Source: Archaeoglobus sp. JdFR-27 (GTDB lineage: Archaea; Halobacteriota; Archaeoglobi; Archaeoglobales; Archaeoglobaceae). Taken from it: a stretch of DNA of 37,241 nucleotides. Below, in pieces: positions 1 through 37,241 of this stretch (within the stretch, counting starts at the first letter, position 1; every line of letters starts with the position of its first letter). The position numbers and the translations under genes are program-made. The DNA lies in the NCBI GenBank assembly GCA_002011235.1, contig MTMO01000042.1, positions 1 to 37,241 on the forward strand, written 5' to 3'. Under the pieces are notes generated by a model, which was not told where the DNA came from, did no database searches, and saw only the letters and a list, made by a program, of their open reading frames with translations.

Positions 1-294
1 AGCATACTTAGCCCCCAGAAAATGAATGCAGTCTTCAATGCGAATTTATTAGTTATTTTTCGTAGTGTTTTTCTGAAATAGAGATTTGCCGGGATATAAT
101 AGCTTGGAACGGCAGATACATAAATAATTGAGGTTGTTAGGTAGAGTGGAAGGTTCCCGATAAGAGTCTCATAATCTGTAGAGAGCAGAATTCCATAGAA
201 AAACAAAACCAGGAGTATGATGGGGGTTGCGATTACCCAAATTAGTACATAGCTGATCAGGAAATATTTGATTAGAATATATTTATCGGGTCAT
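1..294 (-). pseudogene. Membrane protein, frameshifted near its start and cut by the window edge
   Basis: Read on the minus strand, an open frame with strongly hydrophobic stretches runs from about 290 to the left edge with no stop, but it has no start codon of its own. An ATG at 294-292, preceded by a GGTGGG ribosome site just after the methyltransferase stop, opens a frame that hits TAA after three codons. Removing one base from the G run at 288-290 (CCC on the coding strand) joins this ATG to the long frame, giving a start MTDKYILIKYFLISYV. I see two or three membrane segments and a basic loop. The family is not recognised. The gene probably follows the methyltransferase in one transcript. 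Either a real frameshift mutation or a sequencing error at a homopolymer would explain it. Confidence 0.55.
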
Positions 295-305
295 CTTACC
301 CACCA

Positions 306-1010
306 TTACGACTCAGATGGTTTTACAGCAATAACGATCTCTCCTGGCAACCCAAATAATCTCACCTCTTCCTTGTAATTTATCTCAAATCCAACCTCTC
401 TTATCGATTGCTCAACATAGATCGGTCTGCAATCAATATATTGGGGAAACTTTTTGTGCATCCATTCATACAGCCTCAATGAGAACGAATCTCCCTTTCC
501 TTTTGACATGCTGACAACTCCAAGCCTTCCATTTGATTTTAAGACCCTCTTGGCCTCGTTAAGAACTTTTGGAATTTCGAGTGTATCAAAAAGTTCAAGG
601 GTGAAGCTCATGAAAACGGCATCAAATTTATTATCCTCATAAGGCAATTTCGAGGCATCTCCACAATACAGCTCGACTCTACCTAAAAGTCCAGCTTTTT
701 CAAGTCTCCGTTTACTAACTTCCAGCATCCCGGAAGAAATGTCAATACCGTAAACTTTTCCCTTCTCGCCAACAAGTTCAGCCATTTTCTTCAAACAATG
801 CCCCGTTCCAAAGCCAATCTCTAAAACTATTTCCCCTCTTTTAATGTCCAACAGCTCCAATGCCCTGTTTCTATATTTTTTCTCAAAGACTCCGGCAAAA
901 TAATCATAAAATCGGCTAATCTTATCGTAGGCCTTTTTTGCCTGAGCCTTGGTTCTATATACTCGTAATACCTTGCGATTTTTTGAGTCCATTTTGTTCA
1001 CTTTTTCCAT
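306..1010 (-). CDS. Class I SAM-dependent methyltransferase (UbiE/COQ5-like)
   Basis: This 234-aa protein has the Rossmann methyltransferase signature: motif I VLEIGFGTG at about residues 59-67, an acidic motif II in VYGIDIS, a motif around GDASKLPYEDNKFDAVF, and a later LKSNGRLGVVSMSK strand. It should transfer a methyl group from SAM to a small molecule or lipid/quinone-type acceptor. The substrate cannot be read from sequence. It is soluble, with a very basic N-terminus (residues 1-35). The start is an ATG with no obvious ribosome site. A membrane-protein gene (frameshifted) begins 12 bases after its stop and is probably cotranscribed. The family call is secure, the specific reaction is not. 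Confidence 0.85.
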   Translation of the reverse strand: MEKVNKMDSKNRKVLRVYRTKAQAKKAYDKISRFYDYFAGVFEKKYRNRALELLDIKRGEIVLEIGFGTGHCLKKMAELVGEKGKVYGIDISSGMLEVSKRRLEKAGLLGRVELYCGDASKLPYEDNKFDAVFMSFTLELFDTLEIPKVLNEAKRVLKSNGRLGVVSMSKGKGDSFSLRLYEWMHKKFPQYIDCRPIYVEQSIREVGFEINYKEEVRLFGLPGEIVIAVKPSES

Positions 1011-1053
1011 AATAATATATCTAAATCATATTTACAAATTTGTCTTTTACGGA

Positions 1054-1067
1054 AAGTGATTTCACTT
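1054..1067. promoter_or_regulatory. Perfect 6-bp inverted repeat in a divergent promoter region
   Basis: AAGTGA-TT-TCACTT lies between the methyltransferase gene (minus) and the flavoprotein gene (plus). The size and symmetry suit a dimeric repressor site, but a short inverted repeat in AT-rich DNA can occur by chance. No regulator is identified. Confidence 0.25.
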
Positions 1068-1125
1068 AGAGTATTCAACGAAATTTTTATTCACCTAGTC
1101 TTCAATTTTTGAGTTAAAATGAAGT

Positions 1126-1133
1126 TTTATAAA
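1126..1133 (+). promoter_or_regulatory. Probable TATA box of the flavoprotein gene
   Basis: TTTATAAA sits 92 bases before the ATG at 1225. Transcription would begin near 1155 and give a leader of roughly 65-70 bases that contains the strong AAAGGAGG ribosome site just before the start codon. Confidence 0.4.
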
Positions 1134-1224
1134 GCTAAATAAACAAACAATTGATTGTGGCGAAAGAGGATTCAGGAAATTATTAGTATGATATCTCTAA
1201 TTCTCTGTAAAAGGAGGCGGTTTA

Positions 1225-1962
1225 ATGAGAGTTGTAGCGCTCAATTCGAGTCCAAGAATGGAGAAGAGCAATACTTCTTTGATTCTCAATCCTTTCCTCG
1301 AGGGGATGAAGGAAGCCGGAGCAGATATAGAGCTTTTTTATACAAAGAAACTTGAAATCAATCCATGTCGTGGATGTTTTTACTGCTGGGTTAAGCATCC
1401 TGGCAAATGTTATCACAAGGACGATATGGCCATGCTCAACTCCAGGTTGAGGGATGCAGAGATATGGGTTTTTGCCACTCCAGTTTACTGTGATGGAGTG
1501 ACAGGATTGATGAAAAATCTGATGGACAGGATGATCCCTCTTGTTGAGCCATTTATTGAAATAAGGGATAATCATTGCAGGCATCCGATAAGAGAGGGCA
1601 CGAAAAGAGACAAGGTTGTGTTGATCTCAAACTGCGGTTTCTGGGAGATGGATAATTTTGAGCCCCTCTTGGTTCACATGAAAGCATTTTGCAAGAACAT
1701 CGACAGGGAGTTCGCAGGGGCTTTGCTTAGGCCGCATGGTGAGGCTTTGAGGCCAATGATGAAAATGGGCATTGCTATAGACGACATATTCGAAGCGGCA
1801 AGAGAGGCTGGCAAAGAATTAATCGAGACAGGCAAAATTTCTAGAGAAAGGCTATACCAGATAAGTAGACCTTTGTTGCCCAAAGATACCTTCGTTCAGC
1901 TTGCAAATCAGATGTTCCAGCAGTGGATGGATTATTGGAAGGAAAAGATAGCTGAAGGGTGA
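1225..1962 (+). CDS. Iron-sulfur flavoprotein / NADPH-dependent FMN reductase family
   Basis: This 245-aa flavodoxin-fold protein starts with the usual ALNSSPR strand and FMN phosphate loop (residues 5-11). A compact cysteine motif C-x2-C-x2-C-x7-C follows at about residues 49-63 (CRGCFYCWVKHPGKC), typical of archaeal Isf proteins that carry one [4Fe-4S] cluster plus FMN. The ATPVYCDGVTGLMKNLMDR segment is the second FMN-binding region. Members transfer electrons between ferredoxin and acceptors such as O2 or H2O2, so an oxidative-stress or redox role is plausible here. The start has an excellent AAAAGGAGG ribosome site. It appears to be a single-gene transcript. The family is clear, the partner is unknown. 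Confidence 0.85.
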   Translation: MRVVALNSSPRMEKSNTSLILNPFLEGMKEAGADIELFYTKKLEINPCRGCFYCWVKHPGKCYHKDDMAMLNSRLRDAEIWVFATPVYCDGVTGLMKNLMDRMIPLVEPFIEIRDNHCRHPIREGTKRDKVVLISNCGFWEMDNFEPLLVHMKAFCKNIDREFAGALLRPHGEALRPMMKMGIAIDDIFEAAREAGKELIETGKISRERLYQISRPLLPKDTFVQLANQMFQQWMDYWKEKIAEG

Positions 1963-2036
1963 TATATATAGAATACTAAAACGGTAACCAACCCTTGTTT
2001 CGCCATTGTCTGAAATCGTTTAAGGAAGGAAGCAAT

Positions 2037-2579
2037 ATGAGACAACAAATCATAATCGTAGACTATGACCCTCAATGGCCAATTTTGTATGAAGAGGAGA
2101 GAACCAAGATTCTTGCTGTAATCGGAGATAAAGTCGTGGCGATCGAACACATCGGAAGTACTGCTATCCCTGACTTGGGAGCGAAGCCAATTATTGACAT
2201 CATGGTTGGTGTTCGCAATCTTGCCAAAGCCGACGAATGTATCGAACCGCTTCAAGGCATCGGTTATGAATATGTCCCCGAATATGAAGTCTCAATCCCA
2301 GAAAGACGCTTTTTCCGCAAGAGTTCTCCGGCACACATCCATTTACATATGGTCGAATGGACAAGCGATTTTTGGGAGCGGCATATCCTGTTTCGGGATT
2401 TCTTGCGCACTCACCCCGAGACAGCTCGACAGTATCATCAATTGAAGACAGAATTGGCTGCTAAGTTTGGTTCGGATCGTGACGCTTACACTGCTGCTAA
2501 GACGTCGTTTATCGAATCTGTGGTCACTAAAGCCCGATCAAAACAATCAACTCTTAAAAACTCATCACAACGAGCATAA
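2037..2579 (+). CDS. GrpB family protein (UPF0157, nucleotidyltransferase-like fold)
   Basis: The 180-aa product matches the GrpB/UPF0157 family: VDYDPQWPILYEEE near the N-terminus, the conserved EHIGSTAIPDLGAKPIIDIMVGV block at about residues 38-60 (a nucleotidyltransferase-like GS...D.D motif), RRFFRK, and the HIHLH...W..H..FRD(F/Y)LR tail. Biochemical function is unsettled for the family, which is common in bacteria and scattered in archaea. An upstream in-frame ATG at 1995 exists, but the ATG at 2037 has the AAGGAAGG ribosome site and matches the family N-terminus. Arginine codons are mainly CGN (10 of 13), unlike the AGA/AGG-rich neighbours, which suggests recent transfer, probably from a bacterium. 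Confidence 0.85.
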   Translation: MRQQIIIVDYDPQWPILYEEERTKILAVIGDKVVAIEHIGSTAIPDLGAKPIIDIMVGVRNLAKADECIEPLQGIGYEYVPEYEVSIPERRFFRKSSPAHIHLHMVEWTSDFWERHILFRDFLRTHPETARQYHQLKTELAAKFGSDRDAYTAAKTSFIESVVTKARSKQSTLKNSSQRA

Positions 2580-2648
2580 AACATGCGGTTGACAAATCAA
2601 CAAACTATCTCTTCACTCCAACTTCGAAAATGCACTTTGATCGTAAAA

Positions 2649-2656
2649 TTTATATA
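2649..2656 (+). promoter_or_regulatory. TATA box of the thermosome gene
   Basis: TTTATATA lies 56 bases before the ATG at 2705, with a purine-rich stretch upstream as a possible BRE. A GGAGGTGAT ribosome site at 2692-2700 lies in the resulting leader of about 30 bases. Confidence 0.55.
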
Positions 2657-2704
2657 GAACAACAAACCCATAAAAATTCGCTCATTAAATTGGAGGTGAT
2701 ATGA

Positions 2705-4366
2705 ATGGCAACGTTACAGGGACAACCTGTTTTGATATTGAAAGAAGGAACGGAGAGAACGAGGGGAAGAGATGCCCAGAGGCTGAATATTATGGCAGCA
2801 AGGGTTATTGCTGAATCGGTGAGAAGCACTCTTGGGCCGAGAGGAATGGATAAGATGCTTGTAGACAGCCTTGGAGATGTTGTAATAACGAACGATGGGG
2901 TTACGATTCTGAAGGAAATAGATGTTGAGCATCCTGCTGCTAAAATGGTTATTGAGGTTGCAAAAACCCAAGATAATGAGGTTGGTGATGGAACGACTAC
3001 TGCAGTTGTACTTGCAGGGGAGTTCCTGAAGAGAGCTGAAGAACTCCTTGAGCAGGAAATCCATCCAGCCATAGTCTCAAACGGTTACAGACTTGCCGCT
3101 GATAAGGCAATTGAGATCCTCAACGAGCTTGCGATCCCAATAAGCCCAGAGGATGAGAATGTCCTCAAGAAAATAGCGATGACGGCCATGACGGGCAAAG
3201 GTGCAGAGGTTGCAATTGATAGACTTGCGGAAATCGCTGTAAAGGCGGTGAAGAGTGTAGCAGAAGAGATTAATGGAAAGATAGAGGTTGACTCAGAATA
3301 CGTTAAAATCGAAAAGAGGCAGGGTGGAAGCATTGATGAAACCGAACTGATTGATGGTGTGGTTCTCGACAAAGAGATTGTCCATCCGTCGATGCCCAAG
3401 AAGATCAAGGATGCAAAGATTCTCTTGCTTGATAGCGCTCTTGAGGTTAAAGAAACTGAGACTGATGCGAAGATAAGGATCACAGATCCAGAAATGCTTC
3501 AGAAGTTCGTCGAGCAGGAAGAGAAGATGCTAAAAGAGATGGTTGATAAAATTGTGAATGCTGGAGCAAACGTTCTGATCTGCCAGAAGGGAATCGATGA
3601 TCTTGCACAATACTACCTGGCTAAAGCTGGTGTGCTTGCTGTAAGAAGGGTGAAGAAGAGCGATATTGAAAAGTTGTCCAAGGCAACAGGAGCGAAGGTG
3701 CACACCGAGCTGAGAGAGGTTAAACCAGAGGATCTCGGATACGCTGCATTGGTTGAGGAGAGGAAGATTGGCGACGAGAAGATGGTGTTCATCACGGGCT
3801 GCAAGAATCCAAAGGCTGTGACGGTACTGATCAGAGGTGGAACCGAACATGTTGTTGACGAAGTCTCGAGGGGAGTCGAGGATGCGATAAGGGTTGTTGA
3901 ATGCGCTTTAGAAGATGGGAAAGTTGTGCCAGGCGGTGGAGCTCCGGAGATCGAAATGGCTCTCAAGCTGAGAGAATGGGCTCCAACTCTCGGAGGAAGA
4001 GAGCAGCTGGCTGTAGAAGCTTTTGCAACGGCCCTTGAAATCATACCGAGAACTCTTGCAGAGAATGCAGGAATCGACCCAATCGATGTACTTGTTGAGC
4101 TCAAGAGCGCCCATGAGAAGGGAGAGAAGAACGCTGGCGTTGATGTTGAGACGGGTAAGATCATAGACATGGAAAAAGAAGGTGTTATCGAACCACTCAG
4201 AGTGAAAACGCAGGCGATAGCCTCGGCAACAGAAGTTGCGGTGATGATTCTCAGAATCGATGATGTAATTGCTGCCAAGGGCTTAAGCAAGGAAGAGGAG
4301 AAAGGCGGCGGCGAAGAAGGCATGGGTGGAATGGGTGGAATGGGTGGAATGGGAGGTATGTACTAA
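2705..4366 (+). CDS. thsA: Thermosome subunit (group II chaperonin)
   Basis: The 553-aa product is a full-length archaeal chaperonin subunit that assembles into a double-ring ATP-driven folding cage in the cytoplasm. Visible hallmarks are [15 protein letters not shown] at the N-terminus, the ATP-site block [14 protein letters not shown] followed by [13 protein letters not shown], the catalytic [13 protein letters not shown] at about residues 95-107, the C-terminal equatorial [13 protein letters not shown], and the flexible GGM-repeat tail ([13 protein letters not shown]). Start and ribosome site (GGAGGTGAT) are unambiguous. It is monocistronic with its own TATA box; heat induction is expected from the family but no specific operator is seen. 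Whether it is the alpha or beta subunit cannot be told from this window, so the symbol is tentative. Confidence 0.97.
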
Positions 4367-4378
4367 CCTCCCGACTCC

Positions 4379-4393
4379 CTTTATTTTATTTCA
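4379..4393 (+). terminator. T-rich stretch after the thermosome gene
   Basis: CTTTATTTTATTTC follows the thermosome stop by about 12 bases and lies between two convergent genes. Archaeal termination commonly uses oligo-T tracts without a hairpin. This is a weak call based on position and composition only. Confidence 0.3.
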
Positions 4394-4416
4394 CCTGTTG
4401 GGCATCATTTAAGCCT

Positions 4417-5151
4417 TTAAAAAGTCTCCCAAATTCTACAAGCCTTCTCGTATCCTTTTTCTATTACATCATCTATAAATTTCACATGCTTTTTTATTAA
4501 CTCTCTCAACTCTGAATCTTTTCTCAAATTCTCGCTTAATTCATTTCTGATAAGAGAATAGATTTTGTCTATTGGTCGATTGAAGCTGTAGAGCTGAATT
4601 CTTTTAATTTCAAAACCAAGTTCAATCAGGAATTTCTCTATTTCTTCATTTAGGTTTAAACATATGCTTGGATCTTTGGTTCTTTCCGCTATGAAGTTTG
4701 CCTCGTATTCAGCGAAGTCTTTTGATTCATTTAGATCTTTTGAAATAACATCTCTCCACTCATTCAACTCTATTTTCCCGAGTCTTGCTTTTAATACGAG
4801 GGTTAGCAAATCGAAGGAAACAGAACTTTCTGCAACAGAGTGAAGGCTGTCTTTGTAGCAATATATCGGTATTTTCTCAGCGAAAGCAAAATCAAGGAGT
4901 GGTTTAAGGGAATTTACCTGTTGTTTGAATCTTGTATCCAATCTCTCTTTTAAAACTTGTAATAAAGAGCGATTCTTTAAATAGGGCTCAAAATCACGTG
5001 GGAGATCCAAGAATATTGCTTTTGGCTTGATGGAAAAGTCTAGAAATTTATCGCTTCCCTCAATCCTATTGATTCCTAACCACTCAACTATCTTTTCTGT
5101 GCACCAAGCTGTATTAACAGCCAAGAAGTTAAGAATTTTAGGGATTCTCAT
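4417..5151 (-). CDS. Conserved-looking hypothetical protein, 244 aa
   Basis: I do not recognise the family. The protein is soluble, starts MRIPKILNFLAVNTAWC and is rich in charged helices, with a segment near residues 90-105 (FAEKIPIYCYKDSLHS) resembling the second strand of an alpha/beta domain, and a helical C-terminal third with many Lys/Glu residues. Its ATG lies inside the end of the upstream DUF116 gene (14-base overlap), so the two are almost certainly translated from one mRNA and may act together. No signal peptide or membrane segment is seen. Codon use matches the neighbours. Confidence 0.7.
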   Translation of the reverse strand: MRIPKILNFLAVNTAWCTEKIVEWLGINRIEGSDKFLDFSIKPKAIFLDLPRDFEPYLKNRSLLQVLKERLDTRFKQQVNSLKPLLDFAFAEKIPIYCYKDSLHSVAESSVSFDLLTLVLKARLGKIELNEWRDVISKDLNESKDFAEYEANFIAERTKDPSICLNLNEEIEKFLIELGFEIKRIQLYSFNRPIDKIYSLIRNELSENLRKDSELRELIKKHVKFIDDVIEKGYEKACRIWETF

Positions 5152-5707
5152 CCCTCAGACCTGATTTGAGGAATTGCTTTACCTTATCAACGTCAACTTC
5201 TGTGTTTACACATCCAGCCCTTAGCAGAGGAACTGCGAGGGTACAAAAACCGAATGTAGAAAGTCGTTCTATCGCCTCACTCAATTCAGGAAAGCATGCA
5301 ACACCAAGGGTTGCCTTGATGTTATTATTGGTTTTTAAGATATTCAGGACCATGCTCCCTCCTGGAACTATGAAAATGTGTTTATATCCAAGAGACTCTG
5401 CATACTCAATTATCTCCTCTATCGGACAGCTACCACATTTCTGACAGATGTAACCGATTTTGGTAAGCTTTGCCTCGCATTTCTCTGGATTTCTTAGACA
5501 TTGGGGTAAGAAAAGAGCCCTCCTCTCAACAGGAGTATTTGAGAAGTCTGACTTAAGTGCATTATTCTTTACAGAAACATAAATTTGATCGACAAGCTCA
5601 TCTGCCTCTGTCTCGCCTATGAAAGCTAGGGCTCTCTTAACAGCATTTCTTGAACCAAGATCTGCTCCCAGAGCCATGAGTCTCGCAACGAGTTCGAGCA
5701 TCTCCAT
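5138..5707 (-). CDS. DUF116 family protein
   Basis: The 189-aa protein fits DUF116: an N-terminal helical region, then the ALFLPQCLRNPEKCEAK block and the cysteine cluster YICQKCGSCPIEEI (about residues 88-101), followed by an alpha/beta domain with GYKHIFIVPGGSMVL and a conserved C-terminal ACFPEL segment. The cysteines (CLR...C...C-x2-C-x2-C) suggest an Fe-S or zinc site. The function of DUF116 is not established; members often sit next to radical SAM or cofactor genes. Here a radical SAM gene begins 157 bases away in the divergent direction, and the 244-aa hypothetical overlaps its 3' end. It is probably the first gene of that two-gene operon. Confidence 0.75.
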   Translation of the reverse strand: MEMLELVARLMALGADLGSRNAVKRALAFIGETEADELVDQIYVSVKNNALKSDFSNTPVERRALFLPQCLRNPEKCEAKLTKIGYICQKCGSCPIEEIIEYAESLGYKHIFIVPGGSMVLNILKTNNNIKATLGVACFPELSEAIERLSTFGFCTLAVPLLRAGCVNTEVDVDKVKQFLKSGLRDENP

Positions 5708-5864
5708 CTTCTCAATCTGATTTAACTTAAATCTTGCTGTTTTATATTGATTTTTTGATTTATATTATTTTTCTGTTAAATCTTCTATTAAATCTACTAC
5801 TCTATTTTAACGTTCAGTAAAATTTAGGGGTACAGCTTAAATTACTTTTAGCTAAGTAGAGGTA

Positions 5865-7016
5865 ATGATCCAGATTGAAGTAACGACAGCATGCGATCTC
5901 AATTGCAGCTACTGCTTCAGAAATGAGAAGGCCATCGATGTGGCTGAAGAGGTGGTCGAGAAGCTTGTAGGATGTGATAGGGAGTACGTTCTCTATGGAT
6001 ACGGTGAACCCCTAAGGAATAGAAGTTTAAAGAAGATTGCAGAAAAGCTTGAAGGGAGAGTAGTTCTGAGTACAAATGGGCTTAATGATGCTGGGGAGAT
6101 TGCAGAGGTTGTGGACAGAATTGGATTTTCGTTAGACTCAACAAATGAGGATTATTTGAAGAAAGTCAGGAAAGGGTCTGATGCTGGTAAAATCATAGAA
6201 AATCTTAAAAAAGTAGGAGAAAAGGCGTTTATAGAGTCTGTAATTACGTCTGAGAACCTTAAAAATTTAAAAGACCTGGTAGAACTTGCGGCAAATTATG
6301 GGGTTGACGTAAAGCTGACTAATGTTGTTGCTCCAAATAAACACATTTACGATAAAACCATTTATTTTGAGCCAAGTAAAAGGGTAATTGACCTTGCAGG
6401 ATTCGGAAGCGGTTCTGAGATTGATAAAGATTTCATAGTTAAGGTGATTCACGACTATTCCAGAGGAGAAGGAGAATTTTTAGAGAGGTATAAAGAAATT
6501 TTAAGAGAGGCGAAGAAGGAGGGATATCTCGTTAATCTTTCATACATCCTTGAATCAAGCCAAAGGATTTACAATGCCATGAAAGCTGGAGAAAAGTTGG
6601 AGGAATTAAAAGAATTTGCAAACGAAGTAGGTGTAGAACTTGAAGCTCCAGAATTTTTCGGAAATGCTGTTGAGAGGGAGTGTCCTTACAAAGGTTCAAT
6701 TTTCGTAAGGGTGGATGGAAAGGTCTCAAGTTGTATGATCTTTTCGAGAGCCCATACAGTGTTCGTAAACAATCACGAGAGGAGGATTAATGCCTTCATC
6801 GTTGGAGACCTGAATTTTCAGGAATACGATGATATAGTTTCTGCCCTATCAAGCTTTGAGAGAAAAAGGAGAGATATGGGCACATTTCCATGGTGTGCTG
6901 ATTGCCCTCACGTCTCAGGATGCTGGTATTTAGAGCACAATCAGGACTGCTACATAAATAATCCATCGTGCGGAGAGTGTCTTTACAGTGCGGGAATAGC
7001 AAAATGCATATTCTAA
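5865..7016 (+). CDS. Radical SAM protein with cysteine-rich SPASM-like C-terminus
   Basis: This 383-aa protein opens almost directly with the radical SAM cluster motif C-x3-C-x2-C (Cys10, 14, 17 in TACDLNCSYCF) and has the GYGEPL strand-2 motif at about residue 47. The barrel is followed by a C-terminal part with CPY, SCMIF, WCADCPHVSGCWY and a terminal DC...PSCGECLYSAGIAKC group, enough cysteines for one or two auxiliary [4Fe-4S] clusters. Such proteins usually modify peptides or mature enzyme cofactors. The terminal cysteine pattern reminds me of maturases linked to tungsten oxidoreductases, but no such enzyme lies in this window, so I keep the function open. A TATA-like CTTAAATTA about 25 bases before the ATG suggests a leaderless or very short leader. 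Confidence 0.85.
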   Translation: MIQIEVTTACDLNCSYCFRNEKAIDVAEEVVEKLVGCDREYVLYGYGEPLRNRSLKKIAEKLEGRVVLSTNGLNDAGEIAEVVDRIGFSLDSTNEDYLKKVRKGSDAGKIIENLKKVGEKAFIESVITSENLKNLKDLVELAANYGVDVKLTNVVAPNKHIYDKTIYFEPSKRVIDLAGFGSGSEIDKDFIVKVIHDYSRGEGEFLERYKEILREAKKEGYLVNLSYILESSQRIYNAMKAGEKLEELKEFANEVGVELEAPEFFGNAVERECPYKGSIFVRVDGKVSSCMIFSRAHTVFVNNHERRINAFIVGDLNFQEYDDIVSALSSFERKRRDMGTFPWCADCPHVSGCWYLEHNQDCYINNPSCGECLYSAGIAKCIF

Positions 7017-7025
7017 TAGCATATT

Positions 7026-7550
7026 CTAAGATTTAAATCTAAGCTTATCTTTACATCGCTCGCAGTACATCCATCTCTTTCTGTCCGTGTCGATTATCGA
7101 ATTTGAAAAATACATAACGCATATAGGATTTCTACAGTGTAATAAACCGAAAACATGCCCGAGTTCATGCATCGCCTCCTTCAAAACCCTTTCTTTGAAG
7201 AGATCATCATCTTTTTCTCCATAAAATTCCGGTTTAAGCCGATACAGAGATATTATCGCTCTTCTTCCATTGAGTTCTGCCTCCCCAAAAACGAAATTGA
7301 GCTCATCTGCGAAGAGGTCGTGTTCTGTAACAAAGAGAGTAATCCCATCGACTCTATAGCTTTTCAGCAGACAGGTTGAAATGTACTTCCTTTTGGCGGC
7401 ATCGAAACAATACTTATTTATTTCAACGGGTTTTAGAATTTTTGAATCTCCAAATATTTGACCAAGGCTTTTTTCAAGGAATTCAACTATTTTTTTATTT
7501 ACATAACCTATAGGCTGAATATTGATTGTTATTTTTTTGCTAAATCTCAT
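7026..7550 (-). CDS. amzA: Archaemetzincin (zinc metalloprotease)
   Basis: The 174-aa protein contains the archaemetzincin signature HELGHVFGLLHC (HExxHxxGxxH, with Glu as the presumed catalytic base), then C-x4-C-x-M (CRNPICVM, the Met-turn) and a further C-x2-C (YCERC) for a structural zinc. This is a small cytoplasmic metzincin-clan peptidase whose natural substrates are unknown. I chose the ATG at 7550; an in-frame TTG four codons upstream at 7562 is possible but has no advantage. The gene is convergent with the radical SAM gene, 9 bases between stops. Length is usual for the family. Confidence 0.92.
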   Translation of the reverse strand: MRFSKKITINIQPIGYVNKKIVEFLEKSLGQIFGDSKILKPVEINKYCFDAAKRKYISTCLLKSYRVDGITLFVTEHDLFADELNFVFGEAELNGRRAIISLYRLKPEFYGEKDDDLFKERVLKEAMHELGHVFGLLHCRNPICVMYFSNSIIDTDRKRWMYCERCKDKLRFKS

Positions 7551-7637
7551 GGTTTCTCTCAATTCTCAGAATTAAATTTAATTTTTTAATCGTCTTTCTT
7601 TAACTCCAACTTTTTTAATTGAAATCTATTTCGAAAA

Positions 7638-7733
7638 TGGGGCGGCGGAGATTTGAACTCCGGTCGCCGGCTTTTTTGGCTGCGATTGCTAACTCCCAAA
7701 GCCGGAAGGATAACCAGGCTACCCTACCGCCCC
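7638..7733 (-). tRNA. tRNA-Pro (anticodon TGG) with a 22-base intron
   Basis: On the minus strand the sequence folds as a tRNA: acceptor GGGGCGG/CCGCCCC with discriminator A at 7638 and no encoded CCA, D arm, anticodon stem CCGGC/GCCGG, and T arm CGGAG-TTCAAAT-CTCCG. The anticodon TGG is at 7698-7696, giving proline. The anticodon loop is 29 bases instead of 7. A 22-base intron (7694-7673) between positions 37 and 38 restores a normal loop. Exon and intron form a canonical bulge-helix-bulge: helix TTTG/CAAA with 3-base bulges GGA and AAA. It should be removed by the tRNA splicing endonuclease. Confidence 0.93.
7673..7694 (-). other. tRNA-Pro intron (canonical 37/38 position)
   Basis: The intron lies directly after the base 3' of the anticodon. 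The 4-bp central helix pairs exon loop TTTG with intron CAAA; the 3-base bulges are GGA and AAA, with cleavage after the second base of each. A short intron stem (GTT..GC with GC.AGC around the loop AATC) closes the motif. Confidence 0.8.
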
Positions 7734-7818
7734 GTGGGAGAAAGTTCAGATGAAGGTTTAAAAAATCTTTCCCCTTTCCTCAGAGAACATTTTTTAAGGA
7801 TCTGAATGATTTTACCTT

Positions 7819-9030
7819 ATGGTAATCGATTCAAGAGCAGAATTAAAATCCATCCAGGATTCTGTGCATGGTGTTATACCAATCCCTCCTTGGGTAATCG
7901 AAATAATCGACACCCCACAATTTCAAAGACTCAGGAGGATAAAGCAGCTTGGATTTGCTAACCTAGTTTATCCAGGTGCAAATCACACGAGGTTTGAGCA
8001 CAGCCTTGGTACCTATTTCATCGCATCGCGACTCGTTCAGAGACTAGATGCTGATGGTGATCTGAAAATGGAACTCATCGCTTCTGCCTTACTCCACGAC
8101 ATCTGTCATCCGCCTTTCTCCCACTCCAGTGATAGGATAGTCAGAGAGTACCTGAAAACGAGCCACGAAAACTTAGAAAAATTCCTGAAGGGTTTAGAAA
8201 TAGATGATGTTCTTAATGATCTTGGTTTAAGCTTAAAGAGGATTACTGATCATGTGGCTGGTAGGAGTAAGTACAACCTGATAAATGGAGAAATTGATGC
8301 TGACAGGATGGATTATCTTGTTAGAGACTCCTATTACACGGGGGTTGCCTACGGGGTTTTTGATATCTCTAGGCTTCTGGAAACTCTGAAATTCGAAGGT
8401 GAAAAGATGGTAATAGATGTGAAGGGCTTAAGAGCTGCTGAATCCCTCTTAATATCGAGATTCATGATGTATCCAACCGTTTACTTCCACCATGTTTGTA
8501 GAATAGCAAAAAAGATGTACGAGAAAGCTCTGGAGCGAAGTATAGTTAATGGTAACCTCAAGGCAAAGGAACTGGCGAAAATGGATGATGCAGAAATTTC
8601 TTGTTTCTTCAAGGACTTGGGAGGGTATGCTAAAGAAATGATGGAAAGAATAAACGCGAGGAGGCTTTTCAAAAGGGCAATTTACGTTGGGAGGGACAGA
8701 ATTGGTGTTGATGTGGACAGAATAACTGAAAAAAGAGCTGAAATGGAGATCTCAAACCTTTCTGGAGTTGAGGAGGAAAAGATAATCGTAGATATCCCTC
8801 CCCTGGAAGATGCGAGAGAGACATCAGCAATCGTCAGACTCGAGGATAAGACTATGAAACTGGAGGAGTGTTCGCCGATTGTTAGGGCTTTAAAGGATGC
8901 AGAAATGGATTCATGGATGATGGGAGTCTATACAACCAAGGAAAACCTCGAAAAAGTCGCTGAGGCAGCGAGAAAATTCTTTGGAATCGAAAGAAAACCC
9001 TTACAGAGGAGGCTTGATGAAATCTACTAA
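7819..9030 (+). CDS. HD-domain phosphohydrolase (SAMHD1/dGTPase-like)
   Basis: The 403-aa protein has the classical N-terminal block VHGVIPIP...DTPQFQRLRRIKQLG, then the metal-binding set H..HD..D: NHTRFEHSLGT, ALLHDICHPPFSHSS and the later DADRMDYLVRDSYYTG aspartates. This is the arrangement of SAMHD1-type dNTP triphosphohydrolases and related archaeal HD proteins that hydrolyse nucleotide phosphates. The C-terminal 130 residues are a regulatory or oligomerisation part. A TATA-like TTTTTTAA at about 7790-7797 lies 25 bases before the ATG and no ribosome site is visible, so the mRNA is probably leaderless. The substrate is inferred from the family only. Confidence 0.88.
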   Translation: MVIDSRAELKSIQDSVHGVIPIPPWVIEIIDTPQFQRLRRIKQLGFANLVYPGANHTRFEHSLGTYFIASRLVQRLDADGDLKMELIASALLHDICHPPFSHSSDRIVREYLKTSHENLEKFLKGLEIDDVLNDLGLSLKRITDHVAGRSKYNLINGEIDADRMDYLVRDSYYTGVAYGVFDISRLLETLKFEGEKMVIDVKGLRAAESLLISRFMMYPTVYFHHVCRIAKKMYEKALERSIVNGNLKAKELAKMDDAEISCFFKDLGGYAKEMMERINARRLFKRAIYVGRDRIGVDVDRITEKRAEMEISNLSGVEEEKIIVDIPPLEDARETSAIVRLEDKTMKLEECSPIVRALKDAEMDSWMMGVYTTKENLEKVAEAARKFFGIERKPLQRRLDEIY

Positions 9031-9097
9031 GTCTAAGATATATCAGATCTATTGACCAATTCAATTTAACTCATTTAATTAATCGGACCGAAAGTTT

Positions 9098-9105
9098 GAT
9101 AAATA
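9098..9105 (+). promoter_or_regulatory. TATA box for a leaderless transcript
   Basis: GATAAATA centred 24-25 bases before the ATG at 9126, with CCGAAAG upstream as a BRE-like element. The spacing places the transcription start at or next to the ATG and argues against the upstream in-frame TTG at 9096, which would overlap the box. Confidence 0.5.
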
Positions 9106-9125
9106 AACTAAAGTTAGTTAAGTTA

Positions 9126-9746
9126 ATGTATCAGAAGGAAGCATATACGAGAAACAGTGATAGAATTTTGATTGCTTTGATCGAGAGAAGGATGGATTTC
9201 TCGAGTCTCCTCGACAGCGTAAAGCTCTCCGCTCCAGCTCTATCCAATCATCTAAAAGATCTAATTGAGAAAAAGCTAATTTCGTTTGAGGTGAAAGGTA
9301 AGAGGAAAATTTACTACCCCCTCGAAAATGCATATCGTCAGCCGGGGGTTAAAAGTCATTTTACGGGAATAATAGAGGCTTACAGGACGATAAAGGGGAG
9401 AAAGAAGTTCTGGAGTGAGGTTGGAAAAAGGGCTGTGTCTCTTTTCACCCAGAATCCCGATGCTGCTTTCTCATTTCTTTCAGCCATCTCAAAGTACAGA
9501 ATGCATTTTGAAGATCATGAAATAGAAGACGGAATCGAATGGATCTATATGAGAATGTTGGAAGATTTTAACCTGCTTAAAGAAATGAAGGAAACTATAA
9601 AAGAACTTGAATTGAGGGAGATAAGCTCAAGGAATATAAAAAAGAAATTTCAGAATAAAATGGATGATTTTAAGAACCTTTACATCTCTCTCGGACCGCC
9701 TTTCAGCTATCGCTGGCTTGATATGGTTGAAAAGCTGGAGGAATAA
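9126..9746 (+). CDS. Winged-helix transcriptional regulator (ArsR-like)
   Basis: The 206-aa protein has an N-terminal winged helix-turn-helix (about residues 10-70): RILIALIERRMDFSSLLDSVKLSAPALSNHLKDLIEKKLI, then the wing SFEVKGKRKIYYPL. The rest is a helical, charged C-terminal domain of about 130 residues, probably for dimerisation or ligand sensing; I do not recognise it. An in-frame TTG at 9096 would add ten residues, but a TATA box overlapping that region favours ATG 9126 as a leaderless start. It stands alone between the HD hydrolase and truD. The target is unknown, autoregulation is possible. Confidence 0.75.
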   Translation: MYQKEAYTRNSDRILIALIERRMDFSSLLDSVKLSAPALSNHLKDLIEKKLISFEVKGKRKIYYPLENAYRQPGVKSHFTGIIEAYRTIKGRKKFWSEVGKRAVSLFTQNPDAAFSFLSAISKYRMHFEDHEIEDGIEWIYMRMLEDFNLLKEMKETIKELELREISSRNIKKKFQNKMDDFKNLYISLGPPFSYRWLDMVEKLEE

Positions 9747-9798
9747 CTGAAGGTGAGAAAGGAAACTTCATAAATCTTTATCTTCTGGAGTCAATGGG

Positions 9799-11133
9799 AT
9801 GATGAATTCTAACACTGAAATTTCCAAGGTAGGAGAGGGAAAGGTAGGAATCGAGGAGTATATAACTAAAACCCCCGGAATAGGGGGAAAGATAAAGTCA
9901 GATCCGTCGTTCTTCGAGGTAACTGAAGTAATCGATCTCCCTGAGTTTCACGAGGATGGTTCGTATCTTATAATTCTTGTGGAGAAAACGAACTGGGATA
10001 CGATAAATTTCGCTCGTGTCCTTTCAAATAGGCTTGGAATAAGTCAGAAAAGGGTTGAGTATGCTGGTACGAAGGATAAGAGGGCCAAAACTCTTCAGTT
10101 TTATTCAATAAAAAGAGTGGATGATAGAATAGTCCAAAGGCTGAATGAGTTGAGCATTAAGGATGCGGAAATTAAGGTTCTTGGGAAGGCTAGGAGGGGT
10201 TTGAAGCTTGGAGACCTGCTTGGAAACTTTTTTGAGATCAGAATTACGGAGATTGATGGAGAGGAAGAAGAAATAAGTTCTACCGTTGAGGAACTAAAGG
10301 AAAAGGGCATTCCGAACTTCTTCGGCCTTCAGAGGTTTGGGACAATAAGATACATCACCCATGAAGTAGGTTTGCATTTGCTTAGGAGGGAATACGAGGA
10401 GGCATTCTGGATATACGTTGCAAAGCCATTTGAGCTTGAAAACGAAGAAGTCAAAAAAATTCGAGAGGAGCTCTGGGAGACGAGAGATGCGAAATTCGGT
10501 TTGAGAGAGGTTCCCAACTACCTAAGATATGAAAGGAACCTTCTCCAGAAATTGCAGGAAGGATTAAACGAAGAAAAAGCTTTGCTTACCCTTCCCAAAA
10601 ACTTGAAACTCATGTTTGTCCATGCCTACCAATCATGGATCTTCAATCGAACGCTCTCTGCAAGAATAAAGGAATTTGGGAGCTTGAGGGAGTTTGAAAC
10701 CACCGATTACGTAGACTTTATTTCGATCAGAAAGGTTGAACATCCTAGAACTCAAGAACTTTTCGTTCCGCTCCTTAAAAATGAGCCTGTCAAAACAAGT
10801 CTAAATGAGAGAAGAGTGGCGTTTCTAATATCAAAGCGTAGAAGCTTGCTCGTCCTACCTTTGCCAGGGTACGATACCAAACTTGATAAGGAAAACTGGG
10901 CAATAAGAAAGGAGATGGAATTCCTCGAAGCTGATGGAGTATCGATTGAAGATTTTAAGCATGAATATAAAGAGTTCTCTTCATCGGGCAGTTTCAGAGC
11001 TGCCGAGATTCCATTCGATTTCTCAAACCTTGAGTTTGAGTGTGATAAAACAAATAAGGAAGCATACTTCAGCTTTTTCCTTCCAAAGGGATGTTATGCA
11101 ACCGTCTTCTTAAGGGAGTTCATGAAAAACTGA
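9799..11133 (+). CDS. truD: tRNA pseudouridine(13) synthase TruD
   Basis: This 444-aa protein isomerises uridine 13 in the D arm of tRNAs. Seen in sequence: an N-terminal PGIGGKIKSDPSFFEVTEVI strand pattern, the family motif RVEYAGTKDKRAKTLQ containing the catalytic aspartate (about residue 93), GNFFEIRI, the GIPNFFGLQRFG segment, and a late LPLPGYDT motif. Between them sits the insertion domain typical of the family. The start is the first of two tandem ATGs after GGAG at 9787-9790. It is probably monocistronic. Confidence 0.95.
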   Translation: MMNSNTEISKVGEGKVGIEEYITKTPGIGGKIKSDPSFFEVTEVIDLPEFHEDGSYLIILVEKTNWDTINFARVLSNRLGISQKRVEYAGTKDKRAKTLQFYSIKRVDDRIVQRLNELSIKDAEIKVLGKARRGLKLGDLLGNFFEIRITEIDGEEEEISSTVEELKEKGIPNFFGLQRFGTIRYITHEVGLHLLRREYEEAFWIYVAKPFELENEEVKKIREELWETRDAKFGLREVPNYLRYERNLLQKLQEGLNEEKALLTLPKNLKLMFVHAYQSWIFNRTLSARIKEFGSLREFETTDYVDFISIRKVEHPRTQELFVPLLKNEPVKTSLNERRVAFLISKRRSLLVLPLPGYDTKLDKENWAIRKEMEFLEADGVSIEDFKHEYKEFSSSGSFRAAEIPFDFSNLEFECDKTNKEAYFSFFLPKGCYATVFLREFMKN

Positions 11134-11171
11134 TTTAAGAGGTTTGAACACTTAAAAATTAAAATAAATGA

Positions 11172-11231
11172 ATAGGCTCAGAACTCAATACCCTCATCAT
11201 TTTTCAGAGGGGTCCTTTCATCATCGCCTAT
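11172..11231 (-). ncRNA. C/D box guide sRNA (2'-O-methylation guide)
   Basis: On the minus strand this 60-base stretch has every C/D element in order: terminal stem ATAGGC, box C ATGATGA (11224-11218), 10-base guide AAGGACCCCT, box D' CTGA (11207-11204), 3-base spacer, box C' ATGATGA (11200-11194), 12-base guide GGGTATTGAGTT, box D CTGA (11181-11178), and a closing stem GCCTAT exactly complementary to the first six bases. Archaeal sRNAs of this build recruit L7Ae, Nop5 and fibrillarin to methylate rRNA or tRNA at the base paired five positions upstream of D or D'. The expected targets would contain AACTCAATACCC and AGGGGTCCTT (DNA letters). I could not assign the target RNA. Confidence 0.88.
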
Positions 11232-11389
11232 GTAGTTTTTAGTTTTAAGATATTAATTCTTATGGGTCTTTAAATTTTAAATTAGAAAATTCGGTGTGTG
11301 GTGTTTTCTGGAAAATGAGTGAACATGCTCATGGATACTGACAAATTTTTTAATATTTGCTCATGATTATTTATGAAAGAGGTAATTTT

Positions 11390-12952
11390 ATGAAGGTAAA
11401 TCAAATGTCGGTAGAGGATATTATAAGGAGAAGTGCCAAGCTTTTTGAAGACGAAACTGCTGTGGTTTTTCAGGAAAAAGAGGTAACTTACAACGAACTC
11501 TACGAGAACTCAAATCGAATTGCAAACTCGTTGGCAGAGATGGGAATAAACAAAGGTGATGTGGTTTCCGTAATCTCATTAAACTCACCAGAATACATAG
11601 AGCTGCTCTTTGCGGTAACCAAAATAGGTGCTGTCATCAACCTGATAAACGTCATGCTCTCCCCGCAAGACATTGCCTACATCATCGGACACGCTGATGC
11701 AAAGATAATCTTCGTAGAGGAATTTTTCGCTGACGCTGTGGATAAGGTTGCTGGAAGCAAGCAGAGAGTTCTGATAGAGAGGGGATTGGGCAAAGATGCT
11801 GAAGCCAAGTATTCGGATTTGCTCACTGCATCAGCGGAAGATCCAGAAGTTGACATCCACCCTGACGATCCCTGCACCCTCATCTATACAAGTGGAACGG
11901 AAGCTTTACCGAAAGGGGTAATTGCCTCCCACAGAAACTGGTACGCAACGCTTATGAGCGGTTTTTATGATCTAAAAGTGACCAGGGACTCTAGAACTCT
12001 TTTAACGATACCCATGTTCCATGTAGCAGGAAGCTACCTTGTTCTTTGCGGGCTTATGGCAGGTGCAAAGCTGTTCGTGCAGCAAAGAGCCGATCTGGTT
12101 GAAGCGATGGAATATCTGGAAAAATACGATGTTAATTATCTTGTCTGGCCTCCCACACTGTATATGGCTCTCGTACAGATGACAAAGGGAGAGAGAACCT
12201 TCGAGTCCGTGAACAAGCTTATCACCTTCGGCAACCCCTTCCCGAGTTATCAGGCTTTGCTCATGTCAGCAAAGATGTTTCCGAATGGTAAGTGGATGAA
12301 CTACTATGGACAGACGGAGAGCAATCCTCTAGGTTTAAGCTATGGCTTTGTCGAAATGAACGAAGAGATAGCAGAAAAATTCGTTAAAAACTGCCTCGGG
12401 AAACCCCATTTAAACGTGGAAGTCAGGATAGTTGGTGATGAGGACGGAGAGGTTGCGGAAGGTGAGGTGGGTGAGCTGCTGATGAGAGGGCCAAGTGTTA
12501 TGATGGAGTACTACAAAAACCCGGAAAAAACTGCGGAAACCCTTAGAGATGGATGGTTACACACGGGAGATCTTTTCAGAGTTGGTGAGGATGGGTTGTA
12601 TTACTTTGTGGACAGAAAAAAAGATATGATAAAAAGTGGAGGAGAGAACGTCCCATCTCTGGAAGTTGAAACAACTATTGCTATGCATCCAAAGGTTGGA
12701 GCTTGTGCCGTCATCGGCGTTCCACATCCCTACTGGGTGGAGGCTGTAGTTGCTGTTGTCGTTCCCAAACCCGGAGAAGAGCTAAGTGAAGAGGAGATAG
12801 TTGGGTGGTGCAAGGAAAGGCTTGCAAAATTCAAGGTGCCAAAGAAGGTGATCGTTACCGGCTACGAAAATATACCAATCACACCTTCTGGAAAAATAAT
12901 GAAGCGTCAGCTGAAGGAGAAGTTCAAAGATCTGTTTGCAGAAAAAGCCTGA
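11390..12952 (+). CDS. AMP-forming acyl-CoA synthetase (fatty-acid/long-chain type)
   Basis: The 520-aa product is an ANL-superfamily ligase that activates a carboxylic acid with ATP and CoA. Motifs seen: the P-loop-like LIYTSGTEALPKGV (a variant of TSGTTGxPKG) near residues 160-175, YYGQTES, WLHTGDLF, the hinge region VDRKKDMIKSGGENV and the C-terminal catalytic lysine motif TPSGKIMKRQLKE. No membrane segment. The ATG at 11390 is preceded by GAGGT; an upstream in-frame TTG at 11357 has no ribosome site. Archaeoglobales encode many such enzymes for fatty-acid use; substrate chain length cannot be read here. It appears to be a single gene. Confidence 0.92.
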   Translation: MKVNQMSVEDIIRRSAKLFEDETAVVFQEKEVTYNELYENSNRIANSLAEMGINKGDVVSVISLNSPEYIELLFAVTKIGAVINLINVMLSPQDIAYIIGHADAKIIFVEEFFADAVDKVAGSKQRVLIERGLGKDAEAKYSDLLTASAEDPEVDIHPDDPCTLIYTSGTEALPKGVIASHRNWYATLMSGFYDLKVTRDSRTLLTIPMFHVAGSYLVLCGLMAGAKLFVQQRADLVEAMEYLEKYDVNYLVWPPTLYMALVQMTKGERTFESVNKLITFGNPFPSYQALLMSAKMFPNGKWMNYYGQTESNPLGLSYGFVEMNEEIAEKFVKNCLGKPHLNVEVRIVGDEDGEVAEGEVGELLMRGPSVMMEYYKNPEKTAETLRDGWLHTGDLFRVGEDGLYYFVDRKKDMIKSGGENVPSLEVETTIAMHPKVGACAVIGVPHPYWVEAVVAVVVPKPGEELSEEEIVGWCKERLAKFKVPKKVIVTGYENIPITPSGKIMKRQLKEKFKDLFAEKA

Positions 12953-12961
12953 ATCTTTTAC

Positions 12962-12985
12962 AATTCAATCGTGAAATTCAATCGT
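12962..12985 (+). repeat. Two direct copies of AATTCAATCGT, period 13
   Basis: The 11-mer occurs at 12962-12972 and 12975-12985, just upstream of the TATA box of the phosphohexomutase gene, with a related AAATTCGAATT following. The position is suitable for an activator or repressor; no regulator is known. Confidence 0.35.
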
Positions 12986-12997
12986 AAATTCGAATTG

Positions 12998-13005
12998 TTT
13001 TTAAA
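12998..13005 (+). promoter_or_regulatory. TATA-like box of the phosphohexomutase gene
   Basis: TTTTTAAA lies about 25 bases before the ATG at 13027; no ribosome site separates them, so the mRNA is probably leaderless. Confidence 0.45.
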
Positions 13006-13026
13006 CTTTCATTTTCTATTTTTTTT

Positions 13027-14385
13027 ATGACTCGAATTGGTGGGGCGGGAGAGCTTTTTGGAACCAATGGAGTTCGAGGGATTGCAAATGAGGAGCTAAC
13101 AGCTGACATGGCTCTGAACCTCGGCAGAGTAATCGGGACAATGAGAAAAGGGAGGATAGCAGTAGCAACGGATGCTAGAATCTCATCGCAGATGTTGAAA
13201 TGTGCGGTTCTTGCAGGAATCACATCCGTAGGAAGTGATGCTGTCGATCTCGCTATCGCTCCCACACCGGCCCTTCAGTACTACGTGAAAGAAACCAACG
13301 CAAGCGGGGGAGTTATAGTTACGGCAAGCCACAACCCGAGAGAATACAACGGAATAAAGTTCGTACATTCTGATGGAACGGAATTCACGAGGGAGATGGA
13401 TGAGGAAAGCGAGAGGATTTACAAGAGCAAGGAATTCAGGACTGCAAGATGGAATGAAGTTGGCCAGATTTTCAGCGGCGAGTGTAACAGACTTTACATC
13501 GATGGGGTGAAGGAAAGGGTTGATGTGGAGCTTATCGCCTCAAAAAAATTCAGGGTTGTCGTAGATTGCTGCAATGGGGCTGCATGCTTTACTTCCCCCC
13601 AACTCCTCAAAGAGCTTGGATGTGAGGTGATAAGCATAAATGCCCATCCGGATGGAAGTTTTCCCCAGCGAAATCCCGAGCCAGAAGAGAAGAACGTTGG
13701 CTTTTTGAAGGAGGTTGTGAAGCAGGTATCAGCCGATCTTGGCATAGCCCATGACGGAGATGCTGACAGAGCAACCTTTGTCGATGAGAAGGGAAATTTC
13801 ATCTCGGAAGATGTTATGCTCGCTTTGATGGCGAAATACTATGTTAGCATGTATGGTGGAAAGGTCGTTACACCAGTCTCCAGCTCGAAGTGCGTAGAGG
13901 ATGCCGTGAAAGAGGTTGGAGGAGAGATCGTATACACTGCTGTCGGCTCACCGGTTGTTGTTAAGGTTATGAAAGAAATAAATGCGGTTTTTGGGGGAGA
14001 AGGGAATGGAGGGTTAATCTTCCCTGAGTTCCAGTTAACGAGGGATGGAGCGATGAGCGTTGCAAAGGTTCTTGAGCTGATGGCCAGTGAGAAGAAACCA
14101 ATTTCAGAGCTTGTGAGGGATATCCCCAAGTATTACACCTTAAAGGAGAAGTTGCCTTGCAGAGATAAGCAGAAGCTCCTTGCCGGACTTAAAGACGAAT
14201 TTCCTGAGGCGAACTTCACCGATGGAGCGAGAGTTGATTATGAGGGTGGCTGGATCTTAATAAGGCCTTCTGGAACTGAACCGATAGTAAGGGTTTTTGC
14301 AGAGGCGAAATCACCGGATAAGGCTGAGGAACTACTGAAAAATGGTATTGAAAGTGTGAAAAGAATTCTCGGTCAATCAATTTAA
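13027..14385 (+). CDS. glmM: Phosphohexomutase (phosphoglucosamine/phosphomannomutase)
   Basis: The 452-aa enzyme belongs to the alpha-D-phosphohexomutase superfamily and interconverts the 1- and 6-phosphates of a hexose or glucosamine, feeding sugar-nucleotide and glycan synthesis. All four domain signatures are visible: N-terminal GTNGVRG, the phosphoserine loop VTASHNPREYNG (about residues 98-109), the metal loop AHDGDADRATFVD (about 240-252), the sugar loop GGEGNGG and the C-terminal phosphate loop RPSGTEPIVRVFAEA. Archaeal paralogs differ in sugar preference; GlmM-type is my best guess, so the symbol is tentative. Transcription is probably leaderless from the TATA box at 12998, with direct repeats upstream. 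Confidence 0.9.
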   Translation: MTRIGGAGELFGTNGVRGIANEELTADMALNLGRVIGTMRKGRIAVATDARISSQMLKCAVLAGITSVGSDAVDLAIAPTPALQYYVKETNASGGVIVTASHNPREYNGIKFVHSDGTEFTREMDEESERIYKSKEFRTARWNEVGQIFSGECNRLYIDGVKERVDVELIASKKFRVVVDCCNGAACFTSPQLLKELGCEVISINAHPDGSFPQRNPEPEEKNVGFLKEVVKQVSADLGIAHDGDADRATFVDEKGNFISEDVMLALMAKYYVSMYGGKVVTPVSSSKCVEDAVKEVGGEIVYTAVGSPVVVKVMKEINAVFGGEGNGGLIFPEFQLTRDGAMSVAKVLELMASEKKPISELVRDIPKYYTLKEKLPCRDKQKLLAGLKDEFPEANFTDGARVDYEGGWILIRPSGTEPIVRVFAEAKSPDKAEELLKNGIESVKRILGQSI

Positions 14386-14498
14386 CTTTTTAAAAGCTGT
14401 TCAGTTTTGTCGTCCAACTATAGATTCCGTCTTTTCCTGAAATTATTTTCCAGTCAACTAAACGGATACGTGAAATTAGACCCTTTATTCACTTTTCT

Positions 14499-14560
14499 AA
14501 GGAAGTTACCTGCTGAAGGGGGTTTTTGGTAATATGTGGAGTGCTTTGGTGGTGGAAAAA
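14499..14560 (+). mobile_element. Remnant of an IS481-like transposase 3' end
   Basis: AAGGAAGTTACCTGCTGA here is identical to the 3' part of the dead transposase at 26139-26156, and the following 40 bases remain loosely similar (TTGG.ATATG.GG). It encodes RKLPAE, the same C-terminal residues, then runs into a stop. Only this end survives; the rest of the element is gone. Confidence 0.6.
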
Positions 14561-14797
14561 AATTTTAGGAAACTATATTATCATGTATTTCAATAAACGT
14601 TTTTTATTCGCCTTTACTCAATGACAATCGTTTTTACTCTTGTTAATTTCAGATTCTATCATGTTTTTTACTTACTTTTTTGTATATTAGTTTATCTATG
14701 AATTAGAATTGTGATTGTAAAAGTTAACAATTGAATTTTAAATTAAGAATTTTAAATTATAGATTTTCAAAAGTGTAATTTCATGGTTAAGGGAAAA

Positions 14798-14806
14798 ATC
14801 TATAAA
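14798..14806 (+). promoter_or_regulatory. TATA box of the small winged-helix gene
   Basis: ATCTATAAA, preceded by GGGAAAA, lies about 60 bases before the ATG at 14861. The leader of about 30 bases contains AGGAGG. Confidence 0.5.
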
Positions 14807-14860
14807 GTATGAACGTTACAAATGATTACATCATTACTACCACTATTAGGAGGTTAAAAA

Positions 14861-15178
14861 ATGCTCGAACTTAATATGCCCGACGCCCGTGAGTTCTTTC
14901 AAAAGAATAATGGAGGTAGGAATGGTGAGAAAATCCTAAAAGTAGTTTCTAGGAGTGGTGTTAGTACAATTTTATTTACTTTGAACAGAAATCCTATGAA
15001 ATTCTCCCAACTAATGTTCAAAACAAGACTAAATCCTGGAATTTTGGATAGGCATTTAAAGTCTCTTATGAAACTCGAGATAATAGAAAAAAGTGGAGAT
15101 GCATATACACTCACTCAAACAGGCAGAAGACTCATTGATGTTTTAAATGAATTATTTAAGTTATTTCAGAGTTTTTAA
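14861..15178 (+). CDS. Small winged-helix DNA-binding protein (HxlR/PadR-like)
   Basis: This 105-aa protein is almost entirely one winged helix: RSGVSTILFTLNRNPMKFSQLMFKTRLNPGILDRHLKSLMKLEIIEKSGDAYTLTQTGRRLIDVLNELF. The wording resembles HxlR-type regulators that lack other domains. The ribosome site AGGAGG is strong. Its last 18 bases overlap the end of cheR in convergent orientation, so each gene's transcript would be antisense to the other's 3' end. It may be a regulator of the motility island next to it, but this is only positional. Confidence 0.75.
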   Translation: MLELNMPDAREFFQKNNGGRNGEKILKVVSRSGVSTILFTLNRNPMKFSQLMFKTRLNPGILDRHLKSLMKLEIIEKSGDAYTLTQTGRRLIDVLNELFKLFQSF

Positions 15179-16018
15179 TTTAGATTTATGTAAATTATAA
15201 TTGAAATGAGATGTTAAACTTTTTTTATAGATCTTTTCCCGTAAATCAACTGGTAGAAACATGTTCTTAGATTTTACTGGTAAAGTTTCAGATTTTCCAA
15301 TAATTAGGTATCCCTCATCAACCAGGGCATTGTGAAAGTCCTTAACTACCTTTCTTTTCTGTTTTTCATTGAAGTAAATCATAACGTTTCTACAAAAAAT
15401 TGCATCAAAATATTTTGAGACTGGACCTTCAGACGTTAAATCATGTCTTTTAAATCTTACATACTTCTTCAATGGTTTCTTAATCTTGTACAAATTTCCC
15501 TCTTTTACAAAGTACTTATTTATAATTTTTGAACTTAGGTTTTTTAATTGCTCAGGTTTATACACGCCATTGTTCGCTGATTTGAGACAATTTTCATCTA
15601 TGTCTGTTCCATAAATAGACATAGACCATCCATTTCCGAGCGTTTCAAGAACACATATAAGTATTGAATAAACCTCCTCACCGCCAGCACATCCAGCACT
15701 CCAAAATCTCAGTAAATTGCTTTTCGCCCTCCTTTTTTTTTCTGCGATTTCTGGCAATATAAATTTCATAAAGAACTCAAACGGTGTTTTATCTCTCATA
15801 AACTCAGTAACGTTTATTGTAAGTGTACTAATAAGTTTTTCAAGTTCTTCTTTGTCTCTATTAAGTATTTTAAGATAGTTTAGGTAATCATCTATTCCTA
15901 GAATTTTCATTCTAAGTTCTATTCTCCTCCTAAGATAATTGTCTCTATACTGCTTAAGATCTATTCCAGTTTTTACAGAAATTTTTCTAATGAAATACTG
16001 AAACCGGTCTATATCCAT
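15161..16018 (-). CDS. cheR: CheR, chemoreceptor methyltransferase
   Basis: The 285-aa enzyme methylates glutamates of chemoreceptors with SAM during adaptation. It shows the N-terminal helical CheR domain (RFQYFIRKISVKTGIDLKQYR...RRIELRM), the LTINVTEFMRD motif, the SAM loop RFWSAGCAGGEEVYSI at about residues 105-120, YGTDIDENCL, and the C-terminal FDAIFCRNVMIYF and LIIGKSETL strands. It is the last gene of the chemotaxis operon; its ATG overlaps the end of cheD by 10 bases. The receptor here lacks a C-terminal CheR-docking pentapeptide. About 20 extra basic residues extend the C-terminus. Confidence 0.95.
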   Translation of the reverse strand: MDIDRFQYFIRKISVKTGIDLKQYRDNYLRRRIELRMKILGIDDYLNYLKILNRDKEELEKLISTLTINVTEFMRDKTPFEFFMKFILPEIAEKKRRAKSNLLRFWSAGCAGGEEVYSILICVLETLGNGWSMSIYGTDIDENCLKSANNGVYKPEQLKNLSSKIINKYFVKEGNLYKIKKPLKKYVRFKRHDLTSEGPVSKYFDAIFCRNVMIYFNEKQKRKVVKDFHNALVDEGYLIIGKSETLPVKSKNMFLPVDLREKIYKKSLTSHFNYNLHKSKLKTLK

Positions 16019-16479
16019 TTTCTCTCTCCGTTACTATATTTCACCAAAACTGTACCGTTTTCCGTGTTGAAGAGGATTGTTCTGCCCCACCACCCTCCTA
16101 CATCCTCGGCAATTATTTTTATCTCCTCCTCTTTTAACTTATTCTTTACCGATTCTACATTTTTCTCACCAATTTTAAGAACATCTAATGTTGTTTGCTT
16201 AAAGATCTGTGCTCCCCCAGCAATTTTGGCAATTAACCTTTTTTTCCATATGCCTCTATCTTCAAACTCACGAAGCATGACCTCTATTGCATCTTCGGCG
16301 TATTTGGGTATATGCTGACTATTATCAGAACTTCCTGGGAGGAGAATATGTGCTAACCCTCCTATCCTTTTGTGAGGTTCGTAAAGAATAACTCCTACAC
16401 ACGAGCCTAACCCAATGGTCTTAAGTATCACGCCTCCATCAATCCTATATTCGCCAATTCCTACAAGAATTTCCTTCAT
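16009..16479 (-). CDS. cheD: CheD, receptor glutamine deamidase
   Basis: The 156-aa protein carries the CheD motifs TIGLGSCVGVILY (nucleophile Cys at about residue 28) and KRIGGLAHILLPGS (catalytic His at about 45). CheD deamidates receptor glutamines and, with CheC, forms a complex that enhances CheY-P dephosphorylation. It directly follows cheC, with an ATG that overlaps the cheC stop, fitting the usual cheC-cheD pairing. Length is normal. Confidence 0.95.
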   Translation of the reverse strand: MKEILVGIGEYRIDGGVILKTIGLGSCVGVILYEPHKRIGGLAHILLPGSSDNSQHIPKYAEDAIEVMLREFEDRGIWKKRLIAKIAGGAQIFKQTTLDVLKIGEKNVESVKNKLKEEEIKIIAEDVGGWWGRTILFNTENGTVLVKYSNGERKWI

Positions 16480-17084
16480 AATCCCCTCAGTAGATCCATA
16501 AGCTTTTCTAATAGTTTTGTATTTGGAATTAGCAATAAATCGAGGACAATGTCATCGTCACCACGTAATTCTGTTCTGAAAAGTATTACATATTCACTTT
16601 TTTCTGCGAATTCAGCCATCACCGCATCTATCACTGCTGTAACAAAATCTATTGCAAAACTTGGTGGAGAGGGGAGCATGGCAACTCCAAAAAGCTCGGA
16701 TAGTGCGTTGCAAAAAGAGCATGATAAGATATTCCCGGTTTCCGTAATAGCAGAAACGCCAATTTCGTCCATAGTTTCACTTCCACATAAGTGTGTCACG
16801 AGCTTTCTGGTTGATTCTGGCGAGAGTATCACATAAATAAACCCAGATATGGATTTGTCTAATTCTTGAATTGCAGTTAAAACACCAGCAATGATTTCAT
16901 TATTAAATACTTTACTTAATTCAGGGATTCTTAATATTTCCACTTTGGGCACACTCATCTCAATAGTTTTACCAAGCATTTTTGAGAGAGATGTTGCTGC
17001 GTGCCCAGCTCCGATATTTCCCACTTCTCTCAGAGTATCTAGCTCTATATCTGATAATTCAGCTAGTTTAAACAATTTTTTCAC
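16476..17084 (-). CDS. cheC: CheC, CheY-P phosphatase
   Basis: The 202-aa protein contains both CheC active-site helices with the pattern D/S-x3-E-x2-N: DTLREVGNIGAGHAATSLSKM near the N-terminus and SAITETGNILSCSFCNALSEL near residue 110. Both keep the Glu and Asn needed to hydrolyse CheY-P, so a two-site CheC is expected. It lies between cheA and cheD with 4-17 base overlaps. A receptor-linked adaptation role together with CheD is typical of archaea and Gram-positive bacteria. Confidence 0.95.
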   Translation of the reverse strand: MKKLFKLAELSDIELDTLREVGNIGAGHAATSLSKMLGKTIEMSVPKVEILRIPELSKVFNNEIIAGVLTAIQELDKSISGFIYVILSPESTRKLVTHLCGSETMDEIGVSAITETGNILSCSFCNALSELFGVAMLPSPPSFAIDFVTAVIDAVMAEFAEKSEYVILFRTELRGDDDIVLDLLLIPNTKLLEKLMDLLRGL

Positions 17085-18954
17085 CCCCTACTAGGCTTGA
17101 GACATCGAGAATTGGTATTACTCTACCATCTCCAAGAATTGTAACACCGCTGAAACCTTTGATGCCTGTCAGGAAGCCATTTAGTGGTTTAACAACTATC
17201 TCCTGCTGACTTGTTATGACATCCACTATTAGACCGTACTTTTCTCCCTCTTTTTCAATGATTATTCCAATTTCCTTTTCTGGTACACCATTTCTAACAT
17301 TAAAGAGTTCTCTGAGCCTAAAAGATGGGACTAATTTGCTTCTAACATACAAAAATTGGGTACCATGAATAGACTTTAAGTTCGCATCATTTACATAAAG
17401 AGCTTCTACAACACTTGATAAGGGTATAGCGTAATCTTCATCGCCAACTTTAACAATTAGCGACTTTATTATTGCGACGGTTGGAGGCAGAGAAATTCTT
17501 ATCTTCATACCCTTGTCTTTCTCTGAGATAACTTTCACGTTTCCGCCCAACCTTTCAACTTTTGTTTTGACAACATCCATACCTACTCCTCTTCCAGAAA
17601 TCTCAGTAGGTTTATCCTTGGTAGAGAATCCGGGAACAAAAATCAGCATTTTAATCTCTTCATCGCTCATCCTCTCCGCTTCACTTGGTATAATTAAACC
17701 CCTTTCTATAGCTGTTTTCTTTATCTTTTCGGTATCAAGCCCTTTTCCATCATCTTCGATCTCTATTATTATGTTGTTCTTGTCTCTTCTTGCAGATAAG
17801 ATAATTCTCCCAACTTCACTTTTCCCGGCGGCAACTCTTTCTTCAGGCATCTCAATTCCGTGATCTACAGCGTTCCTTATGATGTGAACAAGTGGGTCAT
17901 TAATCTCATCAAGAACAGTCCTGTCCAATTCTGTGTCTAATCCTCCCATTACAAAATCTATCTTTTTACCTGATTTTCTTGCTAAGTCTCTTACCATTCT
18001 TGGAAACTTGTTGAATACTCTTTCAATTTTTATCATTCTTATACGCATAATTTCGTCTTGTAAATTGGTAATAGACTTGTCCATTATATTTACAGCTTCC
18101 CTTAATTCGGAGATATTATAATGTTGAGATATCTGTAGAAGCCTACCCTTGCTTATTACAAGTTCGCCAACAAGGTTCATAATCGTATCAAGTTGCTCTA
18201 TATTCACTCGAATACTTTCAAGAGTTTTTTTCTCCAATTTTTCGACGTTAATTGGTTTTGTTACACCAGTATCGTGTTTTGTTTTAATCTCAATTACCTC
18301 GTATTTTTCAACTTCTCCAATTGTTTTCATTATTCTTTCAATCTCACCTTTTTTACCTTTTATAAAAATGCTAAATCTACCGTCAAATTTGTCACTATCG
18401 ATAAAATCCTCATCAGGCTCAATTTTAACAATTCTTGCAACATCATTTAGAGCTTCAAGGATTAATGCAACTCTTACACTTTTCATAAGACAGTCATCAG
18501 CAAGGGTTACATCTAGCTTTAGATTGTAATCTAAGTCTGATTCCTGAATGAATTGTGTTTTCAAATTTTCTGAACTTCTTTTATTTATTCCCTCAAGAGT
18601 TGCAAGAAGGTTTGAGATATCCATCTCATCGCTGTCCTCGCTCTCTATCTTGGATATAATCTTTTCAATTGTATCAACAGTTGATAGCATAACATCTATA
18701 ATTTCTTCATTTACTTCCATCGATTCTTCCCTTATTCTCCCCAAGATACTTTCAAGATTGTGACACAACTTCTCTAAATTTTTGTAACCCATGAAACCTG
18801 CCATTCCCTTTATTGTGTGAGCAACTCTGAATATTTCATTCAGCGATTCCTTATCACCTCTCTCAACATTTATAAAAGATTGATTTAGCACATCAATGTA
18901 TTCCTTCACTTCCTGGAGAAATTCTCGTTTATAATCCTCCATATTAATTTCCAC
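17068..18954 (-). CDS. cheA: CheA, chemotaxis histidine kinase
   Basis: The 628-aa kinase has an HPt (P1) domain with the phosphorylated His46 in RVAHTIKGMAGFMG, a P2-like region around residues 150-225, the P3 dimer helices (LDTIMNLVGELVISKGRL), the HATPase with N box HIIRNAVDHGIEMPEER, G1 EDDGKGLD, F box FVPGFSTKD and G2 SGRGVGMDVVK, then a CheW-like P5 domain from about residue 490. I chose GTG at 18954, seven bases after GGAGGTG inside the end of cheB; an ATG four codons later lacks that spacing. It phosphorylates CheY and CheB in response to receptors. Confidence 0.97.
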   Translation of the reverse strand: MEINMEDYKREFLQEVKEYIDVLNQSFINVERGDKESLNEIFRVAHTIKGMAGFMGYKNLEKLCHNLESILGRIREESMEVNEEIIDVMLSTVDTIEKIISKIESEDSDEMDISNLLATLEGINKRSSENLKTQFIQESDLDYNLKLDVTLADDCLMKSVRVALILEALNDVARIVKIEPDEDFIDSDKFDGRFSIFIKGKKGEIERIMKTIGEVEKYEVIEIKTKHDTGVTKPINVEKLEKKTLESIRVNIEQLDTIMNLVGELVISKGRLLQISQHYNISELREAVNIMDKSITNLQDEIMRIRMIKIERVFNKFPRMVRDLARKSGKKIDFVMGGLDTELDRTVLDEINDPLVHIIRNAVDHGIEMPEERVAAGKSEVGRIILSARRDKNNIIIEIEDDGKGLDTEKIKKTAIERGLIIPSEAERMSDEEIKMLIFVPGFSTKDKPTEISGRGVGMDVVKTKVERLGGNVKVISEKDKGMKIRISLPPTVAIIKSLIVKVGDEDYAIPLSSVVEALYVNDANLKSIHGTQFLYVRSKLVPSFRLRELFNVRNGVPEKEIGIIIEKEGEKYGLIVDVITSQQEIVVKPLNGFLTGIKGFSGVTILGDGRVIPILDVSSLVGGEKIV

Positions 18955-19996
18955 TACATTTCACCTCCACAAAATGGACAATTTCTTCTGCAATCTCATA
19001 AACGGGTTTTACTGACGTTACAGCTCCAATTTCAATAGCAGCTTTGGGCATGCCAAAGACAACACATGTATCTTCACTTGATGCGATTGTTGCTCCACCA
19101 GCGTCTTTTATTTTTCTCATTCCAAATGCTCCATCGTTACCCATTCCAGTTAATATAACGCCTATAACATTTCCTCCATAAATAGAGACGACGGATTCGG
19201 CAGTCACGTCCACTGAAGGTTTTACTGCATTAACAGGTTTACTATCAATTACTTTTATTCTGGTAACACCTAAAGCTCTTCTTAACTTCATATGATAGCT
19301 GCCAGGTGCGATATAAGCTACCCCTTTCTTTACTTTTTCATTATTTTCAGCTTCTTTAACTTCTATTTCAGACTGCAAATTCAACCTCTCAGCCAAGTAT
19401 GTGGTAAAGCTTGGAGGCATATGTTGTACAACAAAAACAGCTGCAGGTATATCAGATGGCAATCTTGGAATTATTTGCTCTAAAGCAGAAGGTCCACCGG
19501 TAGAAGAGCCTATTAACACACAGAGATCTCTATCCTTGCATTTCCATCTTCCTCTTACAACACTACCCTTAAATTTTCTGAGATTTTGAAATCTTATGAG
19601 ATTTGGATTAGTATTAGTTGCAGCTTCTATCTTCGAAATTATCTCATTTTCAATTGTCGTTAAATCGTAGGTGAGTGAGCTTGGCTTAGCTATAAAGTCT
19701 ACAGCCCCTAATTTAAGAGCCTCAAATGTCTCTCTTGCCCCCTCTTTTGTTAAGGCACTTAACATTATGACTGGTGTTGGTTTTTTCTCCATTATGAGTT
19801 TTAGAGCTGTTAGACCGTCCATCACAGGCATATTGATGTCCAAGGTTACTATGTCAGGTTTAAGCTTCAAAGTTTTCTCTAATGCCTCTTTTCCATTTTT
19901 GGCAGTGTCAACCACTTCAATACCCGCCTTTTTTAATACGTTGGAGATGGCTATTCTCATAAAAGCTGAATCATCAACAACAAGGACGCGAGTCAT
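18944..19996 (-). CDS. cheB: CheB, receptor methylesterase with receiver domain
   Basis: The 350-aa protein joins an N-terminal response-regulator receiver (VLVVDDSAFMR, phospho-Asp in IVTLDINMPVMDG at about residue 55, Lys in FIAKPSS) to a C-terminal methylesterase. The catalytic triad is visible: Ser in LIGSSTGGPSAL, His in VVQHMPPSFT, Asp in TGMGNDGAFG. It removes methyl groups from receptors when phosphorylated. Its ATG overlaps the TGA of cheY (ATGA), so translation is coupled. A roughly 40-residue linker joins the domains. Confidence 0.97.
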   Translation of the reverse strand: MTRVLVVDDSAFMRIAISNVLKKAGIEVVDTAKNGKEALEKTLKLKPDIVTLDINMPVMDGLTALKLIMEKKPTPVIMLSALTKEGARETFEALKLGAVDFIAKPSSLTYDLTTIENEIISKIEAATNTNPNLIRFQNLRKFKGSVVRGRWKCKDRDLCVLIGSSTGGPSALEQIIPRLPSDIPAAVFVVQHMPPSFTTYLAERLNLQSEIEVKEAENNEKVKKGVAYIAPGSYHMKLRRALGVTRIKVIDSKPVNAVKPSVDVTAESVVSIYGGNVIGVILTGMGNDGAFGMRKIKDAGGATIASSEDTCVVFGMPKAAIEIGAVTSVKPVYEIAEEIVHFVEVKCSGN

Positions 19997-20355
19997 ACGT
20001 TCAGAACTTTTTTTACTTCTTCAATCACCTTAATTGCTTGAAATGGCTTTACTATGTATCCCTTCACCCCCAACTTTATGGCTGTCTTCACCATCTGCTC
20101 TTGGCCTACTGCGGTACACATAATTACCTTTGCTTTTGGATCCATTGTTTTAATTCGTCTTAAAGCCTCAATTCCGTTCATTTCAGGCATAACTATATCC
20201 ATCGTTACTAGATCAGGTTTGAGCCGTTCATAAAGTTCGATAGCTTGTTTTCCGTTTTCAGCTTCACCAACAATATCAAATCCTCCAGAAAAAAGAATAT
20301 TCCTCAATAGTTTCCTCATAAATGCTGTGTCGTCGACAATCAGAATTCTTGCCAT
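19993..20355 (-). CDS. cheY: CheY response regulator
   Basis: The 120-aa single-domain receiver has ILIVDDTAFMRKLL, the phospho-Asp in LVTMDIVMPEMNG, Thr in MCTAVGQ and Lys in YIVKPF. In archaea phosphorylated CheY binds CheF and through it the archaellum motor to change rotation. The ATG follows GAGGAGA. It is between cheW and cheB in the operon. Confidence 0.96.
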   Translation of the reverse strand: MARILIVDDTAFMRKLLRNILFSGGFDIVGEAENGKQAIELYERLKPDLVTMDIVMPEMNGIEALRRIKTMDPKAKVIMCTAVGQEQMVKTAIKLGVKGYIVKPFQAIKVIEEVKKVLNV

Positions 20356-20379
20356 CTCCTCTCACCTTTAAGTATTTCT

Positions 20380-20826
20380 TTAGCTTGTGTCAGCCATAAC
20401 TTTGTTTAAGTCTATTAGTATGAGCATACCGTCAGGTAATTTTCCCACCCCCTTTAGGAATTTAGCTTCACTTCTTGTGGTTGTTATATTGGGTAAAGGT
20501 TCTATATCATCTGAAGAGAGGTATTTAACTTCATTAACTGTATCAACCATCATTCCAATTATAGCATTGTTATGCTCGACAACGATTATTCTCGTATTTG
20601 CGTCTATTTCCTTTGCATTCATTCCAAATCTCTTTCTCAGATTTATTATGGTGGCTATCTGCCCCCTAAGATTTATCACACCTTCAACGAACTCTGGAGC
20701 ATTTGGAATCCTCGTGATTCGAGTGGGTTTTATTATCTCCCTTACCTGTAATATGTCTACTCCATATTTTTCTTCTCCCAAATTGAAAACGATTACTTGG
20801 ACAGTCTGAGCATTCAGAGGCGTCAA
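20380..20826 (-). CDS. cheW: CheW coupling protein
   Basis: The 148-aa protein has the CheW/SH3-like pattern [52 protein letters not shown] and the late [22 protein letters not shown]. It bridges receptor tips and CheA. The start is a TTG overlapping the receptor stop (TTGA) and preceded by GGAGGTGA inside the receptor gene; no ATG or GTG with a comparable site exists, so TTG is very likely used with translational coupling. Confidence 0.95.
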
Positions 20827-23555
20827 ATCACCTCCTTTAAAATCTTAAAATTGTTCGTCATTACCTCTAAAGTCTTTCTTGCGACCTTGTTCATGTTTTC
20901 AACAGCTATAGTTACTTGTTGAATTGCTGCAGTCTGCTCCTCTATTGCCGCTGAAGTTTCTTCGCTTGATGCAGCATTTTCTTCTGCAGTTGAGGCTACT
21001 TCTTCAACATTCTTTGCTAACTGTTCGAGTTTTGTTATGCCCTCATTAGCATCTTTTGCAACCACATCTAGCATTTCGCCGATTCGATTAACCATCTCTG
21101 CAATCTCTCCAGCTTTGTTCAATGCGTCTTCAACGACTTTACTACCTTCTACAGACTCTTCTTTGGCTTTCATTATAGCATCTATAACCTTCTTGGTTTC
21201 CTCTTGCACATTCTTAACTATTTCATTTATCTCCTCGGTGCTCTTTCTAGATTCTTCTGCAAGCTTTCTAACCTCATCTGCCACAACTGCAAACCCCCTT
21301 CCATGTTCTCCAGCTCTTGCAGCTTCAATAGCCGCATTTAATGCTAGTAAGTTCGTCTGATCTGCAATCGATTTGATTCTTTCTGTGACTTTTCCTATGT
21401 TTCTAACAGCCTTATTTAGCTCTTCAACTATTTCGGCTGTCCTCTCAACATCCCTTATAATATTGCTTAGAGATTCTAAAGCCTTTACTCCACTATCTTT
21501 CGCACCTTTAGCATCTTCTACTACTTTCTTAGTATACTCATCTGATTCTTGAGCTGAATTTGTGAGGTTTTGAAATATCTCCTTAACAGCTTTTAGATTC
21601 ACGGCAGAAGTATTTGCAAGTTGAGAAAGGTTTTCTGCCCCCGTTGCTATTTGCTGTGATGCTGAAGATATTTGTTGCATTCCTATATTTATCTGATTAA
21701 TCGCCTGATTTGCTTCCTTAGCCTGCTCAGTTGTTTTCTTCATATCTTCTACAGTGTTCTCAACTATCTCACTTAATCTTTCAACAAACTCGTTAAAGAT
21801 TTCAAAAGTTCTTCCAAATTCATCGTCTTTCTCCTTTTTCAATCTTACACTTAAATTACCTTTTCCAAGTTCTTTGATAGCATTTCCGAGCTTTTCGAGA
21901 CAGAGATTAGAATAGTCTAAGAGTTCTTGAATTTCTCTCTCCTTCTCTTTAAGATCTGAAATATCAGTAAATACACCTAAAGACCCAATAAGTCCACCAT
22001 TCTCATCATAAATTGGGACACAAGAAACTAAACCAAATAGCTCTCCTCCATTTGCCATTCTTATAAGAATCTCTTTGTTTAGCACAGGTTTTCTTGTCTC
22101 TATAACTCGTTCTGAAAGAGTCTCCTTACCCTCAGGAACATAGAATAGTGTTGCAGGAGATTTTCCTATCACCTCCTCTGAACTTTTGAAGCCTGCTAGT
22201 TTTGCAAGCTCCTCATTAATGAACCTCACCTTTCCATCTGCTCCCGTAAAAAGGAAGTACACTGGAGATGGCATATTTTTAGCCATCGCCTCTATCAGTC
22301 TGAAAGCTTGTTCAACCTCTCTCTCTTTCTCCTTAACTTTTGAAATATTAACGAAGAAATCCAAGGCTCCTATAAATTCTCCATTTACATATACAGGTAC
22401 ACATGAAAGCAAGATGGGGATTTCTTCTCCATCCTTGTTCCTTGTGATGGTTTCAATTGCTAGTAAAGGTTTCCTCGTCTCAACAACTTTCTCAGCAATT
22501 GTTTTTCCTCCTGCTGCTTGAGTTGAGAATAACTCTGATGGTTTTTTTCCTATTATCTCTTCAGCTCCACCAAAACCAGCAAGCTTAGCAAAGTTATCGT
22601 TTGCATATCTTATTGCCCCCTCAGGATCCACGAACAATACGTATCCGGGGTCAGGTAAATTCTTAAAAAGCTCTTTAATTTGCTTCTCCTTCTTTTTCAC
22701 TTCTGTTATGTCGGTAAAAACACCCAAAGAACCTATCAGCTCGTTATTGCTGTATATTGGAACACAAGAAACTAGTGCGTCCATTTCTCTTCCATTGCTC
22801 ATTTCAATGTGCATCTTTTTGTTTATCGCTAACTCTTCTGTTTCGAGAACTTTTTCTATGAGAGTTTTCTTACCTTTGGGCAATTTAAAAAACTCTGAGA
22901 TTTTTCTGCCTACGAGCTCATTTGATGTACTGAAACCAGCAAGTTTGGCAAACTCATCGTTTACGAACTTTATCCCTCCATCTTTATCTATAAAGGTGAA
23001 ATACACTGGAGAAGGCATGTTTTTAGTTATGTTATCCAATAGGTCGAAGGTTTTTATAGCTTTTCTCTCTCTCTCTTTCATTTCAGTTATATCAACGAAA
23101 ATGTCAAAAGCTCCCAGAAAATCTTCATTTAAATAAATTGGAACGCAGGAAATCAGCAAATCAACTGACCTACCGTCACCTCTTGTAGTAGCTTCTAGGC
23201 CAATTACATGTTCTTTTGTCTCTGCAACTCTTTCAACAATCGTCTTTCCATCACTGCCATTGGTTACCCACCTTTCCGAGGGTTTTAGACCTATCAATTC
23301 TTCTACTTCATTACAACCAAAGAATTTTGCGAAATTATCATTTGCATAAATTATTCTTCCCTCACTATCTACCATCAAAACACAGAAGGGTGGAGGTATG
23401 CTTTTGAACAATACATTTATAAATTCCTTAGTTCTCTTTAGTTCATTCTCTCTTTCACTTAATAGAGTTCTCAGTTTTTTAATCTCTCTTTCAAGTTCGA
23501 CTATCTTTTTATCTCTATTTTTTGGCATATTTTCAACTTTGATATCTGCCGCCAT
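20823..23555 (-). CDS. Soluble methyl-accepting chemoreceptor with four PAS domains
   Basis: The 910-aa protein has no membrane segment. After a short coiled coil it carries four PAS domains of 122-127 residues (about 45-165, 168-290, 293-412, 418-540), each ending with a conserved SCVP(I/V)Y at about residues 137, 263, 385 and 512 and linked by charged helices (EMKERERK type). A HAMP-like stretch follows (about 550-605), then the signalling hairpin with tip [43 protein letters not shown]1 resembles PAS3 and PAS2 resembles PAS4, so a two-PAS unit was duplicated. It should sense an intracellular ligand or redox state and control CheA. It heads the operon. Confidence 0.95.
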
Positions 23556-23576
23556 GTTGTAAAATTAATCGGTAAG

Positions 23577-23586
23577 TATATATTAA
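23577..23586 (-). promoter_or_regulatory. TATA box of the chemotaxis operon
   Basis: TTAATATATA (minus strand) is centred about 26 bases before the receptor ATG at 23555, with no ribosome site between, so the chemotaxis operon mRNA probably starts leaderless. Confidence 0.55.
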
Positions 23587-23645
23587 TTTCCCATAAAAAT
23601 GAAATTATAGTGTTTTGATTGCAAAGCTGAAGTTTCAAAAAAGTA

Positions 23646-24260
23646 CTACACGATATCTTTGTGGTTTATAATTGTGAAGGAGTCAGACAGTACAGCGACT
23701 CCACCTTTCATACTGAATTTCAAATTTGCTACATAAGTATAATAGGACACATAAGAATCCTCGCTCTTACTTACCTCTATAACCGCGTCATGGAAGGGAG
23801 TTAACCCTTCTACAAGCTCAGAACCAAGAAGTGAAGTTATCATAATTCCCTCTTTGTGCTCAATTAACATTTCGATAGCACAGTTTGTATCGTAGCCATA
23901 TATATTGAAGAAGTTTATACCAAAGGATATTATAACTCTCTGAGAGAGTGGTAGTGCACCCATCACTCTTGATAGATCATTGGATAGGTAAACTTTTTCG
24001 ATTTCATTTAAATATTTGCAACTTTTCTTTGTTGCAATAGTTATAGCATCTCCACTTTCTGGGAAACCATACTTTTTTCCTAGGTGGTTTATCCTTTCTA
24101 CTGCTGCATCTGTCCAAAGTAGCCAAAAGGGCTCTCCGTAATTTTCAGCAATCCATTTTGACACTATTAAGAAGCTATATAAATCCGGATACGTTATTAG
24201 AATTCTATCTCCTTCGCCCGAGATATTGAATACACTTTTCAGAACTTCCACTTCTAACAC
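23646..24260 (-). CDS. Orphan 204-aa protein beside the chemoreceptor, RecA-fold-like
   Basis: I do not recognise a family. The 204-aa protein is soluble and alternates strands and helices: RILITYPDLYSFLIVSKWIAENYG, PFWLLWTDAAVERINHLGKKYGF, RVIISFGINFFN, GIMITSLLGSELVEGLTPFHDAVIEV, then a beta-rich end. The order resembles a KaiC/ArlH-type RecA fold, but no Walker A (GxxxxGK[ST]) is visible, so it would not bind ATP in the usual way. It starts with GTG and a TATA-like box about 20-25 bases upstream suggests a leaderless transcript. It lies 90 bases upstream of the receptor gene, same strand, and could be a motility accessory. The fold similarity is my inference. Confidence 0.65.
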   Translation of the reverse strand: MLEVEVLKSVFNISGEGDRILITYPDLYSFLIVSKWIAENYGEPFWLLWTDAAVERINHLGKKYGFPESGDAITIATKKSCKYLNEIEKVYLSNDLSRVMGALPLSQRVIISFGINFFNIYGYDTNCAIEMLIEHKEGIMITSLLGSELVEGLTPFHDAVIEVSKSEDSYVSYYTYVANLKFSMKGGVAVLSDSFTIINHKDIV

Positions 24261-24356
24261 CCTACGATAGTTAATATTATAAAAAATAAAATTTTCGTTG
24301 AATAATAAAATTTCACATTTGTAATTCTAAAACGAGAATCTCGGTAGGGTGGTATC

Positions 24357-24604
24357 AAGTTAACACCTCCAGTAATTATAGAAAACCATAAATCTCTCTA
24401 ACCAGCTGAACTGAATCAAAAGAACTTCTAGATGGAAAACCAGGATCTCTTTGTTCTTCCTTTTAACAGGGAAAAGAAACTTTCAACAGCATTTCTTAAC
24501 CAAGTTTCATAGTTATAACTTAGCCCCAACCTTTGTAAGCCCATTCATACCAAATAACCTCTGTCAACAACGATCTCTGGTTTTCCATCACAGTATTTTA
24601 ACAC
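24357..24604 (-). pseudogene. Fragment (C-terminal half) of an IS6/IS240-like transposase, copy 2
   Basis: The minus strand encodes VFVLKYCDGKPEIVVDRGYLV, then a stop, then GLQRLGLSYNYETWLRNAVESFFSLLK and, after a frameshift, SWLERFMVFYNYWRC. This is the C-terminal part of a DDE transposase like copy 1, with the second Asp (VVDRG) and the catalytic Glu (AVESFF) still present. The N-terminal half is missing: the fragment begins directly after the stop codon of copy 1. Confidence 0.65.
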
Positions 24605-25235
24605 AAACACTACCTCAACCGATTGTAATACAACATAAACAGTTTACAAAACATATCTCAATTTCCAGGATTCAACAGCTAATTGAACAAAAGAAGATCT
24701 TAATTCTTTGCTTTAGAGAAGAAAATACAGATTTAACCAAACTTATCTCTCCAAAAGGTTGATGCTCAAGTTCCAAATTAAGGCTTTTAGAGCATCAATA
24801 AGCCAAGGAGCTTTGTCTATTATGAATTTAGGCTTATTATCGCAGTACTTCAACACTTATTTGATAAAAGACTTTGTAGTTGGATAATTCCTTGTTGTAT
24901 AGATCTTCATCAGAATTAACTCGTTCCTTTCAACATCAACAACAGCATAGACGTAATACTTCTTTCTCCTTGCCTCAACTACTGCTTTATCTATTGCTAC
25001 AAGATTTCTATGCTTTTTCTCTGTTGTAATTGGTAATTTCTCTTCGAACTTCTTTATCCAGTTCCATACTGATGTTTTAGAGACTGAATGAGGCTCAGAT
25101 AAAATTTTGACAGTTCTCTTGCCGATGATGTTTGGATGTATGTTACTATGCTCAAGATTTTAATCTCCAAAGGTATTTTGTTCTTTTTAAAGATATCAAG
25201 CTCTTTCACAATTTCCTTTACTTTTAATATAATAT
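24605..25235 (-). pseudogene. Decayed IS6/IS240-like transposase, copy 1
   Basis: Reading the minus strand across frameshifts gives an N-terminal helical part (VKEIVKELDIFKKNKIPLEIK), KTSVWNWIKKFEEKLP, VAIDKAVVEARRKKYYVYAVVDVERNELILMKIYTTRN, a stop, VLKYCDNKPKFIIDKAPWLIDALKAL, SVFSSLKQRIK and an end YYNRLR*. The layout is that of a DDE transposase. Key residues are damaged: the usual DET after AID is DKA, and the final catalytic Glu is Lys (LVKSVF). At least two frameshifts and one internal stop make it inactive. Confidence 0.65.
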
Positions 25236-25299
25236 ATAATTTTTAGTATTTATAGCTTTATGATAATGTGGACAGGTCTAAGTAAAGGTAGATATGTAG

Positions 25300-26201
25300 T
25301 ATCCTAAATTATTTCACATCCTTCATCCAACTCTTGTGAGAAAACGAAGAAAGCTAACGAACAAGAAGCCAAGGATAATCAGACAACTAAGCAAGAACAC
25401 ACCAATCAAGGAAAAAGCAGCAGTAATGAGAGTAGCAGAAAGAAGAATCTACCAAATACAAAAAGACAATACAGGGAGACAGGCAGAATCCCTGAACTAA
25501 AACGAGCAGGAAGAAAAGCTAAGCCAATAGCAAAGGAGACAGAAGAAACAATCCTAAAGGCTTACAGCAAGTACAAGCTAAACCCAATAATCCTTGAGAG
25601 GCTTATCGAGAGAGATTATAGCATCCACACCCACCATAACACAATCCACAAAATGATGCTTAAACATGGTCTGGTGGGTTACGAAAGGAAGCATTCAATG
25701 GAATTATGGCAGGGAGACTGGAAGAGAATTTTGGAAAATGGATGATAGCTTTCATGGATGATGCTTCCCGCTTGATCATCTGTTATAGCATATTTGATTC
25801 TGCAACAACCAAGAACACTATCAAAGTTCTAAAGAAAGAATTCAAGGAGTATAGCATACCAGATGAAATTCTTACAGATCTTGAGCAGTTCGTTGCTACA
25901 AAGAACAGATAAAAAGCTAAGCATTCTTTTAAAGAATTTCTAGCTAGAAATGGAGTAAGCATATCCCAGCGAGGATAAACCATCCTCAAATGAATGGAAA
26001 GATAAAGAGATTCTTTAGCTTGATGGAGCAGAAGCTTAACCAGTTTAATCCCATTGATGAGTTTGTCAACTGTATCACTTTTGTAAAACCTCACATCTCA
26101 ACTTTGAAGAGCTAGAGACTCCTTATCAAGCCCCTATAAGGAAGTTACCTGCTGAGAAAGTGCTTGGATATGGGAGGTGGTTACTTGAAAAGGTTGACTG
26201 A
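25300..26201 (+). pseudogene. Decayed IS481-like (rve-type DDE) transposase
   Basis: Across several frameshifts the plus strand reads an N-terminal HTH part (RQLSKNTPIKEKAAVMRVAERRIYQIQKD), RIPELKRAGRKAKPIAKETEETILKAY, HTHHNTIHKMMLKHGLVGYERKHSMELWQGDWK, then KWMIAFMDDASRLIICYSIFDSATTKNTIKVLKKEF, HIPARINHPQMNGKIKRFFSLMEQ and ELETPYQAPIRKLPAEKVLGYGRWLLEKVD*. This is an integrase-core transposase with the first two catalytic Asp visible. The catalytic Glu expected in NGKIERFF is Lys (GKIKRFF). At least four frameshifts and one in-frame stop (25910-25912) make it dead. Confidence 0.75.
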
Positions 26202-26240
26202 AATTTCGAGATACCACACTAGTAAGGTAGATAGGAAAAC

Positions 26241-26248
26241 ATATAAAA
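26241..26248 (+). promoter_or_regulatory. TATA box for a leaderless transcript
   Basis: ATATAAAA centred about 26 bases before the GTG at 26271, with AGGAAAAC upstream as BRE-like element. Confidence 0.5.
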
Positions 26249-26270
26249 TCGTAATTACAGATTTGTAAGT

Positions 26271-26666
26271 GTGAGAAAAGTAGGGCCACGTCTAGTTATG
26301 ATCATGGCACTAAATATTGCTAATCTTGTTGACTTAATTACTACTCTAACAGCTTTAAAGATGGGATACGTCGAGGGAAACATTCTCTTAAATTATCTGA
26401 TGAATATATCTCTTGAATTAATGATATTTGTTAAGATTGCAATTCCTCTTTTAATATCAATCTTGCTGATTTATATGACAAGAAAGATTCCTTTTAACAA
26501 TCAAGTTTTGAGTGGTGCGTATATGGGGCTTGTGATTGGGATAAGTTTTTCAGCTTTTATAATGGTAATCGTTTCTCTCCACAATATTTTGCTTCTTAAC
26601 AACTACGTTAAGGAAAGTGGAGCAATCTTTTTAATTCTTTCAAAGATAATACTTGCGATCATTTAA
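26271..26666 (+). CDS. Small membrane protein, DUF5658-like
   Basis: The 131-aa protein has about four membrane helices. The first block LNIANLVDLITTLTALKMGYVEGN resembles the DUF5658 pattern (N..D..T......G..E.N), found in short archaeal and bacterial membrane proteins of unknown role. The start is GTG with a TATA box at leaderless distance. It is convergent with arlG and its last 4 bases overlap the arlG stop region. It sits directly after the right inverted repeat of the dead IS region. Confidence 0.65.
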   Translation: MRKVGPRLVMIMALNIANLVDLITTLTALKMGYVEGNILLNYLMNISLELMIFVKIAIPLLISILLIYMTRKIPFNNQVLSGAYMGLVIGISFSAFIMVIVSLHNILLLNNYVKESGAIFLILSKIILAII

Positions 26667-27097
26667 ACTCTAAACTTCATTTCATCCCAAATTTTTCCCC
26701 AAACATATACTTTTACTCTGTGTGCTCCTTGACTTAAGCTTACGTTGATACTTATCTCAACTACATCATATGGCTCCCACTGAGGGTTGCCTGAAAGAGA
26801 TGTTAATGTGTAATCATAGTAAACACCATCAACAAAGACATCTATTACTTCCTCATCAAGGGGGATAACAGTCTCACCTGTATTTTTAACATATATTTTC
26901 AAAGGATTGACAGATACATTTTTTGGATCGTTTATTATAGTTATATCTCCAGCTATTGTGTCTATCAGATCCCTGTTTTTGATATAGAGAGCTTGAGAGA
27001 TCTCATCGCTCATACTTATAAATAAGGTTGCTACAGTAGATGAAATTATCAAGGAAGCGGTAAAGAAGATTATATGAGATGTTGACACAGATGCCAT
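26663..27097 (-). CDS. arlG: ArlG (FlaG), archaellum stator protein
   Basis: The 144-aa protein has one N-terminal membrane helix (SHIIFFTASLIISSTVATLFI) and a beta-sandwich-like outer domain (LKIYVKNTGETVIPLDEEVIDVFVDGVYYDY). This is the archaellin-like layout of ArlG, which forms filaments capped by ArlF that attach the motor to the S-layer. I chose the ATG at 27097, preceded by GGTGAT; in-frame GTG (27106) and TTG (27109) overlap the arlF stop. It is the last gene of the arlCE-arlF-arlG operon. Confidence 0.88.
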   Translation of the reverse strand: MASVSTSHIIFFTASLIISSTVATLFISMSDEISQALYIKNRDLIDTIAGDITIINDPKNVSVNPLKIYVKNTGETVIPLDEEVIDVFVDGVYYDYTLTSLSGNPQWEPYDVVEISINVSLSQGAHRVKVYVWGKIWDEMKFRV

Positions 27098-27102
27098 AAA
27101 AA

Positions 27103-27522
27103 TCACCAATATGCTGAAACGCCGTTATGGGTAACCACTTTAACTCTATTGGGCACACTGGTCACGCTTAAGTTTATGATTAACGTCTCTCTTGGGAGCC
27201 ATATACTAACATTCTCCCCGTCAACTGTCGTTGACACGATACTCTGAGTCCGTATTTGCCCGTCTAATAATACATCTATTCCGTCTACAGATATTGCAAC
27301 GCTACCATTGTTTTCAACGAATATGTTTAGATAACCGTTTGCGTAACTTACGTTTTTGATTTTTATAATTGTGTGGATTTGCTCATATTCAACCTCTGCA
27401 CCCATTCTCTCGCCTCTCATAACTATTTTTTGCATAGTGCTATGGGTGGAGTAGATCATACTTGCGGAAACCAATATGGCTAGCAAAAGTATTACGCTAG
27501 ACACTGATATTGCGAACCCCAT
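27103..27522 (-). CDS. arlF: ArlF (FlaF), archaellum stator protein
   Basis: The 139-aa protein has one N-terminal membrane helix (ISVSSVILLLAILVSASMIY) and a beta-rich outer domain with YLNIFVENNGSVAISVDGIDVLLDG. ArlF binds the S-layer and caps ArlG. Four N-x-S/T sequons in the outer domain could be glycosylated. The ATG overlaps the end of arlCE by 26 bases in another frame, so translation is coupled. The family call rests on topology plus position between arlCE and arlG. Confidence 0.88.
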   Translation of the reverse strand: MGFAISVSSVILLLAILVSASMIYSTHSTMQKIVMRGERMGAEVEYEQIHTIIKIKNVSYANGYLNIFVENNGSVAISVDGIDVLLDGQIRTQSIVSTTVDGENVSIWLPRETLIINLSVTSVPNRVKVVTHNGVSAYW

Positions 27523-28606
27523 AGCTCACAGGTAAAATCTCATTAACTCTTTCTTCCATTTTTTCAATCTCTTGAACGATCCTCTTGATATCTTCTACAT
27601 CCAAATCGTTTCTGCTAAGTTTTGAGATATATATCAAGGACCATATGTGATCTTTCATAGAGGCTCCACTCTTTGTATTCTCATCCAACTGGGTATCTCT
27701 CATAATGTAACCTCTTGAGTAGTTTAAAAGAAAATCTTTTACATTTTTGCTTATCCACCCTATATCAACGTAGAAATCTAGTATTTCAGTAATTCTCCTT
27801 AGTCCAAAAGTGGTAACTAAATAATCTAGCCATTTTAGCACTACCACATCTGAAATATAATCTCTATTTATTCTTTCAAGATATATAGTGGAAAAAGCTG
27901 AATTTTGATTTAATATGTTGAAGTTGTAGTCACTATTTACAATTGGTTTGGCGGTGTTAGATGTATCTGATCCTGGTTTAAGACCTTCTGGGTTAAAATT
28001 AGAGTCACCTTCAATATTGGGGAGTGCATTTTCTACTTCCTTTACTTCTCTATTTAATTGATTGAAGTCATTAATTTCTGTATTAACGTCTTCCTTTACA
28101 TTCTCACCTTTATTTTCTTTATTTTCAAATTCTTCCTGCTCTTCATCCAAATCCTGAAAAAAACTTTCGGGTTCTTTTGCGAGGATTTCATCTGGTACAT
28201 CATCCTCTTTTTTACTTAATGCTCCAAAAATTCCAAAACCATCGGAATCAAAGCTCATTTCTGTGGCAAATGGATTTATACCCTCTGTTACAATCTCGTA
28301 TATTCCTAAAAGTTTTCTTATATTTTCTTCAATCTCCTCAAGCCTTTTTCCGATCTCTTCATTCTCACCTTTTATTAGGTTTAGCTTCGATGAGATTAGA
28401 CCTACTTCATTTTCTAAATCTTTAATTCTATTCTCAAATTCAGATATTTTCTCCGTTTTTGGCTCTTCATCAAAACTCTCAGAAACATCTTCAAATTCTT
28501 CGATATCTCCTATTTCCTCCTTGAATTCATCATCAAGCTCTTCTGATGGGAGAGCAAGTTCATCTTTTTTTGATTCAGAAAGTTTTTTTAGTGTCTTTTT
28601 TAGCAT
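27497..28606 (-). CDS. arlCE: ArlC/D/E fusion, archaellum cytosolic ring protein
   Basis: The 369-aa protein begins with a highly acidic region and a coiled coil (FENRIKDLENEVGLISSKLNLIKGENEEIGKRLEEIEENIRKLLGIYEIV is the ArlC-type helix) followed by a low-complexity Glu/Asn linker (about residues 135-230). The C-terminal FlaD/E domain is clear: LERINRDYISDVVVLKWLDYLVTTFGLRRITEILDFYVDIGWIS. Such proteins form a ring around ArlJ/ArlI and receive CheF-CheY signals in euryarchaea. The ATG follows GGAGGTG. It heads the minus-strand arlCE-F-G operon. Confidence 0.92.
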   Translation of the reverse strand: MLKKTLKKLSESKKDELALPSEELDDEFKEEIGDIEEFEDVSESFDEEPKTEKISEFENRIKDLENEVGLISSKLNLIKGENEEIGKRLEEIEENIRKLLGIYEIVTEGINPFATEMSFDSDGFGIFGALSKKEDDVPDEILAKEPESFFQDLDEEQEEFENKENKGENVKEDVNTEINDFNQLNREVKEVENALPNIEGDSNFNPEGLKPGSDTSNTAKPIVNSDYNFNILNQNSAFSTIYLERINRDYISDVVVLKWLDYLVTTFGLRRITEILDFYVDIGWISKNVKDFLLNYSRGYIMRDTQLDENTKSGASMKDHIWSLIYISKLSRNDLDVEDIKRIVQEIEKMEERVNEILPVSYGVRNISV

Positions 28607-28624
28607 AGTGACACCTCCATTGTT

Positions 28625-28634
28625 ATTACTATAA
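28625..28634 (-). promoter_or_regulatory. Shared start-region element of arlCE (TTATAGTAAT)
   Basis: TTATAGTAAT on the minus strand lies 6-7 bases before the GGAGGTG of arlCE and about 25 bases after a TATA-like TTTAAAATA. The identical 10-mer stands at the matching place before arlH on the other strand, so it probably spans the transcription start. Confidence 0.45.
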
Positions 28635-28721
28635 TCTTAAATGTAGTATTTTAAATTTATCTTAAAAAATGAAATATCTCTAATGAAATTCAAGAATGGT
28701 AATTAGTTGTTTAATAGCAAG

Positions 28722-28751
28722 TTTTATAGTTACGATTGTTATTATAGTAAT
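28722..28751 (+). promoter_or_regulatory. Promoter of arlH: TATA box and shared TTATAGTAAT element
   Basis: TTTTATAG at 28722-28729 is followed at about 25 bases by TTATAGTAAT (28742-28751), the same element as before arlCE. Transcription probably starts within this element, giving a leader of only about ten bases ending in GAGGAGGTGA. Confidence 0.5.
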
Positions 28752-28759
28752 GAGAGGAG

Positions 28760-29485
28760 GTGATAGAAATATTCTCGGTAGATTTAGAAAGTATAGATCA
28801 ACTTAACGAAAAATTGGGTGGTGGATTACCAGAGGGGGCTATAGTATTGATAGAGGGGGAATATGGCTCAGGTAAAAGTGCCATAAGTCAACGATTTGCA
28901 TACGGATTATGCGAGGCAAATCATAGAGTTACTTTCATCTCTACTGAACTTCCAATTAGGCAATTTCTGACCCAAATGCACTCTTTGGGGTATAAAAGGA
29001 TAGAGACACATCTGCTTAATGAAAGAATATTTTATCTCTATGCTGATCTCGGTAAGTTTAGAGGTAAGAGAGAGTTGCTTAAAAGAATGATGGATGCCAG
29101 AGCGATCTGGAAAACAGATGTTATAATCATTGACACATTCGATGCCATACTCCGAAATGATGCAAATTTTGATGCATTAGTAAAGCAAGATAAGGGAAGA
29201 AGCGCTGCTTTGCAAATTATATCTTTTTTTAGACAAATGATTGGAAAGGGGAAAACAATTGTAATAACAATTGATCCAACAAACTTGTCTGATGAAGTTC
29301 TCAATCCTTTTAGAGCCATTTCTGATGTGTACCTTGAAATAGAGATGATCGAGATAGGAAATGAGGTAAGGAAGACTATAAATGTGAATAGATTTGCAGG
29401 GATGGGTTCTCAAGTTGGAGACAAGATTGGATTCTCTGTCAGAAGTGGGATAGGGATTGTGATAGAGGCGAGGGCGATTATTTGA
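28760..29485 (+). CDS. arlH: ArlH (FlaH), archaellum motor ATP-binding protein
   Basis: The 241-aa KaiC-like RecA-fold protein has LGGGLPEGAIVLIEGEYGSGKSAIS (Walker A, Lys at about residue 39) and the Walker B strand VIIIDTFDAILR. ArlH is a regulatory ATP-binding ring beneath the ArlI ATPase. The start is uncertain: the frame opens with GTG at 28760, but this GTG is part of the GGAGGTGA ribosome site itself; alternatives in frame downstream are only ATA (28763, 28769), so either the GTG is used on a nearly leaderless mRNA or a rare start codon is. It overlaps arlI by one base. Confidence 0.92.
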   Translation: MIEIFSVDLESIDQLNEKLGGGLPEGAIVLIEGEYGSGKSAISQRFAYGLCEANHRVTFISTELPIRQFLTQMHSLGYKRIETHLLNERIFYLYADLGKFRGKRELLKRMMDARAIWKTDVIIIDTFDAILRNDANFDALVKQDKGRSAALQIISFFRQMIGKGKTIVITIDPTNLSDEVLNPFRAISDVYLEIEMIEIGNEVRKTINVNRFAGMGSQVGDKIGFSVRSGIGIVIEARAII

Positions 29486-31131
29486 TGCTCCAAAGAGAGC
29501 TAAAGAATCTTGCATATAGGTATCCACACCTTAGAGATCATTTGATTAGTTTTAAGAGGATTACGGGGAAGTATCCAGAGTATAAGGAAGTTTTAACAGA
29601 TGATGACAAAAAATTGAGGAGACCGAATATTATATACCCCATAGGAGATATACTATTCGCCCACGTTTGGGGAGATGGTTTCAATGAAACAAGGTATTAC
29701 ATAATAGAGCCAAGGTTAAACGAGGATGAAAAGGAGAAATACAAGGTTATATTAGAAATCGTTCTAGAGAGGGCAGTTTATGTATCTCCTTCTTCAGACG
29801 AGGAATTCACAGACGTGCTCGAAGAAATTCTTTATGAATCTGTTAAGATAGTGAGGAAAAAAGTAGTCGAGAAAAAGGAGCCAAAAAAGATACCAATCTT
29901 TGGGAAATTTTTTAGAAAAAGCAAAGTAGAAGTTACAGAAGAAACATATGAGAAAATACGCTATAGACTGAATAGAGACATAGTAGGTCTTGGACCACTT
30001 GAACCTCTTTTGAGAGACAGGTATTTTGAAGACATTCATGTGATTAATAGGGAAATAACTTACGGTGTACACAAAATCTTTGGAATGGTTAGGACTAACG
30101 TAAAGTGGGATGGTGAAGAGGAATATGAGAAGTATCTCAAAGCATTAGGGGAGAGACTTGGTAAACCTATAAGTGATGCCCGACCAATAATTGATGCTAA
30201 GTTACCAGATGGTTCACGTCTAAATCTCATTTACAGTGATGATGTATCTTTTAGAGGGGCATCGTTGACTATTAGGAAGTTTAAAGATGTTCCAATTTCT
30301 GTAACTCAATTGGTTAAATGGGGCACTCTAACTCCAACCCTTGCAGCATACCTATGGCTTGCTTTGGAGAATGATATGAGCATAATAATTGCCGGTGAAA
30401 CTGCAAGTGGTAAAACAACGACTCTAAATGCCATTTTAACTTTTATTCACCACGATGCAAAAATATATACTGTAGAGGACACTCCTGAAGTTATACCTCC
30501 ACATAGTCCTTGGCAGCAGATGGTTACTAGAGAGGGTGAAGGAAGAGGGAGTGTAACAATGTTTGATCTCTTGAAGGCTGCATTGAGAAGCAGGCCAAAT
30601 TACATAATAGTTGGTGAGGTTAGAGGTGAGGAAGGTAGGATAGCTTTTCAGGCTATGCAGACAGGACATCCGGTTTTATTTACATTTCACGCAGCCACGA
30701 TAGAATCTCTTGTCCAGAGACTAACAAGTGATCCTATTAACATTCCTATGGCTTTTATGGGTAATGTGAACATTGGTGTTTTCCAGAATTATATTAAAGG
30801 AAGGGGTGTAAGGAGAGTAACAAGTGTACATGAGATCGAAGGTTATTCTAAGAAATTTGATGGAGTTGTGACAAGGGAGGTATTTGAATACAATTATACT
30901 ACTGATCAAATAATATTTAAGGGATTTGCAAACTCATACATACTCGAAGAAAAAGTTGCAGAGAAGATGGGATTTGCAGACAGGAGAGAAATATATGATG
31001 CTCTAGGCGAGAGAGCCAGAATCATTGAACGCATGGTTCAAGAAAGAATCCTTGATTACCATGAGGTAAATGAAATAATCAAAGCATACAGACTGAGTGG
31101 TTTAGAGGGTTTACCTTTCAGTATTTACTAA
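29485..31131 (+). CDS. arlI: ArlI (FlaI), archaellum motor and assembly ATPase
   Basis: The 548-aa protein is a type II/IV secretion ATPase. The N-terminal part is lineage-variable with a basic insert near residues 130-150 (KKVVEKKEPKKIPIFGKFF). The catalytic core shows Walker A IIAGETASGKTTTLNAIL (about residues 298-315), the Asp box YTVEDTPEV, Walker B/His region IIVGEVRGEEGRIAFQAMQTGHPVLFTFHA. ArlI hydrolyses ATP to assemble and rotate the archaellum. ATG at 29485 overlaps the TGA of arlH (TGATG), which favours it over an in-frame TTG one codon earlier. Confidence 0.96.
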   Translation: MLQRELKNLAYRYPHLRDHLISFKRITGKYPEYKEVLTDDDKKLRRPNIIYPIGDILFAHVWGDGFNETRYYIIEPRLNEDEKEKYKVILEIVLERAVYVSPSSDEEFTDVLEEILYESVKIVRKKVVEKKEPKKIPIFGKFFRKSKVEVTEETYEKIRYRLNRDIVGLGPLEPLLRDRYFEDIHVINREITYGVHKIFGMVRTNVKWDGEEEYEKYLKALGERLGKPISDARPIIDAKLPDGSRLNLIYSDDVSFRGASLTIRKFKDVPISVTQLVKWGTLTPTLAAYLWLALENDMSIIIAGETASGKTTTLNAILTFIHHDAKIYTVEDTPEVIPPHSPWQQMVTREGEGRGSVTMFDLLKAALRSRPNYIIVGEVRGEEGRIAFQAMQTGHPVLFTFHAATIESLVQRLTSDPINIPMAFMGNVNIGVFQNYIKGRGVRRVTSVHEIEGYSKKFDGVVTREVFEYNYTTDQIIFKGFANSYILEEKVAEKMGFADRREIYDALGERARIIERMVQERILDYHEVNEIIKAYRLSGLEGLPFSIY

Positions 31132-31132
31132 T

Positions 31133-32806
31133 ATGGACTCAGTTTTTAAAGTTACGGGAATAGAACCGAAAATTTATTTGTACAAGATTGCACTACCTTT
31201 AATTTTAGCTACAACATTATCTGGATTAGTTTTGTATGTTTTTTCAGGAAATCGTTTGGGAAATTTTTCGTCAATTCTTCTACTTTTAACACTCCTTGGG
31301 GGTTTTTTGGCTGTTCTCTATCCAAAATTGGTACTTGATAAAAAGAGAATTGAGATAAATCAAAATCTTCACTGGTTTATTACTCACATAGGGACACTTT
31401 CAACTGCAGAAGTTGAAAGAGTAGGGATCTTTGAGGCAATAGCAAAAAATAAAGAATATCAGGAACTTTCGAGACAGGCTGGAATTATAGTAAAACTTGT
31501 TAAGGAGTTTGGATTAAGTTTGCCTGAAGCGTGCAAGTTTCAAGCTAAAAGATGTCCAAGCAAAGTTTTTGCCAGTTTTCTTGAAAGACTGGCTTATAAT
31601 ATAGATGCTGGTCAATCGCTAGAAGATTTTTTAATGAGGGAGCAGGATGTTTTAATGAATGAATTTGAAACATTGTATATTAATGCTCTTAAAGATACAG
31701 ATATCTTTAAAGATTTGTTTCTATCAATGGTTCTATCTATAGCTTTTGCGGTAGTTTTTGCAACTGTTCTTCCAGCCTTAACGGGTACATCTCCAACACT
31801 CATACTAGCTGGAACTTTAGTTTTATTCGCAATTGTTGAGTCAGGATTCATATATGCGATAAAAATGAGGGTGCCTAAAGACCCTCTTTGGGCAAAATTT
31901 GATGTAAAGACAGAGATGGAGGAGAAGATAGACTTCTATTTACCTTTATCTTTAATCGGAGTACTTATTCTTATGATAATCGATTTTAAATTTATTTTTG
32001 GTGCAAAAATTCCATTTACAGATTTAGAAGTGCCATTAATACTAGCACTTGCAATACCACTATCACCACTTATACTTCCAGGAATTATATCAAGAAAATG
32101 TGAAAAAGCGATGAAGAATAGAGACAAAAGCTTTCCAAGTTTCATAAGATCTTTGGGAGCTGCTGAAAGTGCAAGGCAAACAACAACCATTCATGCCTTG
32201 AGGACTTTACAGCGTAAGGATTTTGGTGCATTAACAAATGCTGTTAGAAATCTTTATAGGAGACTGAACATGCGTGTAGATCATGAGCTTTCTTGGAGGA
32301 TTTTCATGAGGGAATGTGGAACATTCATGATTAGAAGGTTAAGTGAGATGTATCTAGAAACGAGAATTAAAGGAGGTATAGCAGAGAAAATAGGAGATCT
32401 AATTGCAAGAAATGGAGAAAGAATAATCGCTTTAAGGATGCGAAGATCTCAAACTACGACAACCCTTATAGGCGTTCTTTATGGTATTACAGCATCTTTG
32501 TCCTTCGCATTATTTATTGGAGTAAAAATCATAGATATTATGGGTAAATCGCTTGTGAGTGCTGAACTCTCTGGAAATTTGGAAGCTATTAATGTTATAA
32601 ATTTACAACTCTATAATATACCATTGGTTAATTTTATGATATCTTTAATTTTGATAATTCATTCAATGCTCTCCGCAATAATGATAAAGGTTGTTGATGG
32701 TGGGCATCAAGTTAATGGTTATTTCCACTTCGTTGTGATGGTTTGGATATCGGCAGTTTCTGCCTTGCTTACTGATATTGGATTGGGAGGGGTGGTAAAT
32801 ATCTAA
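31133..32806 (+). CDS. arlJ: ArlJ (FlaJ), archaellum membrane platform protein
   Basis: The 557-aa protein has a paired N-terminal membrane segment (ALPLILATTLSGLVLYVF, then SSILLLLTLLGGFLAVLYP), a cytoplasmic helical domain with LSLPEACKFQAKRCPSKVFASFLERLAYNIDAG, a central membrane block (residues about 195-330) and a C-terminal block ending with VWISAVSALLTDIGLGGVVNI. This is the type II secretion F-domain layout expected for ArlJ, the membrane core that docks ArlI. It starts one base after arlI stops. Length is usual. Confidence 0.94.
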   Translation: MDSVFKVTGIEPKIYLYKIALPLILATTLSGLVLYVFSGNRLGNFSSILLLLTLLGGFLAVLYPKLVLDKKRIEINQNLHWFITHIGTLSTAEVERVGIFEAIAKNKEYQELSRQAGIIVKLVKEFGLSLPEACKFQAKRCPSKVFASFLERLAYNIDAGQSLEDFLMREQDVLMNEFETLYINALKDTDIFKDLFLSMVLSIAFAVVFATVLPALTGTSPTLILAGTLVLFAIVESGFIYAIKMRVPKDPLWAKFDVKTEMEEKIDFYLPLSLIGVLILMIIDFKFIFGAKIPFTDLEVPLILALAIPLSPLILPGIISRKCEKAMKNRDKSFPSFIRSLGAAESARQTTTIHALRTLQRKDFGALTNAVRNLYRRLNMRVDHELSWRIFMRECGTFMIRRLSEMYLETRIKGGIAEKIGDLIARNGERIIALRMRRSQTTTTLIGVLYGITASLSFALFIGVKIIDIMGKSLVSAELSGNLEAINVINLQLYNIPLVNFMISLILIIHSMLSAIMIKVVDGGHQVNGYFHFVVMVWISAVSALLTDIGLGGVVNI

Positions 32807-32815
32807 GGTGATAAA

Positions 32816-34000
32816 ATGAAGACGATATATGAATTACAGAAGAGAAAAAAAGTTGACGAGATAATTGATATTATCAAGTATTCAAAGAACGATGCAGTTA
32901 GAGCACGAGCAGTAGAAGTTTTGGCTTATATGGACGATGAGAAAGCAATCAAAGAATTATTGAATATTGCTATAAGTGAAGAGAAAGAAATGGTGAGGAA
33001 TTCAGCGATAAGAGCGATTGCATGGTCAAACTTGAAAATTTTGAAGATGTTTCTTGAGAAATTAGAGAGTAAAAAAATTAAAATTAATTCTATGCTTGTA
33101 AATCGTCTGATTGAAGCGCTAAGAAGTAGTAACAAAGATATAAAAGTGTATGCAGCTATAGCACTTGGGAGAATTGGTGATTTGAGGGCATTGCCATATC
33201 TTATAGACGTGCTAGAAGACAGCTCAGCTGAAGTTAGAAGAGCATCAGCCTTGGCGTTAGGTATGCTTAGGAATAATGCTGCTGTTAATGCTTTAATGAA
33301 AAGACTTGATGATGAAGATGTGGAAGTTAGAAAAGCAGCTTTAGAAGCTCTAAACGACCTGAATTTTAATTTGAGAGTTGGAGATATTGATAAGATTGCT
33401 AAATGTTTGAATGATGCAGAACCACGTGTTAGGGAGCTTGCTACAATAGTACTTGAAAAAGGAGGGGATAATGCAATAGAGCCTTTACTTAAAGCTTTAA
33501 AGGATGAGGTTAGGGAAGTCAGAGTTACAGCACTCCAATCTATTCTCGCTTGTTTGGCAAAGTCAAAGAGAGGTGAAGAACTGAGGAAGAAAATCAATGA
33601 AAAGATAAGTGGTGATTTGGCAGATGTTGTTTTAGAGACACTCGAAAAAACTCAGAATAAAGCAATAAGAAAGAATGCGATATGGTTACTTGGTCAGATA
33701 TCAAGTAGTAGGGGTGCTGACCCTCTTCTAAAAATACTTGAATCTGGAGATAAAGATGAAAGGATAATTGCTGCAACTGCATTAGTAAAAATTCCTAATG
33801 TAATAGGGAAGTTATGTGAATTGACCAAACATAGAGATGAAGAAGTAAGGAGGTTAGTTTGCTGGATTTCAGGTATGATTGGAGATGAGAGGGCAAAAGA
33901 GGTTTTGAATTTTGCTTTGAATGATTCAAGTGAGTCCGTTAGGCGTGCAGCTTTTCAAGCCATTAGTAGGGTCGAAAAGTTTAAGAATTATATACAGTGA
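32816..34000 (+). CDS. HEAT-repeat (PBS lyase-type) taxis-associated protein
   Basis: The 394-aa protein is built of roughly ten to twelve HEAT/PBS repeats of about 31 residues, with repeated patterns such as VRRASALALGMLRNNAAVNALMKRL and VRKAALEALNDL or VRVTALQSIL. It is a soluble alpha-solenoid likely to bind partner proteins. It lies between arlJ and cheF, 9 bases after arlJ, with an AAGGTGAT ribosome site. In Halobacterium a HEAT_PBS protein and DUF439 (CheF) proteins together link CheY to the archaellum, so this pairing strongly suggests the same job. That role is inferred from context and family. Confidence 0.85.
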   Translation: MKTIYELQKRKKVDEIIDIIKYSKNDAVRARAVEVLAYMDDEKAIKELLNIAISEEKEMVRNSAIRAIAWSNLKILKMFLEKLESKKIKINSMLVNRLIEALRSSNKDIKVYAAIALGRIGDLRALPYLIDVLEDSSAEVRRASALALGMLRNNAAVNALMKRLDDEDVEVRKAALEALNDLNFNLRVGDIDKIAKCLNDAEPRVRELATIVLEKGGDNAIEPLLKALKDEVREVRVTALQSILACLAKSKRGEELRKKINEKISGDLADVVLETLEKTQNKAIRKNAIWLLGQISSSRGADPLLKILESGDKDERIIAATALVKIPNVIGKLCELTKHRDEEVRRLVCWISGMIGDERAKEVLNFALNDSSESVRRAAFQAISRVEKFKNYIQ

Positions 34001-34022
34001 ATAAATTTTTAAAGGGATTTGT

Positions 34023-34940
34023 ATGGAAGTGGGGAATGCAAAGAATGTAAAGGAAATAAAGGTAGAAGATATGGTTGGGAAGTTCATATCACCTCTTATC
34101 TCAGGTAGTAAAAGATTTGTAGATGCTAAGTGGATTCTAGCAAGGATAATCCTCTCGAATAAGAATATTTGGATGGTTGGGAAAAACATTAAGAAGAGAA
34201 TTCCACTTCCAAGTATAATTGACTTGGGTGGTAGGCTGGATTTAAACCAAGAAATAGCTAAAACCCCCTTCTACCTACTTATAAGACACACAGATAATGA
34301 GAATCACATTAGTTTAATTACAGGAAGTAGAAAAGATCTCGAGAGATTTAAAAATGCGATCATTCATGTGATTTTAAATGGAAAAATTGTGTATGTGAAG
34401 TATCCAGTTAAGAAGGGGGGGGTTGTACAAACAAATGTTAATTGGGAAAAAGCTCAAATTGTTATAAAGGATAATAAGCTAAGACTAGTTACAGAGTCTG
34501 GAAAGCTGATAAAAATTGAGCCAGATAAAATACAACTTTTGAGAAGAGAAGATAGGGAATTTAATGGAGAAATGAAAAAGGTAATTGACATTCAGTTTAA
34601 TGAGTTTGATAGAGAAAGTAACATGGAGTACACAGTCGAGTGTTATATTTATGGAAGAGGAGAAATTCTTAATATTATTCATCAGTTTATATATAGTGGC
34701 TTTGATAAAGTTTCTGCCGATATACAGCTTTCTGATGTAGAAAAACAGATAATAATGTCTTTGTATACTGGCGTCTCTCCTTTCGAGATACCAAGTTTTC
34801 TTGGACTTGATGTTGAGAAAGTTGAGGAGATTTATGACAGACTTATAAAGCTCGGAGTTTTAAAGGAGGTTAGGAAAAGAAAGGAAGTCACCCTCACAAT
34901 GAGGGGTAAAAATCTTGCTAGTGAGGCTTTATCTGAGTGA
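34023..34940 (+). CDS. cheF: CheF, archaeal chemotaxis adaptor (DUF439)
   Basis: The 305-aa protein fits DUF439/CheF: N-terminal VEDMVGKFISPL, a beta-rich middle (WEKAQIVIKDNKLRLVTESGKLIKIEPDKIQLLRRED) and a C-terminal winged-helix-like end (EKQIIMSLYTGVSPFEIPSFLGLDVEKVEEIYDRLIKLGVLKEV). CheF binds phosphorylated CheY and the archaellum motor complex (ArlCDE), switching rotation. It is last in the arlH-I-J-HEAT-cheF operon, starting 22 bases after the HEAT gene with AAAGGGA before ATG. Its 3' end overlaps a convergent membrane-protein gene by 12 bases. Confidence 0.9.
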   Translation: MEVGNAKNVKEIKVEDMVGKFISPLISGSKRFVDAKWILARIILSNKNIWMVGKNIKKRIPLPSIIDLGGRLDLNQEIAKTPFYLLIRHTDNENHISLITGSRKDLERFKNAIIHVILNGKIVYVKYPVKKGGVVQTNVNWEKAQIVIKDNKLRLVTESGKLIKIEPDKIQLLRREDREFNGEMKKVIDIQFNEFDRESNMEYTVECYIYGRGEILNIIHQFIYSGFDKVSADIQLSDVEKQIIMSLYTGVSPFEIPSFLGLDVEKVEEIYDRLIKLGVLKEVRKRKEVTLTMRGKNLASEALSE

Positions 34941-35387
34941 GACTAAATCCTTTATCAGTGCAATGATTACGGGAATTGCCAATGCAACGTGTCTAGTTTT
35001 AAAATTCCAGATGTATTCTGGGATGTAAAAGGGTAGGAGTGATATAAGGCTTTTAGAAGTGTAGTAGAAATATAGATTATTCGCTGTTAGATAAATTCCA
35101 TAAATTGCAAAGACGATTATAAGGGTTAAATGGGCATATTTTAGGTGAACCCCTTCAAGTTTTGGTATTATCGATCCAATCCCTAGAAGAAATAAAGAGA
35201 GGAAAAAAATTGCTGTATAAATAATGGCTCTTTTTGCTAAAGTAAATAGAAATAATGTATCCATAACATTGAATGTAAATGAACCAACCTCTAAAACGTA
35301 ATCTGAGTAAGCGTAACTTATGACATAAAATGCAATTCCTAAAATCAGAAACACTACAAAAATTCTGTAGTGAGTCTCAAATTCCAT
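34929..35387 (-). CDS. Small multi-pass membrane protein of unknown function
   Basis: The protein (152 aa from the ATG at 35387) has about four to five membrane helices: IFVVFLILGIAFYVISYAYS, AIIYTAIFFLSLFLLGIGSII, LTLIIVFAIYGIYLTANNLY and HVALAIPVIIALIKDLV. I do not recognise a family. An in-frame TTG at 35426 would overlap the end of the CheC-like gene by 14 bases and add 13 residues; no ribosome site decides between them. It is the last gene of the arlB-cheY2-cheC2 unit. A role in membrane-associated motility control is only positional inference. Confidence 0.65.
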   Translation of the reverse strand: MEFETHYRIFVVFLILGIAFYVISYAYSDYVLEVGSFTFNVMDTLFLFTLAKRAIIYTAIFFLSLFLLGIGSIIPKLEGVHLKYAHLTLIIVFAIYGIYLTANNLYFYYTSKSLISLLPFYIPEYIWNFKTRHVALAIPVIIALIKDLVSLR

Positions 35388-35412
35388 AAAGAAAAGATAT
35401 ATAATGGTTACT

Positions 35413-35979
35413 TTAAAGTTTCTCAAGGACTTCTATCATCCCATTTATATAAGGAAACACATATATTTGACATTTAATGTCTTCTTTCTTAGCATAGATA
35501 TGAGAACTAAAAACAAAAGCATACTCGTCCATTTCTCTCAATATAGATTCGATTTCAGAGGCATTTATCAAATTTGGTGTTGAGATGTCGATCTCTGTTT
35601 TAAGCAAATTTGCCCACCCATCTATAAAAGAGCTAGTTAGTATGTTTCCGATCTCCTTTATTGCCGATATTTCGATCTCTGAAAAACCTCTGTTGCTATC
35701 ACTTTCAATTCCTTGCAAGAGTAGTCTTGCTACTTTCTTCGCTCCCTCGTGAGGAAAATAAACAAGGAGATTGCCAGACGGCAATCCAGTAAAAGTAAGA
35801 TAGACGCAAATTCCATCATCCATCTCTTTAGGGAAATCACGCGTGGTGATGAAATCGATCTTTGAAATCCTCATCTCTACGCCTATTCCTAACATTATGG
35901 AAAGGTTTCTTGCTATTGTCTTTGAACCTTCTTTAGCTATCTCATTTAACTTTACTAACTTGGTTATGTCTATCTTCAT
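35413..35979 (-). CDS. CheC-like phosphatase with one intact active site
   Basis: The 188-aa protein has the CheC/CheX fold pattern. The second active helix is intact: EISAIKEIGNILTSSFIDGW (S-x3-E-x2-N at about residue 100). The first helix LVKLNEIAKEGSKTIARNLS has Lys where CheC has the catalytic Asn, so that site is probably inactive. It may act on the neighbouring CheY2, whose stop lies 4 bases upstream of its start, or compete with CheC for CheY-P. It also resembles FliY/CheC-type motor-linked proteins in having a single site. RBS AAGGTGAT precedes the ATG. Confidence 0.88.
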   Translation of the reverse strand: MKIDITKLVKLNEIAKEGSKTIARNLSIMLGIGVEMRISKIDFITTRDFPKEMDDGICVYLTFTGLPSGNLLVYFPHEGAKKVARLLLQGIESDSNRGFSEIEISAIKEIGNILTSSFIDGWANLLKTEIDISTPNLINASEIESILREMDEYAFVFSSHIYAKKEDIKCQIYVFPYINGMIEVLEKL

Positions 35980-35983
35980 TTGA

Positions 35984-36343
35984 TCACCTTCTAAGCACTT
36001 CTTGGATAGCCTCTATTACCTTTGGCGCTTGATATGGTTTAGTTATGTACCCGTCTGCTCCTGCTTTTATGGCCTGCTTCATTTTCTCTTCTTGACCCAC
36101 TGATGTACACATCACAACCTTGGCCTGTGGATTTACCTTCTTTATTTCTGCTGTTGCAGATATGCCGTTTTTAATCGGCATTATTATATCCATTGTAACT
36201 ACATCTGGTTTCAATTCCATGAACTTTTGTACAGCTTCAACCCCATTTTCTGCCTCACCAACAACTGTGAAATGCCCCTCAAGTATTTTTCTGAGTAATT
36301 TTCTCATAAATTCCGAGTCGTCAACTATCAAAACCTTAACCAT
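35984..36343 (-). CDS. CheY2 response regulator
   Basis: The 119-aa single receiver shows VLIVDDSEFMRKLL, phospho-Asp in VVTMDIIMPIKNG, Thr in MCTSVGQE and Lys in YITKPYQ. It is closely related to the CheY of the main operon but lies in the archaellin unit, next to a CheC-like gene. It may be a second motor output or a phosphate sink. I use ATG 36343 with GGTGAGG before it; an in-frame TTG at 36364 lies in the end of the upstream gene. Confidence 0.93.
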   Translation of the reverse strand: MVKVLIVDDSEFMRKLLRKILEGHFTVVGEAENGVEAVQKFMELKPDVVTMDIIMPIKNGISATAEIKKVNPQAKVVMCTSVGQEEKMKQAIKAGADGYITKPYQAPKVIEAIQEVLRR

Positions 36344-36347
36344 ATCC

Positions 36348-36635
36348 TCACCCTGGTTTTGCAATAAAGGAGTAAGAAATCAGCAAAAATCCCATAGATA
36401 AAGCTCCTAATATGAGCGGGGTGACAATGTTTGGCATTACAACCAATTCAAGTAATGAAGCAATTAGAGTTAAGAAACCACTAATTGCAATAAAAGAGAA
36501 GCCGGCTAAAAGCCACAGCATATCTTTTCTATGAGTAGAGATGTGTGCTTTTATAATAATGCCCATAACAAGCAAACTTCCTCCGATTAAAGCAAACCCA
36601 AATAAAAAATATAAAATTAAAAAATAATAATTCAT
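36348..36635 (-). CDS. Small three-helix membrane protein
   Basis: The 95-aa protein is nearly all membrane: helices at about residues 4-28 (FLILYFLFGFALIGGSLLVMG), 38-65 and 70-92, joined by a short loop HISTHRKD. No family is recognised. It starts 15 bases after the archaellin stop with a GGGGAATG ribosome site, and its stop is 4 bases from the CheY2 start, so it is almost surely cotranscribed with both. Confidence 0.7.
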   Translation of the reverse strand: MNYYFLILYFLFGFALIGGSLLVMGIIIKAHISTHRKDMLWLLAGFSFIAISGFLTLIASLLELVVMPNIVTPLILGALSMGFLLISYSFIAKPG

Positions 36636-36650
36636 ATTTCATTCCCCTGT

Positions 36651-37241
36651 TTACGATAGATCAACTTTCGTCTTTCCTGCAAGAGATTCTGGAATTACAG
36701 CCTGCCAAGTTGTTGTTGCTCCAGTTGGTGGAATTATTTTTATTGTTGCAGTCTCACCTTCTGGTAAACCATTTGACCATCCACCAAGAGCTGAAACCTT
36801 TATGTAGATCTTAACCACATCTTCTTGACTGTTAAGGACGAGACTGCTTGTACTAATCGAGTTATCATCATCCTTCACCTCTGTAACAACGAATTGACTA
36901 CCCCAAGTTACGTTGGCAGCATCAGTAATGGTTGTCCCACCACTTGCGGTTTTGTTGCAAGTAAGAAGTTTGCTCACCTTCTTGTCGATGTATTTTATCA
37001 CTGTTCTATTTAGGTCGATGTTTTGACTACCTGGTCTAAGTTTCACTGTAAAGTTAATCCAGTTTACATAGTAGCTACCTCCACTACTTGTTACGTGTCC
37101 AGTGACAGTGGGTACGTTAACTCCTGTTGAGGTTTGTTCAGTAGCCTCACTTCCTGTTGTTTGAGCCCTTTCTTGTAACAATCCGGCTGTGTTGATTAAA
37201 ACAGTAGCTGCTATTGCTGCAACAAGTACCATTGCTATAAA
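36651..37241 (-). CDS. arlB: Archaellin (partial, N-terminus beyond the window)
   Basis: The visible 196 residues begin FIAMVLVAAIAATVLINTAGLLQERAQ, the hydrophobic assembly helix of archaellin after the class III signal peptide, which lies outside the window. The rest is the beta-rich outer domain ending TKVDLS. Four N-glycosylation sequons (NFT, NRT, NKT, NVT) are present, in line with glycosylated archaellins. It is the first visible gene of a minus-strand unit that continues into a small membrane protein, cheY2 and a CheC-like gene. It could have additional archaellin copies upstream outside the window. Confidence 0.93.
   Translation of the reverse strand, partial: FIAMVLVAAIAATVLINTAGLLQERAQTTGSEATEQTSTGVNVPTVTGHVTSSGGSYYVNWINFTVKLRPGSQNIDLNRTVIKYIDKKVSKLLTCNKTASGGTTITDAANVTWGSQFVVTEVKDDDNSISTSSLVLNSQEDVVKIYIKVSALGGWSNGLPEGETATIKIIPPTGATTTWQAVIPESLAGKTKVDLS

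Follow-up and report, generated by a model that had tools for sequence, protein, structure and literature searches.

The window, by which we mean the whole 37,241-nucleotide stretch of Archaeoglobus sp. JdFR-27 DNA analysed here, carries a short gene on its minus strand at 11172-11231, between truD (9799-11133, plus strand; Pfam TruD, E = 3.1e-131) and an AMP-binding acyl-CoA synthetase gene (11390-12952, plus strand). The gene measures 60 nt with its terminal stem, and its boxes, guides and conservation confirm it, at the level of sequence, as a textbook archaeal C/D box sRNA gene. Placed on the other strand 38 nt beyond the truD stop codon, it overlaps neither coding sequence; its original description as antisense to the gap between the two genes is therefore correct for the gap only.

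Read from 11231 down to 11172, the minus strand begins with the 5' arm of the terminal stem, ATAGGC (11226-11231), and a single G, followed by the C box ATGATGA (11218-11224), the D' guide AAGGACCCCT (11208-11217), the D' box CTGA (11204-11207), an AAA spacer (11201-11203), the C' box ATGATGA (11194-11200), the D guide GGGTATTGAGTT (11182-11193), the D box CTGA (11178-11181) and the 3' arm GCCTAT (11172-11177), which completes a stem of 6 bp. The four boxes were recognised both in the sequence and in an alignment of 29 sequences. Boxes, stem and coordinates are all as the original prediction gave them.

The definition of archaeal C/D box sRNAs set out in a passage of PMC2584109 has the C (RUGAUGA), D' (CUGA), C' (UGAUGA) and D (CUGA) boxes in this order, with guides of about 8-12 nt between them, and the sRNA conforms to it in both box order and guide size. 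Across the whole window a strict pattern and a relaxed one each found the box layout once, and there was no match in 300 first-order Markov shuffles. Together with the conservation of boxes and guides across genera, this bears out the earlier opinion that such an arrangement is unlikely to be a product of chance. Elsewhere in the window, a tRNA-Pro(TGG) gene at 7638-7733 on the minus strand is, at 96 bases, longer than usual and probably contains an intron.

Distribution of the sRNA among archaeal genomes

We searched 60 genomes (the window's own and 59 others) by BLAST with a query of 68 bases. Matches at E <= 2e-8 were obtained in 34 of the 59 other genomes, and all 34 are among the 37 further genomes from the window's own family or order. 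Within that family and order BLAST missed G016, G026 and G033. The first two do carry the sRNA (loci L323 and L322), with the D guide GGGTCTTGAGTG and the D' guide CAGGGCCCCT; no sRNA was found in G033, a genome rated 72% complete. G016 (L175) and G026 (L179) also share another C/D sRNA, with the D guides CCGTTACGCTAA and TTGTTACGCTAT, which surfaced as a weak match.

Of 59 genomes of the class, 51 have the D-guide motif TGATGA-N5-TTGAG-N2-CTGA and eight lack it, including both genomes of the sister family (G038 and G039). In a sample of the phylum the motif was found in 64 of 392 genomes and was absent from 328, with 13 of the 64 lying outside the class. Nine of the matches outside the class were examined, and seven had the full C/D frame; the match in G176 and the second of those in G320 lack it and look like chance.

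Conservation in the 29-sequence alignment is highest in the boxes and guides, where it extends across genera. In Archaeoglobaceae the D guide reads GGGT[A/T/C]TTGAGT. In the terminal stem most of the 29 sequences keep the inner pairs, partly through changes in both arms, but 10 of the 29 have lost the outer pair. A diverged second copy of the sRNA (L181) sits at about 261-312 on the plus strand of contig C4 (6015 bases) of the window's own assembly and resembles the sRNA of G019, a genome of another genus; with an estimated contamination of 3.89%, this copy probably represents a stray contig rather than a paralogue.

The D guide and the wobble base of tRNA-Leu(CAA)

In C/D sRNAs methylation falls on the base that faces guide nucleotide 5, counted from box D or D'. 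Re-reading both guides under this rule returned the same target strings and the same predicted modified bases as the original prediction. We compared the D guide with 60 tRNA-candidate loci, 47 from the window's own genome and 13 from its congener G005, and its best match was the pre-tRNA-Leu(CAA), with C34 facing the fifth base of the guide counted from box D. The margin in that scan was small, the next loci scoring 9.5 against 10.0, and G005 contains a chance stretch, not within the rRNAs, that does equally well.

In the window's own genome the site consists of GACTCAAG followed by GCCC, the start of a 12-nt intron, and across genomes it reads GACTCAAG followed by (A/G)(C/T)C. The pairing includes G-U wobbles and, in three genera including the window's own, a mismatch of A opposite G37. 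Because the site differs in these ways from AACTCAATACCC, an exact string search would miss it. Such a search in the own genome returned three exact matches, including the sRNA, and 21 with one mismatch; at the 23 loci that remain once the sRNA is set aside, ARAGORN detected a single tRNA, a tRNA-Arg that does not coincide with the match.

All 29 genomes that have both the sRNA and tRNA-Leu(CAA) show pairing of the D guide with this tRNA, spliced or unspliced, at guide positions 2-7 and 9-11; these genomes are related and do not represent 29 independent events. With G-U pairs counted, position 1 is paired in 24, position 8 in 20 and position 12 in 28 of the 29. Column-permuted D guides never attained this fit (0/1000), and a second D-guide fit, in the T arm of tRNA-Leu(CAA), was weaker (6.6 versus 9.8). 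Left outside the 29-genome counts were G004, G007, G013, G029 and G036, which have the sRNA but in which tRNA-Leu(CAA) was not found by pattern, as well as G021 with its long sRNA spacer, G016 and G026, whose sRNAs were found later, G033 with neither RNA, and the copy on contig C4.

A wider scan of genome contigs, in which the boxes but only TTGAG of the guide were fixed, produced at least 118 stretches, of which 80 were examined. Among the 80 matches listed, 62 come, judging by their record titles, from outside Archaeoglobi, namely from Micrarchaeota, Thermococcales, Thermoplasmata, Nitrosopumilus, Methanothrix, Heimdallarchaeota and others. At the positions left free, all 62 of these listed sRNAs have T at 2 and 9 and A at 10; 57 have G at 11 and 54 have C at 8. 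The consensus of the free positions in these 62 is the complement of ACUCAAGAUC in the anticodon arm of tRNA-Leu(CAA). In Thermococcales, the sRNA and the tRNA-Leu(CAA) of the same genome can form at least 10 consecutive Watson-Crick pairs in eight of eight cases.

A tRNA-Leu(CAA) target is therefore well supported by genome comparison, and we consider it highly probable (about 0.9) that the D guide targets the wobble base of this tRNA, C34, for 2'-O-methylation. The conserved D-guide site upholds the original reading of the locus as a C/D methylation-guide sRNA.

The own tRNA-Leu(CAA) gene has its 12-nt intron after position 37, and introns of 12-46 nt occur at the same place in nine of the 29 genomes; all nine begin with ACC or GCC. 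With an intron in this position, the 5' splice site would fall within the guide duplex. At guide position 10 all 50 matches from the window's family have G and the two order-level relatives have A; beyond the class, G149 has G as well. A G at this position can pair either with U39 of the spliced tRNA or with an intron C, whereas an A can pair with U39 only. For the window's sRNA the predicted duplex energy is -13.6 kcal/mol with the precursor and -10.7 kcal/mol with the spliced tRNA. The guide may be tuned to both precursor and spliced tRNA, although the intron's own folding could also keep the RCC sequence.

In the mechanism that we propose, L7Ae would bind the C/D and C'/D' kink-turns of the sRNA, Nop5 and fibrillarin would then join, the D guide would pair across the anticodon loop of tRNA-Leu(CAA), and fibrillarin would methylate the base opposite the fifth guide nucleotide, C34. 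Assembly of L7Ae, Nop5 and fibrillarin and guided methylation are established for the C/D sRNA family. For the present sRNA we infer expression, RNP assembly and methylation, and likewise the timing of the reaction relative to splicing and an effect on the reading of UUG codons. UUA also encodes leucine, so the benefit of wobble methylation need not be fidelity.

The D' guide and alternative explanations

Within tRNA-Leu(CAA) the D' guide fits best to the variable arm, AGGG[G]U(C/U)C (AGGG[G]UCC as target of the window's own guide), with guide positions 2-8 paired in 27 of 29 genomes, the exceptions being G014 and G037. Only 6 of 1000 permuted D' guides did as well there. The same string occurs in the other tRNA-Leu genes examined of the own genome, so other tRNA-Leu species could be D' targets too. 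That the D' guide targets the variable arm of tRNA-Leu is accordingly a tentative proposal, to which we would give about even odds. Six of eight Thermococcales D' guides match UGCCGAG in the D arm of tRNA-Leu instead, one of the six at its second-best site; of the remaining two, one tRNA ends at a contig end and one sRNA has a different guide. For P. furiosus tRNA-Leu(UAA), the portion of PMC7668247 available to us lists a predicted C/D-guided G47 that was not detected there.

The D guide may, on the other hand, aim at C34 while the D' guide has no methylation target at all. The ACCC of the D' guide (11208-11217) is complementary to the GGGT of the D guide (11182-11193), and in the free RNA this pairing could serve to close the C'/D' kink-turn, which would offer another reason for conservation of the D' guide. 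A consensus fold pairs both guides, the window's RNA alone is predicted to fold likewise, and the free RNA may on this model form a hairpin around the C'/D' motif. Moreover, in tRNA-targeting sRNAs of Pyrobaculum the other guide usually has no target, according to an excerpt of PMC7994747. The D' CCCC, however, is unchanged in G036 and G037, in which GGGT of the D guide has become GGAT or AGAT, and the variable-arm fit in 27 of 29 genomes, which so few permuted guides equal, also speaks against this reading. A D' guide without a methylation target falls only a little short of an even chance.

Most described archaeal C/D sRNAs target rRNA, and D and D' might accordingly aim at 16S and/or 23S. 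No 16S or 23S gene was found in the 67 contigs of the own assembly, so rRNA targets were tested in the 16S and 23S of seven relatives. There the D' guide reaches a mean score over the seven genomes of 5.71 at the 23S site TGGGGCCCGT, close to the 5.86 for the variable arm of tRNA-Leu, and the fit is good in G006, G018, G027 and G035; in G005, G009 and G015, however, mismatches fall within positions 2-8. The best columns of 16S and 23S in these genomes were equalled by 132 of 300 permuted D guides and 205 of 300 permuted D' guides, so that neither guide is complementary to rRNA beyond chance, and rRNA methylation appears a very unlikely function of this sRNA. An apparent covariation between the D' guide and 23S vanished once the sites were aligned, and the 16S site AGGGGCTT, considered for D', fails in G015. 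The search for a complementary rRNA or tRNA site that the original prediction had proposed thus succeeded for tRNA, with the conserved C34 site of tRNA-Leu(CAA), but gave nothing above permuted guides for rRNA.

From its position, the RNA might also act in cis on truD or on the acyl-CoA synthetase gene, as an antisense RNA or a regulator. Besides its orientation and its closeness to the truD stop codon, such a role might draw on the presence of truD, a tRNA pseudouridine synthase gene, near the sRNA in eight of 36 loci (the window's own and L026, L028, L034, L036, L038, L039 and L042). Yet neither coding sequence is overlapped, and the other 28 loci keep the boxes and guides with no truD match in their flanks (about 1-1.5 kb, some ended by contig ends). 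Proximity to truD is not family-wide, and we regard regulation in cis as extremely improbable.

Methylation of C34 directed by the D guide remains our preferred reading. It can be extended to a joint one, in which both guides would act on one tRNA, D at the wobble C34 and D' at a variable-arm G of tRNA-Leu; the D guide would have stayed fixed across archaea while D' drifted within tRNA-Leu, to the variable arm in Archaeoglobaceae and the D arm in Thermococcales, and the G at position 10 of the Archaeoglobaceae guide would serve the tRNA both before and after splicing. Taken as a whole this combination is rather unlikely.

Relation to known guide RNAs

The kind of RNA and its mechanism are already known; the target proposed for this Archaeoglobus sRNA is one that the original prediction had not identified. 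An otherwise orphan sRNA gains a concrete predicted target, and RNA-guided methylation of the tRNA-Leu(CAA) wobble base is indicated by sequence comparison in several archaeal groups besides Pyrococcus. Furthermore, the intron in tRNA-Leu(CAA) provides a natural test of whether wobble methylation precedes splicing. No publication on an Archaeoglobus tRNA-Leu guide was found among the best matches in the open-licence literature, but older small-RNA cloning work in A. fulgidus may have recovered this RNA already. According to the part of PMC4644070 at hand, 163 of 489 sRNAs had no rRNA complementarity, and many of these matched tRNA or 5S rRNA.

Rfam gave no match to the sRNA at gathering score, and none to snoPyro_CD anywhere in the window; below that score only archaeal C/D families appeared for the sRNA. 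The box layout is like that of snoPyro_CD (RF00095, 40.9 bits) and sR1 (RF01152, 36.8 bits), but both scores lie below the gathering score of 45 and the guides do not correspond.

The closest likeness is to the Pyrococcus tRNA-Leu(CAA) guide, an RNA of the same class with the same predicted target nucleotide; guides for position 34 of this tRNA in Pyrococcus are attributed, in an excerpt of PMC7994747, to Omer 2000, Gaspin 2000 and D'Orval 2001. In the part of PMC7668247 that we used, C34 of P. furiosus tRNA-Leu(CAA) is listed as predicted, with Cm34 reported for tRNA-Met and not for tRNA-Leu(CAA). The Thermococcales sRNAs found here carry the guide GATCTTGAGTG and may correspond to the published Pyrococcus RNA. 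Relative to them, the Archaeoglobaceae guide has G instead of A at position 10, and its D' guide is unrelated. As described in portions of PMC2584109 and PMC7994747, the tRNA-Trp intron guide and the tRNA-Met Cm34 guide, sR49 or its Haloferax counterpart, likewise address C34 of a tRNA that often bears an intron. The tRNA concerned is a different one here, and, unlike the intron-encoded tRNA-Trp guide, the Archaeoglobus sRNA has a separate intergenic gene.

Follow-up and report, generated by a model that had tools for sequence, protein, structure and literature searches.

AerC of Azospirillum, a soluble redox chemoreceptor, has PAS sensors in common with the receptor described here. It is a FAD-PAS chemoreceptor, and whether a PAS domain binds FAD has been reported to depend primarily on a Trp on F-alpha (PMC10468136). 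Archaeal PAS domains are nearly confined to cytoplasmic receptors (PMC9680633), and two such receptors, the MCPs of the che cluster of the archaeal genome G001, likewise consist of a PAS array (two or three domains), a degenerate HAMP-like linker and an MCP domain. The PAS fold is also shared with the haem domains of FixL and DosP, which have a proximal His and, in place of an MCP domain, a kinase or phosphodiesterase as output, and with the LOV domain of YtvA, which carries its LOV Cys on E-alpha. In the 37,241-nucleotide contig of Archaeoglobus sp. JdFR-27 analyzed here (the window), we found a receptor of this cytoplasmic type with four PAS domains and a Cys, probably a pocket residue judging from alignment, that all four share. 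A lineage-enriched pocket Cys provides a concrete handle on what soluble archaeal chemoreceptors sense, one that bears on whether such pockets bind an established cofactor or some other ligand, or make use of thiol chemistry.

A soluble four-PAS receptor and its che operon

The receptor ORF occupies positions 20823-23555 of the minus strand, begins with ATG and encodes 910 residues; an earlier sequence-only reading of this DNA had placed it at exactly these positions, naming no strand. From its Pfam matches (four PAS, HAMP and MCPsignal), the product is a soluble methyl-accepting chemotaxis protein. PAS1 (residues 41-164; 23064-23435), PAS2 (residues 165-291; 22683-23063), PAS3 (residues 292-413; 22317-22682) and PAS4 (residues 414-540; 21936-22316), all on the minus strand, were delimited with Pfam and a four-copy alignment, and PAS3 and PAS4 were also modelled, the former with AlphaFold2. 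They are followed on the same strand by a weak, degenerate HAMP (PF00672, E=1e-6; residues 553-595; 21771-21899) and by the MCP signalling domain, the best stretch of which spans residues 703-855 (20991-21449) and matches PF00015 with E=2.2e-42 and 145 bits, against a cut-off of 34.6. No membrane segment was found in the receptor, the top 19-residue Kyte-Doolittle mean being 1.46, which together with the Pfam domains bears out the earlier description of a soluble receptor with no membrane helix. With its four PAS domains and no transmembrane segment, the protein is a member of a known group, the cytoplasmic PAS chemoreceptors.

The receptor gene heads a complete che operon with the order MCP-cheW-cheY-cheB-cheA-cheC-cheD-cheR, located beside an archaellum cluster. 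On the basis of Pfam matches, CheW (20380-20826), CheY (19993-20355), CheB (18944-19996), CheA (17068-18954), CheC (16476-17084), CheD (16009-16479) and CheR (15161-16018) are all encoded on the minus strand, and inspection of the first junction showed that cheW uses a TTG start with a 4-base overlap with the MCP stop. The same che gene order is found in G001 and in G010, a genome of the same genus, the receptor of which is apparently split by a contig break. CheF-arch, which in archaea connects CheY with the archaellum motor, is encoded on the plus strand (34023-34940, Pfam). The window also encodes another CheC-like protein and another CheY, besides archaellum genes, namely archaellins, FlaC/D/E, a KaiC-like FlaH, FlaI (T2SSE) and FlaJ (T2SSF), the names FlaH, FlaI and FlaJ being read from Pfam matches and gene order. 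Upstream of the receptor, on the same strand, a 204-residue protein (23646-24260, minus) gave no Pfam or NCBIfam match. Close to the receptor ATG, on its upstream side, there is a TATA-like stretch (AAATTAATATATA; 23555-23610, minus) but no clear ribosome site, and a leaderless operon start is possible.

The thermosome encoded on the window contig is 97% identical to those of G012 and G011, and for this reason the contig can be assigned to the genus; completeness of the genome was estimated at 99.7%. A second MCP of this genome (G000, contig C11, L062), which is partial and contains some N, was considered as a paralogue and rejected as a likely bin contaminant, in that it has 99.58% identity over 3839 bases with G003, a genome of another genus, and differs in G+C. 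The MCP in the window is therefore the only receptor creditable to the genome, and very likely the only chemoreceptor of this archaeon. If the organism steers by a single intracellular receptor, as seems to be the case, the PAS pockets of this protein would set its whole taxis behaviour. It is also worth reporting that, in spite of the 97% thermosome identity of G012 and G011, CheA was found in no more than two of the six genomes that represent the genus of the window, to which G009-G013 belong; gain and loss of the chemotaxis cluster thus seem to be rapid within it.

The four PAS copies and their shared cysteine

Cys137, Cys264, Cys385 and Cys512 occupy one column of the four-copy alignment, in the context SCVP(I/V)Y, in agreement with what the sequence-only reading had noticed in each PAS domain. 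The four domains it recognized are also confirmed; it gave their spacing as 122-127 residues, and the Cys-to-Cys distances are 127, 121 and 127. Alignment and codon comparison place the four codons, all on the minus strand, at 23145-23147 (TGC), 22764-22766 (TGT), 22401-22403 (TGT) and 22020-22022 (TGT). Invariance within the protein is by itself weak evidence, because 28 columns, that of the Cys included, are invariant among the four copies. Where the copies have identical residues, however, their codons differ at 42-64% of sites, so that their likeness does not stem from gene conversion or from duplication in the very recent past, and we reject chance conservation among recent copies. That a Cys has been kept in four old copies with differing codons could reflect a role stronger than packing.

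With regard to how the copies arose, the highest identities are those of PAS1 with PAS3 (51.7%) and of PAS2 with PAS4 (52.4%), the remaining pairs ranging between 33 and 48%. A tree built from 110 PAS domains puts PAS2 and PAS4 in a supported four-member clade (100/93), the other two members being a domain of G020 and a domain of G010, and the data do not reject PAS2 and PAS4 as an exclusive pair (p 0.42); PAS1 and PAS3 appear as sisters with weak backing (42/26). The earlier suggestion that a pair had been duplicated agrees, then, with the two best pairs (~52%) and with the PAS2/PAS4 clade, whereas the sisterhood of PAS1 and PAS3 lacks support. Duplication of a two-PAS module, as judged from these comparisons, is likely, but old.

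Structural models place the SCVP Cys on strand H-beta: Cys385 is within this strand in an AlphaFold2 model of PAS3 alone (pLDDT 91), and so is Cys512 in a model of the tandem PAS3-PAS4 (pLDDT 83). In an alignment with FixL and YtvA, the sequences of which were checked against PDB chains, the Cys column corresponds to BjFixL Ile238, SmFixL Val232 and YtvA Ile108. SmFixL Leu230/Val232 and BjFixL Leu236/Ile238 line the distal haem pocket (PMC10765370), while in YtvA a mutational scan found the largest positional effect at Leu106 and Ile108, which make hydrophobic contacts with FMN (PMC4041573). Because the column matches these known pocket positions, the thiol can be taken by alignment to face the pocket, and we consider that the side chain of the SCVP Cys probably does so. 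A location far from the pocket, which would have spoken against the initial idea, is not what was found, with the direction of the side chain being read from the alignment. The PAS domain of CPS_1291 of Colwellia psychrerythraea (3LYX), which is among the best fold matches (TM 0.70/0.75), also has a Cys at this position, in the context MCVPIY, although CPS_1291 is a bacterial GGDEF-domain protein and the protein studied here an archaeal MCP.

The solved structures closest in fold are DosP, MmoS, FixL, NifL, YtvA (LOV), VqmA and the Colwellia PAS 3LYX, and the best matches of the PAS3 model are flavin, haem and small-molecule PAS domains. The prominence of DosP, MmoS, FixL, NifL and LOV among these matches would be in line with PAS domains that hold a canonical cofactor, whether b-type haem, FAD or FMN, as FixL, DosP, Aer, AerC and LOV proteins do. 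The residues at the relevant positions, however, make this hardly credible for the receptor. The column of the proximal haem His (FixL His200, on F-alpha) has Gly or Lys in all four PAS domains, and the only His residues of the PAS region, 116 and 249, are not conserved across the copies. The F-alpha Trp by which AerC-type PAS domains bind FAD is missing from three of the four, the sole Trp of the receptor being residue 96, in PAS1. Likewise, a LOV adduct Cys on E-alpha is absent as a shared feature, as the only Cys common to the four copies is that on H-beta. A cluster of Cys of the Fe-S type was not seen within the PAS domains either: PAS2, PAS3 and PAS4 have one Cys each, and the three of PAS1 (58, 81 and 137) are far apart, Cys58 and Cys81 being limited to this domain. 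No second Cys or His common to the four copies could complete a metal site. A disulfide or a metal cluster between the Cys residues of different PAS domains was also considered and found unlikely, given one shared Cys per domain that faces the pocket by alignment.

The cysteine column in relatives and its possible role

The column was then followed in 180 PAS domains of relatives, where the most frequent residues are Ala (43), Cys (39), Val (20) and Gly (19). Its weighted Cys content of 20% is the highest in the PAS alignment, the mean being about 1% and the next column reaching 10%. Cys is found at this position in 37 of 106 PAS domains of archaeal chemoreceptors versus 2 of 67 in other PAS proteins (Fisher 1.7e-7, a value that ignores shared ancestry and comes from a search seeded with Cys-bearing domains). 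A sample of 95 PAS domains, taken from loci that were retrieved through the general PAS_9 family and not via the receptor, has no Cys there. Cys occurs beyond the Archaeoglobi, in f7 genomes and in one f5 genome, other f5 relatives having Ser or Ala instead, and at least six changes between Cys and other residues are needed on the PAS tree. Read protein by protein, the column is CCCC in the window receptor and CVVAC, ACACG, CAAC, CVA, CIA, CAA, CC, FIA or GA, among others, elsewhere; in the two MCPs of G001 it is C,I,A and C,C, so that only some of their PAS domains have an SCVP-type Cys. To the question whether the Cys is conserved beyond close relatives, the answer is therefore mixed: it is enriched in archaeal chemoreceptors and reaches f5 and f7, but in the receptor's homologue from the same genus the column reads C,A,A, other relatives have Val, Ile, Gly, Phe or Ser, and some receptors (FIA, GA) are free of Cys at the column. 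A scan of genome contigs with the whole protein found no relatives, and one with profile A1 gave 3 archaeal and 10 distant matches. A search of literature titles and abstracts for a conserved PAS Cys in chemoreceptors returned nothing specific.

Because the Cys is replaced in close relatives, an essential ligand of a metal, haem or covalent cofactor is unlikely. The sequence-only reading, which had proposed that the Cys is functional, was right in that its occurrence is non-random and its position that of a pocket residue; an obligatory metal, haem or covalent-cofactor role does not fit the replacements, and an essential redox, metal or covalent site at the SCVP Cys is not supported. In sequence terms, the pattern is that of a pocket residue which recurs and is favoured, not that of an indispensable ligand, and an optional role for the thiol is still compatible with it.

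Taken as a whole, we find reasonably probable the explanation of a cytoplasmic receptor that senses through four PAS domains and has a pocket Cys tuning the fit of the ligand. In chemoreceptors of this family the signal passes from PAS through HAMP and MCP domain to CheA and CheY-P. Here, the four tandem PAS domains would take their cue from inside the cell (its energy, redox or metabolite state), this cue would alter the occupancy or state of their pockets, and the signal would travel through coiled-coil linkers and the degenerate HAMP to the MCP hairpin, which would control CheA activity, with CheY-P acting on the archaellum through CheF. The Cys on H-beta would add a small, slightly polar contact to the content of the pocket, and tuning of ligand or cofactor fit is, in our analysis, its most likely contribution. 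For this receptor we infer the bound ligand, the sensed cue, the signal flow and the direction of the Cys side chain, and the pockets may even be empty.

It could be argued, alternatively, that the Cys is a mere small residue packed in the core, interchangeable with Ala, Gly or Val and with no role toward a ligand, in PAS domains that act as dimerizing or relay modules. Besides the 37 Cys, the column of the 106 receptor domains is mostly small or aliphatic (Ala 32, Val 14, Gly 12 and Ile 6, among others), the homologue from the same genus has Ala in place of Cys, and the Cys-free receptors are what such a residue would allow. Nonetheless, Cys reaches about 20 times the alignment mean here, an excess that no other column matches, is nearly missing from other PAS proteins, and stands where FixL and YtvA contact their cofactors, so that packing alone appears rather unlikely to us.

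If instead the four Cys formed a thiol sensor that reacts reversibly with an intracellular oxidant, sulfane sulfur, NO or a metal, four copies would widen the response. A pocket-facing position by alignment, retention in four copies in spite of the 42-64% codon divergence, and recurrence in receptors from f5 and f7, further archaeal families within the phylum, would all suit such chemistry. Near relatives, however, have Ala, Val, Ile, Gly, Phe or Ser instead, no second shared Cys or His is available for a metal site, Cys58 and Cys81 being confined to PAS1, and the SCVP Cys probably faces the pocket, whereas reactive thiols are usually more exposed. We hold this reading to be improbable, and quite improbable the bolder idea that the H-beta pocket Cys defines an undescribed class of PAS sensor in soluble archaeal chemoreceptors, in which the pocket thiol itself senses, uniformly over four pockets, sulfane sulfur or redox-active metabolites, for example. 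We continue to favor the tuning of ligand fit.

A few further features of the sequences are worth recording. Cys-bearing PAS domains share PSE and GGKT-like residues before F-alpha (T in 77%), found in PAS1 of the window receptor at residues 92-105, which might provide the mouth of the pocket with an anion site. In related receptors, some PAS domains carry clustered Cys before F-alpha (CYxxFxTxxCRTxxCAC, CQVC or CKVC), as in L069 (312-433 and 569-686), L005 (581-699), L019, L068 and L011 (187-304); the window protein does not have them, and they make likelier ligands of a metal or an Fe-S cluster than the SCVP Cys does. Finally, comparison of related receptors drew attention to Cys552 (codon at 21900-21902, minus) in the linker between PAS4 and HAMP, which, in the context Y-T/S-x-x-C-L, is kept in 19 of the 24 related archaeal receptors compared, within Archaeoglobi and as far away as relatives at the level of the phylum, and is better conserved than the PAS Cys.
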